The notes beneath the pieces are model-generated. The model was not told the DNA's origin. It was given only the letters and a program-made list of their open reading frames with translations, and made no database searches. Made by a program: the position numbers and the translations under genes. 52,859 bases of DNA, from positions 1 to 52,859 of the forward strand of contig CALUWL010000006.1 in assembly GCA_944324445.1 (NCBI GenBank). The letters are read 5' to 3'. The DNA comes from Candidatus Gastranaerophilales bacterium. Lineage in GTDB: Bacteria; Cyanobacteriota; Vampirovibrionia; Gastranaerophilales; Gastranaerophilaceae. Positions 1 to 52,859 of this stretch are shown here, one piece after another; the first letter of the stretch is position 1; every line of letters begins with the position of its first letter.

Positions 1-41
1 GCCGAGAAAAAGTTGCCCCAATGGGCAAGTTTTTCGAGAGG
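1..41. other. Left-edge hairpin related to the downstream repeat
   Basis: A stem of TTGCCC (13-18) and GGGCAA (23-28) with loop CAAT is extended by five A (7-11) facing five T (30-34). The outer flanks, GCCGAGAAAAA at 1-11 and TTTTTCGAGAGG at 30-41, also occur in the reverse complement of the 120-bp repeat at 211-535, around a different apical hairpin. It is therefore a relative of that repeat in opposite orientation. It may belong to an RNA gene that starts left of the window; that cannot be decided here. Confidence 0.5.
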
Positions 42-45
42 TAAG

Positions 46-67
46 AACCGGAGGTTCGACTCCGGTT
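46..67. other. Palindromic hairpin resembling a T-arm
   Basis: AACCGGAG (46-53) pairs perfectly with CTCCGGTT (60-67) around the loop GTTCGA. The GGTTCGACTCC string resembles a tRNA or tmRNA T-arm, and the tRNA-Leu that follows has the same TTCGACT loop. The base pairing does not fit a normal 5-bp stem with a 7-nt loop, and no acceptor stem can be built because the 5' part lies outside the window. It may be the 3' end of an RNA gene cut by the window, or a scrambled duplicate of the tRNA-Leu T-arm. Confidence 0.35.
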
Positions 68-93
68 TCATTAAAAAATTAGGCATAAAAATA

Positions 94-120
94 CCCTCTT
101 TGTTTTTTTATTTAAGAGGG
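94..120. terminator. Bidirectional terminator-like hairpin after tRNA-Leu
   Basis: CCCTCTT (94-100) pairs with AAGAGGG (114-120) across a T-rich loop. Read on the minus strand it lies 14 bases beyond the 3' end of tRNA-Leu and is followed by TATTTTTA, so it fits a factor-independent terminator for the tRNA. On the plus strand it is followed by GTTTT and could also stop an RNA entering from the left. Confidence 0.6.
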
Positions 121-134
121 GTTTTGATAATATT

Positions 135-220
135 TGCCGATGGCCGGAGTCGAACCGGCACGTGGGGTGAACCACGCCAGATTTTGAGTCTGGTGCGTCT
201 ACCAATTTCGCCACATCGGC
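135..220 (-). tRNA. tRNA-Leu (anticodon CAA)
   Basis: This is an 86-base type II tRNA decoding UUG. The acceptor stem pairs GCCGATG (minus-strand 5' end at 220) with CATCGGC, and the discriminator is A at 135. The anticodon stem is CCAGA/TCTGG with loop CTCAAAA, giving anticodon CAA. The long variable arm expected for leucine tRNA is present (CGTGG...CCACG), and the T-arm is GCCGG-TTCGACT-CCGGC. The 3' CCA is not encoded. The first ten bases of the tRNA and its upstream leader are copied several times in the adjoining tandem repeat. Confidence 0.95.
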
Positions 221-535
221 ACATTATTTAATTGTCAATTTAGTTTATTTCTTTGTTGATGTGGCGAAGCAATCGCTTAAGCTTTTGCCCTCTCGAAAAA
301 AGATACTTAATCTTTTTTCTCGGCAGAGTGCCACATCGGCACATTATTTAATTGTCAATTTAGTCTATTTCTTTGTTGATGTGGCGAAGCAATCGCTTAA
401 GCTTTTGCCCTCTCGAAAAAAGATACTTAATCTTTTTTCTCGGCAGAGTGCCACATCGGCACATTATTTAATTGTCAATTTAGTCTATTTCTTTGTTGAT
501 GTGGCGAAGCAATCGCTTAAGCTTTTGCCCTCTCG
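211..535. repeat. 120-bp tandem repeat seeded on the tRNA-Leu 5' end
   Basis: Copies run 211-330, 331-450 and 451-535 (third copy truncated). Copies one and two differ at a single seen base (T245 versus C365). Each copy begins with the complement of the first ten bases of tRNA-Leu (CCACATCGGC) followed by its leader. Inside each unit GATGTGGC (258-265 in copy one) is inverted relative to GCCACATC (330-337), and a perfect 10-bp hairpin GAAAAAAGAT/ATCTTTTTTC with loop ACTTA lies at 295-319. The long reading frame through it is a by-product of a period divisible by three, not a gene. Confidence 0.9.
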
Positions 536-663
536 GGTGGTACGGTCTTGCGTGCTCTGCGCCAAGTTCAACACTTGCCGCTATCGCACTTCGCACACCT
601 TTGCCCTCGTCTTCATTTGCTAAGTTTGCTGTTGCAAACTATAGCTCATTCGACTCAGGTTTA
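536..663. other. GC-rich patch between repeat copies, no gene seen
   Basis: Where the third repeat copy breaks off at 536, about 125 bases follow that are clearly richer in G and C than the surrounding AT-rich DNA, especially 536-635. Short frames are open on both strands but none has a ribosome site or recognisable product. Together with the repeats this fills the 493-base gap between tRNA-Leu and gatB. It may be an insertion or a remnant of a transferred segment. Confidence 0.5.
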
Positions 664-689
664 CCACATCGGCGATTATTTAATTGTCA
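664..689. repeat. Partial fourth copy of the tRNA-Leu leader repeat
   Basis: CCACATCGGC at 664-673 is followed by ATTATTTAATTGTCA, matching the start of the 120-bp unit except for GATT in place of ACATT. It marks the far edge of the repeat region just before the end of gatB. Confidence 0.8.
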
Positions 690-691
690 TA

Positions 692-719
692 AAATAATTC
701 TACTATAAAAGAATTATTT
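692..719 (-). terminator. AT-rich hairpin over the gatB stop codon
   Basis: AAATAATTCT (692-701) and AGAATTATTT (710-719) form a perfect 10-bp stem with loop ACTATAAA. The gatB stop codon (714-716) is inside the stem. The stem is weak because it is nearly all A-T, and the following T-run is short, so termination is plausible but not certain. Confidence 0.4.
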
Positions 720-2159
720 GTCCAACTCATCTTTTAATAATTTGTTTAATATTTGCGGATTAGCTCTGCCTTTTGTTTCTTTCATAGCCTGACCTACAAA
801 GAAACCAAATAGCTTGTCTTTACCGCCTTTATAGGCTGCAACTTGTTCAGGATTTGCTGCTACAATTTTTTGAACAATTGCAAGAATTGAGGATTCATCT
901 GAAATAACCGATAATCCTTTTTTCTCAACTAAAGCTTTAGCATCTTCACCTGTTTTTAATATTTCTACAACAAGGCTTTTGGCGATATTATTTGAAATTG
1001 TTCCTTTTTTTAATAAATCAAGTAATTGAGCAAAATTATCAATCGTTAACTTTGAATCTTCAATTGAAATTTTCTCTTCTTTTAAGAATGCTGCAATTTC
1101 ACCTGTTAAGAAATTGGAAGCTGTTTTTGCATCCACATTTTTTTCTAAAAGTTTATCAAAATATAGAGCAAGTTCCATTTGATTTACTATAACGCCAGCA
1201 TCGTATTCACTTAGTCCTGCTTTTTTATATCTTTCCATTTTTTCATCAGGAAGTTCAGGCATTTTTGCTTTTATTTCATTTATCCAATCTTGTGAAATTT
1301 CAAGCGGCATTAAATCCGGTTCAGGAAAATATCTATAGTCATGAGCATCTTCTTTTCCTCTCATTGATGAGGTTGTGCCTGTGTTATCATCCCATAATCT
1401 TGTTTCTTGAATAACTTTTCCGCCTTCTTCTAAAATTTCAGCTTGTCGAATAAATTCATATTCAATTGCTCTAACCAGAGAGCGAAAACTGTTTACATTT
1501 TTGATTTCAGCACGTGTTCCAAATTCTTTTTGACCAATTGGACGAATTGAAATGTTGCAATCGGCTCTCATTGAACCTTCTTCAAGATTGCCATCGCAAA
1601 CGCCTATGTATCTCAATATATTTCTTAAAGTTTCAACATATTCCCTTGCTTCTTCGCTAGAGCGCATATCGGGTTCTGAAACAATTTCTAATAATGGCGT
1701 TCCTGCTCTATTTAGGTCAACCAATGAATAGCTTGAACCATATAAGCCTGCAGCACCGGCATGGACTAATTTTCCTGCATCTTCTTCAAGATGAGCTCTT
1801 GTGATTCCTATTTTTTTATTTGATATTTGTATCCAGCCGCCTTGGCAGATTGGCTCATCGTATTGAGAAATTTGATATCCTTTTGGCAGGTCAGGATAAA
1901 AATACTGCTTTCTGTCGAATTTGCAACGATTTGGAATGGTAGAATGCAGAGCTAATCCTGTTAAAATTGCCATATTAACACATTCTTTATTTAAAACAGG
2001 TAAAACTCCCGGCATGCCGAGTGTTACGGTTGAGGTTTCCGTGTTGGGGTTTTTACCGAATTCACAACCTTCTCTTGCAAAAATTTTAGTGTTGGTTTTA
2101 AGTTGGGCATGGACTTCTAAGCCTATTACCATTTCGTATTTATCTTTGTAATCCGACAT
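714..2159 (-). CDS. gatB: Asp-tRNA(Asn)/Glu-tRNA(Gln) amidotransferase subunit B
   Basis: GatB is the kinase/transfer subunit of the GatCAB complex, which turns mischarged Glu-tRNA(Gln) or Asp-tRNA(Asn) into the correct aminoacyl-tRNA using ammonia channelled from GatA. The frame shows the family opening VIGLEVHAQL, the DYRYFPEPDLMPL block, and a C-terminal tRNA-binding YqeY-like region over roughly the last 150 residues. I chose the ATG at 2159 (481 residues, usual length) because AAGGAGAT sits six bases upstream; an in-frame ATG at 2195 would add twelve residues with no ribosome site. gatA and gatC are not in the window. Its presence suggests that Gln-tRNA and/or Asn-tRNA is made by the indirect route here. 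Confidence 0.97.
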   Translation of the reverse strand: MSDYKDKYEMVIGLEVHAQLKTNTKIFAREGCEFGKNPNTETSTVTLGMPGVLPVLNKECVNMAILTGLALHSTIPNRCKFDRKQYFYPDLPKGYQISQYDEPICQGGWIQISNKKIGITRAHLEEDAGKLVHAGAAGLYGSSYSLVDLNRAGTPLLEIVSEPDMRSSEEAREYVETLRNILRYIGVCDGNLEEGSMRADCNISIRPIGQKEFGTRAEIKNVNSFRSLVRAIEYEFIRQAEILEEGGKVIQETRLWDDNTGTTSSMRGKEDAHDYRYFPEPDLMPLEISQDWINEIKAKMPELPDEKMERYKKAGLSEYDAGVIVNQMELALYFDKLLEKNVDAKTASNFLTGEIAAFLKEEKISIEDSKLTIDNFAQLLDLLKKGTISNNIAKSLVVEILKTGEDAKALVEKKGLSVISDESSILAIVQKIVAANPEQVAAYKGGKDKLFGFFVGQAMKETKGRANPQILNKLLKDELDK

Positions 2160-2292
2160 TTTATCTCCTTGATATTTTTTCTTATATATTAACATAAATA
2201 ATTTGTCATGCTTTATGATGCTTAATATTTTTTAAATTGAAAAGGCAATTTTTCATGTGTTTTGTTTTTTATTTTATAGTAAGGGAATTTTT

Positions 2293-3027
2293 ATGCAGCC
2301 AAATTATCTTAATACTAATCAACCACAATATTGTATGCCGCAAGGTCCTAATGCGGTAAGTATTAATATATATTCTCCGACTGCTTACGGCTCAGGTGTT
2401 TGTCCTTCTGCGCCTCAACAGAATACATATTCTTGTTATCCTAACAGTTTTTATCCTGTTTATGGACAAAATCAAATGCCAAACATGCCGTATTATCCTA
2501 TGAATTATAATAATATGGTACAACAACAGCCTTATGCTGCAATACCAAACGGACTCAATGCTATAAACGATAACAATATTAAAAATAGTTCGAATATTGA
2601 AAATACAAAAACAGAAGAAAATTCTAAAACAAAAAAAGAAGAAAAGAAAAAAACTTATGTTCCATTAACAGATGATTATATTAAATCTTTAGAAAATTAT
2701 ATGAACAATGAAAACCCAAAAGTTCGTTTAATTGCAGTTAAGGAAATAATGCAAAGATTTAAAGAGGATGAAAACAGAAAAGATAATCCTTCTTTAATGC
2801 CTTTATTAAATAAAGCTTTAAGAGATACCTCAGCTGCTGTAAGATTTTTAGCGTTGACTACTCTGCAGTTAGGCTATAGCGTGGGCAACGATGAAACAGT
2901 TCAAATTTTAAAAGAAATTGAAAGCTCCAATAAAGATAAAATAGGCGAAGATTCGCTTTTGGCATCGGAAATATTGTTAAAGATGTCAGCACCTGCGCCC
3001 GTTGAAAAGAAAGCAGGTAATGTATGA
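2293..3027 (+). CDS. Lineage-type protein: low-complexity N-terminus plus helical repeats
   Basis: I do not recognise a named family. The 244-residue product begins with about 85 residues rich in Gln, Pro, Tyr and Asn, then a Lys/Glu-rich linker, then a C-terminal half with helical repeats of HEAT type (for example NPKVRLIAVKEIM and DTSAAVRFLALTTLQLG). The motif NAVSINIYSPTAYGS near residue 19 recurs almost unchanged in the gene at 3606, so the two are paralogues. There is no signal peptide or membrane segment. The ATG at 2293 is preceded by AAGGGAA; an upstream in-frame ATG at 2257 lacks a ribosome site. Its stop overlaps the next start as ATGA, implying coupled translation. Confidence 0.85.
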   Translation: MQPNYLNTNQPQYCMPQGPNAVSINIYSPTAYGSGVCPSAPQQNTYSCYPNSFYPVYGQNQMPNMPYYPMNYNNMVQQQPYAAIPNGLNAINDNNIKNSSNIENTKTEENSKTKKEEKKKTYVPLTDDYIKSLENYMNNENPKVRLIAVKEIMQRFKEDENRKDNPSLMPLLNKALRDTSAAVRFLALTTLQLGYSVGNDETVQILKEIESSNKDKIGEDSLLASEILLKMSAPAPVEKKAGNV

Positions 3028-3455
3028 CAGTAATATCTAAAATTGCCGGCGGTTTAAGTTTGTTTTCATGCATAAGAGATATGCATAAGACAGGTGTTAT
3101 TTATTCAAACAACGAATATGCAAAAGCCTCTGGAGATACCTTTATTTCTTGTGCTATTGGTACTCAAAAAGCTGATAAAATATCATATAAGGATGCCCAA
3201 AGAAAAAATTGGCTATTAAGAAATAACTTTATGGGCGGTATAAATGAAGGCATGGCAAAAGTTGGCGGGTACTTTAAAGGAGTAGCCGATTCAGCTACCA
3301 GATATATACCTAATTTTATATTGTCTGCGATTGCTTTGTGTGCTAAAGGTGGATTATGGTCCAATATAGCTACAGTAGGGTTGGCAATTGTAGAGCTGTA
3401 TGATTTTGTTAGAAATTCGACAAGTATCTTTCAAAGAACCGATTATTTAGAGTAA
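3024..3455 (+). CDS. Hypothetical protein with hydrophobic C-terminal helix
   Basis: This 143-residue product matches no family I can name. Its start overlaps the stop of the previous gene by four bases, so the two are probably made together. It has a Gly/Ala-rich stretch (about residues 73-90) and a hydrophobic segment near residues 95-130 that could insert in a membrane; the rest is polar. The arrangement of a short Gly-rich membrane-associated protein behind a low-complexity HEAT-type protein may be a lineage-specific pair. Confidence 0.75.
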   Translation: MTVISKIAGGLSLFSCIRDMHKTGVIYSNNEYAKASGDTFISCAIGTQKADKISYKDAQRKNWLLRNNFMGGINEGMAKVGGYFKGVADSATRYIPNFILSAIALCAKGGLWSNIATVGLAIVELYDFVRNSTSIFQRTDYLE

Positions 3456-3605
3456 TGTAAAGGAATGTAAAGTTTAAAAGTGTTATTGTTAGGCTTTTTT
3501 GCTAGAATTAGAAAATAAATTAAAAAAAAATTCAAAGAAGTAGCAATAAAAAATAATTACATGTGTTGTAGATGATGTGTGAAGATTACACAAAAGGAGA
3601 TTTAA

Positions 3606-4628
3606 ATGATTCAACCAACTTATACTCAATTTACCCCTCAATACCCTCAATACCCTCAAATGGGTGGGGCGAATGCTGTAAGCATTAATATATTAAATCC
3701 TCAGGCATATGGAAGCATGCCTCAAGGTATGCAGCAAGCTATGCCTATGATGCAACCTTCGATGTATCAAATGCCTCAAGCTTCGATGTATCAAATGCCT
3801 CAAGCTTCAATGTATCAATTACCACAAGCGCAAGAAGTTCCATATACTGTAACTCCTGCTCAAACTCCGATTGTTGCAGCTCCTGCTCCTCAAGTGATGC
3901 CGGAGAGTGTGATGAATGCTGCTCCTGCTCAAACTGAACAAGTTCAGCCTGAAAAAACAGTAGAAGCGGCTAAAACTGCTGACACTGAACAGCAAGCTCA
4001 AAAAGTTGATGTAGATGCACTTGTTGCTGATTTAAAAAGCACAGATCCTACAGTAAAGTTAGATGCAATAAATAAAATAGCAAAACATGTTCAAGATGTT
4101 CCAGAAGTTGCTCTTCAAGTTGTATCTGAACCTGTTATGCAAGGCTTAATTGATATAATAAAAGAAGATACAAGCTCTTTGGAAGGACCAACTAAAGAAC
4201 AATTAGATCTTGCTAAAAAGAGTGAAAAAGGTCAAAAATTAACTGATAAAGAAACTGAAATATTGAATAAATTATCTCCAAGAGATGCAGCAAACGGAAA
4301 CAAAGTTTTCGCACTATACACTCTTGCAATGATTCAAAAATTACAAAGAGATGAATTAAATCAATACATAGAAACACAAAAAGCAAATGGTGAACAACCT
4401 ATTAATCCTTTAAAACTTGAAGATTTAATGGGATATAATGATATCGTAAATATAATTAAAAATGATTCAAGACCAGAAGTGAAAGTAGCTGCAATTCAAG
4501 CTCTACAATATGTTGCTCAACCTGAAGATAAAGCAACTGTTGAAAAAGTTCTTGCTGAATCCTTAAAATCAAAAGATGAAGCAATCAAAAATGTTGCAGT
4601 TGAAACAATGAATAAATTTCAAGCGTAA
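3606..4628 (+). CDS. Paralogue of the 2293 gene with Met/Gln/Pro repeats and HEAT-like C-terminus
   Basis: The 340-residue product starts with about 125 residues rich in Gln, Pro, Met and Ala, including the NAVSINILNPQAYGS motif at residue 23 shared with the gene at 2293, and three copies of an eight-residue unit of the type SMYQMPQA. The C-terminal two-thirds (VDVDALVADLKSTDPTVKLD onward) is predicted all-helical with HEAT-like units such as DSRPEVKVAAIQALQYV. AAAAGGAG lies just upstream of the ATG. A strong terminator follows. It lacks a signal peptide, so a cytoplasmic or scaffold role is possible, but no function can be assigned. Confidence 0.85.
   Translation: MIQPTYTQFTPQYPQYPQMGGANAVSINILNPQAYGSMPQGMQQAMPMMQPSMYQMPQASMYQMPQASMYQLPQAQEVPYTVTPAQTPIVAAPAPQVMPESVMNAAPAQTEQVQPEKTVEAAKTADTEQQAQKVDVDALVADLKSTDPTVKLDAINKIAKHVQDVPEVALQVVSEPVMQGLIDIIKEDTSSLEGPTKEQLDLAKKSEKGQKLTDKETEILNKLSPRDAANGNKVFALYTLAMIQKLQRDELNQYIETQKANGEQPINPLKLEDLMGYNDIVNIIKNDSRPEVKVAAIQALQYVAQPEDKATVEKVLAESLKSKDEAIKNVAVETMNKFQA
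3758..3829 (+). repeat. Three 24-bp tandem units inside the 3606 gene
   Basis: Units at 3758-3781 and 3782-3805 are identical and the one at 3806-3829 is diverged. They encode the Met/Tyr/Gln/Pro octapeptide of the low-complexity N-terminus and probably vary in number among strains. Confidence 0.85.
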
Positions 4629-4654
4629 TTGATCATTTAAATTGTGTAATTTTC

Positions 4655-4687
4655 AAAAATGCTCGTTTATTGTAAACGAGCATTTTT
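4655..4687. terminator. Strong bidirectional terminator
   Basis: AAAAATGCTCGTTTA (4655-4669) pairs perfectly with TAAACGAGCATTTTT (4673-4687) around loop TTG. It sits between the convergent 3606 gene and the transglycosylase gene, with A and T runs on both sides, so it can end transcription from either direction. The transglycosylase stop codon touches its last bases. Confidence 0.92.
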
Positions 4688-6719
4688 ATTTGTTTTTTGA
4701 CGAATATATGTTTAGATAGACCCAGTAAGAAGAAAGTATTTTCTTGATGTAATTCTTTGTTTCAAGATAAGGTATATTTTCTACAAAAACATCAATTTCG
4801 TCTGATTGTATCGAAGGGTTATCCATCCATTTGTTTATATTTCCCGGTCCTGCATTGTATGCAAGTATTGCTAAAAATTCATTTCCTTTAAAATAATTAA
4901 CAAGGTAGGTGAAATATTTTAACCCTATTCTTATGTTTTCTTCAGGATTTAGCAGAGTTTCATCAGATACTTGCCTTTTTTCTATAAAATTAGCTGTGTT
5001 TTTCATTATTTGACTAAGGCCGATTGCTCCTACTGAACTTTTTGCGCATCTATCAAAATGGCTTTCTTCTCTAACTAAACTTAAAAATAAGTATGGACTT
5101 TGTTTAAATATTTTGGCTGTGTCATTTATTTCTGTTTCATAAACGACAGGATACATTAATTTTAATTCGTAGTTTGAGAATTTGATTTCTGCTTTTTCGC
5201 TTTCATCTGTTTTTTGATTTTCGCTTGTTATTTCCTCTTTCTTTTCTGCAGGATTTAATCTTCTGTTTAATTCATTTCTTGCTGTCGTGATTGATTTTGG
5301 GTAATTTTCTTCTTTATTTAAAACCCAAGATTTAATAAAATCGTTTTGTATTTTAAGTTCGTCTATTGTTTGAAAATCATTGTTATTTGCAAGAATTAAC
5401 AATAATTTATCTTTGAAAAGGAATTTGTTAATTAAATCAATATCGTAGCTTGATATAGGCTTTTTAACAATCATTTTTTTAGCTTTTGACATTTTTAACT
5501 GCCTTGCAGATAAAAATGCGTAGTAGCTTAAAGGATAATCATTGATAACACTATAGAATGTTTCTCTTGCCTGCTGGTTTTTTCTTTCTTTTAATAGAAC
5601 TCTGCCATACCAATATGTTACTCTTGGTGCATCTTGCGTGTTTGAATAAAGAAGCTTATGTTTTTTTGCAAGTGATTCGCAAACTTTATATCTTGAAAGC
5701 TTGTAGTTATACCAAAAGATTTCCCATAAAGAATTGGATGCCCAAATTGAGTTTGGGTATTCTTGCATAACATATTCATATAATTTAATAGCTCTTATTG
5801 AAGTTGAATTTTCTGCCAGTTTATAGCTGATTGTAGGGTAAGCGTATGTGTCTTTGTACTTTGTATATAGTTCCTGCAAGAGTGATATTTTATCTGTTTT
5901 AGTTAGAACTGTTAATCTATCAATTGAGGAGCTTATTTCTTTTTCATCTACTTTTGAATTTTTTGAGGAAAGACCTTTTATGATTACAGCTTTTTCTGCT
6001 TCATAATTTTTCAAACCTTTTTGGCATTTTGATATTTTATACCAATTATCTTGAAATTCGCCCGTTGAATATATGTTTAATGCTTTTTCATACTCTTTAT
6101 TTAAAAGATATGCATTTGCAATAATTTCATAATCATCTGAAGTTAGATAAGTATTTATGTTTTGAAGTTTATCAAGCGCATTTAATGCAAATTTGCCTGT
6201 TGGCGCATAATTTAAATATTCTATAAATTTTTCTTTTGCTTTTATTTTATCTTTGTTTTGTATTATCTCAGCCGCTTTATAAGCGCTTGCAATTGCAAAA
6301 TCGTTATTTGGGAAGTTTTCGTGGATATATTTGAATTTTTTGTATAATTGTGTTTTTGAATTCGTTTTTAATTCTTCAGATAATAATGCCTCATAATAAA
6401 GTGCATAAGGTTTTATGTTGTTGTCTTTTGTTAATTTTGCAAGTTCTATAATTTTAATATGCGCTGTTTTTTTATCTTGCAGATTATTTGCGCATTGAAA
6501 TTGTTTTAAAAGTGAAAGTTGATATAAATTGGAAAATTTTTTAATTTGCTTGAAGTTGTAGTATGCATCTGAGTAATTTTTTTCATTATAAAATTGCATA
6601 CCTTGTTTATAAAGTCTTTTTGCTTTGTTATCGCATTTATATTTAAAAAATAAACCAAAAACAAAGAGAAATAAGATAATTAATATACTTAAAAGTATTT
6701 TTAAATTTTTAATAGACAT
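4686..6719 (-). CDS. slt: Soluble-type lytic murein transglycosylase
   Basis: The product (677 residues) cleaves the MurNAc-GlcNAc bond of peptidoglycan, forming 1,6-anhydro ends. Residues about 7-27 are a single hydrophobic helix, so it is anchored or exported. A long all-helical superhelix with TPR-like units follows (about 35-480). The C-terminal SLT domain carries the catalytic Glu in REESHF (residues 551-552), the GLSQIM motif and AYNAGPGN (about 620-630). Size and order agree with the Slt70 family. It is a single gene, flanked by a terminator on its 3' side and a 184-base spacer before rubrerythrin in which I see no gene. Confidence 0.93.
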   Translation of the reverse strand: MSIKNLKILLSILIILFLFVFGLFFKYKCDNKAKRLYKQGMQFYNEKNYSDAYYNFKQIKKFSNLYQLSLLKQFQCANNLQDKKTAHIKIIELAKLTKDNNIKPYALYYEALLSEELKTNSKTQLYKKFKYIHENFPNNDFAIASAYKAAEIIQNKDKIKAKEKFIEYLNYAPTGKFALNALDKLQNINTYLTSDDYEIIANAYLLNKEYEKALNIYSTGEFQDNWYKISKCQKGLKNYEAEKAVIIKGLSSKNSKVDEKEISSSIDRLTVLTKTDKISLLQELYTKYKDTYAYPTISYKLAENSTSIRAIKLYEYVMQEYPNSIWASNSLWEIFWYNYKLSRYKVCESLAKKHKLLYSNTQDAPRVTYWYGRVLLKERKNQQARETFYSVINDYPLSYYAFLSARQLKMSKAKKMIVKKPISSYDIDLINKFLFKDKLLLILANNNDFQTIDELKIQNDFIKSWVLNKEENYPKSITTARNELNRRLNPAEKKEEITSENQKTDESEKAEIKFSNYELKLMYPVVYETEINDTAKIFKQSPYLFLSLVREESHFDRCAKSSVGAIGLSQIMKNTANFIEKRQVSDETLLNPEENIRIGLKYFTYLVNYFKGNEFLAILAYNAGPGNINKWMDNPSIQSDEIDVFVENIPYLETKNYIKKILSSYWVYLNIYSSKNK

Positions 6720-6882
6720 ATTTCTAATATACTTGATTTTGCAATTTTAAATCAAATTGTAACTATTCTTTTTTTGAAATCCTTGCATAATGCGTTTTTT
6801 GAATTTGTTTTATATATTTACATTATGATAATTAAAGAATATGTATATTTACCGTTTGATATAGTTATAATAAAGCTTTAAA

Positions 6883-6905
6883 AAAAGAGGGATAAACCCT
6901 CTTTT
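6883..6905 (-). terminator. Terminator after rubrerythrin
   Basis: AAAAGAGGG (6883-6891) and CCCTCTTTT (6897-6905) form a perfect stem with a five-base loop. On the minus strand it directly follows the rubrerythrin stop and ends in a T-run, so it closes the ileS-rbr unit. Confidence 0.9.
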
Positions 6906-7443
6906 AATAATTGTTTTCTTGAATAAAGAAATATGCTTTAGGATGAGCACACACAGGACAAATTTCGGGTGCTTCGGTTGAATTTAATCTGAAACCGCAG
7001 TTTCCGCATTCCCATTGTTGTTTTTCATCTCTTTTGAATACTTTGTTATTATTTAAATTATCTAGTAGCTTTTTGTATCTTTCTTCATGGTGAGCTTCAA
7101 CTGTTGCAACACCTTCAAATAGTCTTGCAATTTCATCAAAGCCTTCTTCTCTTGCAATGCGGGCAAATTCCGGATACATTGAAACATGTTCATAGTTTTC
7201 ACCTGCGATACAATCTTTAAGGTTTTCTTCTGTTGTTGGGATTTTACCGCCATGAAGCAACTTAAACCAGATTTTTGCATGTTCTTTTTCGTTGTTTGCT
7301 GTTTCTTCAAATACTCTTGCCATTTGAACAAAACCATCTTTTTTTGCTTGAGCAGCGTAGTAGGTGTATTTGTTTCTTGCTACTGATTCACCTTTTAGCG
7401 CTTCATACAAGTTGGCTTCTGTTTTTGAACCTTTTAAATCCAT
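6904..7443 (-). CDS. rbr: Rubrerythrin
   Basis: Rubrerythrin reduces hydrogen peroxide in anaerobes, taking electrons through its rubredoxin-like centre. The 179-residue product has the four-helix di-iron domain with the ligand motifs [10 protein letters not shown] and VEAHHEERY, and a C-terminal rubredoxin-like iron site with CGNC and CPVC pairs. Length and domain order are standard. It begins 19 bases after the ileS stop on the same strand and is followed by a terminator, so it is probably co-transcribed with ileS. The presence of this gene fits an anaerobic life style. Confidence 0.96.
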
Positions 7444-7462
7444 TGTTTTTCTCCTGTTTACT

Positions 7463-10273
7463 TTAATCTTCTATTGCATGTTTACAATCTTTGCAGATGC
7501 CGTTTTCGTCAAGTTCTCTGTATTTCCAGCAACGGGCACATTTTTTACCTTTTGCTTTTATGACTTTGACATTGTAGTCTTCTGAATTATATTCATTTAA
7601 GATTTCTGCATTTTGATTTTCAGTATAAACATGGGATACAATATATAAATCCCCCAATAGCTTAGAATATTTGTTTAATAGTGCCATTTTTTCTTTGTCG
7701 TCGGATGAAATAATAATATCAGCTTCCAGTGATGAACCTATTGTTTTTGGTTCATTTGAACGCAGTGGTTCAATTGCTTTTGACACTATTTCTCTTGTTT
7801 TTAACAGTTTTGAAAATTCTTCATCAAGCGCTTCATTTTCCCATTCGGGCTTTGCTTTTGCCCAATCAGTCAAAAGAACACTTTTTCTGTCTTTTAAATT
7901 TTCATTCATATTAAGCCAGATATCTTCTGCTTGATGAGGCATAACCGGAACCAAAATTTTTAATAGAACATGCAAAATTTCATACATAACACTCTGGCAT
8001 GCTCTTCTTGAGAGTGATTTTTTGCCTTTTGTGTAGAGTCTATCTTTTACAATATCAAGATAGAAAGAGCTTAAATCTGCGCTTGCAAAGTTTTGTAAGT
8101 GTTGAAAATATTTGTAAAATTCATACGTTTCAAATGAGCTATCCACGTTTTTAATTAGTTTTGCAAGTTTTGATAGAGCAAATTTATCTATTTCTTCAAG
8201 ATTGTCATATTCTACGTAATCTTTTTTAGGGTCGAAATCAAATAAGTTACCAAGCAAAAATCTTATAGTGTTTCTTGTTTTTTTGAACACTTCAACAAGT
8301 TGTTTAATTAGATTATCGCCGATTTTAACATCGTTTCTGTAATCTACGCTTGCAGCCCATAATCTTAAAACGTCGCAACCGTAAACTTTTATAATTTCTT
8401 GCGGCGCAACAACGTTGCCTAATGATTTAGACATTTTTCTGCCTTCGCCATCCAGTACAAAACCATGGGTTAAAACGTTTTTATAGGGCGCGATTTCCTT
8501 TGTTGCGCTTGCAATTAACAATGATGATTGGAACCAGCCTCTGTGCTGATCTGAACCTTCAAGGTACATATCAACAGGAAGAACCTCGCTTCCGTCTGTT
8601 TGAAATTCATCTTTTCTTGCTTCAACAACAGCAGCCCAAGATGAACCGGAATCGAACCAAACATCCATTATGTCGTTTTCTTTAATGAATTCTTCGCAGC
8701 CGCATTCGCATTTATATCCTTGCGGAAGAAAATCTTTTGCTTCATATTTTACCCAAGCATCCGAGGATTCTTCTCTGAATTTATCAGCTATGATTTTAAT
8801 TGTTTCTTCATTTATTATTGATTTTCCGCATTTTTTACAATAAATAATCGGAATAGGCACACCCCATGCTCTTTGTCTTGAAATGCACCATTCGGAACGA
8901 TTTTCAACCATGTTTGAAATTCTTTTTTCGCCTGATGAAGGATACCAATTTACTTTTTTGATATTTTCAAGGGCATTATCTTTAAACATAGAAACTTTAA
9001 CAAACCATTGAGGAGTTGAACGGTACATAACAGGGTTTTTGCATCTCCAGCAATGCGGGTAAGAGTGGCTTATATCTTGAGATTTAATCAGAGCGCCGCA
9101 ATCTTTTAATTTTTCTATTACCATTCTATCGCCTTTATAGTATGGAATTCCTTTTAAATCAGGAACCTCATCCGTCCAGCAGCCTTTTGAATCAAACGGA
9201 GAAAATGTTTCAAGACCGTATTTTTGCCCTACTTCCCAGTCTTCAAGACCATGTCCCGGGGCAGTATGAACGGCTCCAACTCCGGCATCAAGCGTAACGT
9301 GATCGCCGAGTATTATTAGCGATGTTTTTTCGTATAAAGGATGTTTTGCTTTGAAATATTCAAATTCAGATCCCTTTAGGGTGCCTAGGATTTTGATATT
9401 TTCCCATTCAACTTCTTTAGTGAAGTTTTCAAGTAATTCACTTGCAACAAAATAATTTTCGCCGTTGTATTCAAAAATTGTGTAGTCAAATCTTGAATTC
9501 AAGCAAATTCCAAGATTTGAAGGAATTGTCCAAGGAGTTGTTGTCCAGATGATTGAATATAATTTATTATTTGTTTCAATGTTTGCTTTTTTGTATAGTT
9601 TTTCGCTTTCCAATACTTCAAATTTTACATAAATTGAAGTTGATGTGATATCTGCATATTCAACTTCTGCTTCAGCTAATGCTGTTTCACAGTCAGCACA
9701 CCAATAAACAGGTTTTAAACCTTTTTGGATATATCCTTTTTTATACATATCCCAAAAAAGCTCAATTTGTTTTGCTTCAAAATCCGGTGCAATTGTAATA
9801 TAGGGATGTTCCCAATCACCTAAAACACCAAGACGTCTAAAGTTTGCTTCTTGTCCTTTTAGATTTTTTGCAGCGAATTCTCTGCATTTTTGTCTTAATT
9901 CAAGAGGTGTTAGAGCGCTTCTTCCGCCTTTTATTGTTTTAACTACCGCATTTTCAATCGGCAGACCGTGAGCATCATACCCTGGAATATATGGAGTGTA
10001 GAAACCTTGTTGGGTTTTATATTTTAATACGATATCTTTTAAAATTTTATTCATTGCTGTTCCGATGTGGATTTTGTCGGAGCTTAAGTATGGAGGACCG
10101 TCATGGAGAATAAAACTTTTGTTGCCTTTATTTTTTTCAAGCATTTTTTCATAAATTTTATTTTCTTCCCAAAATTTTTGAATTTCAATTTCTCTATTGG
10201 CTGCATTAGCCCTCATGGCTAATGTGGTTGAAGGAAGGTTTAAAGTGTCTTTTAATTGTTTTTCTTCTATCAT
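7463..10273 (-). CDS. ileS: Isoleucyl-tRNA synthetase
   Basis: This class I synthetase charges tRNA(Ile). The 936-residue product has the first ATP-binding signature as HIGT (residues 69-72) in place of the usual HIGH, with an unusual SSDK stretch before it; KMSKS lies near residue 612. The CP1 editing domain and the anticodon-binding region are present, and the C-terminus has the bacterial zinc site (CARCW and CKDC). The start has AGAGGAT upstream. Its N-terminal sequence [16 protein letters not shown] fits bacterial-type IleS. Rubrerythrin follows closely. secA is divergent, 164 bases away; no T-box fits in that gap. Confidence 0.97.
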
Positions 10274-10437
10274 TTTTAATCCTCTTTTTTGTTTTGTCGG
10301 TTAAATAAATTATACAATAAAATTATATCTTGTTGAAAGTTTTCGTTTCTTTTTTATAGCCGATTGTCGTATTTGTCTGTTTTTTTATTTTTGTGTTAAT
10401 ATTTTAAAAGCAAAATATTATATTACTTGAGGATTTT

Positions 10438-13077
10438 ATGGCTTTAGTTGATGTACTTTTAAAAATTTTCAAAGACCCTAACGTTAGAAAAATTAATAAG
10501 ATCATGCCTATTGTAGATGGGATAAACGCTCTTGAAGAAGAATTTTCAAAGCTTACTGATGATGAATTGAAAGCTAAAACAGCTGAATTTAAAGAGATAT
10601 TATCAAAAAGACCGACAAGTACCGATATTAAACAAGATAGAATACTTGAAAAACAAGCGCTTGATGAAATATTGCCTGAAGCTTTTGCAACAGTTAGAGA
10701 AGCAGGTAAGCGTGTATTAAATTTGCGCCATTTTGATGTTCAATTAATTGGCGGAATATTTCTCCATGAAGGTCATATAGCAGAAATGAGAACAGGTGAA
10801 GGTAAAACGCTTGTTGCGACATTGCCTGCATATTTAAATGCGCTAACAGGAAAAGGAGTCCATGTGGTTACTGTCAACGACTACCTTGCAAAGCGCGATA
10901 GAGATTGGATGGGAAAAATATATGAATTTTTAGGGCTTAGCGTTGGGGTAATTCTTTCCAGCGGAGAATATAACAGCTATGAAAGCAAAAAAGAAGCCTA
11001 CAAATGCGATATTACTTATGGAACAAACAATGAATTCGGTTTTGATTATTTAAGAGATAACATGGCGACTGATTTAGATGCACTTGTTCAAAGACCATAT
11101 AATTACGCAATTATTGACGAAGTTGATTCTATTTTAATTGATGAAGCAAGAACTCCTTTGATTATTTCGGGTCGTTTGGAAAAATCTGCTCAAACATATA
11201 AAATCATGGCTCAAATTGCGCCTTTGTTAAAAAAAGATATTCACTATGAAGTTGATGAAAAAAATAAAAATATAATTTTTACGGAAGAAGGCGTAATTAA
11301 AGCAGAGGAACTTTTAAAAGTCGATGAATTGTTTGATGTTAAAACTCAATATGCTCACTATCTTCTGCAGGCGCTTAAAGCAAAAGAACTTTTTATTAAA
11401 GATACGGATTATGTAATAAAAGATAATCAAATTATGATAGTAGACGAATTTACAGGCCGTATTATGGAAGGAAGACGCTGGTCTGAAGGTTTGCATCAGG
11501 CAATTGAAGCAAAAGAAGGGGTTAAAATTCAAGATGAAACACAAACGCTGGCTTCAATTACTTTTCAAAATTTATTCAGATTGTATCCTAAGTTATCAGG
11601 TATGACCGGTACTGCTATGACTGAAGAAGCTGAATTTGGAAAAATTTATAATCTTCAGGTAACACAAATTCCAACTAATAAAGAAGATATAAGAATTAAT
11701 TACCCTGATGTTATATATAAAACCAAAGAAAAGAAATATGAATATGTTGCTCGTGAAATAGCAGAGATGAAGAAATTAGGAAGACCAACGTTGGTTGGTA
11801 CAATTTCAATAGAAAAATCCGAGTATCTTTCTTCTTTGCTTAAAAAAATGGGAATAAAACATAATGTGCTAAATGCTAAACACCATGAAAAAGAAGCATA
11901 TATTATAGCTCAAGCAGGCAGAGTTGGAGCTGTTACTATTGCTACCAATATGGCAGGTAGAGGTACTGACATTTTGCTTGGCGGAAATGCTGAGTATCTT
12001 GCAAAAGAAGAGCTTGATAAAAAAGGAATTACAAAAGAAAACCCTGATTATGAAAATTTAAAAAATGAAGCACTAGAAAAAGCAAGGCAAATAACTCAAA
12101 AAGAACATGATGAAGTTGTTAAACGCGGAGGATTACATGTAATCGGTACAGAACGTCATGAATCTAGAAGAATTGATAATCAATTAAGGGGTCGTGCTGC
12201 TCGTCAGGGAGATCCTGGGTCAACTAAATTTTTCTTATCTTTAGAAGATGATTTAATGAGAATATTTGGCGGTGAAAAGATAGCAAAATTAATGACTATG
12301 TTAAATGTTGATGATGATACTGCAATTGAAAACGTATTAATTACTCGCCAAATTGAATCTGCTCAAAAGAAAGTTGAAACTTATCATTTTGATATAAGAA
12401 AATCAGTCCTTGAATATGATGATGTAATGAATATTCAGCGTGAAAAATTCTATTATCAGAGAAGAAGAGTTCTAGCAAGTGAAAATCTTTCAGATGATAT
12501 TAAATTCATGATGTTAAAAGAAACAGATAGAATTTTATCTCAATATATAAGTAAAGATATGTCCCCTCAAGAATATATTTACGATGATCTTGTTATGTTT
12601 ATAAAAGAATTTGTAAGCGTATTTCCTCAACTTAAAGATAAAATTAAAGTTGAAGATATTAAAGATTTAAGAGCTTATGAAATAAGTTCAAAACTAAAAG
12701 AGCTTGCAACTGCTTGTTATAAACAATTTGAAATAGATACAATAGATAACTTTAATCAAGTTATGGAAAAATATTATGGTGATGATTTTGTTCGCCAAGA
12801 ACCGTTTAAAGATGATAATATAGTTCGTCACATAGAAAGAGATATTTTATTACAGGTGGTTGATGCTAAATGGATTGATCATTTGGGAAATATTGACATG
12901 CTAAAAGATTCAATTGGACTTGTTGCATACGGACAAAAAGATCCTTTGATAGAATATAAAAAAGAAGCTTATAACTTATTTAATGCTCTTATGGCAGAAA
13001 TTCAATCAGAAACAGTAAGACACTTATTTAGAGCAAAATTTGGTGTTCAGGTTTTTGATGAAGCTGAACAAGCTTAA
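10438..13077 (+). CDS. secA: Protein translocase ATPase SecA
   Basis: SecA drives secretory proteins through SecYEG. The 879-residue product has Walker A (MRTGEGKT, about residue 118), the DEVDSILIDEARTPL block (about 228-242), the preprotein cross-linking domain, the second nucleotide-binding fold with NMAGRGTDI and GRAARQGDPG, and the helical scaffold with VDAKWIDHL near the C-terminus. The usual C-terminal cysteine-rich SEC-C zinc tail is absent: the protein ends soon after the helical wing domain (FGVQVFDEAEQA). GAGGA precedes the ATG. It ends three bases from the convergent dxr gene with no visible terminator between them. Confidence 0.97.
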   Translation: MALVDVLLKIFKDPNVRKINKIMPIVDGINALEEEFSKLTDDELKAKTAEFKEILSKRPTSTDIKQDRILEKQALDEILPEAFATVREAGKRVLNLRHFDVQLIGGIFLHEGHIAEMRTGEGKTLVATLPAYLNALTGKGVHVVTVNDYLAKRDRDWMGKIYEFLGLSVGVILSSGEYNSYESKKEAYKCDITYGTNNEFGFDYLRDNMATDLDALVQRPYNYAIIDEVDSILIDEARTPLIISGRLEKSAQTYKIMAQIAPLLKKDIHYEVDEKNKNIIFTEEGVIKAEELLKVDELFDVKTQYAHYLLQALKAKELFIKDTDYVIKDNQIMIVDEFTGRIMEGRRWSEGLHQAIEAKEGVKIQDETQTLASITFQNLFRLYPKLSGMTGTAMTEEAEFGKIYNLQVTQIPTNKEDIRINYPDVIYKTKEKKYEYVAREIAEMKKLGRPTLVGTISIEKSEYLSSLLKKMGIKHNVLNAKHHEKEAYIIAQAGRVGAVTIATNMAGRGTDILLGGNAEYLAKEELDKKGITKENPDYENLKNEALEKARQITQKEHDEVVKRGGLHVIGTERHESRRIDNQLRGRAARQGDPGSTKFFLSLEDDLMRIFGGEKIAKLMTMLNVDDDTAIENVLITRQIESAQKKVETYHFDIRKSVLEYDDVMNIQREKFYYQRRRVLASENLSDDIKFMMLKETDRILSQYISKDMSPQEYIYDDLVMFIKEFVSVFPQLKDKIKVEDIKDLRAYEISSKLKELATACYKQFEIDTIDNFNQVMEKYYGDDFVRQEPFKDDNIVRHIERDILLQVVDAKWIDHLGNIDMLKDSIGLVAYGQKDPLIEYKKEAYNLFNALMAEIQSETVRHLFRAKFGVQVFDEAEQA

Positions 13078-13080
13078 AAG

Positions 13081-14211
13081 TTAGATTTGAGAAAGTCTTG
13101 TTCGGATTTCTTTGTCTTTTTCAAAGATTTCCTCTATTGTGGGATTTTGTATATTTTTTGATGATTTTATTTCTTTAAATATTATTTTTTCTATATCGAG
13201 AAAGTTTATCTTACCTTCTAAAAATTTATAGACGGCAATTTCGTTTGCAGCGTTTAAAATAGCAGGCATGATACCGCCTGTTTTGCCGCATTCAATAGTT
13301 AATTTTAATAATGGAAATTTGTTAAAATCAGGTTCAAAAAAGTTCATCTGTCTACCCCAAGGACAAAAGCTATCTGTTTTTATGCCGGATTTTCTTTCGG
13401 GATATGTTATAGCGTATTGAATTGGAATGTGCATAGATGGAGTGCCTATTTGAGCTAAAAAAGAACCGTCTGTAAATTCGACAAATGAATGTACAAGACT
13501 TTCGGGGTGAATTACAACTTTTATTCTGTCGTAGTCAAAATTATATAAGTGGTGCGCTTCAATTACTTCCAGACCTTTATTAACAAGTGTTGCGCAATCT
13601 ACTGTTATTTTTTTGCCCATATTCCATCTTGGGTGATTAAGAGCTTCTTTTGCTGAGAATTTTTCCATTTCTTCTCTTGTGTTATTTAAAAAAGGTCCGC
13701 CTGAAGCTGTTATCCACAGTCTTTTTGCATAAGGGTTATCTACTTTATTTATACATTGCAATATTGCAGAATGCTCAGAATCTATAGGAATAATAGGGGT
13801 ATTATATTCTTTTGCTTTTTTCATTACAATGTCGCCTGCCATAACAAGAGTTTCTTTGTTTGCAAGAGCTATTGTTTTTTTGTTTTCTATTGCTTTTAAA
13901 ACTGTTTTAACGCTTACTATTCCGCTTGTTGCAACAACTAAGATATCATATTGGGTTTTAATTAGTTCAAATAAACCTTCTTCTTTTGAGAAAAATTTTG
14001 TTTTGGGATATATTTCAGATAAAATTTTTGCATCTTCAAAATCTTTAGTGCAAACATATTTTGGGGAATACTTTTCAATTTGTTTTTTAACTAATTCTAT
14101 ATTTTTTCCGCATGAAATAGCTAAAACCTTGTAATCTTCAAGTTTATCTATAACTTGCAGGGTTTGTGTTCCTATTGAACCTGTTGAACCAAGAATTATA
14201 ACGTTTTTCAT
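13081..14211 (-). CDS. dxr: 1-deoxy-D-xylulose 5-phosphate reductoisomerase
   Basis: DXR makes 2-C-methyl-D-erythritol 4-phosphate with NADPH, the committed step of the MEP isoprenoid pathway. The 376-residue product shows the Rossmann motif LGSTGSIG, NKETLVMAG, the metal-binding PIDSEHSA, the flexible-loop region around ASGGPF and HPRWNMGKK, and VNKGLEVIEAH. The length is normal. It is the last gene of a minus-strand unit with hemW and two small genes; the spacing from the gene upstream is two bases. Confidence 0.97.
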   Translation of the reverse strand: MKNVIILGSTGSIGTQTLQVIDKLEDYKVLAISCGKNIELVKKQIEKYSPKYVCTKDFEDAKILSEIYPKTKFFSKEEGLFELIKTQYDILVVATSGIVSVKTVLKAIENKKTIALANKETLVMAGDIVMKKAKEYNTPIIPIDSEHSAILQCINKVDNPYAKRLWITASGGPFLNNTREEMEKFSAKEALNHPRWNMGKKITVDCATLVNKGLEVIEAHHLYNFDYDRIKVVIHPESLVHSFVEFTDGSFLAQIGTPSMHIPIQYAITYPERKSGIKTDSFCPWGRQMNFFEPDFNKFPLLKLTIECGKTGGIMPAILNAANEIAVYKFLEGKINFLDIEKIIFKEIKSSKNIQNPTIEEIFEKDKEIRTRLSQI

Positions 14212-14213
14212 AG

Positions 14214-14531
14214 TTAATTATTTTCTTTTTGACTGTCTTTTTTGATAAAATTACACATTTCTTCAAGACGATTGTCTTCTGTCTTTTCCATATATTCTTC
14301 TATGTTTTTAACTTTGTTTAATTTTAGAGCAAGTTCGTATAATAAAACACAATCATTGCATAATCTGTATTTTGAATATTGAATAGAGCCGGCTAGGGGC
14401 TTGGATTTAGCGCATGCGCTGCAATCAAACAATTCAAATTCGCTTTCAGGGTTTTCTTCAATATCATCAAGCTTCATTTGATAGATGACTTGCTGCATAT
14501 CTTTGACGATTTTTTCTCTATTATTGTCCAT
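14214..14531 (-). CDS. Small four-cysteine (zinc-ribbon-like) protein
   Basis: This 105-residue product has two cysteine pairs, CSAC near residue 37 and CNDC near residue 58, spaced as in a small treble-clef or ribbon metal site; the remainder is helical and charged. No family is recognised. It overlaps the gene upstream by eleven bases and lies two bases before dxr, so it is part of the same transcript. A structural or regulatory metal-binding role is only an inference. Confidence 0.75.
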   Translation of the reverse strand: MDNNREKIVKDMQQVIYQMKLDDIEENPESEFELFDCSACAKSKPLAGSIQYSKYRLCNDCVLLYELALKLNKVKNIEEYMEKTEDNRLEEMCNFIKKDSQKENN

Positions 14532-14874
14532 TTTCTTCTTTCAGACTTGTAAACATACCTTGCATTATATTTTGAAAATCTTCATCTTGCAAGCTTGAAG
14601 CACTTTTAAAAATTCTGTTTATAGGCAGATTTTTATCGTACCATCTTCTTTTGTAGCTTTGAGAAAATAAACCTACGACTCTTTCTACGCCAAGACTTAA
14701 TGGGGGTTCATCCAGTTCCCTTGAATTTGATTTAATAACATCGATTACTTTTAAAACCTCTCTTGCAATGTCGTAATGTGATTGCAGGGAAAGATTTTTT
14801 AATATATCTAAAACCTCATCCGTATAAGGTTTTATATCGTACCATCTTTTGAGTTCGTAGTTTTTTGTTTGCAT
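14521..14874 (-). CDS. Hypothetical helical protein in the hemW-dxr unit
   Basis: The 117-residue product is soluble and mostly helical, starting MQTKNYELKRWYDI, with no signal peptide or known motif that I recognise. It lies 59 bases after the full hemW reading frame and overlaps the following zinc-ribbon-like gene by eleven bases. The tight overlap suggests the two small proteins are made together. Confidence 0.75.
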   Translation of the reverse strand: MQTKNYELKRWYDIKPYTDEVLDILKNLSLQSHYDIAREVLKVIDVIKSNSRELDEPPLSLGVERVVGLFSQSYKRRWYDKNLPINRIFKSASSLQDEDFQNIMQGMFTSLKEENGQ

Positions 14875-14933
14875 AGTAAAATTTTAAACTTTATTTAAAA
14901 ATCGGGCAATTTTTTAACTTTTTGTAAAATGTA

Positions 14934-15206
14934 CTAAATTTCAATAAATTCGCATAATATTTCGTTTGAAATAAGTATTCCTTCTAAAGTCAGTTTAATT
15001 CCGTTTTTTGTTTTTGCCATTAGTCCTTTGTTGATAAATTTTTTAAATAATTTTTCATATTTTTTATAAGTGTCAATGTTGTATTTTTGATTTATTGTTT
15101 GAAAATCAATACCTTCTTTTAATCTTAGACCAAGAAAAATTTCTTCTTCGATTTGATTTTGTTTGGTTAGTGTTTCGTAAATTTTATTTGTCGGATTTTC
15201 TAAATA
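14934..15206 (-). pseudogene. hemW: hemW C-terminal segment downstream of an in-frame TAA
   Basis: Reading past the TAA at 15207-15209 in the same frame gives 90 more codons (Y-L-E-N-P-T-N-K...) down to a TAG at 14934-14936. The segment includes EEEIFLGLRLKEGIDF, the typical HemW C-terminal winged-helix signature, and KYEKLFKKFINKGLM. The whole frame 14934-16019 would give a protein of about 361 residues, normal for HemW. So one ochre codon splits an otherwise intact gene; it could be a real nonsense mutation, a polymorphism in the assembled population, or a sequence error. Confidence 0.8.
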
Positions 15207-16019
15207 TTATTTCATATTAAAACTATTTGTATATCTTTTGTTTTTAATAAAACCCGATGCGCTCAATCCGAAACCGTAGTAATTTTTTCTTGTCCAATAA
15301 GCAAGATTGTGTTTAGATAGATATTTTTTTGTTTTTGCAAAATTTGAAAATTCATAATGTATAAAATTATTTAGTTTTTCTGTTAGAATTAAATACATTT
15401 CAGCTTGCATACTGTCATCAGGCAGGTTTTTGGGTGTATATTTTTCAAAGTATGTTCCTTTTTCGATTTTTAGACCGTACGATGAAATATGCGTTGGATT
15501 TAACTTAATTGCTTCATTAATTGTCTCTTGCCATATTTTAATATTTTGATTCGGTAATCCGTACATTAAATCGATATTAAAATTTTCAAAATTTACTTTA
15601 TTTAGCCAATCAATAACATTGTAAATATCTTTTTTGGTATGCAATCTGCCGATTGATTGTAATATGTTATTGTCAAAACTTTGTATACCTACACTTATTC
15701 TATTTATGCCGATATTTTTATAGTTTTTAATTTTTTCTAATGTAATGCTATTTGGATTAGCTTCAATTGTGATTTCAGAGTTTAAATCATAATTAAAACA
15801 ATTTAAAATTTTTTCTATTTCAACGCTTTCTAACAATGACGGAGTACCTCCGCCAATATATAAAGTTTTTATTTTTTCATTTTTGTAATGAAACTTAATT
15901 TCTTTAACTAAAGCATTAAGATATTTTTCTTTATAAGAAAGCATTGGAAAAGAGCAAAATGAACAGTAATGACATTTCTTTTCGCAAAAAGGTATATGAA
16001 TATAGACACAATTTACCAT
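15207..16019 (-). CDS. hemW: HemW-type radical SAM heme chaperone, truncated
   Basis: HemW is a radical SAM protein related to coproporphyrinogen dehydrogenase that binds heme and serves in heme insertion. The N-terminus starts IHIPFCEKKCHYCSFC with the cluster cysteines at residues 12, 16 and 19 and a fourth at 22, followed by the SAM-binding GGGTPS. The 270 residues end at NSFNMK because of an in-frame TAA, where family members continue into a winged-helix tail found just beyond (14934-15206). The start is fixed by the short distance to the cysteine motif. The divergent SIS gene starts only 14 bases away. Confidence 0.88.
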   Translation of the reverse strand: MVNCVYIHIPFCEKKCHYCSFCSFPMLSYKEKYLNALVKEIKFHYKNEKIKTLYIGGGTPSLLESVEIEKILNCFNYDLNSEITIEANPNSITLEKIKNYKNIGINRISVGIQSFDNNILQSIGRLHTKKDIYNVIDWLNKVNFENFNIDLMYGLPNQNIKIWQETINEAIKLNPTHISSYGLKIEKGTYFEKYTPKNLPDDSMQAEMYLILTEKLNNFIHYEFSNFAKTKKYLSKHNLAYWTRKNYYGFGLSASGFIKNKRYTNSFNMK

Positions 16020-16033
16020 TTTTACATTATAAT

Positions 16034-17086
16034 ATGAATATGAGTTATGTGATGGAAGCGGAAATTATTTCTCAAGGGGAAATAATTGAAAATTTAATTA
16101 GAAGATATATTGTAAATTACTGTGTTTTAATGGATGTACCTATTGAAATAAAAAGAATTTCAATTGTTGCAGCAGGTTCATCTTATAATGCAGGAGTTTT
16201 TGGAAAGAATTTTTTTGAAAATATATCACAAGTTGAAACGAACGTAAATTATGCAAGTGAAGTTGTAAATTCTTCTTTTAAAACTTTTGATAAGGATACT
16301 CTTTATATTTTAATTAGCCAATCAGGCGAAAGTGTTGATACAGTTGCTGCTATGAAAAAAATCAAGCAAGCTGGAGCTAAGGTTTTATGTATCACAAATA
16401 ACCTTAATTCAACAATGTATAAAGAAGCTGACTACAAGTTTGATATTATGGCAGGCAGAGAGCAGGCAATTGCTGCTACTAAGACTTTTAGTGCAAGTGT
16501 TGTTATGTTATGGCTTATTTCGCTTAAAATTGCTCAAAATAAACACATTGATATATCTGAAGAAACAAAAAATATTTATCTTTTTAGAGAAAATTTTGAA
16601 CTGTTTTTAAAGGATATTGATAATATTGATTTAGCTGCTAAATTCTTATCAAAGAAAAAATCAATTTCTATTGTTGGAATGGGTTTATTTTATGCTCTTA
16701 GTTTAGAAACAGCGCTAAAAATAAAAGAGACAAGCTATATTAATACAACTGCTTATCCTTTGGGGGATTTTATCCATGGGCATTTTGCGGTATTGAATAA
16801 AGAAAATACGATTTTAACATTTGCTTTAAATGATATTAGGGATATTGAATTAAAATTAATTGAAAAAATTCAAAAAACTTATAAAACTAAAACTGTAATT
16901 GTGTCAGATGAATATGAAGATTACAACGCTGACATTTTAATCAAATTTCAAAAAGGACAATCTAAAATTGCAACAATTGTAAATATGATTGCGCTTATTC
17001 AATTATTAGCATTGAAAATTGCTATAAGATTAAGAAGAAATGTTGATAATCCAAAGGGTTTAAATAAGGTTGTAAGAGGCGGTTAA
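16034..17086 (+). CDS. SIS-domain protein resembling the GlmS isomerase half
   Basis: The product (about 350 residues from ATG 16034; ATGs at 16040 and 16052 are alternatives, and none has a good ribosome site) aligns with the C-terminal isomerase half of glucosamine-6-phosphate synthase. It has two SIS sugar-phosphate domains: VAAGSSYNAG, SQSGESVDT, GREQAIAATKTFSA, then SLETALKIKETSY, YPLGDFIHGH and the C-terminal VDNPKGLNKVV. The glutaminase domain is missing, so it may be an ammonia-dependent isomerase or a deglycase of the AgaS/FrlB type. It is five bases before etfB and probably in its operon. An open frame reaches back to 15944 over hemW. Confidence 0.85.
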   Translation: MNMSYVMEAEIISQGEIIENLIRRYIVNYCVLMDVPIEIKRISIVAAGSSYNAGVFGKNFFENISQVETNVNYASEVVNSSFKTFDKDTLYILISQSGESVDTVAAMKKIKQAGAKVLCITNNLNSTMYKEADYKFDIMAGREQAIAATKTFSASVVMLWLISLKIAQNKHIDISEETKNIYLFRENFELFLKDIDNIDLAAKFLSKKKSISIVGMGLFYALSLETALKIKETSYINTTAYPLGDFIHGHFAVLNKENTILTFALNDIRDIELKLIEKIQKTYKTKTVIVSDEYEDYNADILIKFQKGQSKIATIVNMIALIQLLALKIAIRLRRNVDNPKGLNKVVRGG

Positions 17087-17091
17087 TAAGA

Positions 17092-17868
17092 ATGAATATT
17101 GTTGTTTGCATAAAACAAGTACCGGATACTGATGATATAAGGTGGACAAAAGAAAATAATTTAGATAGGGCAAATATGCTATCTAAATTAAATGAGCAAG
17201 ATGAATGGGCGCTTGATTATGCAATTAAAATAAAAAGTAAATTTAGAGATGTTAAAATTACTGCTCTTTCAATGGGGCCTAATCAAGCGAAAGAAGCTCT
17301 TGAATATGCACTTGCAAAAGGAGCAGATAGCGCAATTTTGTTATCTGATAAACTTTTTTCCGGGTCTGATACATACGCAACAGCAAAGATTTTAGCTTGT
17401 GCCATAAGTAAATATTTGGGTGATTTTGATTTAATATTAACAGGGCAAATGGCTTCAGATGGAGATACAGCTCAAACACCCGTGAGCCTTGCTCAAATGC
17501 TTGATATTATTGATGTAACAAATGTTGTTGAAATTCACAACGCAGATAAAAATACAGCGATTGTTTCTCAAAAGCTTGATAACACAATTAATATGATTGA
17601 AATGTCTACGCCTTGTTTGATTGCGGTTAAAAAAGAGTGCAATGAAAAATATAAGCCTTTAATTAATGATTATATCCGTGCTCAAGATACTATTATTCAG
17701 GTTTTAGATGCTGAAAAATTAAATTTAAAAAAAGATGATATTGGAATAATAGGTTCTCCTACTATGGTATACAAAGCTTTTAGACCTGAATTGAATAAAA
17801 ATACGGAAGAAATTAAGGAAGATATTGTTCAAAAAATAATAGATTTTATGCTAAAGGTAAATGAATAA
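17092..17868 (+). CDS. etfB: Electron transfer flavoprotein beta subunit
   Basis: EtfB pairs with EtfA and carries AMP or a second flavin; the heterodimer moves electrons from dehydrogenases to the quinone pool or bifurcates them. The 258-residue product begins MNIVVCIKQVPDTDDIRW, has LNEQDEWALDYAIK and the signature region LILTGQMASDGDTAQTPVSL, which belongs to the nucleotide-binding loop of the family. It overlaps etfA by one base (TAATG). No acyl-CoA dehydrogenase or quinone oxidoreductase partner is in the window, so the electron donor is unknown. Confidence 0.94.
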   Translation: MNIVVCIKQVPDTDDIRWTKENNLDRANMLSKLNEQDEWALDYAIKIKSKFRDVKITALSMGPNQAKEALEYALAKGADSAILLSDKLFSGSDTYATAKILACAISKYLGDFDLILTGQMASDGDTAQTPVSLAQMLDIIDVTNVVEIHNADKNTAIVSQKLDNTINMIEMSTPCLIAVKKECNEKYKPLINDYIRAQDTIIQVLDAEKLNLKKDDIGIIGSPTMVYKAFRPELNKNTEEIKEDIVQKIIDFMLKVNE

Positions 17869-18899
17869 TGGGAAAAATTGCAGTATATTGCGAGATTGAT
17901 AATGCTAATAATGTTTTAAGTGATGTTTCATTTGAACTTTTATCAAAAGCAAGACAGATGAAATTTGACGCTAAAAAAATAGATTGCGAAGGTAACGATT
18001 TTGAAGTTGTTGCAATTGCAATAGGTAAAACTTTAGATATGGAATCTGCTAAAAAAGCATTTAGCGCTGGAGCTGATTATTTTACTTTAATTAAAGATGA
18101 TTGTCTTGAATTATTTTCGCAAACAGCTTATTCATTAGCTTTTATTGAATATTTTAGCGCTAATCCATGTGATATAATTATTTTTCCTGCTACTTCAAAA
18201 GGAAGAATTATTGCGCCAAGAATTACAACAATATTGGATACAGGACTTGTGGCGGATTGTACCGGTCTTGAATTAATTGAAAGAAACGGAAAGATTGTTT
18301 TGGCTTCAACAAGACCGACTTTTGGGGCTGAATTAATGGCAACAATTATCTCAAAGAAAAATCCTCAGTGTGCGACTGTTCGTCCTAAGACTTTTGCTGC
18401 TGATTTTTGGGATATAGAAAATTCGGTTTCAAATTCGTATTTCGAATATCAGCTTAAATATCCGATTAATGAAACAAGATCGAGATTATTGCGAACGTTT
18501 TTAGATAAGGATTCTATTTCTGATTTTGCAGGTGCTAAAATTATTCTAGCCGGTGGTTTTGGATTGTATGATGGTAAAAATCGTGAATATTACGATAAAT
18601 TGGAAAAATTAGCTAAAAAAATCGGGGCTAAATTTGGCGCAACAAGAAAAGTTGTAGATTTGAATTTAGTACCTAAAAATTGTCAAATCGGTCAAACAGG
18701 TACTACAGTTTTACCTGAACTATATGTTGCATTTGGTATTTCAGGTGCTATACAACATATGGTCGGGGCTAAAAATTCTAAAAAGATAATTGCAATTAAT
18801 TCTGATAAAGATGCTGAAATATTTAAGTATTGGGTTTATTCAATAGTAACTCATGAGAAAAGATTTTTTATTAAAATAATTAAATATTTTTTAAAATAA
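17868..18899 (+). CDS. etfA: Electron transfer flavoprotein alpha subunit
   Basis: EtfA holds FAD in its C-terminal domain. The 343-residue product has the GRIIAPRI and STRPTFGAE blocks and the FAD-site block GQTGTTVLPELYVAFGISG, followed by AIQHMVG. At the extreme C-terminus the usual ADY...GD pattern is replaced: the protein reads IFKYWVYSIVTHEKRFF. I checked the other two frames there and found stops, so this is divergence, not a frameshift. Translation is coupled to etfB by a one-base overlap. The next 199 bases hold two hairpins but no gene that I can support. Confidence 0.94.
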   Translation: MGKIAVYCEIDNANNVLSDVSFELLSKARQMKFDAKKIDCEGNDFEVVAIAIGKTLDMESAKKAFSAGADYFTLIKDDCLELFSQTAYSLAFIEYFSANPCDIIIFPATSKGRIIAPRITTILDTGLVADCTGLELIERNGKIVLASTRPTFGAELMATIISKKNPQCATVRPKTFAADFWDIENSVSNSYFEYQLKYPINETRSRLLRTFLDKDSISDFAGAKIILAGGFGLYDGKNREYYDKLEKLAKKIGAKFGATRKVVDLNLVPKNCQIGQTGTTVLPELYVAFGISGAIQHMVGAKNSKKIIAINSDKDAEIFKYWVYSIVTHEKRFFIKIIKYFLK

Positions 18900-18904
18900 A
18901 AAAA

Positions 18905-18973
18905 AGCCGTCATAAGGCGGCTACTAGACTTGGGGAGGAGGTTTTGATATTGAGTTTTACTCGAATATCAAAA
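18905..18973 (+). other. Two hairpins with purine-rich SD-like box after etfA
   Basis: The first stem pairs AGCCGTC (18905-18911) with GGCGGCT (18916-18922) around ATAA. The second pairs TTTTGATATT (18942-18951) with AATATCAAAA (18964-18973), extended by GAG/CTC. Between them lies TGGGGAGGAGG (18931-18941), a near-perfect anti-16S complement. The first hairpin may stabilise or terminate the etf transcript. The purine box next to a stem could control a small frame starting with TTG at 18944 (28 codons), but nothing proves translation. Confidence 0.5.
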
Positions 18974-19098
18974 TTGATATGTTCATTTCCTCGTCTTAAA
19001 AAAATGTATTCTTTAATGTTATTTTTTTAATTTCCTCTAAAAGTTGTAATTTTTTTTAAAAGATAAAAAAATGATTTGAATTTGTTAAAATTATTAGT

Positions 19099-19839
19099 AT
19101 GAAAAAGCTTATTTGTATTTTATTTTTCTTTGTTTTTGTTTTTTCTTTTATTCCTGCTAATGCAGCTAAAAAGAAAAAAGCGCCTGCTACAAAGCATAAA
19201 ATTGAATTTGTTACAAAGGATAAATTTATACTGTCGGGTGATTTATATTTTGCTCAAAAAACATCCGATAAACCTCTGGTTGTGCTATTACATTCTTTTG
19301 GATTGAATGCCTATTCTTGGAAAACTCTGGCACAAGCGCTTAGGTTACAAGATTATAACGTTCTTGCAATGGATTTAAGAGGACACGGCAGATCGGTTTA
19401 TACAGAAAGTTTAAAGTTAAAATCCAGATATAAGTTTAGTCAGTCTGATTGGCAAAAATTGCCCAATGACGTTATAGAATCAATTGCATATGTTAAGGCA
19501 AATTACCCTAAAATAAATTGCAATGATGTAATTATCGTGGGGGCTGATTTAGGTGCAAGCGCTGGTATACTTGCAGGTAAACTTATGAAAAAAGAACCTG
19601 TGAAATTTGTCATGATTTCTCCAATGTTAAATTTTAAAGGCCTTTATATTCCATATAAAGTTGCAAGTTATACCAATACTAAATTTATGGTTATTTTATC
19701 TAAGACAGATAAGATTTTATTTAATTTTTATACTTCAACAAAACCTTTTATAAAAGTTTATCAAACAGGTGGTCCCGGAAATCAACTTTTGAAAGTTAAC
19801 CCGCAAAGCACAGATGATATAATCAATTTTATCAATTAA
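19099..19839 (+). CDS. Exported alpha/beta-hydrolase-fold protein with altered triad
   Basis: The 246-residue product has a clear signal peptide (Lys-Lys start, hydrophobic core, probable cleavage after ANA at residue 22). The fold is recognisable: LLHSFGLN at the oxyanion turn, MDLRGHGRS, and the nucleophile elbow VGADLGASAG. There the usual serine is Asp150, and the C-terminal histidine seen as GxxHG in relatives is replaced (GGPGNQLL). Either it uses an Asp nucleophile as haloalkane dehalogenases do, with a different base, or it is not an active enzyme. It overlaps the convergent YitT gene by four bases. Confidence 0.85.
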   Translation: MKKLICILFFFVFVFSFIPANAAKKKKAPATKHKIEFVTKDKFILSGDLYFAQKTSDKPLVVLLHSFGLNAYSWKTLAQALRLQDYNVLAMDLRGHGRSVYTESLKLKSRYKFSQSDWQKLPNDVIESIAYVKANYPKINCNDVIIVGADLGASAGILAGKLMKKEPVKFVMISPMLNFKGLYIPYKVASYTNTKFMVILSKTDKILFNFYTSTKPFIKVYQTGGPGNQLLKVNPQSTDDIINFIN

Positions 19840-20669
19840 TGTTTTTTCTTGTAGCGTTTGCCAAAAACTTCATGTACGTTTTCGGTTGATAAAAATGCAT
19901 CTTTATCAATTGAGAGAACCAATTCTTTTAATTTGTAAAGCTCAATTCTTGGAACAACGCAATATACCATTGTTTTTTTAGCTTTGCTGTATCCGCCTTG
20001 AGCGTCTATGTAAGTTACAGTTTTATTAAGGTTTTCAATAATTGCTTGGCCCAGTTCTCTACCCTTATCTGATATTATTCTTATTGATTTTTCTTCGCTT
20101 AGACCTTGTACTATGCTATCTATTGCTCTATAAGCTATAAGATAAGTCAAGGTTGAATACATTGCTTGCTCCCAGCCGTATAAAAACCCTGCGCTTGCAA
20201 AAATAAATACATTTATAAACATTATTATTTCGCCTACAGAATAAGGGTATTTTTTTGAAATTTTCATGGCTAAAATTTCTGTTCCGTCCATACAAGCATT
20301 GTTTTTTAATACTATTCCAACTCCGACTCCAAGTATTCCTCCGCCAAAAAGTGCTGATAATAATAAATCTCCGGTTACTTTTGGTATATGGTGGCAAAAA
20401 TTTACAAAACCCGCCAGTGCTACAACGCTATATAGAGCAGTAAAGATAAATTTTTTGCCAAATTCATTCAAGGCAAGAAGTACAAACGGTATATTTAGAA
20501 TTATCAAAAATATTCCAAGGTTTGCTTTTGTTATATAGCTTGCCATAATTGAAATACCTACGATACCGCCATCTATTATTTGATTGGGTACCAAAAAACA
20601 TTCGAGTGCAAATGCTGCTAAAAATGCGCCAATTGTGCAAAATATCAAATTTATAATTATTTCTTTCAT
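19836..20669 (-). CDS. YitT family membrane protein
   Basis: The 277-residue product has five or six hydrophobic helices in the N-terminal 165 residues (opening LIFCTIGAFLAAFALECFLV, PNQIIDGGIVGISI) and a soluble C-terminal domain of the DUF2179 type (KGRELGQAIIENLNKTVTYID, GGYSKAKKTMVYCVVPR, ending with a FLSTENVHEVFG motif). This is the standard arrangement of YitT proteins, whose transported substrate is not established. The start lies 23 bases from the divergent solute-binding lipoprotein start, so both promoters are short or overlapping. Confidence 0.93.
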   Translation of the reverse strand: MKEIIINLIFCTIGAFLAAFALECFLVPNQIIDGGIVGISIMASYITKANLGIFLIILNIPFVLLALNEFGKKFIFTALYSVVALAGFVNFCHHIPKVTGDLLLSALFGGGILGVGVGIVLKNNACMDGTEILAMKISKKYPYSVGEIIMFINVFIFASAGFLYGWEQAMYSTLTYLIAYRAIDSIVQGLSEEKSIRIISDKGRELGQAIIENLNKTVTYIDAQGGYSKAKKTMVYCVVPRIELYKLKELVLSIDKDAFLSTENVHEVFGKRYKKKH

Positions 20670-20692
20670 AAGATTTATGATAGAATATTTTT

Positions 20693-21478
20693 ATGAAAAA
20701 GTATATATCTTTAACAATTATTTTAATATTAATATTTTTTCTCTCCGGATGCAGTTTTATAAAAAAGCATAAGGAATTATCTGATCTTGAGGCTATTAAA
20801 GAAAGAGGATATTTGATTGTTGGCACAAAAACGGACTCTCCTCCCTTTGGTTATTATAAAGATGGCAAATTAACAGGTATAGATATAGAAATTGCACAAA
20901 ATATTGCAAATTATATTTTTCAAAACGAGTCTTCTGCTAATGTAAAGTTTGTTAACGTTAATGCCCAAAATAGAATAGAAAAACTTAATTCAAAAGATGT
21001 TGATATTTTGGTTGCAACCATGAGTATTAATGAAAAAAGAAAGCTCGTTATGAGTTTTTCCGTACCGTATTTTGTAGCTAATCAGAAAATTATGGTTCGA
21101 AAAACTTCTAAAATCACTCATCTGCAATATTTTAATAAAAACGGAAGATTGGCTGTAGTTATGGGTACAACCGGAGAAAAAATTTCTCATCTTGTAGCAC
21201 CTAATGCTCACTTTGTTGGAACAAAAAGCTACAATGAAGCTTTTAATTTGCTTTTAAATCGCCAAGTTGACGCCATTTTAGGAGATGATTGCATACTAAG
21301 AGGGTATTTAACGGATGAATTTAGAATAATAAATAAATCGTATTCCAGAGAATATTATGCAGTTGCGATTAGAAAAGCTGATGATTCTAAAGATTTGTTA
21401 AATTTAATTAATTCGGCTTTAGCCGTCATGCTTGATGAAAGGCGTCTAAATCTCATAAAAGCACGCTATTTTATTTAG
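20693..21478 (+). CDS. Family 3 solute-binding lipoprotein
   Basis: The 261-residue product is a periplasmic binding protein of the amino-acid ABC-transporter type. It has a lipoprotein signal with lipobox LSGC (Cys20), then the family opening DLEAIKERGYLIVGTKTDSP, FGYYKDGKLTGIDIEIA, VDILVATMSINEKR and the second-domain blocks GTTGEKISHL and VDAILGDDCILRGYL. No permease or ATPase gene is nearby, so it either feeds a transporter elsewhere or works as a sensor. The next gene starts 53 bases downstream on the same strand. Confidence 0.93.
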   Translation: MKKYISLTIILILIFFLSGCSFIKKHKELSDLEAIKERGYLIVGTKTDSPPFGYYKDGKLTGIDIEIAQNIANYIFQNESSANVKFVNVNAQNRIEKLNSKDVDILVATMSINEKRKLVMSFSVPYFVANQKIMVRKTSKITHLQYFNKNGRLAVVMGTTGEKISHLVAPNAHFVGTKSYNEAFNLLLNRQVDAILGDDCILRGYLTDEFRIINKSYSREYYAVAIRKADDSKDLLNLINSALAVMLDERRLNLIKARYFI

Positions 21479-21531
21479 CAAAATAATATTTTTTGTTTAT
21501 AATTGTTTTATAAATTTTTTTGGATGATTTT

Positions 21532-23637
21532 ATGGATAGAGAAAAAATAAAAAAAAGGTTATATTTTTGGCATTTTTTCCTGTGGATATTTTTGTTTATA
21601 ACCTTGTATCAAGCATATATGGTATATTTTGTTGATATTACTTCTACAAAATCAAAATGGGTAGCGCTTTTTGCAGGAGTGCTTGCATTGTTGTGTTCTT
21701 CTATAAAAATTTGTGAAAATCTTTTTTATAATCATAAGGATTTAATTGTTGAAAAAATAGTGAAATATTTTGATAGCGGACTTATGATCTTTTTTAAGAA
21801 AAACCTAAAATTTTTATTTTTGTTAAGTATTGTTTTGTGTTTATTTCTGAATAAAATTTTTGGACTTTCTTTTGTTGTTTGCTTTGTTTGTGGAGAAGTT
21901 GTTTCTTTTTTAGTTTATTATGTCGGAATTTTTATTTCTTCAAGAACATCAATAAGGGTTATAAAAGCCCTTGATAATCAAACAAATGTTTCTTTTAAGC
22001 TTGCGTTTAATTCAGGTATAGTTATATCTATGGCAATTGTTGGACTTTTTCTGTCCACTATTGCAATTTTGTTTCACATATATAAGGATTATGAAATTTT
22101 AACAGGCTTTTTGTTAGGTATATCTTTATGTGCTTTTATTAATTGTTCATCAAGCGCAATAATTAAAAAATCAGCTGATTGTGCTTCAGGTTTTGTTTCC
22201 GGTTTTATGGCAGAAATTGATTCTTATGACAAGCGCTCGCCTATTTTGCTTTTGAGGAGCGTATCTAAGACGTTATTTAATCTTTCGTCGTTTTCATCAG
22301 ATATGTTAATGACCTTTGCTTCTATTGTAATAGCATCCATGGTTCTTGGGGCTTTTGCGTATAATTTAATGGGTTGTTTTTTGCCGTTAATTGTTGCTTC
22401 AAGCGGTGTATTTGCTGCAATTTTTATTATTCTAACAATGAGAATTAATAAAATTTATAATCCTGTTGGTATACTGTTTTCATCTGCTCTAAAGACAATA
22501 ATTTTATTTGCCGCAATTACTTTTTATTGTATTAAAACTTGGATTCCGGATGCAATGGGATTGTTTTATGCTTGTTTATCAGGTGCTTTGGGTGGTTTTA
22601 TTGTATGTTTTATTAGTTCTAATTATGTTTTTGAAAAATTTAAACCCGTAAAAAATATATCCAATGCTGCAATAGCAGGTTTTACCCCTTCTTTTTTGCA
22701 AAGTGTGCGCGAAGGCTTTATGAGCGTGTTTTTGCCTGTTTTGTTTACTCTTCTTATTTTCGTGTTTTCTTTTTTGGTGGCTGAAGGATTTGAAATGCCC
22801 TTATTTGGACTATACGGTGTTTCTTTATCTGTTCTTTCTATGGCTTCAACTTTAGGTATTATGATGTGCATTTATACATTTGGTTTTATGCTTAATTCAT
22901 CAAATGAAGCAATAAGAACCTACGAAAATGCCGAGGCTTTAAAGTTAAATACAAAACACATTACGTTTCTGGGTAATGTTGCTTTTTGTATCATATCTCT
23001 TTGTAAAAATTATTTTAATATCTTGAGTATTTTGTGTTCTGTTGTTGTATTGATTGCATACACTTTAGTCGCAAATATTCAGGAATTGGATATTTTAAAT
23101 CCTTATGTCCTTGCTTCATTATTGTTGGGCGTATCTTTCCCCTTTTTGTATATTGCTTTTATGTTAAGCGGTATTTCCAAGACATCAAAAAGACTTGTTG
23201 TTGAAGTTAAACATCAATTTAGAAATTTCCCTCAGATTTTAAGGTTTGAAATGCGTCCGGATTATGAAAAATGTGTTAATGTGGCATCTAAAAACGCTAT
23301 TATTCAAGCTTTATTTTATATGATATTAGTTAGTTTAATCGTTTATTTTGCAACATTGTTTTTTAGCATTGAAGCTCCTGTTTCAATGGTTTTCGGATTG
23401 GTATTATCTTCGGTTGGATTAATATTTTTCTCTGAAAATTCTGCTACTGTGGTAAGAAGTGCCAAAAAGTACCTGAGAAATGAATACGTTAATTCAAACA
23501 GATCAGATGAATATTCAGCTTTAGTTCAAAATGATGAAGTGTTTAGTTCCCTAAGAGATTTGATTTCTCCCGTTTTAGTCAGCTTAACTAAATTTTTGGC
23601 CGCTTCGATATTAGCTTTTGCACCGTTGTTTATGTAG
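21532..23637 (+). CDS. Membrane pyrophosphatase homologue lacking catalytic residues
   Basis: The 701-residue, about 16-helix product follows the ion-pumping membrane pyrophosphatase family along its length. KSADCASGFVSGFMAE (213-228) aligns without gaps with the DVGADLVGKVE region: the first Asp is kept (D216) but the second is G220, the Lys is G224 and the Glu is M226. The DNVGDNVGD motif is R242-S-V-S-K246-T-L-F-N250, and FESY is LMTF, while the following IASMVLG is conserved. The DAYGPISDNAGG motif is YTFGFMLNSSNE, and the C-terminal GDPFKDT region is EVFSSLRDL. Without the Mg-pyrophosphate ligands it should not hydrolyse pyrophosphate. ATG 21532 was preferred to TTG 21520. Confidence 0.85.
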   Translation: MDREKIKKRLYFWHFFLWIFLFITLYQAYMVYFVDITSTKSKWVALFAGVLALLCSSIKICENLFYNHKDLIVEKIVKYFDSGLMIFFKKNLKFLFLLSIVLCLFLNKIFGLSFVVCFVCGEVVSFLVYYVGIFISSRTSIRVIKALDNQTNVSFKLAFNSGIVISMAIVGLFLSTIAILFHIYKDYEILTGFLLGISLCAFINCSSSAIIKKSADCASGFVSGFMAEIDSYDKRSPILLLRSVSKTLFNLSSFSSDMLMTFASIVIASMVLGAFAYNLMGCFLPLIVASSGVFAAIFIILTMRINKIYNPVGILFSSALKTIILFAAITFYCIKTWIPDAMGLFYACLSGALGGFIVCFISSNYVFEKFKPVKNISNAAIAGFTPSFLQSVREGFMSVFLPVLFTLLIFVFSFLVAEGFEMPLFGLYGVSLSVLSMASTLGIMMCIYTFGFMLNSSNEAIRTYENAEALKLNTKHITFLGNVAFCIISLCKNYFNILSILCSVVVLIAYTLVANIQELDILNPYVLASLLLGVSFPFLYIAFMLSGISKTSKRLVVEVKHQFRNFPQILRFEMRPDYEKCVNVASKNAIIQALFYMILVSLIVYFATLFFSIEAPVSMVFGLVLSSVGLIFFSENSATVVRSAKKYLRNEYVNSNRSDEYSALVQNDEVFSSLRDLISPVLVSLTKFLAASILAFAPLFM

Positions 23638-23659
23638 CATTTGGAGATATAATAAGGTA

Positions 23660-24076
23660 ATGAGTATCATAAATGAAAAGTTTACAATTTCTACAAGAGG
23701 ATTTGATGATATCATTGATATTACGCCGAAAGTTCAAGGCATATTATCTCAATCAGGGGTTTTGAATGCTCTTGTAAATGTTAGTGTTATAGGTTCAACT
23801 GCTTCAATTGTTACTCTTGAATATGAACCCGGACTTGTTGTTGATTTGCCTGAGGTTTTAAATTCAATAGTTCCTGTTAATCGAGTGTATGAACACGACA
23901 ACACTTGGCATGATGGTAACGGATATGCGCATTTGAGAGCCTCTATTTTATCTAACGGAGTAAATATACCTGCTATATCGGGAAAATTGGAGTTAGGAAC
24001 TTGGCAGCAGATTGTATTAGTTGATTTTGATAATAAAAATAGGGTTCGTGAAATTGTTGTTTCAATTGTGTATTAG
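23660..24076 (+). CDS. YjbQ family protein
   Basis: The 138-residue product belongs to the YjbQ/UPF0047 family, some members of which show weak thiamine-phosphate synthase activity; the true role is unsettled. It has the typical features: a C-terminal HLRASILSNG block, KLELGTWQQIVLVDFD and the His-containing NTWHDGNGYAH stretch. I chose ATG 23660 because AAGG is close upstream; an in-frame ATG at 23618 overlaps the pyrophosphatase-like gene and adds unrelated residues. The next gene follows directly. Confidence 0.92.
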   Translation: MSIINEKFTISTRGFDDIIDITPKVQGILSQSGVLNALVNVSVIGSTASIVTLEYEPGLVVDLPEVLNSIVPVNRVYEHDNTWHDGNGYAHLRASILSNGVNIPAISGKLELGTWQQIVLVDFDNKNRVREIVVSIVY

Positions 24077-24094
24077 TTGAGCGGATATATAGAA

Positions 24095-25717
24095 ATGAAT
24101 CTATCATTAAGAAAAAAACAGATAAAATATTATACTGATTTATTAAAAGATAATGAATTTTTGCTTTTAAAATCAGAAGATTCTTACTTTAATTCTCATT
24201 ATTTATCTTCTCCTTTAAATATTTTAACCGGATTTGCAGGAACTGAAGGTGAAGCTGTTATTGATAAAAGCGGAAATATTAAAATTTTTGTTGATACAAG
24301 ATATCATATTTTAGCTGAAAAACAAGTTTTTTCGGATGTTGAAATTTATAAAATGCCCCTTGGAGAATCTTTTTTTGAAGCATTTAAAAAAAATTATTCT
24401 AAAAAAGCAGTTTTATATGTGCCTTTTGATATTAAACTGTATAATTATTTGCAGCTTGATAAATATTTTGATTTAAGAACATATAAATTGCCCGATGATT
24501 TTCTTAAAAATTCCGAATTGGATTTGAACTTACCTGTTTTTGAATCTGATAGAGGGGTTAGCGGATTTGATTTCTTATATAAATTGAAAAAAATTTCAAA
24601 ACTAAATCAAAAATGCTCCAAGATGTTGATTTTTAATTTAGATGAAATATGCTGGTTAACCAATTTAAGAAGTTTTCAATTTAAGAATTCATCTAATTTT
24701 AGAGCAATTTTATATTTGGATGTTAAAAATTCAAATAATATTCTTTTTGTTGATAAACCTTCAAAAATAAAAGAAATTGAAGGTCTAAAATATTTAAAAT
24801 TAGATCAATTTAACGATTATATAAATTCGCTTGATGATGAAATATTGGTAAAATATGAAGATATTACTTTGGATAAATTTTTATCCATAAAAAAACCAAT
24901 TCAAAATAAAAAGAAAAACCTTGCTCTGATTTCTTCAATTAAGCAAAAAAGTGAAATTGATTACCTTAAAGATTGCTATAAGAAACTAGATTTAGCAATT
25001 TTAAATTTTAAAAATAAAATTAAACCAAAAATGAGTGAATATGATTTAGTTAAGATTTTTGAAAATGAATTATTAAAGACTGGTGCTAAAACAACATCTT
25101 TTAAAACAATTCTATCTATTGATGAAAATACTGCCTCAATTCATTATTCAAGTTATGATAAAAATAAAATTTTAACTGATGAAAATATCATTCTGTTGGA
25201 TTGCGGCGGATATTGGGAAAATGGTTATGCAACAGATATTACACGAACTTTTTATTTTGGCTCTAACCCTCCCAAAATATGTAAAAAAGTTTACACATAT
25301 GTCTTAAAAGCTTTTATCAACTGCTTTTTATCTAATGAAACCGAAGCAAAAAAACTTGATAATTTAGCAAGACAAATTTTAGAACCATTAAATGATGACG
25401 GTTTCTATTTTGGACATGGTTTAGGCCATGGTATAGGTACATCTGTTCATCAAAATCCGCCAAGATTATCTTTAAATTCTTCTGATATAATAAAACCCTT
25501 GCAGGTTCATTCAATAGAACCGGGGGCTTATGGTAAAAATAAAGATAATATGCAGTTTGGAGTAAGAATAGAAAATTGTGTGTATTTTGATTTGGATTAT
25601 AGAAGATTTTCTCTATCAAAATTTCCTTTTGAGGAGGTTTTAATAGAATATGAATTTTTAAATTCTAAAGAAAAAGAGTTTGTTGAAAAATGGCAAAAAG
25701 AATATGAAAATTGTTGA
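24095..25717 (+). CDS. pepP: Xaa-Pro aminopeptidase (M24B)
   Basis: This enzyme removes an N-terminal residue before proline using two metal ions. The 540-residue product has two creatinase-like N-terminal domains (about 1-300) and the pita-bread catalytic domain. The metal ligands are visible in LLDCGGYWENGYATDITR (two Asp), HGLGHGIGTSVHQNPP (His), HSIEPGAYG (Glu) and GVRIENCVY (Glu). ATG 24095 is preferred to a TTG at 24077 that directly abuts the previous stop. It overlaps the next gene by 14 bases. The three-domain length resembles the longer cytoplasmic aminopeptidase P type. Confidence 0.9.
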   Translation: MNLSLRKKQIKYYTDLLKDNEFLLLKSEDSYFNSHYLSSPLNILTGFAGTEGEAVIDKSGNIKIFVDTRYHILAEKQVFSDVEIYKMPLGESFFEAFKKNYSKKAVLYVPFDIKLYNYLQLDKYFDLRTYKLPDDFLKNSELDLNLPVFESDRGVSGFDFLYKLKKISKLNQKCSKMLIFNLDEICWLTNLRSFQFKNSSNFRAILYLDVKNSNNILFVDKPSKIKEIEGLKYLKLDQFNDYINSLDDEILVKYEDITLDKFLSIKKPIQNKKKNLALISSIKQKSEIDYLKDCYKKLDLAILNFKNKIKPKMSEYDLVKIFENELLKTGAKTTSFKTILSIDENTASIHYSSYDKNKILTDENIILLDCGGYWENGYATDITRTFYFGSNPPKICKKVYTYVLKAFINCFLSNETEAKKLDNLARQILEPLNDDGFYFGHGLGHGIGTSVHQNPPRLSLNSSDIIKPLQVHSIEPGAYGKNKDNMQFGVRIENCVYFDLDYRRFSLSKFPFEEVLIEYEFLNSKEKEFVEKWQKEYENC

Positions 25718-26483
25718 AATATCAAGTTTGCAAAATGACTTAGTTAAATTTGTTGTAAAATTGCAAAATTCAAAATTTAGAAAATCAGAAAAATTAATCC
25801 TCTTAGATGGCGATAAGACGCTTGTTGGATTAATTAATGATGGTGTCGAATTTGAATATATTTTTTTAAAGAAAGATAGTCCTTTTATAAATAAAGTTAA
25901 TGCAAAAGAAATTGTAATTGTTGATGATAAAATTTTAAAAAAGATTTCTACTGTAGTAACTCCTTCTAAAATGGTAGGCGTTATTAAAGAACCTCAAACA
26001 CAAAAAGATATTTTTTTAAATTTGAAAAAAATTGTGCTTTTGGATTCTATTAAAGATGCCGGTAATTTAGGTACTATAATTCGTTCTGCTTGCGCTTTTT
26101 CAATGGATGGCATTATTTTATTTAATGATTGTGTTGATTTGTATAATTCCAAAACAATTAGAGCTGCAGCACAGAATATGTTTAAAATTCCAATAATTAA
26201 AGCTGATTTAAATTTTATAAAAAGATTAATGAACAATCATAAATTAATTTCAACGGTTGTAAATTCTGATACTGATTTTATGAATTTTAAGTTTGACGAT
26301 AGTTTTATACTTGCTTTTGGCTCTGAAGCAAGCGGATTAAGCAATGAAATTATTGAATTGAGTGATGAAAAACTAACTTTTTCAATGGATAATGATGTTG
26401 AGTCTTTAAATCTTGCGGTTTGCTCGTCGGTTGCGTTTGCTTTAATAAAATTAAACCAAAGATTTAAACCTTCCTTAACCTAA
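25704..26483 (+). CDS. TrmH/SpoU-family RNA 2'-O-methyltransferase
   Basis: The 259-residue product is a SPOUT-fold methylase that moves a methyl group from SAM to a ribose 2'-OH in rRNA or tRNA. The N-terminal substrate-binding domain (SKFRKSEKLILLDGDKTLV) is followed by the three SpoU motifs: DAGNLGTIIRSACAF, FGSEASGLSNEI and SLNLAVCSSVAFAL. The target nucleotide cannot be read from sequence. ATG 25704 starts inside the end of the aminopeptidase gene; an upstream ATG at 25680 is possible but less fitting. Confidence 0.92.
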   Translation: MKIVEISSLQNDLVKFVVKLQNSKFRKSEKLILLDGDKTLVGLINDGVEFEYIFLKKDSPFINKVNAKEIVIVDDKILKKISTVVTPSKMVGVIKEPQTQKDIFLNLKKIVLLDSIKDAGNLGTIIRSACAFSMDGIILFNDCVDLYNSKTIRAAAQNMFKIPIIKADLNFIKRLMNNHKLISTVVNSDTDFMNFKFDDSFILAFGSEASGLSNEIIELSDEKLTFSMDNDVESLNLAVCSSVAFALIKLNQRFKPSLT

Positions 26484-26552
26484 ATATTTATTGCCATGAT
26501 GTGTTAATTATGGTATCATTATAAAGCAATGTAAATAGTAAATGAGGTTCAG

Positions 26553-26756
26553 ATGCGCATAGTTCCCGTAGCATATTCTTTTACAACAGGAATTAACAAC
26601 ACAAAAATTAAACAAACTCAATTTGAAAGAAATGATACTGCGTATCAAAAATCAAGACCTCATCAATATACTGGTGTTGCAAGTTATGATTTAGCTTATG
26701 CAAGCATGTTTGATAATGAAATTGCAAAAGATTTAAAATTAATGGGTCTTATATAA
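26553..26756 (+). CDS. Small lineage-type protein, 67 residues
   Basis: This short product begins MRIVPVAYSF, which resembles the MRI... opening of many small proteins in this lineage (compare 42845-43852). It is polar with a Tyr-rich middle and no membrane segment. TGAGG lies seven bases before the ATG, and the gene sits between the SpoU methylase and mtnP on the same strand, which supports its being real. The function is unknown. Confidence 0.7.
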   Translation: MRIVPVAYSFTTGINNTKIKQTQFERNDTAYQKSRPHQYTGVASYDLAYASMFDNEIAKDLKLMGLI

Positions 26757-26794
26757 GACAATTTTATATTTATTTAATTACAAGGGGTTGAGTA

Positions 26795-27586
26795 ATGGAA
26801 ACTAAAGATTTAGCAAGTATTGGTATATTTGGCGGTTCAGGTTTTTATAAATTTTTGGATGATATCGAAGAAATTAATGTTGATACCCCGTATGGTAAAA
26901 CATCTGATGCCATTATGTTGGGTACTATTGGAGGTAAAAAAGTTGCTTTTATGCCTCGCCATGGAAGAAATCACTCAATAGCTCCTCATAAAGTTAATTA
27001 CAGAGCCAATGTCTGGGCTATGAAATCAATCGGCTGCAAACGCGTGATATCACCATGTGCCGCTGGTTCCTTGCAAACCCATGTTAAACCCGGCGATATT
27101 GTATTTTGTGATCAATATGTTAACTGGACAAATGGCAGAGCAGATACTTATTTTGATAAAGAAAATATTCAGCATATCTCATCTGCTGAACCATATTGCC
27201 CTCAATTAAGAGAAATTGCGATAAAATGTGCAGAGGATTTAGGTTATTCTGTACATAAAAAAGGCACAGTTGTCGTTATCCAAGGTCCCAGATTTAACAC
27301 AAAAGCAGAAAGTGCATTTTTTACTCGCCAAGGTTGGGAAGTAATTAATATGACACAATATCCTGAGGCTCATTTAGTTAAAGAACTTAATATGTGTCCT
27401 TTGAATATTTCGCTTATAACCGACTATGACGCGGGATTAGTTGCAGATTGTGAACCTGTTTCGCATGAAGCTGTTATGAAAGTCTTTAGCGATAATATTC
27501 AAAAACTTCAAAAATTATTATTCAAAATTGTTGAAATGACTGATGACAATAAAACTTGTGATTGCGATAATCAGGCAAAATGGTAA
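26795..27586 (+). CDS. mtnP: S-methyl-5'-thioadenosine phosphorylase
   Basis: MtnP splits methylthioadenosine, the by-product of polyamine synthesis, into adenine and methylthioribose phosphate. The 263-residue product shows the family blocks GIFGGSGFY, MPRHGRNHSIAPHKVNYRAN (phosphate and ribose binding), GPRFNTKAES and NMTQYPEAHLVKELN, with a DYDAGL motif typical of adenine-specific members. AAGGGG is upstream of the ATG. A purine nucleoside phosphorylase activity is the alternative, but the adenine-site DYD favours methylthioadenosine. Confidence 0.94.
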   Translation: METKDLASIGIFGGSGFYKFLDDIEEINVDTPYGKTSDAIMLGTIGGKKVAFMPRHGRNHSIAPHKVNYRANVWAMKSIGCKRVISPCAAGSLQTHVKPGDIVFCDQYVNWTNGRADTYFDKENIQHISSAEPYCPQLREIAIKCAEDLGYSVHKKGTVVVIQGPRFNTKAESAFFTRQGWEVINMTQYPEAHLVKELNMCPLNISLITDYDAGLVADCEPVSHEAVMKVFSDNIQKLQKLLFKIVEMTDDNKTCDCDNQAKW

Positions 27587-27602
27587 TTTATGAGGTTTTG
27601 TT

Positions 27603-27869
27603 ATGGGTTTAACTGTTGCGGTTGCTAGAATTTTTGATTTAATATTTTTAATATTGTTTATTACTATACTTTTGACTTGGTTTCCAAAAATTAATTGGTA
27701 TAATGAACCCTTTAGGTCAATGAAAGCATTCAGTGAAATATTTTTAGCTCCATTTAGGAAATTGATTCCGCCTATAGGAATGATAGATATTTCTCCTATT
27801 GTTGCGTTCTTTTGCCTTGGACTACTGAGAAATATTTTAGTTGGGCTTTTTGCAAGTATGGGGCTATAG
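27603..27869 (+). CDS. YggT family membrane protein
   Basis: The 88-residue product has two hydrophobic helices separated by a polar loop, with the pattern TWFPKINWYNEPF and a FLAPFRKLIPPIGMIDISPI stretch that is the recognised YggT signature. YggT proteins are small integral membrane proteins linked to cell division or osmotic response in several bacteria; no biochemical activity is established. It starts 16 bases after mtnP and is followed by a terminator, so it closes this unit. Confidence 0.93.
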   Translation: MGLTVAVARIFDLIFLILFITILLTWFPKINWYNEPFRSMKAFSEIFLAPFRKLIPPIGMIDISPIVAFFCLGLLRNILVGLFASMGL

Positions 27870-27881
27870 AAATTAAATTTA

Positions 27882-27913
27882 AAAAAAAGACCTCGTTTAT
27901 GAGGTCTTTTTTT
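27882..27913. terminator. Bidirectional terminator between yggT and fabF
   Basis: GACCTC (27889-27894) pairs with GAGGTC (27901-27906) around GTTTAT, with seven A before and seven T after extending the stem. It serves the convergent yggT and fabF transcripts. Confidence 0.93.
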
Positions 27914-27925
27914 GTTGTCTTGTTT

Positions 27926-29164
27926 TTACTTTTTAAATACTAATACTGCATTGCATCCGCCAAATCCGAATGAATTTGAAAGAACTGCATTTAGTTCTTT
28001 TTCTCTTGCTTTATGAGCTACATAATCAAGATTTGCAACTTCAGGATCTTGTTCATCCAAATTGATTGTCGGAGGAACAATTCCATCTAACATTGATTTA
28101 ATTGCTATAATTGCTTCAACTGAGCCTGCTCCTCCTAGCATATGCCCTGTCATAGATTTTGTTGATGAAACAAGCAGATTTTTGTTTTGAGTTTTATCTC
28201 CAAAAACTTTTGCAATTGCTTTTGATTCAGCTATATCTCCTACATGGGTTGAAGTACCGTGAGCGTTGATGTAGCCAATATCTTCAGGATTTAGACCTGC
28301 ATCTTTTAAGGCTAAATTCATAGCAAGAATTGCCCCGTTTCCTTCAGGGTCAGGTGCTACCATATCGTAAGCATCAGATGATTGACCATATCCAACTAAT
28401 TCTGCATATATTCTTGCGCCGCGTTTTATAGCATGTTCTCTTTCTTCAAGAACCAAAATTCCTGCACCTTCTGACATGATAAACCCGTCTCTATTTACAT
28501 CATATGGTCTTGAAGCTTTTTTAGGGTCTTCATTCGATTTAGAAAGTGTTTTAGCTGATGTAAAAGCGCCTATTCCCATATCGCAAATCCCTGCTTCAGC
28601 TCCGCCTGCTATCATAATATCAGCATCATTGCACTGGATTGCACGTGCAGCATCCCCTATTGAATGAGCTCCTGTAGCGCAAGCAGTAACAACGGATTTT
28701 GACATTCCTCTAAGGCCGTATTTGATTGAAATTTTGCCTGCGGCCATGTTTGTTATCATCATTGGCACCATAAAGGGTGAGCATTTATGGTAACCTCTTT
28801 GTTGCATAACTTCATGATTTTTTTGTATTGTTTCAAGTCCGCCTGCAGCAGATCCTGCTATAACCCCTATTCTTGTTAAATCTTCTTTTGTAAGGTCTAA
28901 TCCTGAATCTTCCATGGCTTCTGATGCTGCAACAACAGAACATAATATAAATTTATCCATTCTGCGCGCATCTTTGGGATCAACATATTTGGAGCTGTCA
29001 AATTCAGGAACTTGTCCGCCAATATGCACCAAATGTTTTTCTAAATCAAGATTAAGGTATTTTATTCCGCTTTCACCTTTTTTTAAATTATTCCATAGAG
29101 TTTCAACCCCTACACCAAAAGGCGATACGCACCCCATTCCGGTTACTACAACTCGTCTTTTCAT
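27926..29164 (-). CDS. fabF: Beta-ketoacyl-ACP synthase II
   Basis: FabF elongates acyl-ACP with malonyl-ACP in type II fatty-acid synthesis. The 412-residue product begins RRVVVTGMGCVSPFG and has the catalytic Cys162 in TACATGAHS and the two histidines in AHGTSTHVGD and GHMLGGAG. AAAGGAG precedes the start. It is the last gene of a six-gene minus-strand operon that begins with the 2-oxoacid:ferredoxin oxidoreductase subunits and contains fabH immediately upstream (27 bases apart). Confidence 0.96.
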   Translation of the reverse strand: MKRRVVVTGMGCVSPFGVGVETLWNNLKKGESGIKYLNLDLEKHLVHIGGQVPEFDSSKYVDPKDARRMDKFILCSVVAASEAMEDSGLDLTKEDLTRIGVIAGSAAGGLETIQKNHEVMQQRGYHKCSPFMVPMMITNMAAGKISIKYGLRGMSKSVVTACATGAHSIGDAARAIQCNDADIMIAGGAEAGICDMGIGAFTSAKTLSKSNEDPKKASRPYDVNRDGFIMSEGAGILVLEEREHAIKRGARIYAELVGYGQSSDAYDMVAPDPEGNGAILAMNLALKDAGLNPEDIGYINAHGTSTHVGDIAESKAIAKVFGDKTQNKNLLVSSTKSMTGHMLGGAGSVEAIIAIKSMLDGIVPPTINLDEQDPEVANLDYVAHKAREKELNAVLSNSFGFGGCNAVLVFKK

Positions 29165-29191
29165 ACTTATTAAATTCTCCTTTGTTATATA

Positions 29192-30193
29192 TTAAACCTC
29201 TTTATCCAGTGTTATGATTGCATTTGCTCCTGTCATGCCTGCGCCAAAAGCACTAAGCATTAGTTTTGCAGGAAGCTTGATTTTTCCGTTGTCAATCGAT
29301 TCTCTTATTGCAACAGGAATGGATGCAGCAGACATATTTCCGTAGAATTCTATGTTTGATATTACTTTTGAATTATCTATTGTGAGTCTGTCTGCAAGTG
29401 CATCAATCATTCTTTGGTTAGATTGATGCGGTACAAAGTAATCTATATCTTCTACGTTTGTTTTTGTTGTTTCTAAAAGTTCTTCTAATTTTGGGGGAAT
29501 TGTATGCATAACAAATTTATAGACATCTTTGCCTTTCATTTCTATAAAAGGTTTTACTTTTTCTGTCATATCGTTAAGCAGTGGACAGTTTTTGCCTTGG
29601 GTTTTTAATGTTATGTAATCTCCGCAATCACCGTCTGAAATAAGATTTATGCCTATTATATCATCAGCATCATCGGTTGCGCACATAATCATTGAACCTG
29701 CTCCGTCGCCGAATAGTACACATACGGACCTATCTGTCCAATCTGTGAATTTTGTCGTGGCATCTGTTGCAACAATAAGCGCATTTTTATAAAGGTTTGA
29801 TTTTATAAATGCTCTTGTTGTCTCCATTGCATATATAAAACCCGAGCAAGCTGCTTTAATATCAAAACAAGCAGCGTTTTTAGCACCTATTGCCGATTGA
29901 ATTAAGCAAGCTACAGAAGGATAAACATCCTCAGGAGCTGATGCTGCAGCAATAATTAAATCTATATCTTCAACCTTGATACCTCTTTTTTCAGCCCTTT
30001 TAAGTGCTTTTTGTGCCGCTTTAATACCAAGCGTTGTAGAGTTTTCGTCGCCGTCAATGACTCGTCTTTCTTTGATACCTGTTCTTGTTGTAATCCATTC
30101 ATCTGATGTATCTAAAATTTTAGTAAGGTCATCATTGGTTATAATATTTTTTGCGACTTCAAAATCTATTGTAATTATTTTAGCGTTTGTCAT
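29192..30193 (-). CDS. fabH: Beta-ketoacyl-ACP synthase III
   Basis: FabH starts fatty-acid synthesis by condensing an acyl-CoA with malonyl-ACP. The 333-residue product has the N-terminal DTSDEWITTRTGIKERR block, catalytic Cys116 in AACSGFIYAM, His in VPHQSNQRM and Asn in YGNMSAAS, the standard Cys-His-Asn triad. It follows the oxidoreductase gamma subunit by two bases. The acyl-CoA preference (acetyl or branched) cannot be read directly, but the operon hints at branched or other acyl-CoA made by the neighbouring oxidoreductase. Confidence 0.96.
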   Translation of the reverse strand: MTNAKIITIDFEVAKNIITNDDLTKILDTSDEWITTRTGIKERRVIDGDENSTTLGIKAAQKALKRAEKRGIKVEDIDLIIAAASAPEDVYPSVACLIQSAIGAKNAACFDIKAACSGFIYAMETTRAFIKSNLYKNALIVATDATTKFTDWTDRSVCVLFGDGAGSMIMCATDDADDIIGINLISDGDCGDYITLKTQGKNCPLLNDMTEKVKPFIEMKGKDVYKFVMHTIPPKLEELLETTKTNVEDIDYFVPHQSNQRMIDALADRLTIDNSKVISNIEFYGNMSAASIPVAIRESIDNGKIKLPAKLMLSAFGAGMTGANAIITLDKEV

Positions 30194-30195
30194 TT

Positions 30196-30735
30196 TTACC
30201 TTTCCTGTATGTAATTATAGCCTACAAAATAAGCTTCTATGTTTTTTTGAATTAAGTCTTTTTTGTCTTTTAAAATTTTTTCATAAGCTTTTTTAACATT
30301 TTCTATTGAAAAATTGTCGGTTATTTTTGATAATATTCCAAGAGCAATTGAGTTTGCTGTTTTGATATTTCCTAACTTTAAAGCCTCTTGAGTTAAGGGT
30401 GCAAAAATGTATTTAATATCATCTCTTGTTTTGTTTATTTTTGCAAGTGATGAATTTACTATTATCGTTCCGTTTTTTTTAACTTTTGAAATGAATTTAT
30501 CAAATGAAGTTTGATTTAGTGCGACGACAATATCAACTTCTTTGTTTTGAATACATAAAAGTTCTTCATCAGAAGCGTTTATTTCGCAATTGACAGCCCC
30601 GCCTCTCATTTCTGCTCCGTAGCAGGGAATAAACGAAACAAATTTATCGCTTAACATAAAAATGTTAGCCAAAATTGTGCCTATTGATAAAACGCCTTGT
30701 CCGCCTGAACCTGATATTATAAAGTTTCTAATCAT
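30196..30735 (-). CDS. 2-oxoacid:ferredoxin oxidoreductase, gamma subunit
   Basis: This 179-residue subunit forms part of the four-subunit ferredoxin-dependent enzyme that turns 2-oxoacids and CoA into acyl-CoA, CO2 and reduced ferredoxin. The family blocks are GSGGQGVLSIG, CYGAEMRGG and ALNQTSFDKF. Its start overlaps the beta subunit end by eight bases, and fabH follows after two bases. The substrate is judged from the alpha subunit, which looks VorB-like. Confidence 0.93.
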   Translation of the reverse strand: MIRNFIISGSGGQGVLSIGTILANIFMLSDKFVSFIPCYGAEMRGGAVNCEINASDEELLCIQNKEVDIVVALNQTSFDKFISKVKKNGTIIVNSSLAKINKTRDDIKYIFAPLTQEALKLGNIKTANSIALGILSKITDNFSIENVKKAYEKILKDKKDLIQKNIEAYFVGYNYIQER

Positions 30736-31483
30736 TGTTGATATCCTTAAATACTCCTAGGGGGTATATATTTGTTAGTTCGTTTTTAATTTTTTCATGT
30801 GATTTTTTTGGAGATAATTTCCAATTAGTAGGACAACTGGATAGAATTTCAACAAAACTGAATCCTAAGCCTTTTTTTTGATATTCAAACGCTTTTTTAA
30901 TTGAATTTTTTGCATTTATAATGTTTTTTATATCATATAAAGCTACTCTTGCGCTGTAGCTAACTCCGTCGCATAGGGCTATTTGTTCCGCTGTTTTTAT
31001 GGGAAAGCCATGGTATTCTATGTTTCTTCCTTTGGGGCTTGTTGTTGTGATTTGTCCAAGCGCTGTAGTAGGTCCTAATTGACCGCCTGTCATACCGTAG
31101 TTAGTGTTATTAATGCATATAGCAGTGATATTTTCACCTCTAAGTGCGCTGTGCATTGATTCAGCGAGCCCAATTGACGCAAAATCACCATCACCTTGGT
31201 ATGTGAATACAAATTTGTTATTTCCCATAGCTTTGTGTGCCCTTTTAACCCCCGTTGCTACTGCGCAGGCTCTGCCATGCGGGGCTTCTAGGCAATCTAC
31301 ATCGAGAAAGTCATATAAAAGAACCGAACAACCCGATGAAGCTATTGCTATAGTTTCATCTTGAAGGTTTAGTTCATCTATGGTTTGGGCTACAAGTTTA
31401 ATTGCAACGCCATGGTCGCAGCCGGAGCAGAATGTAAAATTTGAATTTTGTTTAATTGATTTTGGTACACTAAATACTTGCAT
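30728..31483 (-). CDS. 2-oxoacid:ferredoxin oxidoreductase, beta (TPP) subunit
   Basis: The 251-residue beta subunit binds thiamine pyrophosphate and an iron-sulfur cluster. FCSGCDHG is the N-terminal cysteine motif, followed by ASSGCSVLL, APHGRACAVATGVK, and the TPP-binding GDGDFASIG and NNTNYGMTGGQ. The order after the alpha subunit, with a 14-base overlap, is the usual delta-alpha-beta-gamma layout of Kor/Vor enzymes. Confidence 0.95.
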   Translation of the reverse strand: MQVFSVPKSIKQNSNFTFCSGCDHGVAIKLVAQTIDELNLQDETIAIASSGCSVLLYDFLDVDCLEAPHGRACAVATGVKRAHKAMGNNKFVFTYQGDGDFASIGLAESMHSALRGENITAICINNTNYGMTGGQLGPTTALGQITTTSPKGRNIEYHGFPIKTAEQIALCDGVSYSARVALYDIKNIINAKNSIKKAFEYQKKGLGFSFVEILSSCPTNWKLSPKKSHEKIKNELTNIYPLGVFKDINND

Positions 31484-32537
31484 AGCGCTCCTTTAATATA
31501 TTGTTTGCAGCATTTATCATTTCTTCTTCCCTTAGCCAATCGCCAACAGGTTTACCTATGAAAGCAACTTGAGCATTTGATAGCACTGCAAGTCTTACAT
31601 CTTTAAGCATTTGTCCCATATTCATTTCTATATCGATTACAATTTTTGCTTTTTGAGATAACTCGTTAAGTCTTTTATATGGAAACGGATACAGTGTTTT
31701 TGGTCTGAATAATCCTATTTTGACGCCTTTATTTCTGTAGTGATTGCATAAAGCTTTAGCGTATCGTGCCATTGTGCCAAATGCAGTAATTATGACTTCA
31801 GCATCTTGTGTTTTATATTCTTCATAGTCGCATTCGTTTTGCTCAATTGCTGAATATTTTTGGTACAGTTTAACAATGTGTCTGTTTAATTTGTTTTGAT
31901 CAGGTTCAAGTGAGTGAATTTCTCTTGAAGGACGATTTTTGGCTCCATCTAATCTCCAGTTTGAATTATCGATTTCAGGATATGGGTTTTCGGTTAGTTC
32001 TGCTGCTTCTGCCATTTGACCCAATAAGCCATCAGCAAGCAAAATAACAGGAGTCCTGTATTTTTGAGCAAGGTAAAATGCTCTATATGTTAAATCTATA
32101 CATTCTTGCACACTTGAGGGAGAAAGAACAATTGTTTTATAATCTCCGTTGCCCCCTCCTATTGTTGCTTGATTGTAATCTCCTTGCGATGGGAAAATGT
32201 AACCTTGTCCTGGGCCTGCTCTCATTACGTTTACTATTACAATAGGTAATTCATCAGATGAAGCATACGAAATTGCTTCTTGCATTAGAGATACTGCGCA
32301 AGATGAGCTCGAAGTCATGACTTTAGCTCCTGTTGAAGCTGCTCCAAGAGCCATATTTATTGCTGCAATTTCTGATTCTGCACAGACGTATGCTAGTTTG
32401 TTTGCAGGCATTTGTTTGCTTAAATATTCCCCGATTTCGGTTTGGGGTGTTATAGGATAGCCAAAATAACAGTTGCAGCCGCAATTAAGTGCAGCTTTTG
32501 CTATTGCAATATTACCTTTTAAGAGCTCTTTATTCAT
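31470..32537 (-). CDS. vorB: 2-oxoacid:ferredoxin oxidoreductase, alpha subunit (VorB-like)
   Basis: The 355-residue alpha subunit carries the pyrimidine-binding half of the active site. Blocks such as YPITPQTEI, MTSSSSCAVSLMQEAISY, VIVNVMRAGPGQGYI and PSQGDYNQATIGGGNGDY match the subunit called VorB (3-methyl-2-oxobutanoate or related 2-oxoacid oxidation). A 2-oxoglutarate-specific KorA is the alternative and cannot be excluded without a tree. It overlaps the delta subunit by eight bases and the beta subunit by 14. Confidence 0.9.
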   Translation of the reverse strand: MNKELLKGNIAIAKAALNCGCNCYFGYPITPQTEIGEYLSKQMPANKLAYVCAESEIAAINMALGAASTGAKVMTSSSSCAVSLMQEAISYASSDELPIVIVNVMRAGPGQGYIFPSQGDYNQATIGGGNGDYKTIVLSPSSVQECIDLTYRAFYLAQKYRTPVILLADGLLGQMAEAAELTENPYPEIDNSNWRLDGAKNRPSREIHSLEPDQNKLNRHIVKLYQKYSAIEQNECDYEEYKTQDAEVIITAFGTMARYAKALCNHYRNKGVKIGLFRPKTLYPFPYKRLNELSQKAKIVIDIEMNMGQMLKDVRLAVLSNAQVAFIGKPVGDWLREEEMINAANNILKERYASI

Positions 32538-32745
32538 TTTTGTGGACTTCCGTTATTGCTATTTCAGGGCAAACAATTGCACATTGAGCGCACCCCAGAC
32601 ATTCATTTTTCTCATCTTTAAATTCTACGATATATTCACCCGTTTTGCCAAGTTCGTTACTTTTTTGAATTATTTTTTTGGGGCAAACATCCATACAAAG
32701 ATAACAGGATTTGCATTTATTTTTGTCAATCTTTATATAAGACAT
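32530..32745 (-). CDS. 2-oxoacid:ferredoxin oxidoreductase, delta (2x[4Fe-4S]) subunit
   Basis: This 71-residue ferredoxin-like subunit has two cluster motifs, CKSCYLCMDVCP and CLGCAQCAIVCP, and passes electrons from the alpha/beta core to ferredoxin. I chose the ATG at 32745 because GGGGGAGA lies just upstream; an ATG at 32760 would add five residues. It is the first gene of the six-gene operon ending with fabF. Confidence 0.93.
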   Translation of the reverse strand: MSYIKIDKNKCKSCYLCMDVCPKKIIQKSNELGKTGEYIVEFKDEKNECLGCAQCAIVCPEIAITEVHKNE

Positions 32746-32839
32746 TATTATCTCCCCCATGTGTTTTATTGTATTTATTTATATTTTCTCACAAAATTAA
32801 AAAAAGTGAATTTATTCAAAAAGTTGGTATTATAAAATT

Positions 32840-34168
32840 ATGAAGAAATATTTGTTTTTGTATGTTTGTGCTCTTACCGCTTCTTTGGGCGGACTTTTGA
32901 GCGGTTATGATACAGGGGTCATCTCGGGAGCTTTGTTATATATAAATCAAAGTTTTGAGATGAACTCATTTATGCTGGGGTTTTTGGTTAGTTCGGTTTC
33001 AATCGGTGCTGTTGTTGGCGCTTTAATTAACGGCGCATTGATTGATAAAATCGGCAGAAAAAAAATCATGCTGATTACTGCTTTTGTGTTTATTATTGCT
33101 TCGATTTTTTGTTATTTATCTCAAAACGTTCTTGAATTAATTTTATCCAGAATATTAATAGGTTGCGCAGTTGGTGCAGTGAGTTTTGCCGGACCTTTGT
33201 ATTTATCTGAAATATCGGTTAAAGAAAAAAGAGGAGAAATTGTTTCTTTTCATCAGCTTGCAATAACTTTTGGTATATTGTTTTCGTATTTAACAAATTA
33301 TTTTTGTGCTAATTTGGAAAATAATTGGCGTGTTATGCTCCTTGTAGGGGCTTTTCCTGCAATTATTTTGTTTGTTGCAATGCTTTTATTTCATGATACT
33401 CCTCGTTGGTATGTTGCAAAAGGCAAAATTGATAAGGCTAAATCTGTTTTAAAAAAGGTTGATTCAACAATGGATGTTGAAGCAGAAATTAAAAACATTG
33501 AAGCAACATTGAATGATAACGAAAAAATTAAATTTGAAAAGCGCTTTATAATGCCTTTTGTAATCGGTATAGGTATTATGTTTGCTCAAATTGCAACAGG
33601 GATAAACGCTATAATATATTACGCTCCAACAATTTTTAAAATGGTAGGATTTTCATCTAATCAAGATGTCTTGTTTGCCACTGTTATTATAGGTTTAATT
33701 AATTTTTTAATGACCTTTGTTGCTATAGCGCTTGTTGATAAAATCGGAAGAAAGCCTTTATTGTATATTGGTTTAGGTGGTATGCTTATAAATCTTTTAA
33801 TTTTGGCTTCAAGTTTTGGTTTTGATTTTCTTTTTGCTAAATATTTAGCGGTTATATCTTGTGCTTTATATATTGTTTCTTTTTCAATGTCATTGGGTCC
33901 AATAGGATTGTTGTTAGTTGCAGAAGTTTTTCCTTTAAAATATAGAGGAAGTGCTATGAGTATAGCTATTTTATCAAATTTTGTATTTAACTTTATGGTA
34001 ACGGGTTTATTTCCGATTTCATTACATAAAATCGGAGGCGCAGCCACATTTTTAATCTTTGCTTTAATTTGCGTTATTTCAATATTGTTTGTAAAATATG
34101 TTGTTCCTGAAACTAAAGGTGTTAGTCTTGAAGAAATTGAAGCAAGTATGAATAAAGTTATGATTTAA
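32840..34168 (+). CDS. Sugar transporter, MFS sugar-porter family
   Basis: The 442-residue product has twelve predicted helices and the sugar-porter signatures: SGYDTGVISGALLYI in helix 1, GALIDKIGRKK between helices 2 and 3, the DTPRWYVAKGK stretch at the middle loop, DKIGRKPL in the second half, and PETKGVSLEEIE at the C-terminus. It resembles the XylE/GLUT-type proton or facilitative sugar carriers; the sugar cannot be told. Its 3' end overlaps the convergent small gene at 34158 by eleven bases. Confidence 0.95.
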   Translation: MKKYLFLYVCALTASLGGLLSGYDTGVISGALLYINQSFEMNSFMLGFLVSSVSIGAVVGALINGALIDKIGRKKIMLITAFVFIIASIFCYLSQNVLELILSRILIGCAVGAVSFAGPLYLSEISVKEKRGEIVSFHQLAITFGILFSYLTNYFCANLENNWRVMLLVGAFPAIILFVAMLLFHDTPRWYVAKGKIDKAKSVLKKVDSTMDVEAEIKNIEATLNDNEKIKFEKRFIMPFVIGIGIMFAQIATGINAIIYYAPTIFKMVGFSSNQDVLFATVIIGLINFLMTFVAIALVDKIGRKPLLYIGLGGMLINLLILASSFGFDFLFAKYLAVISCALYIVSFSMSLGPIGLLLVAEVFPLKYRGSAMSIAILSNFVFNFMVTGLFPISLHKIGGAATFLIFALICVISILFVKYVVPETKGVSLEEIEASMNKVMI

Positions 34169-34559
34169 GGTGCTTTTCATATAGAAAATCGCAAAAACTC
34201 ATAATCTCCGATAAGTTTTTTTCGTTGCCGAGATATTCTAATATTGCTTGCTTATCTCCGTTTTTAAGAGGCATACTTATCATGTTTCCTTCGTCTTCTA
34301 TGACATATGCAACATATAAACCTTTTTCACTTGGATTTTTTTCGCTTTCTGTGGAATCAATATATAGAATATATTTTTTTCCTTCGTCTTCAAAGTTTTC
34401 TATTATTGCTTTAAATTGTCCAGCTTGCGGGAGTTCTGAACATGCTCTTTTATACATTTTGGTAAAAGAATTTTTTAGAGTATTTGCATTTTGTTTTTCG
34501 GATTTATCCATGCTGTTATGCCTTATATGATTAATAGCTGTTTTATTTTCTATATTCAT
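34158..34559 (-). CDS. Small acidic protein coupled to the 1196-residue gene; candidate immunity protein
   Basis: The 133-residue product has no recognised family. It is soluble; after a polar 45-residue start comes a region predicted as mixed strand and helix (KYILYIDSTES, LYVAYVIEDEGNMISMPL, AILEYLGNEKNLSEIMSFCD). Its start overlaps the stop of the upstream giant gene as ATGA, so translation is coupled. Small acidic partners behind a toxin-like gene are often immunity proteins; that is inference here. A chaperone or an unrelated lineage protein are alternatives. Confidence 0.75.
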   Translation of the reverse strand: MNIENKTAINHIRHNSMDKSEKQNANTLKNSFTKMYKRACSELPQAGQFKAIIENFEDEGKKYILYIDSTESEKNPSEKGLYVAYVIEDEGNMISMPLKNGDKQAILEYLGNEKNLSEIMSFCDFLYEKHLKS

Positions 34560-37500
34560 TTTGATTCCTCTTGTTTTATTCTATCATGTAAATCTTTCAT
34601 ACCGTCAAGGCTTAATGTGTATAATTCATCTTCGCTATATAGCTCAACTAATAGCGGATAATCGTGTATATCCGGAAATTCTGCGCTAAGTCCTAATTCT
34701 TGTTTTCTGCAAGTTTTATATATTTCTGTGTAGTATCTGTATAATTCATTAGTTAGATTTTTTTCATCCGGATTGTTTTTGATTTTTGCAAGCGCAGCTT
34801 TTATATCGTGATATATTGGTTTTGATACTGTTTCTTTGTTTTTCATGGAATCATATATAACATGCTCGTATTCTGCTGTTTCATCAATTACTCTTCCTCT
34901 GAATTGTAGTTCTGTGTTTTGACCGTATTGGTTAACTAAATTTATCTGCAGGGCGGTGTATCCGGAGTTTTTAACTCCGCTTGAATCAATTGATGCGCTT
35001 TTAGTTGGGAGTGTGCTGTAGAATTTTGCTTGAGCATTAGTGTCAAATAGATAAGCTGTTCCGTGTTTATCATATCTAATTTCGTATTGAGTGTTGCCTA
35101 TCATTGTTTCTTTTAAGGTTTTTTGATACCAATTTGCATAAGCTTGCTGGATTTGTGTTACTTGGCTTTTACTTAGGTATGGAATGCCGTTTTGTCCTGC
35201 GTAATTATTAATTTCGTTTATAACAATATCACCGTTTTCTATGCTCTGAGTAAGATTTTGAACAAAAGTTGCACTTTGTGCTTCACTTACTTTGTTAAGT
35301 ATGTTTGATTCAATATTTGCGAAATGTTCTAATTTTGCTTCAGGTATACCTGTTTTATTTCCGTTTAAGTAGCTGACAAAAAGATCTATATCTTTGCTGC
35401 TTTCAAACATTTCAGATGAAATCTTAAGATTTTTAATGGTATCAGAAGTTAATGCATCGGTATTTATAACAATTCTTACTCCTTGGCTATCTCCAATGAG
35501 CCCTTTTGTTTCTTCTATGCTTTCAGGTAAGTCGCATTTTAGTTCAAGAATTTTATTTCTTATTTTGCTATATGTTGAATCTTCGCCTTTTGCTCTTGCG
35601 CTTACTTTTCCCGTTTCATTATCTGAAGTATATATACCGTGTTCATCAGCTAAGACATTTTTTTCAACCCTAAAACCAAGAATTTCTCCTATGCTTTCCA
35701 TAGTATTTCTTGTATAGGTTTCGGATGAATATAGATTAGAAAGTTCTTGAGCATAACTTCTTATTTTTTGATCGCTAACTCCTTCTTGGATTATATCTTG
35801 AGCTGTAGCTAGCCTTTTTTCATCTATAGTGCCGCCATTTTCTATTATTTTTTCTATGGCTTCATTAAGTGTTTTTTGTCCGTAGTATATTCTCAATTCT
35901 TTATTATTTTTAATGTCGCCTTCAGGTATTATTTCTTCTGAAGATATATTTTTTTCTAATAATTGCGTATCTGGATTTTTTGGCGTTTCTCCTGTGGTTT
36001 TAGGAATATCTAATGTTTCATCATTTGTTTTTATTGGTGATATATCGGGTGTTTCAAATTCTGTAACCTTAGCTATGTCAATTGTTTCTTCGCTTATTTT
36101 TGGAACAGTAACATCATATTCTTTTGGTGTTGAAATATTGATATCTGCATTTTTACCTAAAGCACTAATTGCTTTATAGCCTCTTATACCGGTTATAATA
36201 TCAATCATTCCGGATAATCCGTTGCCGCTAAAATTCAATTCGCCTGTTGTAAGATAATCAACACCCATTCCAAGTCCTACATCAGTAGCAGTTTCTACTG
36301 CTGTACCTGCTATAGATGCTAATTTAATATTTTTTCCGCTGCTTAGAATTCCTTGTTTTACGCTATTTCCGATATTGTTTGCACTGTAACCTATTCTAAA
36401 ACCTATAGCAATCAGGGCTGCTTCTTTAAATGTTTCTTCTATTAAGCTATTCCAATCATCCTCATCGGTGTTATTAGTTAACATATTAACGGCATCAATT
36501 GTGTTATCTATTGCTGCAGCTCCTAAGGCAACATAGCCAAATGGAGGGAATATAAAGCTGAGTCCGATAGAACCAAGTGAAATTAAGTTTGATAATTTAT
36601 CCGCGTATGAGTCCATATCTGAAATGTAATTATCCAGGGCAGTTTGTAAATTATTGCTGCCTAAAGCTTTAGAATAAGATTCTTGATACTGCCTATATGC
36701 TTCTTCGGGCGTCAGTCCGTTTTGTTTTTCAAATTCTTCTTCAAATCTTTGAGTTAGAATATTGTTATTTTTAACATCTTCATTAATTTGCCACATCAGA
36801 TTTTCAAAAAAAGGCGTATTTTGGCTTAATTTTTGATATTTTTCATATTCTTCATTTTTGTATAATTCTATAAGTTCAGCAGGGTTATATGTTGCTTTTA
36901 TTGTACCTGTTAAGCTATCATATTTTCCGATAGAATTTAGCATATAAAAGTTATCATCATACGGTTTTATTGTGTAGATGTATTCAATTTCTCCGTATTC
37001 ATTTTCCACAGCTTCAATTGATTGCAGTTCGCCTTCGCTGTAGATATCTTTTGATACGGCATTTTCTTTTAAAATCGATGAATAGTAATTATTGAAGGCT
37101 TCTATTGCTTTAGTTTTGTCGTTATTACTTGATTTTAAAAATTCACCAAATACTTCATCTACGCTTTTTCCGCTGAGGTTTTGTTGTAATTGGTATGCTG
37201 TATAATAGCCTGTATTTAATCCGGAATAAATATAGTTCTTTATTGTATAGTCTTGAATATTATTTATATCATATTCAACACCTGTCAGAAATTTATATAA
37301 AGAATTAAAATCTGAGCTTATTTTTGTATCTAAGAAATTTTCATCAAAATTATTTGTATCTATTTGATAGTAAAAATTTAAGAACTGATTATTTTTATAA
37401 TCACCAAGCTCACTTAATTTTATACTTTCATTTTCGCTAATTTTAATTGTAAAATCGTTGTTTTCATCTTTGCTTATTATGATATCCGGATTGTTAAAAT

Positions 37501-38146
37501 CTTTATTTTTATTTGTAAATTCGTTAAATTTTTCTATAGCCTCATTTTCATCTTGATAGTATTCAAGGAATTTGTAAAATTGATCTACTATATTCCCGCC
37601 GCTTTCTTTGTTGATTTTTCTTATAAATTCTTCTTTTAAAATTTCTTCGCTTGTAGAGTAATCTTTGTTTATAAAAGATGTCAGTATCTTAATTGAATTA
37701 TTTTGGCTTTCAAATTCCTCTTCAAGCATTTCTCTTGTTATGCCAAGCCCTGTAATATCTTTAATTGAGTTATAGATGCTATCTATAAACCCTTCTTTTG
37801 TTAATTGACTGTCATATTGTTCATATATACCGCTAAAAGAGGAATTGAGCTGGTTTATGGCTAATATTTGTCCGTATTCTTCTTGGCTTAAATCATCTCT
37901 ATCTGTGTAATTTCCTACTATTTCATATAAATATTCTGTTGAAATTTCATCAAGTTGTTGTTCAGCTGTTGGGTAAGTTGGATAATCGCTTGTTGTTAAT
38001 GAATTTGCTTCAATTGTTTCACTTGTTGAAAAGTCTTCATTAAAAATTAGCTCATCTATATTTTGAGCTATGGAATTATCTTTAGGAAAAGATAATTTAA
38101 TGGGTTTTTGTAAAAATTGGTTATTTATTTTTAAATCTTCAGACAT
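34556..38146 (-). CDS. Giant protein with C-terminal RelA/SpoT-like nucleotidyltransferase domain
   Basis: The 1196-residue product has no signal peptide. Residues about 60-520 are helical and acidic with loosely repeated segments. Residues about 525-680 form a hydrophobic, Gly/Ala-rich region (IGLSFIFPPFGYVALGAAA; AGTAVETATDVGLGMGVDYL) like the translocation regions of polymorphic toxins, followed by a Thr/Pro/Glu-rich linker. The C-terminal part carries RelA/SpoT-fold motifs: ARAKGEDSTYSKIRNK (about 850-865), GDSQGVRIVI (about 885), GYTALQINL and ELQFRGR, then EYEHVIYD (about 1090). The key Asp and Glu are present; the common His of GYxSLH is Gln. A (p)ppGpp/(p)ppApp-type or RNA-pyrophosphorylating effector is inferred. 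ATG 38146 is preferred to GTG 38158. Confidence 0.8.
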   Translation of the reverse strand: MSEDLKINNQFLQKPIKLSFPKDNSIAQNIDELIFNEDFSTSETIEANSLTTSDYPTYPTAEQQLDEISTEYLYEIVGNYTDRDDLSQEEYGQILAINQLNSSFSGIYEQYDSQLTKEGFIDSIYNSIKDITGLGITREMLEEEFESQNNSIKILTSFINKDYSTSEEILKEEFIRKINKESGGNIVDQFYKFLEYYQDENEAIEKFNEFTNKNKDFNNPDIIISKDENNDFTIKISENESIKLSELGDYKNNQFLNFYYQIDTNNFDENFLDTKISSDFNSLYKFLTGVEYDINNIQDYTIKNYIYSGLNTGYYTAYQLQQNLSGKSVDEVFGEFLKSSNNDKTKAIEAFNNYYSSILKENAVSKDIYSEGELQSIEAVENEYGEIEYIYTIKPYDDNFYMLNSIGKYDSLTGTIKATYNPAELIELYKNEEYEKYQKLSQNTPFFENLMWQINEDVKNNNILTQRFEEEFEKQNGLTPEEAYRQYQESYSKALGSNNLQTALDNYISDMDSYADKLSNLISLGSIGLSFIFPPFGYVALGAAAIDNTIDAVNMLTNNTDEDDWNSLIEETFKEAALIAIGFRIGYSANNIGNSVKQGILSSGKNIKLASIAGTAVETATDVGLGMGVDYLTTGELNFSGNGLSGMIDIITGIRGYKAISALGKNADINISTPKEYDVTVPKISEETIDIAKVTEFETPDISPIKTNDETLDIPKTTGETPKNPDTQLLEKNISSEEIIPEGDIKNNKELRIYYGQKTLNEAIEKIIENGGTIDEKRLATAQDIIQEGVSDQKIRSYAQELSNLYSSETYTRNTMESIGEILGFRVEKNVLADEHGIYTSDNETGKVSARAKGEDSTYSKIRNKILELKCDLPESIEETKGLIGDSQGVRIVINTDALTSDTIKNLKISSEMFESSKDIDLFVSYLNGNKTGIPEAKLEHFANIESNILNKVSEAQSATFVQNLTQSIENGDIVINEINNYAGQNGIPYLSKSQVTQIQQAYANWYQKTLKETMIGNTQYEIRYDKHGTAYLFDTNAQAKFYSTLPTKSASIDSSGVKNSGYTALQINLVNQYGQNTELQFRGRVIDETAEYEHVIYDSMKNKETVSKPIYHDIKAALAKIKNNPDEKNLTNELYRYYTEIYKTCRKQELGLSAEFPDIHDYPLLVELYSEDELYTLSLDGMKDLHDRIKQEESK

Positions 38147-38224
38147 AATACACAGCACCGCAGTTACTTTTATTTACGGCACAATGTGTCAATGTCTTTG
38201 ATTTTTAATGATATTTATTAAGTT

Positions 38225-38845
38225 TTATGAATTTTTTAAATTTTTAATATGATGAGCTATATAAATTATGCCTAATATTAAGCAAATAAGTATTATAACA
38301 GCGTCAAACTTATGCCAGATGTGTTTTAGGGTTTCTGTGTTTTCGCCGAGTTTAACGCCTACGTATACAAGAACATAGCTCCAAACAAGAGAACCTAAGA
38401 AAGTAAAAGTAAAGAAAAATCTTTTTTTTGCTCTTAATATTCCCGCAGGTAATGATATAAAAGTTCTTACCACAGGCAGCATTCTGCATATAAAAAACGA
38501 CCAGTCGCCATATTTTTCAACCCATTTATCTGCTATTTCAAGGTCATGCTTTGATATAAGAAAATATTTGCCGTATTTTTCAATAAATTTTCTGCCGCCA
38601 AAGTATCCTAAATAATATGACGGAATTGAACCTATGACGCATCCTATGGCGCCATATAATGCAGCAGTATGTATTGAAAAAGCACCTTTTGTTACCATAT
38701 ATCCTGCAAAAGGTAAAATTGCTTCAGATGGCAGCGGTATATTGCATGATTCTATTGCCATTAATAGCGCTATTCCCCATGGTCCCATTGTAGTAATAAC
38801 TTCTTGTATCCAATTTATAACTCCACTTAAAATCGTATTTATCAT
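38225..38845 (-). CDS. DedA/VTT-family membrane protein
   Basis: The 206-residue product has the DedA layout: an opening amphipathic region, the re-entrant loop motif ESCNIPLPSEAILPFAGY, GSIPSYYLGYFGGRKFIEKYG, the RMLPVVRTFISLPAGI block with its essential arginines, and a C-terminal helix. DedA proteins are lipid scramblases/flippases, some recycling undecaprenyl phosphate or phosphatidylethanolamine. AAGGAGAG precedes the start. The divergent gene is GDP-fucose synthase, 99 bases away. Confidence 0.94.
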   Translation of the reverse strand: MINTILSGVINWIQEVITTMGPWGIALLMAIESCNIPLPSEAILPFAGYMVTKGAFSIHTAALYGAIGCVIGSIPSYYLGYFGGRKFIEKYGKYFLISKHDLEIADKWVEKYGDWSFFICRMLPVVRTFISLPAGILRAKKRFFFTFTFLGSLVWSYVLVYVGVKLGENTETLKHIWHKFDAVIILICLILGIIYIAHHIKNLKNS

Positions 38846-38944
38846 TTCTTCTCTCCTTGTCAGTTTATTATATTTTATCTTTAAAATTATCTATGTAAAA
38901 TTTTTATTTTTCTTGTAGGATAATTATATCTAAAGAGGGTTTAT

Positions 38945-39880
38945 ATGAAAGATAAAAAAATATTTATAGCAGGTCATAGAGGGCTTGTTGGAAGTGCAAT
39001 TAAGCGCGAACTTGAAAGAAAAGGATATAGTAATTTTGTTTTAAGAACACATAAAGAATTAGATTTAACCGATTCTGCTGCCGTTGACGAGTTCTTTGAA
39101 GTTGAAAAACCTCAATGGGTATTTCTTGCTGCAGCTAAAGTAGGCGGAATATACGGAAACAATACGTATCCTGTTGAATTCATGCTGGAAAATTTAAAAA
39201 TCCAAAACAATATAATTGAAAATTCATATAAAAATAATGTTGAAAAACTTTTATTTTTAGGTTCTTCTTGTATTTATCCCAAGGTTACTCCGCAGCCTAT
39301 GAAAGAGATACACCTTTTATCTAATTATCTTGAGCCGACAAACGAAGGGTATGCTTTAGCTAAAATTTGCGGAATAAAGTTGTGTAACGCTTATAACAGA
39401 CAATACGGCACAAATTATATTTCAGTCATGCCTTGTAATTTGTATGGAATAAACGATAATTATCATCCTGAAAATGCTCATGTTATACCTATGTTAATCA
39501 GGCGTTTCCATGAAGCAAAATTAAAAGGTCTAAAAGAAGTTACAATTTGGGGCACTGGCATGCCAAGACGAGAATTTTTGTGTTCGGATGATTTAGCAAA
39601 TGCTGTTGTTTATTTAATGGAAAATAAAAATAAAGATGATATAAAAGATGGTTTTATAAATATAGGTTATGGCAGCGATATCACAATTATGGAACTTGCA
39701 GAATTAATTAAAGAGACTGTTGGTTTTGAAGGTGAAATCAAGTTAGATAAAACTAAACCTGATGGCACCATGTTAAAACTTATGGATGTTTCGAGAATGA
39801 AAGAATTTGGTTGGGAAGCTAAAATTAATTTAAAAGAAGGGCTTAAAATCAGCTATAATGATTTTTTGAGTAGAATATAA
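38945..39880 (+). CDS. fcl: GDP-L-fucose synthase
   Basis: This epimerase-reductase makes GDP-L-fucose from GDP-4-keto-6-deoxymannose. The 311-residue product shows the NADP Rossmann motif [18 protein letters not shown], the catalytic region LGSSCIYPK with the downstream Tyr-x3-Lys as [29 protein letters not shown], and [11 protein letters not shown]. The size is standard. GDP-mannose dehydratase, the preceding enzyme, is not in this window. It overlaps the next glycosyltransferase by one base (TAATG), so fucose may go into a surface glycan made by the neighbours. Confidence 0.95.
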
Positions 39881-40671
39881 TGAAAAAATTATCAATAATT
39901 ACGGTTTGCAGAAATCAAAAAGATATTCAAGATACTATTGATAGCGTTGTAGTGCAGACATTTAAAGATTTTGAATGGATTGTAATTGATGGCGCTTCAA
40001 ATGATGGTACTCTAGAAAAATTAAAAAGGGTTGAAGATAAAATAGATATTTTAGTATCTGAACCTGATAAAGGCATATATAATGCAATGAATAAAGGTAT
40101 AAAGCTTGCAAAAGGTGAGTATCTTTTATTTTTAAATGGCGGAGATAATTTGGTTTCAGCAGATATTTTAGAAAAAGTTTTTGCTATGAATATTGATGCT
40201 GATGTTATATACGGTAACACCAATATGGTAAATCCTGATAATTCATTTCACCATTTTTGGAAAGTCGGAGTGATTGAGGATAAGGATTATTTTATTTTTG
40301 GAAATATTTCTCATCAATCTTCTTTTATTAAAAGAGAACTATTTGATAAATACGGTTTATATAATGAAGAAAATAAGATATGCTCTGATGCGGAAGGGTT
40401 TTTAGTTTTCTTAAAAAACGGCGCCAGCTTTAAAAAAATTGAATTAACAATTTCAAATCACAAAAATGACGGTATTTCTTCAATTGACAAAAAAAGATGT
40501 TTAATTGAAAGAAAAGAAATGGTTAAAAAATATTATTCGGATAAACAAATTGATAAAAGAATATATAAACTTGTCAGTTTTCCTCAGAAAATATTTTCTT
40601 TAAAAAATATGGGGTCAATGAAATGCCTGTTTATTTTTGGAATCTTATTTAAGTTCAACAGATTCAGGTAA
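39880..40671 (+). CDS. Family 2 glycosyltransferase
   Basis: The 263-residue product is a GT-A fold inverting transferase. It has SIITVCRNQ, VVQTFKDFEWIVIDGASNDG with the nucleotide-binding Asp, EPDKGIYNAMNKGI and the LFLNGGDNL segment, which replaces the DxD motif by GGDN as in WcaA/WcaE-type transferases that follow GDP-fucose genes. One-base overlap with fcl suggests a fucose or related acceptor step. Its 3' end overlaps the convergent GT8 gene by 27 bases. Confidence 0.92.
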   Translation: MKKLSIITVCRNQKDIQDTIDSVVVQTFKDFEWIVIDGASNDGTLEKLKRVEDKIDILVSEPDKGIYNAMNKGIKLAKGEYLLFLNGGDNLVSADILEKVFAMNIDADVIYGNTNMVNPDNSFHHFWKVGVIEDKDYFIFGNISHQSSFIKRELFDKYGLYNEENKICSDAEGFLVFLKNGASFKKIELTISNHKNDGISSIDKKRCLIERKEMVKKYYSDKQIDKRIYKLVSFPQKIFSLKNMGSMKCLFIFGILFKFNRFR

Positions 40672-41607
40672 TTTGCTTTTTATTTTAATTCCAAGAATAC
40701 AAGTAAGCTTTCTTTGTCTTGATTTTAAGATTTTTTTTGAAAAAATGTATTCCCACCATTTTAATCTGAAATCATAGTCTTCGTATATTTTTTTGACTTC
40801 TTTTATGAATTGTGTTTTTTTAGCTATATTCCAAAAGTCTTTATAAAATCTTGTTTTGTATTGCCAAGGTTTTTTAACTACATAATGAAGAATAATTGCA
40901 TTTTTATCGTTTTCAATCGCCTGTTTTTTGCCGAAAAATTTTTGATATGTTTTATAAAAATCACCCATATAATTAAATTTTATATTTATTAATTTTGTTT
41001 TATTTTCAAAAACTATATTTAATATATCTTGATCAGGGCAGCTTAATAAATCTGAAAGTTCAATAGTTTTATCTATGCAGGTTTTCATTAGGTTTGTTTT
41101 AATTAATTCCTCAATATTAATTAGAAGTACGCCTGCATTAAAGTAATTTTTTGTGTTTTTATAATTTGGATATATTTTTTCCTTTAAATATATTCCGTTT
41201 TGTTCGTAGAAATCTTCGCTAACAGCACCCAATATATTTTCTTTTAAATCTTCAATAAATAGTTCTTTTATATCACCTTTTACTATTATGTCGCTATCTA
41301 AATATATTGCCTTTTTCAATTCAGGTTTTATTTCGGGGATGAAATATCTTGCAAAGGTGTTAATTGAATAATGTCTTAAATTTGGGAAGCGTTCGAGATT
41401 GAATTTGCTTATGTCAATATATTCAATTGTTTTGTTGTTGAATTTTTCAAGACTTTTTTCTATTTTTACTTTTGAATTGTCTGTTATTTTATTTGCAAGC
41501 ACTATAAAATCAATCGATTCTTTTGTATTTTCAAGAACCGAATACATTGTAGTACACAAAAAAGGTGCGTAATTTTCATCGCTTGCAACAAATATAGGTA
41601 TGTTCAT
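40645..41607 (-). CDS. Family 8 glycosyltransferase
   Basis: The 320-residue product has the GT8 core: an opening IPIFVASDENYAPFLCTTMY, YLDSDIIVKGDI with the DxD metal motif near residue 107, FNAGVLLINIEEL, CPDQDILNIVF, and LHYVVKKPWQ. These retaining enzymes use UDP-glucose or UDP-galactose, as in lipopolysaccharide or capsule assembly. The basic C-terminus is typical for membrane association. It follows the pair at 41649-43852 on the same strand with a 41-base gap. Confidence 0.92.
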   Translation of the reverse strand: MNIPIFVASDENYAPFLCTTMYSVLENTKESIDFIVLANKITDNSKVKIEKSLEKFNNKTIEYIDISKFNLERFPNLRHYSINTFARYFIPEIKPELKKAIYLDSDIIVKGDIKELFIEDLKENILGAVSEDFYEQNGIYLKEKIYPNYKNTKNYFNAGVLLINIEELIKTNLMKTCIDKTIELSDLLSCPDQDILNIVFENKTKLINIKFNYMGDFYKTYQKFFGKKQAIENDKNAIILHYVVKKPWQYKTRFYKDFWNIAKKTQFIKEVKKIYEDYDFRLKWWEYIFSKKILKSRQRKLTCILGIKIKSKLPESVELK

Positions 41608-41648
41608 TTTTTCTCCGTTTATTTTATGTAAGTTATTTTACCATAAAA

Positions 41649-42845
41649 TTATTTAAGAAAATTATGAAATACTTTTATTTCTTGAGGTCTTATGACTTTT
41701 TTGATTATTGAATCTGTTTGTTCGCTTTGATTATTATTTTTCTTTTTTGCTTCAGGATTGTTTTTTAAGTATTTCTTTTCGAGTCTTTTTTGATTTAGTG
41801 CAGGAAGCCCAAAGCCTAAATAAGATACTTCAATTCCAAGAGCAGCCGTTTTTAATATCGCTGTTAAGCCCAATGCTTCTCTTGAAAGAGCATTATCCTT
41901 GTCTTTGAAGAATTCAATTAAAGCATTTTCGACATTTTTATTTATTGATGTTGTGTTCTTTTTAAATTCTTCGTAGCCTTTTTCTTTTATTTCTTCAAAA
42001 GCCTTTTTGATTGATTGTGCGTTTTCTATTTGTTTTTGAATATTTTTATCCCAAGTGCCGTCTGCATTTGCTGTCCTTATTGCATGAGTTATTAGGCCTT
42101 CAACTTTTTTCTTGCCTGCTTTTTTGTTACCTTCAAGAATAACTCTTTGAGATTCAATTAAAGCATCCATAATTTTGTCAAATATCTTTTTAGAGCTTCC
42201 GCCTTCAGCAGGTATCGAATCCATAAATTTAATTATTTCATCTATAGATTTATATCCTGAACATTTAGAGATAAATTCGTCATTTTTGAACGCAACTACT
42301 CCGCCTGTAGGATGAACTGTATTTAAAATATTTTTTCCTATTGTTTTTAATTTTTGAAGAGGACTATTGATAAATTCTCTGCCTTTTTCTTTAATTCCTT
42401 CAAATCCTTTAAGCGTTGAATTAAATAATTTTTCATAAGGCTTATTTGTCATAGGTAAACCGCTTAATTTTGTAGCTAATCCTGCAACTACTGAATTCAT
42501 TGATTTAAGAGCAAACAACATAATTAAAACTGTTTGACAATCTCTGAAAAGAATTTCTATTATTTCGTCTTTTGTTGCTTCTTTATTATCAGGATTTCTT
42601 TTTGCTGCTGTCATAACCCTTGGGATAATTACCGTTCCCACCATAAGAGCTGCAAGAGAAACAAAAGGATTGTCAGGACCTGTTGGTTCTACTGTCTTTA
42701 GCACTTTTGAGATAAATGTATCTTTATCAGGTGTTTTTTCTACAGCTCTGCTAAGGTTTTCACCTATTTTAGTGCAAGCTTTTTCCATTTTTTTTGAAAC
42801 ACCTTGAATAAAAGAACTAGAGGTTATTTTATTTATAGCTGACAT
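41649..42845 (-). CDS. Lineage-type protein with hydrophobic central segments
   Basis: The 398-residue product is not a named family. It has an N-terminal polar part, a conserved-looking block NPFVSLAALMVGTVIIPRVM that is probably a membrane helix, and the sequence RNPDNKEATKDEIIEILFRD before a second hydrophobic stretch (TVLIMLFALKSMNSVVAGLA). The middle is helical and lysine-rich, and a hydrophobic stretch recurs near residue 340. Its start overlaps the stop of the gene upstream (TAATG). From memory, proteins of this sort recur in Gastranaerophilales, which supports the placement of the organism. Confidence 0.8.
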   Translation of the reverse strand: MSAINKITSSSFIQGVSKKMEKACTKIGENLSRAVEKTPDKDTFISKVLKTVEPTGPDNPFVSLAALMVGTVIIPRVMTAAKRNPDNKEATKDEIIEILFRDCQTVLIMLFALKSMNSVVAGLATKLSGLPMTNKPYEKLFNSTLKGFEGIKEKGREFINSPLQKLKTIGKNILNTVHPTGGVVAFKNDEFISKCSGYKSIDEIIKFMDSIPAEGGSSKKIFDKIMDALIESQRVILEGNKKAGKKKVEGLITHAIRTANADGTWDKNIQKQIENAQSIKKAFEEIKEKGYEEFKKNTTSINKNVENALIEFFKDKDNALSREALGLTAILKTAALGIEVSYLGFGLPALNQKRLEKKYLKNNPEAKKKNNNQSEQTDSIIKKVIRPQEIKVFHNFLK

Positions 42846-43852
42846 TATTTAACCTCCTTTTCTTTTTTGTTTTTTCCTGCTTCATCATATATAGCTGAAG
42901 CATTCGGGTTGACTCCGCCTGATGCCCAAGTGTATATTTTAGGAATAAATGACATCAACACGCCTGTAATTGCAAACATTGAAATAAATGTTATTACACG
43001 TTTTCCAAGGAAAGAATTCTTGAAATTGTTTATATTTTCTTTTGTTGCATCCAGCATATTTCCGTCTTTGCTGAATTTTTTTGCAAAATCTTGAGCATAT
43101 GCTGTTATGTATTCTACATAGTTCTTAAATTTAGTTGCGCCTTCTTTGCCTGCGTTGTTTATGCTGTATTTAGCCATTGTGAAATCGGTGCTTTGGTAGC
43201 TATCTTTATTTCTTTTTATGATACTTTCAAACACATCTTGCAAATTGGAGAAAGCTTCTGCAACTGTTTTTTTGGCTTCTTTTTTACCTGTAGCCTTGAG
43301 AAGTTCTTTATTATTTAGAATATCTGCTTTATCTTTATAGTTTTTAAATGCTTTTAATAAATCAGTTACATCGCTATCGATAGCTTCTTTGCCTGAAGTT
43401 TTTGTAATTAAATCCCTTAATACTGTAGCATAGAAGTCATTTTCATTTATTGAATTTTTATTTGAAGCTGCTTGCTGCATTAAGTATGATAAGTTAAAGA
43501 TATTTTCTGTGTGTGTATCAACTGTTTTACCTGCTTTTTTAGCTAATGCAAGTATTGCAATTGGTGCTATACACATGGTTGGACCTGTTAAAAATTCTCT
43601 TATGCCTTCTTGTCTTACAGCTGCAAAATTTATTTTGTGAGTATAGCTATATCCTGCCATAGCGCCTTTGTATGTTCTTGGAAAATTGGTTCCGAACATA
43701 TCTTCTACGGTAAATTGAAGCGCTCTTCCTCCGTTATCCACAAACTGCCAAAAGTTAATAAGAGCGTCTACTCCTCCTTTGAATGATGTTTGTTCATTAT
43801 TTTTGTTGTTTGTTTGTTTGGGATTGCTATTGTTTATGGCTGATATTCTCAC
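42845..43852 (-). CDS. Lineage-type protein with MRI...SFKGG N-terminus
   Basis: The 335-residue product starts at a GTG (AAAAGG five bases upstream) with MRISAINNSNPKQ and an EQTSFKGG motif at about residue 22, a pattern that recurs at the N-terminus of many proteins in this lineage and also at the right edge of this window. A hydrophobic segment near residues 95-105 and one near 290-305 could be membrane helices; the rest is helical and lysine-rich. It is coupled to the next gene by a TAATG overlap. Function unknown; a cell-envelope or organelle-like scaffold role is speculation. Confidence 0.8.
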   Translation of the reverse strand: MRISAINNSNPKQTNNKNNEQTSFKGGVDALINFWQFVDNGGRALQFTVEDMFGTNFPRTYKGAMAGYSYTHKINFAAVRQEGIREFLTGPTMCIAPIAILALAKKAGKTVDTHTENIFNLSYLMQQAASNKNSINENDFYATVLRDLITKTSGKEAIDSDVTDLLKAFKNYKDKADILNNKELLKATGKKEAKKTVAEAFSNLQDVFESIIKRNKDSYQSTDFTMAKYSINNAGKEGATKFKNYVEYITAYAQDFAKKFSKDGNMLDATKENINNFKNSFLGKRVITFISMFAITGVLMSFIPKIYTWASGGVNPNASAIYDEAGKNKKEKEVK

Positions 43853-43886
43853 TAAAACCTTTTCCTTTCTAGGAACACAAAATATT

Positions 43887-43908
43887 AAAAACTTCTAAAA
43901 AAGTTTTT
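43887..43908. terminator. Terminator-like hairpin between ribF and the 43852 gene
   Basis: AAAAACTT (43887-43894) pairs with AAGTTTTT (43901-43908) around CTAAAA, next to A and T runs on both sides. It sits in the 210-base spacer between ribF and the GTG-started gene. A second AT stem, TTAAGAAA/TTTCTTAA, lies at 43920-43943. I see no gene in this spacer. Confidence 0.6.
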
Positions 43909-44062
43909 TTGCTATTTTTTTAAGAAAAATTTTAATTTCTTAACAATACAGAATTTTAAGAGCAAGTTTTATGTTACCATAATTTCATAAAATGTAAATA
44001 GTACACTTGTAAAAATATTAATAAATTTAACATATTTTAGTTTTTGTTGTTAAATTATTAGA

Positions 44063-44986
44063 TTATTTCATTATTCTTGCCCATTTTTCAAATGCGCTAT
44101 AATCTTTTTGCAGTTGAGTTTTAAGTACTCTTATGTTGCCGAAATTTTCTTCGTCCCTAACTTTTTTAACAAAAACTACATTTATGATTTTGCCGTATAT
44201 ATTTTCATCAAAATCGTATATATGCGCTTCCAGTATTTCATTTTTACCATCTGATAATGTGGGCTTTGTGCCCCATGATATAAGAGCCGGATTCATCATA
44301 GAGCCTGTTTGAACAAATCCGTAATAAACACCATAAGGAAGTTTTATCATGCTGTTTGGCCAAACAAGGTTTGCTGTTGGATAACCTAATATTCTTGCGG
44401 TTTTATCCCCCTTTATAACAGAATTTCTAACTGAAAAATATCTGCCTAAAAGTGCATGTACTGCATTTAGATGTCCGTATTGTATTCTTTTTCTTATTTC
44501 TGTTGAGCTTACTGTTTCTTTGTCTTTATATTTGTATTCCGGAACAACAATACATTCATAGTTAAAATTAGTTGCATAATCTTTTAGAAATTCAGGATTT
44601 CCGCTTTTATCTTTTCCAAATGTGTGGTTATACCCTATTACAATAAGTTCCGGTGCAAAATTTTGAACTAAGACTTTTTCTAAATAGTCATGTGCATTTA
44701 AATCCTTGTATTTTTCAAAACTTAATTCATAAAGGTAATCTATTCCCATAGAAGCCATTATGAGTTCTTTATCTTTGAAGCTTTGAATAGCCGGGATTTT
44801 TTCTTTATTAAAATAGTTTGCAGGATTATCATCAAAAGTTATTACAGCGGTTTTAATGCCTTTCATTTTTGCTTGTTGAATAAGCGTATTTAATATTTTT
44901 TTGTGTCCGATATGAACGCCGTCAAAAAAGCCCAATGCAAGTGCCAGTTTTTTGTTTTCTTCTGTTATTTCATGAAAAATTTTCAT
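44063..44986 (-). CDS. ribF: Bifunctional riboflavin kinase/FAD synthetase
   Basis: RibF makes FMN and FAD from riboflavin. The 307-residue product has the N-terminal nucleotidyltransferase signature FFDGVHIGH, ITFDDNPANY and the STEIRKRIQYG motif, then the flavokinase domain with TARILGYPTANL and YGVYYGF. The length is typical. It starts exactly where the rel gene stops (no gap), so it is translated from the same transcript. FAD made here also serves EtfA. Confidence 0.96.
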   Translation of the reverse strand: MKIFHEITEENKKLALALGFFDGVHIGHKKILNTLIQQAKMKGIKTAVITFDDNPANYFNKEKIPAIQSFKDKELIMASMGIDYLYELSFEKYKDLNAHDYLEKVLVQNFAPELIVIGYNHTFGKDKSGNPEFLKDYATNFNYECIVVPEYKYKDKETVSSTEIRKRIQYGHLNAVHALLGRYFSVRNSVIKGDKTARILGYPTANLVWPNSMIKLPYGVYYGFVQTGSMMNPALISWGTKPTLSDGKNEILEAHIYDFDENIYGKIINVVFVKKVRDEENFGNIRVLKTQLQKDYSAFEKWARIMK

Positions 44987-47224
44987 TTAATTTTTTATAT
45001 CCTTATTGGCAGCATTTTTATATCTGGCTTTTTTTCGATTGTTTTTAGGCTGGTTTAGGTTTTCTTTTTGTTGCAATCTTCTGACGGAATATACGTCGTT
45101 TATTGATTGAATTGCAAGAATAACTTTTTTAAGTGTGTCAATACTATCTAGTTCAAAGCCAAGGTCAATTATACCAAATTTTCTTCCTTTTAGGTAGGTG
45201 TTTGAATATATAATATTAATTCCCAAATCTCCGGTTTTCATAAGAACATCTCTTAAAATTCCAACTCTATCAAGACATTCTATTCTAATGTGAGCCATGT
45301 ATGTTGATTTTGTGGTGTTATCCGCCCATCTTATATCAATCATGCGTTCGGGTTCAATGTTATACAAGCATTTGCAATCAAGCCTGTGAACGCTTACTCC
45401 TTTTGAACGCGTAACAACGCCTATTATTGGTTCTCCCGGTATTGGAGAGCAGCATTTAGCTAAAGACCACAAAAGACCTTCCAGACCTATTATGTCGTTT
45501 TTTTTGTTTTTACTTTTTCTTGTTTGCGTATTTTGTCCTTGACTTGCTGCAAGTTCTTCATTTGTTTTTGGCGCTTCGTATTTTTTTAAAGTGTTCAAGA
45601 CTTTGTGTATAGTGGTTTCGCCGTAACCTAGTGCAGCGTATAAATCCTCTGCACTTTTATAATTCATTTCTTTTGCAGCTTTTTCAATTAATCCTGCTTT
45701 TGTAAATTCATCAAAACAAGCTTTAGTAAGTTCAATTTCAAGATTTGTTTTGCCTAGTTGAATGTTATCTTCTCTGTTGAATTTTTTAAACCATTGTCTT
45801 ATCTTTGAGCTTGCATTTTTTGTTACGACAAAATTAAGCCAATCTATTTTTGGCATAAATTGTTTAGATGTTAGAATTTCAACTATATCACCATTTTTTA
45901 ATTTAGTATCAAGCTGCGCTATTCTTCCGTTAATCAAAGCTCCTACTGTTCTGTGTCCAACTTCCGTATGTATTCTGTATGCAAAATCAACGGGTGTTGA
46001 ATTTTGAGGAAGGTCAAAAACATCTCCGTTTGGAGTGAAAACAAAAACCTGATTTGTAAAAAGGTCGAACTTTACGCTTTCGACAAAATCTTTAGCATCA
46101 GTTGATTCTCTATCCAATTCCATAACCTTGCGCATCCAAGAGAACTGAATATCTTGCTTGTTGCTTGCTTTGATTGAACCTGATTCCTTATATTTCCAGT
46201 GAGCTGCAACCCCGTATTCTGCTATTTCATGCATTTTGTGAGTTCTTATTTGAATTTCTACGGGTTTATTTTTTGCGCCTATTACGGATGTATGCAAAGA
46301 GCGGTACATATTTCCTTTTGGCATTGCTATATAGTCTTTAAATCTTCCGGGGATTGGCTTAAATAATTGATGGATTATACCTAATACTTGATAACATTCC
46401 GCTTCTGTATCGACTATAACTCTAACTGCCGTAACATCGTATAGTTGATCAAATGTTACATTTTGTCTTTGCATTTTATTATAAATGCTGTAATAGTGTT
46501 TGGCTCTGCCTTTGATTGTTGCCTTAATTTTATGTTTTTCCAGCTCTTTTTTAATTATTTCAATTAATGAATTTACTGTAGCATCTCTCATTGCTTTTGT
46601 TTCTGCAACAAGTTTTGCAATCTCGTAGTATTTTTCAGGATAAAGATATCTTAAAGATAAATCTTCGAGTTCTGCCTTGATTTTCCCCATCCCTAACCTG
46701 TTTGCAAGAGGTGCAAAAATATCAAGTGTTTCTTGAGCAATTTTTTTCTGTTTTGCTGCTGCCATAAATGAAAGAGTGCGCATATTATGGAGTCTGTCCG
46801 CCAATTTAAGCACAATTATTCTTATATCTTGTGCCATTGCAATAAACATACGTCTAAAATTTTCTGCCTGGCGTTCTTCTTTAGATTTAAATTGGTATTT
46901 ACCGAGTTTTGTAACGCCTTGCACTAAATTAACAACATCAATACCGAATTTTTCTTCCATCTCTTTTGGCGTTGTGTCGGTATCTTCTAAAATGTCGTGC
47001 AAAAATGCAGCAATAATTGTATCTTTATCAAGTTTTAAATCTGTAAGAATTTTGGCAACTTCCACAGGATGAACAATATATGGCTCTTGCGATATTCTGT
47101 ATTGTCCTTCATGTAGTTTTTTTGCCCAATTATACGCTGATTCTATTTGTTCAATATCTTCCGGATTTCTTTTTTGCTTAATCAGCTGTTCTTTTATTTC
47201 GTCAAATTTTTTTTGATAATCCAT
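44987..47224 (-). CDS. rel: Bifunctional (p)ppGpp synthetase/hydrolase
   Basis: The 745-residue product is a long Rel/SpoT stringent-response enzyme. Order: HD hydrolase domain with HPVEVAKILTDL and AAFLHDILEDT (about 40-90), RelA/SpoT synthetase domain (YNKMQRQNVTF, GRFKDYIAMPKGN, VEIQIRTHKMHEIAEYGVAA, about 240-345), TGS domain (VFTPNGDVFDLP, about 390), a Zn-finger-like CCSPIPGEPI block and a C-terminal ACT domain. The HD core is intact, so both activities are likely. ribF follows directly. This normal Rel contrasts with the RelA/SpoT-like domain in the giant protein at 34556. Confidence 0.96.
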   Translation of the reverse strand: MDYQKKFDEIKEQLIKQKRNPEDIEQIESAYNWAKKLHEGQYRISQEPYIVHPVEVAKILTDLKLDKDTIIAAFLHDILEDTDTTPKEMEEKFGIDVVNLVQGVTKLGKYQFKSKEERQAENFRRMFIAMAQDIRIIVLKLADRLHNMRTLSFMAAAKQKKIAQETLDIFAPLANRLGMGKIKAELEDLSLRYLYPEKYYEIAKLVAETKAMRDATVNSLIEIIKKELEKHKIKATIKGRAKHYYSIYNKMQRQNVTFDQLYDVTAVRVIVDTEAECYQVLGIIHQLFKPIPGRFKDYIAMPKGNMYRSLHTSVIGAKNKPVEIQIRTHKMHEIAEYGVAAHWKYKESGSIKASNKQDIQFSWMRKVMELDRESTDAKDFVESVKFDLFTNQVFVFTPNGDVFDLPQNSTPVDFAYRIHTEVGHRTVGALINGRIAQLDTKLKNGDIVEILTSKQFMPKIDWLNFVVTKNASSKIRQWFKKFNREDNIQLGKTNLEIELTKACFDEFTKAGLIEKAAKEMNYKSAEDLYAALGYGETTIHKVLNTLKKYEAPKTNEELAASQGQNTQTRKSKNKKNDIIGLEGLLWSLAKCCSPIPGEPIIGVVTRSKGVSVHRLDCKCLYNIEPERMIDIRWADNTTKSTYMAHIRIECLDRVGILRDVLMKTGDLGINIIYSNTYLKGRKFGIIDLGFELDSIDTLKKVILAIQSINDVYSVRRLQQKENLNQPKNNRKKARYKNAANKDIKN

Positions 47225-47295
47225 TTTTTCATTATACTACTTATCTCGTATTTGTTGTATATTATTTGTTGTATTTTGTTTTGAGGCGTAAATTT

Positions 47296-47568
47296 GTGTT
47301 ATTTTCAAATATTGAAGAATTTAAAAAAGCTGTTTCGCAAGGTTTAGTGCAAAAATTTAAGATTAAAGCTATTCCTTCTTCAAAGGTTGAAAACATTGAA
47401 TTTTGCGATGAATACATTAAAATCAAAATAAAAGATAAAGCTATCGAAGGTAGGGCAAATAAAGCTATAATTGAATTTCTTTCAAATGTTTTAAAAATTC
47501 CAAAATCTAAAATCAAAATTGCAAGCGGTGAAAAGTCCTCTATTAAATTGATTCAGCTTTTATTATAA
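47296..47568 (+). CDS. DUF167 (YggU-like) protein
   Basis: The roughly 90-residue product shows the DUF167 core: FKIKAIPSSKVENI, IKIKIKDKAIEGRANKAII, and KIPKSKIKIASGEKSSIKLI, a small alpha/beta fold of unknown activity. I chose GTG 47296 with GAGG upstream; a TTG at 47266 would add ten residues. It is the first gene on the plus strand after the rel gene, divergent from it. Confidence 0.88.
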   Translation: MLFSNIEEFKKAVSQGLVQKFKIKAIPSSKVENIEFCDEYIKIKIKDKAIEGRANKAIIEFLSNVLKIPKSKIKIASGEKSSIKLIQLLL

Positions 47569-47674
47569 TTTAGTAGTTTTAAGTTTTGTAAAGATATGTT
47601 ATAATTTTTAAAAATTTTAGCATTTTTTTTCTTTAGGTGATTTAAAGATATTGTTGAATAGCGAAAGGTTGAAA

Positions 47675-49516
47675 GTGGATTTTAATAATATAAAAGAAGA
47701 AAATTCCCGCTCCTTAGCCTATAACGGCAATGTTAATCAAAAAACATCGAACCCGATTGACAAGCCGAAGATTATGCCTCTCAATACAAGAACCTCTTCT
47801 AATAGACTATATAGCGGTTATACTAATTCTTATCATAAAACTAACGATATAAATTATTTGGATTTAATAAGTGCGATAAATGTTTCTTTTAGTGGACAAA
47901 CAGATATTGTACATTTGTTTTATTCTATTCATAATAATATTTGCGCAAGGTTAAGTTTAAGTTTTTGTGCTCTTGGAATATTTAATCCGAACTCTAATTA
48001 TATTAATCTAAAATTAATAGACAAAACAGGAACTTCTTATAATTCAAAGGTTCTTTTAACTGAAAACGAGAATGTAATAGTTAAAGCTTTTCAAAATAAG
48101 CAAGCAATTTTTACAACAGATAGTGAATATTTGAAATTGAATTATCTTGAAAATGCTTCTACTCAAATTATCCCTTTGGTTGTTTTTGGTGAATGCCTTG
48201 GAGTTATAATTTTTGCAGATAATAATGCAAATCAGTTTTTTGAACTATATAAATTAATTGCAAATTATTTTGCAGTATTTTCTAAAAACAGAATGCTTTC
48301 TGATTTAGTGGATAGAAACACTGATACCGATTCTTTGACAGGACTTTCTAATCATAAAAAGCTGCAAGAAGATTTGGCTGTTGAAATTTCTCAATGTGCA
48401 AATTCTGACAAAAAACTTGCCTTTTGTATCTTTGATATTGCAAATATTTCGGAAATTAATAATGAATTAGGGCATGCAAAAGGTGATGAAGTAATAAAAG
48501 AAGTTGCTAAAAAGATTAAAAAGAATGTTAGAAATACTGATATTCTGGGTCGATACGGCGGGGATAAAATTGCAATCATTATGCCTGATACAACAGACGA
48601 AGAAGCAAAATATGTTTGCGAATATCTTTTGTATAACCTATCTTGCACTATGTTTGATGATTTAGGACAATTAAAATTTTCTTGCGGTATTTCAATGTTT
48701 CCTGAAGCTACAAATAAGCAAGAAAAGCTGACGATTTTAGCAGAGCAAGCTCTCTATATTTCAAAAAGCAAAAGAAACCAAACGGGTCAATCGACAATAA
48801 TTTCTACAAATGACTATAATTTCTGGGATGATGAAGCTCTTAAATGTTTTGCTGAAGTCCTTACTAAAAAACATGCTTCAGTTGGAATTAATATCGAAGA
48901 AGAATTGATTAATCAGTTCCATAATGAAAACATTATATCAAATGAACATTTGCTTGATGTTGTATCATCTTTAGCTGCTACAATTGATGCTAAAGATACA
49001 TATACAAAAGGTCATTCTGCTGCTGTTTCAAGATACGCCGAAGCATTAGCAAGAGCTATGGATTTACCTGCAAATGAAGTTGAGCGAATTAAACTTGGTG
49101 CAATTTTGCATGATATTGGAAAAATTGGAATACCTGAACATATATTAAGAAAACCTGAAATGTTATCGGATGATGAGTGGTTGATTATGAAACAACATCC
49201 TGTAATTGGTGCTGATAAAGTTTTAAAACCTAATAAATCTTTGCATGATTTAATTCCAATGGTTAAATATCACCATGAACATATAGATGGTTCAGGTTAT
49301 CCTTACGGCTTAAAAGGTGATGACATACCTCTTTCTGCTAGAATTGTTGCAATCGCAGATTCATATCACGCCCTTATTTCTGATAGACCATATAGAAAGG
49401 GTTTATCTATTCAAAAAGCTTGTGAAATATTAAAAATGGGCGCAGGTACACAGTGGGACAAGGAGCTTGTAAGAAGATTTATAATTATTGCTCCTAGTTT
49501 GGCTACAAATATTTAA
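47675..49516 (+). CDS. GAF-GGDEF-HD-GYP signalling protein with degenerate GGDEF
   Basis: The product (613 residues from GTG 47675, with AAAGG six bases upstream; TTG 47651 is an alternative) has a disordered 70-residue start, a GAF-like domain (about 75-205), a diguanylate-cyclase domain and an HD-GYP phosphodiesterase. The GGDEF signature is GGDKI (residues 295-299), so the metal/substrate Glu is a Lys and cyclase activity is unlikely. The HD-GYP site is intact: HDIGKIG (His479, Asp480), HHEHIDGSGYPYGL (from His533) and the DSYHAL motif. Predicted to cleave a cyclic dinucleotide under GAF control. There is no membrane segment. Confidence 0.93.
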   Translation: MDFNNIKEENSRSLAYNGNVNQKTSNPIDKPKIMPLNTRTSSNRLYSGYTNSYHKTNDINYLDLISAINVSFSGQTDIVHLFYSIHNNICARLSLSFCALGIFNPNSNYINLKLIDKTGTSYNSKVLLTENENVIVKAFQNKQAIFTTDSEYLKLNYLENASTQIIPLVVFGECLGVIIFADNNANQFFELYKLIANYFAVFSKNRMLSDLVDRNTDTDSLTGLSNHKKLQEDLAVEISQCANSDKKLAFCIFDIANISEINNELGHAKGDEVIKEVAKKIKKNVRNTDILGRYGGDKIAIIMPDTTDEEAKYVCEYLLYNLSCTMFDDLGQLKFSCGISMFPEATNKQEKLTILAEQALYISKSKRNQTGQSTIISTNDYNFWDDEALKCFAEVLTKKHASVGINIEEELINQFHNENIISNEHLLDVVSSLAATIDAKDTYTKGHSAAVSRYAEALARAMDLPANEVERIKLGAILHDIGKIGIPEHILRKPEMLSDDEWLIMKQHPVIGADKVLKPNKSLHDLIPMVKYHHEHIDGSGYPYGLKGDDIPLSARIVAIADSYHALISDRPYRKGLSIQKACEILKMGAGTQWDKELVRRFIIIAPSLATNI

Positions 49517-50237
49517 TGCTATTTAAAATATGTTTTTTAAAAAAATGAGATAAACTCACTTTAATGCAGCCTAATCCGTATTTGCATGAATTTTTAAAAT
49601 TAATAGAACTTGCTTCATCAAAATATCTTGCAGGGGCTGATATTTCACCAATTGAAAAATTGTTGCTGCAAATGAGCGCTAATAGTTCATTATCAAAAAT
49701 AAAGTCATTATTTAGTTTATTATAGTCAATTTTTCTTAAAATATCAGCTCTAAATGCTCTATATCCGCTGTGGTATTCGGATAGATTTTGATTTAGCATA
49801 ATGTTTTGAAATTTTGTTAAAAATTTGTTTGCAAAATACTTATATCTTGGCATTTTGCTTTTTTTAGCATTTCCCGTAAGAAACCTTGAAGCAATGACAA
49901 AATCATAGTTATCGTATGCTATCATTGAAGCTATTGCAGGGATTAATTTTGGGTCATATTGATAATCAGGATGAAGCATTATTATTATATCTGCATTAAT
50001 TTTAAGAGCCTCATTGTAGCAAGTTTTTTGATTTGCGCCGTATCCCAAGTTTTTACTGTGGCAAATTGTTTTAATTCCAAGGCTTTTTGCTATTTTAACA
50101 GTGTCATCTTTTGAAAAATCGTCAACTAAAATAATGTCGTCAACAAATTCTTTTGGGATTTCATTGTACGTTTTTTCTAAAGTTGCCTGCGCATTATACG
50201 CAGGCATGACTATAATTATTTTTTTATTATTTAGCAT
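49503..50237 (-). CDS. Family 2 glycosyltransferase (polyprenol-phosphate hexose type)
   Basis: The 244-residue product has IIVMPAYNAQATLE, DDIILVDDFSKDDT, and the MLHPDYQYDPKLI loop where DPD is written HPDY, as in dolichol/undecaprenyl-phosphate mannosyl- or glucosyltransferases. GYRAFRADIL is the acceptor-side motif of this group. There is no C-terminal membrane domain. It starts one base after aspS on the same strand and its end overlaps the HD-GYP gene by 14 bases. Confidence 0.9.
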   Translation of the reverse strand: MLNNKKIIIVMPAYNAQATLEKTYNEIPKEFVDDIILVDDFSKDDTVKIAKSLGIKTICHSKNLGYGANQKTCYNEALKINADIIIMLHPDYQYDPKLIPAIASMIAYDNYDFVIASRFLTGNAKKSKMPRYKYFANKFLTKFQNIMLNQNLSEYHSGYRAFRADILRKIDYNKLNNDFIFDNELLALICSNNFSIGEISAPARYFDEASSINFKNSCKYGLGCIKVSLSHFFKKHILNSIKYL

Positions 50238-50238
50238 T

Positions 50239-52014
50239 TTATACCTTAGGTAAATTTCTTAATTTCAAATGCAATTCTCTAAGTTGTTCTTCAGATGCAG
50301 CAGAAGGCGCATTTGTCATTAAGTCTTTTGCGGCTGAATTTTTAGGAAACGCAATAACTTCTCTGATTGAATTTGCTCTCAATAAAAGTGCAACAAGTCT
50401 GTCTAATCCGATTGCAAGGCCGCCGTGAGGAGGTGTTCCGTATTTGAAAGCATCAATCATAAATTCAAATTTTTCGTTGATGTCTTCTTGAGTTAAACCA
50501 AGAGCATGGAATACTTTTCTTTGAATTTCAGCGTCATGAATTCTGATTGAACCGCCGCCAAGTTCGTTCCCGTTGTAGATAATGTCGTATGCTATTGATT
50601 TAACGTTGCCTTTATCATTTTCAAGCTTGTCAATATCTTCCATAGCAGGCATTGTAAACGGATGGTGCATTGATTTATAGGTATTATCTTCAAAGCTGTA
50701 TTCAAATAAAGGAAAATCAACTACCCATAAAAGGTCGTGTTTAGATTTATCAATCATATTAAGTTTTTCACCAAAATATAATCTGAATCTTCCTAATACA
50801 TCAAATACAATTTGCGGATAATCAGCTACAAAGAACACTATATCACCATTTTGAGCTTGCGCTCTTGACTGAATTTCTTTAATTTGTTCTTCATTTAAGA
50901 ATTTTAAAACAGGCGATTTGACTGTTCCATCTTCCATATAAGTTATCCAAGCAAGGCCTTTAGCGCCGAATGAAATTGCAAGATTTCTGACATCGTCCAT
51001 TTCTTTTCTTGAATATCCTGCAATTCCGGGGATTTTTATTGCTCTTACTGTTCCGCCGTTATTTATGACTGCTTTAAAAGCTTCGAAGGTTGATTCTTTC
51101 ATAATATCTGTTACATCAAACAGTTCCAACCCAAAGCGTGTATCAGGTTTATCTGAGCCGAATCTATCCATTGCTTCTTTGTATGTAATTCTTCTGAAAG
51201 GAGCTTTAACTTCAACCCCTGCTGCCTTAAATGCATTTTCAATAAGTCCTTCAGTCATTTTAATAACATCATCCTGATTTACGAAAGACATTTCCATATC
51301 AACCTGTGTAAATTCAGGTTGTCTATCTGCTCTTAAATCTTCATCTCTGAAGCATTTTGCTATTTGATAATATTTTTCAAAGCCTGCAACCATTAAAAGC
51401 TGTTTAAAAATTTGTGGCGATTGAGGAAGTGCATAAAATTTTCCATCATGAATTCTTGAAGGAACAAGATAATCACGAGCGCCTTCAGGTGTTGCTTTGA
51501 TTAAAATCGGGGTTTCAACTTCCATAAAATCAAGACTGTTTAAGTAGTTTCTTATAGCTGTTACGATTTTATGACGCAGTTGAAAATTGTTCATCATTTT
51601 TTCGCGTCTTAAATCTAAATAGCGATATTTTAAACGTACATCTTCAGATACATTATCATCATCCAAAACAAAAGGAAGAGTTTGCGCGCTTGACAGCACA
51701 TTAACCGTTTTCGGATACATTTCAATTGTACCTGTTTTTAATTTGTCGTTAATAGTATCATCCGGTCTTTTTGTGATTTCGCCTTCAACTTGTATAACGT
51801 ATTCAGGTTTTATTTTTGATAAAACTTTATGTACTTCAGGGTTTATAGTAGGGTCTGCAACAAGTTGAAAAAGTCCTGTTTTATCTCTTAATTCAACAAA
51901 AATTATTCCGCCTAAATCACGAATTGTGCTTGCCCAGCCTGCTAAAAGTGCTGTTTTTCCGATATCGGATTCATTTAGTTCGCTGCAGCTTTGTTTTTTA
52001 TAGGTTAATTCCAT
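50239..52014 (-). CDS. aspS: Aspartyl-tRNA synthetase
   Basis: This class IIb synthetase charges tRNA(Asp). The 591-residue product has the N-terminal OB-fold anticodon-binding domain (LAGWASTIRDLGGIIFVELR), motif 2 (FRDEDLRADRQPEFTQVD), the bacterial insertion domain and motif 3 (GLAIGLDRLVALLL). Since GatB is present, it could be of the non-discriminating kind that also charges tRNA(Asn), but that cannot be told by eye. Bacterial length (about 590) is normal. Confidence 0.97.
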   Translation of the reverse strand: MELTYKKQSCSELNESDIGKTALLAGWASTIRDLGGIIFVELRDKTGLFQLVADPTINPEVHKVLSKIKPEYVIQVEGEITKRPDDTINDKLKTGTIEMYPKTVNVLSSAQTLPFVLDDDNVSEDVRLKYRYLDLRREKMMNNFQLRHKIVTAIRNYLNSLDFMEVETPILIKATPEGARDYLVPSRIHDGKFYALPQSPQIFKQLLMVAGFEKYYQIAKCFRDEDLRADRQPEFTQVDMEMSFVNQDDVIKMTEGLIENAFKAAGVEVKAPFRRITYKEAMDRFGSDKPDTRFGLELFDVTDIMKESTFEAFKAVINNGGTVRAIKIPGIAGYSRKEMDDVRNLAISFGAKGLAWITYMEDGTVKSPVLKFLNEEQIKEIQSRAQAQNGDIVFFVADYPQIVFDVLGRFRLYFGEKLNMIDKSKHDLLWVVDFPLFEYSFEDNTYKSMHHPFTMPAMEDIDKLENDKGNVKSIAYDIIYNGNELGGGSIRIHDAEIQRKVFHALGLTQEDINEKFEFMIDAFKYGTPPHGGLAIGLDRLVALLLRANSIREVIAFPKNSAAKDLMTNAPSAASEEQLRELHLKLRNLPKV

Positions 52015-52108
52015 ATTCTCCCTCTCGTTTAATTATTAATGTAGCTTTATTATAAAATAAACATGAAAATTTAACCAATTTTTTTAAGTTAGAGGTTTTT
52101 TAAAAAAA

Positions 52109-52143
52109 TCTCCTTGGTTTTTTTAAATTTTTTTCCAAGGAGA
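52109..52143 (-). terminator. Terminator after the right-edge gene
   Basis: TCTCCTTGG (52109-52117) and CCAAGGAGA (52135-52143) form a perfect 9-bp stem with a T/A-rich loop. On the minus strand it is 23 bases past the stop of the right-edge gene and ends in a long T-run. Confidence 0.9.
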
Positions 52144-52166
52144 ATTTTTGTTTTGAAATTATTTTA

Positions 52167-52859
52167 TTATATTGCTTGCGGGTCAACTTTTTCTATTTTA
52201 CCTTTTGCATTGCGGACAAATTTTTCTGCCCAGCTTTCTGTTCCGTCTGGATTAGATTTAAAATCTTTTGTAAATCCGGAAAGTTTGTTGTCTGAATATA
52301 TGAAGTCTTCTGCCCAACTTGTTGTTCTGTCTGGATTCAATTTAAAATCTTTTGTAAATTCAGAAAGTTTGCCGTCTGAATATATGAAGTCTTCTGCGCA
52401 ACTTTGTGTTCCGTCTGGATGCCATTTATAATCTTTTGCGAATCTTAAAAGTTTGCCGTCTGAATAATCGAAACTTTCCGCCACGCTTCCTGTTCCGTCT
52501 GCATTTTGTGTAATACCTTTGCCTATTCCTCTTATTTCAAGATTATCAGGGTTAAAATATGTTTGTCTTAAAATTTTATCCCCATCTAATTCATCCATTA
52601 TTTTTTCTGCACCTTCAGCACTTGTATCATCAACAAATCTTCTTATGGTTTTGCCTGATTCATCAACAACATCTTTGAAACCTTCTTCTTTTGCTTTTTT
52701 TAATATCTCCATAATTTCATCATATTGTTTTTGCGCTTCAACTTTGATTTCTTCTGCAGTTTTTTGAATTTTTTTGCTTTCTCTTAAAATTTCGTTTGCT
52801 TGTTGTTCGATTTTACCTTTAAAACTTATCTTTCCTGTTTTAATTGCAAAAATTAAACC
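52167..52859 (-). CDS. Partial protein with 28-residue tandem repeats (5' end beyond window)
   Basis: The frame is open from the right edge to a TAA at 52167-52169 (230 residues seen, start outside). The visible N-terminal part reads IKTGKISFKGKIEQ, with the SFKG motif seen also at 42845-43852, then a coiled-coil stretch (about residues 17-70) and C-terminal repeats of the form S-x-AE-x-F-x-YSD-x-KL-x2-F-x-KD-x-K-x2-PD. Three full 28-residue units and a trailing partial unit are present. The repeat loosely recalls MORN/YwqK-type beta-repeats, but I would not assign a family. No function can be given. Confidence 0.8.
   Translation of the reverse strand, partial: GLIFAIKTGKISFKGKIEQQANEILRESKKIQKTAEEIKVEAQKQYDEIMEILKKAKEEGFKDVVDESGKTIRRFVDDTSAEGAEKIMDELDGDKILRQTYFNPDNLEIRGIGKGITQNADGTGSVAESFDYSDGKLLRFAKDYKWHPDGTQSCAEDFIYSDGKLSEFTKDFKLNPDRTTSWAEDFIYSDNKLSGFTKDFKSNPDGTESWAEKFVRNAKGKIEKVDPQAI
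52236..52487 (-). repeat. Three 84-bp tandem repeats in the right-edge gene
   Basis: Units are at 52404-52487, 52320-52403 and 52236-52319 (gene order), each coding 28 residues. The last two are most alike, including the shared GAATATATGAAGTCTTCTGC on the plus strand. Unit number may vary among strains. Confidence 0.85.

Follow-up and report, generated by a model that had tools for sequence, protein, structure and literature searches.

The DNA analysed here, referred to as the window, is a stretch of 52,859 nucleotides that constitutes the entire contig C6 of a 1.8-Mb assembly in 96 contigs from a Candidatus Gastranaerophilales bacterium. The window encodes a GatB protein with 90-91% identity to those of RUG14156 and BRZ_SF bin21, and 80% identity to that of Candidatus Galligastranaerophilus intestinavium, which belongs to Candidatus Gastranaerophilaceae according to NCBI. 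The gatB gene (714-2195, minus strand) was named from its translation and from relatives. Downstream of gatB there is an intact tRNA-Leu(CAA) gene (134-221, minus strand), detected by ARAGORN and by the Rfam model RF00005 with 61.4 bits, and the gap between the two genes is occupied by a repeat array. At the other side of the window, positions 52224-52505 contain a separate 84-bp tandem repeat, with about three copies that are 80-86% alike.

The array was delimited with TRF at 210-535, with a period of 120 bp, 2.7 copies and 99% matches, in agreement with the 120-bp tandem repeat described in an earlier sequence-only reading of this DNA. Its copy number is uncertain because it is located only about 210 bp from the contig end. 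In a repeat search, unit copies begin at 210, 330 and 450, and ATTATTTAATTGTCA recurs at 675-689. In the sense of the tRNA, each unit is composed of the leader (U), approximately the first 11 tRNA nucleotides (d), a hairpin repeat termed E1 (ACTCTGCCGA-hairpin-GAGAGG), a second hairpin and an inverted piece of the tRNA (D'), and the last D' is followed by U and the intact tRNA. In this direction, the whole region contains four U-d copies with three inserts between them. In the two tRNA-proximal inserts, E1 is accompanied by the second hairpin and by D', which copies GATGTGGCGAA in inverted orientation. The tail is shared by the outermost insert, where a dispersed repeat, E3, takes the position of E1.

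The U-d copy of the real tRNA is found at 210-238 (minus strand); an exact direct repeat of 35 bp links it to the copies at 330 and 450, in line with the earlier claim that the unit copies the 5' end and leader of tRNA-Leu. Unit 1 includes D' (258-268, plus strand, where it reads as GATGTGGCGAA, with the inverted match TTCGCCACATC), the second hairpin (269-288, minus strand, assigned from the sequence and from the DNA fold of its equivalent in unit 2), E1 (289-329, minus strand, pattern match) and a U-d copy (330-358, minus strand, direct-repeat match). Unit 2 includes D' and the second hairpin (378-408, minus strand, from the sequence and the DNA fold), E1 (409-449, minus strand, pattern match) and a U-d copy (450-478, minus strand, direct-repeat match). 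Both units are bounded by the 35-bp exact direct repeats and differ by a single base, T to C within TTTAGTYTATTTC, so that their amplification looks recent, as had been proposed. The nested inverted repeat GATGTGGC...GCCACATC and the 10-bp hairpin GAAAAAAGAT/ATCTTTTTTC were also recovered, and the suggested search for hairpins flanked by GATGTGGC...GCCACATC gave four occurrences in the own genome. The third unit retains only the tail (D' and second hairpin, 498-528, minus strand, from the sequence), and its hairpin has been swapped for E3 (about 529-663, minus strand), a repeat present elsewhere in the own genome. When positions 530-675 were used as query, E3 was found in 10 further places of this genome at E ≤ 1, of which one is marginal, with 15 nt and E 0.79. 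The fourth leader copy reported at 664 corresponds to the outermost U-d copy (664-689, minus strand, repeat match), which contains the native leader and 10 tRNA nucleotides.

This tRNA-Leu(CAA) also has a mirror-image unit at its 3' end, formed by positions 1-41 of the window and the matching end of contig C34. The E1 of this unit (1-41, plus strand) is cut by the contig start, and the full pattern is found on contig C34. Its D' is located at 50-68 (plus strand) and repeats the tRNA T-arm in inverted orientation, with a 13-bp perfect inverted repeat between 53-65 and 144-156. The contrast that had been drawn with element integration at tRNA 3' ends fails, since 3' ends are affected as well, including that of this tRNA-Leu.

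The distribution of E1 was analysed with the search pattern CTCTGCCGA-N12-40-GAGAGG, and the reversed pattern was used as control. The 28 genomes of the genus gave 116 matches, with E1 present in 28/28, and the reversed control gave 0. In a sample across the order, E1 was found in 257 of 286 genomes (253/264 of this family and 4/22 of other families), and the highest number of copies per genome among the order matches listed was 86. A restriction of the trait to the genus was considered and is wrong, because E1 is family-wide and the outgroup genome G033 itself holds three copies. Regarding the slippage or hairpin-driven amplification previously suggested, the hairpin is indeed central, but a local slippage accident does not hold, since the E1 family occurs in every genome of the genus set; local slippage alone is ruled out by the same architecture at many tRNAs and genomes.

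The placement of E1 with respect to tRNA genes is highly regular. A tRNA is located ahead of E1 within 800 bp in 77 of the 116 units, 5' ends accounting for 29 of them and 3' ends for 48; of the 39 units without a tRNA ahead, 29 are no more than 800 bp away from a contig end. A recognisable tRNA end directly precedes E1 in 94 units, and in 66 of these 94 the tRNA sequence stops after exactly 12 nt by ARAGORN numbering, which for Leu means 11 mature nucleotides plus one leader base. The tRNA end represented in the prefix fits the strand on which the next tRNA lies in 63/65 cases. Both signs, a tRNA ahead and a tRNA-end prefix, are missing in 10/116 units, as counted from the listed exceptions, and a tRNA only behind E1 was found in 1/116. 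In an earlier set of 51 units, a tRNA was ahead within 700 bp in 37 and only behind in none. At loci from the order-wide search, 40 units were distributed as 30 with a tRNA ahead, 0 with a tRNA only behind and 10 without a tRNA ahead. Both tRNA ends are targeted in mirror image, with E1 pointing into the tRNA, in sense at 5' ends and in antisense at 3' ends. The inserts are short, between tens of bp and about two hundred bp, and no coding sequence was noticed in them. Copies of the E1 pattern without a nearby tRNA or tRNA end were observed at L405, L432, G006:C13, G006:C27, G009:C3 and G018:C33.

The tRNA end is duplicated beside these inserts. The direct copy of the own tRNA end scored above the 95th percentile of other tRNAs in 34/37 units. 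In the own genome (G000), inserts are bordered by exact tRNA-end copies at Lys(TTT) (32 bp), Met(CAT) (44 bp), Arg(TCT) (40 bp), Arg(ACG) (31 bp), Pro(TGG) (30 bp), Leu(CAA) (35 bp), Leu(TAG) (33 bp), Pro(GGG) (17 bp, and 31 bp at the 3' end) and Val(TAC) (28 bp, 3' end). Exact copies are present at both ends of Ile(GAT), with 34 bp (5') and 59 bp (3'). Downstream of this tRNA-Ile(GAT), on contig C69 (L094), a near full-length second tRNA-Ile with extra hairpins in its arms was observed, located between tRNA-Ile(GAT) and the 59 bp that repeat its 3' end and terminator.

By alignment score, a duplicated end was detected in 11/34 tRNAs of the own genome, 8/35 of G001 and 4/36 of G007, the tRNAs of the latter two being a retrieved subset. 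The total of 23/105 in these three genus genomes, compared with 9/1417 control sites located more than 450 bp from any tRNA in the same loci, is slightly high, because a few matches reflect neighbouring paralogous tRNAs; it includes tRNA-Ser(GCT) of G000 and G001, the G000 match being the T-arm of an adjacent tRNA-Ser, and tRNA-Asn of G007, counted by its alignment score. An earlier control, with sites too near the arrays, had given 7/219 in G000 and was replaced by the more distant set. In the outgroup genomes G033 and G045, 0/44 tested tRNAs (0/27 and 0/17) had duplicated ends.

The comparison of the gatB/tRNA-Leu locus in relatives, also suggested by the earlier reading, revealed no duplication, one or several, depending on the relative. 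The inserts differ, and each one is flanked by the leader of that species, which argues that the duplications are local events. The leader copies are species-specific and near identical inside one locus. In G007 the tRNA-Leu(CAA) has no unit at either end, and in L066 and L063 the 5' end of tRNA-Leu lacks the duplication and the 3' end carries arrays. Outside the genus, a tRNA after gatB was not found in most of the 50 GatB loci analysed, from 80 found.

The hairpin of E1 is conserved. The 36 distinct E1 sequences gave a mean core z of -5.7 versus mononucleotide shuffles, the stem sequence varies on both sides with pairing retained, and identical loop types are seen at different tRNAs. When one unit was folded as single-stranded DNA, a closed stem GATGTGGC/GCCACATC enclosing hairpins was predicted (z -3.9). 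The likeness of E1 hairpins within genomes was not clearly above that between genomes, as 92/1000 shuffles reached it in a test of 63 of the 116 sites, which were hand-picked with tandem and some near-duplicate copies omitted, and therefore it gives no support for recent E1 jumping. Homogenisation of the hairpins within genomes was likewise not significant in this shuffle test of 63 sites.

The inverted piece D' had a mean score of 9.3 against its own tRNA and 5.7 against other tRNAs, and it was above the 95th percentile in only 18/37 units. Plain insertion leaves D' unexplained. Several sites resemble a fold-back of the tRNA start that encloses a hairpin, and two loci from public genomes (L219 and L294) display the fold-back D' hairpin without the leader duplication. 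In the predicted RNA fold of window positions 134-300 (minus strand), the nearest D' pairs with the 5' part of the tRNA and replaces the acceptor stem of the cloverleaf.

The array is probably, although with modest confidence, a tRNA-end insertion site of E1, which would be a small palindromic element, non-autonomous and site-specific, whose entry duplicates the end of the tRNA. E1, with a core of about 39-46 bp plus the second hairpin, is carried by Candidatus Gastranaerophilaceae and would enter the tRNA gene at one set position, in most cases 11-12 nt within the mature 5' or 3' end, pointing into the gene. A direct duplication of the tRNA end and its leader or trailer, tens of bp long, goes with it and keeps an intact tRNA, and D' is often present as well. 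Mobility would be provided in trans, through some host or recombinase activity on DNA. The two near-identical 120-bp units would have been formed later, by unequal recombination or slippage between direct repeats, for which the 35-bp repeats would be enough. The underlying process probably acts on DNA, because both tRNA ends are affected in mirror image: if E1 had a sequence-specific role as RNA, this role could hardly be kept in both sense and antisense placement, and the arrangement would follow from a DNA process that reads the inverted repeat of the acceptor stem from either side. More tentatively, E1 may represent a new class of site-specific mobile element in bacteria. Such an element would recognise the end of the tRNA acceptor stem on the DNA, approached from either direction, and insert about 11 nt from that end; the gene end would be restored through a long local duplication with a fold-back, by a host or other enzyme, and the element would have no gene of its own.

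Candidate movers were searched in the 28 genus genomes, all of them carrying E1. The Y1 transposase (Y1_Tnp, PF01797) was found in 1/28 and the reverse transcriptase (RVT_1, PF00078) in 12/28, so neither a RAYT (Y1) nor a reverse transcriptase tracks E1 as a general mover. A retroelement or group II intron product is likewise not supported, with a reverse transcriptase present in 12 of these 28 E1-bearing genomes.

Fold-back template switching is a serious rival to insertion, even if it is considered rather unlikely. Replication stalled at a tRNA gene would snap back on the acceptor/D-arm hairpin, copy D' and resume upstream to give U-d-D'-U-tRNA, and the E1-like hairpins would be by-products or later passengers. 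This explanation has been kept because of the fold-back sites with hairpins, with palindromes enclosing other hairpins at Arg(TCT), Phe, Lys and the Leu of L062, L064, L222 and L223, and because of the fold-back without leader duplication in L219 and L294; the finding that no transposase tracks the trait (Y1_Tnp and RVT_1 tested) is also in its favour. However, it does not account for a single conserved E1 family with fixed ends, or for the 12-nt break in 66/94 units over many tRNAs.

The units could also be structured pre-tRNA leaders or trailers that control processing, with D' pairing to the tRNA start. Such a functional RNA is improbable, although across species D' follows which of two tRNA-Leu variants (GTGGCG or GTGATG) is present, its pairing with the 5' part of the tRNA is predicted in the RNA fold, and the hairpins retain their pairing. 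Against this proposal, E1 is in sense at 5' ends and in antisense at 3' ends, the tRNA-Leu(CAA) of G007 lacks units altogether, and the tRNA-Phe of G001 has changed while its D' stayed. In addition, tRNA was the sole Rfam family at gathering score in the window and six E1 loci, and a known structured RNA family other than tRNA was discarded on this basis. An assembly artefact, to which the position of the array at a contig end in a 96-contig assembly might point, is very improbable because the same architecture occurs at other tRNAs and mid-contig in many assemblies, including an array upstream of tRNA-Lys in the relative L425, with four E1 copies that follow each other at a spacing of 123 bp.

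Small palindromic repeats are common in bacteria, but none is known to us that is tied to the ends of tRNA genes at one fixed position, mirrored at both ends, with gene-preserving target copies of tens of bases. No description of tRNA-end-specific hairpin elements was found in the literature searched, whose coverage leaves out most subscription journals. The small dispersed repeats (SDR) of cyanobacteria are very small hairpin repeats from the same wider clade as the E1 hosts; to our knowledge, neither tRNA-end specificity nor gene-end duplication is known for them. Rickettsia palindromic elements (RPE) are dispersed palindromes that can lie in frame within genes. E3 of the own genome resembles them, as a dispersed repeat that in the one gene inspected, a peptidase M50 gene (L003:1268-2600, contig C7), is found in frame several times as repeated SELSESLASEGEG stretches. 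E1 differs from RPE in its location at tRNA gene ends, with duplication of the target end. In tRNA-integrating elements, which use tyrosine recombinases, direct repeats leave the tRNA whole after insertion. Direct repeats also keep the tRNA whole at E1 sites, but there the repeated sequence originates in the leader or trailer at the site itself, the 5' and the 3' ends of genes are both affected, and no coding sequence was noticed in the inserts.

GC-rich palindromes reportedly flank tRNA genes in Neurospora mitochondria. Mitochondrial hairpin elements (double-hairpin elements, sponge RHE and yeast GC clusters) are described in PMC2800124 and PMC4478555 as small, mobile and often near tRNA genes, with target duplications of 2-3 bp for yeast GC clusters and with intergenic hairpin sites. 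E1 is distinguished from them by the fixed site inside the tRNA gene, the long duplication and the bacterial host. REP/REPIN sequences with RAYT transposases, as presented in PMC3733652, which also treats RPE, are short palindromic hairpins with many copies, without genes and with tandem or composite forms, and E1 shares these features. The hallmark of REP/RAYT systems is a GTAG or CGTC tag beside the palindrome. A constant tag of this type was absent from the E1 ends in the listed contexts, where E1 starts with ACTCTGCCGA after the tRNA end and finishes with GAGAGG. E1 is also unlike REP/REPIN in being tied to tRNA ends with tens of bp of the target end duplicated, and unlike REP/RAYT in the scarcity of the Y1 transposase among its carriers. 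REP/RAYT, RPE, SDR and the mitochondrial hairpin elements may be regarded as similar in spirit to E1, as small gene-less hairpins.

With well over a hundred sites examined and many more counted across a bacterial family, E1 offers a test bed for the spread of gene-less hairpins and for the persistence of essential tRNA genes that are hit by insertions. In these gut bacteria, tRNA genes may be points where short-read assemblies break. The outer border of the 5' duplications is marked by TGAWAAYTRAATA, which was found in 26 places of the own genome versus 4 in the control (L326, L339 and L348 are examples). Nearly all of these places are leaders of tRNA genes or copies thereof, and TGAWAAYTRAATA also precedes an apparent tmRNA (L339) and an apparent small SRP RNA (L348), both named by eye.
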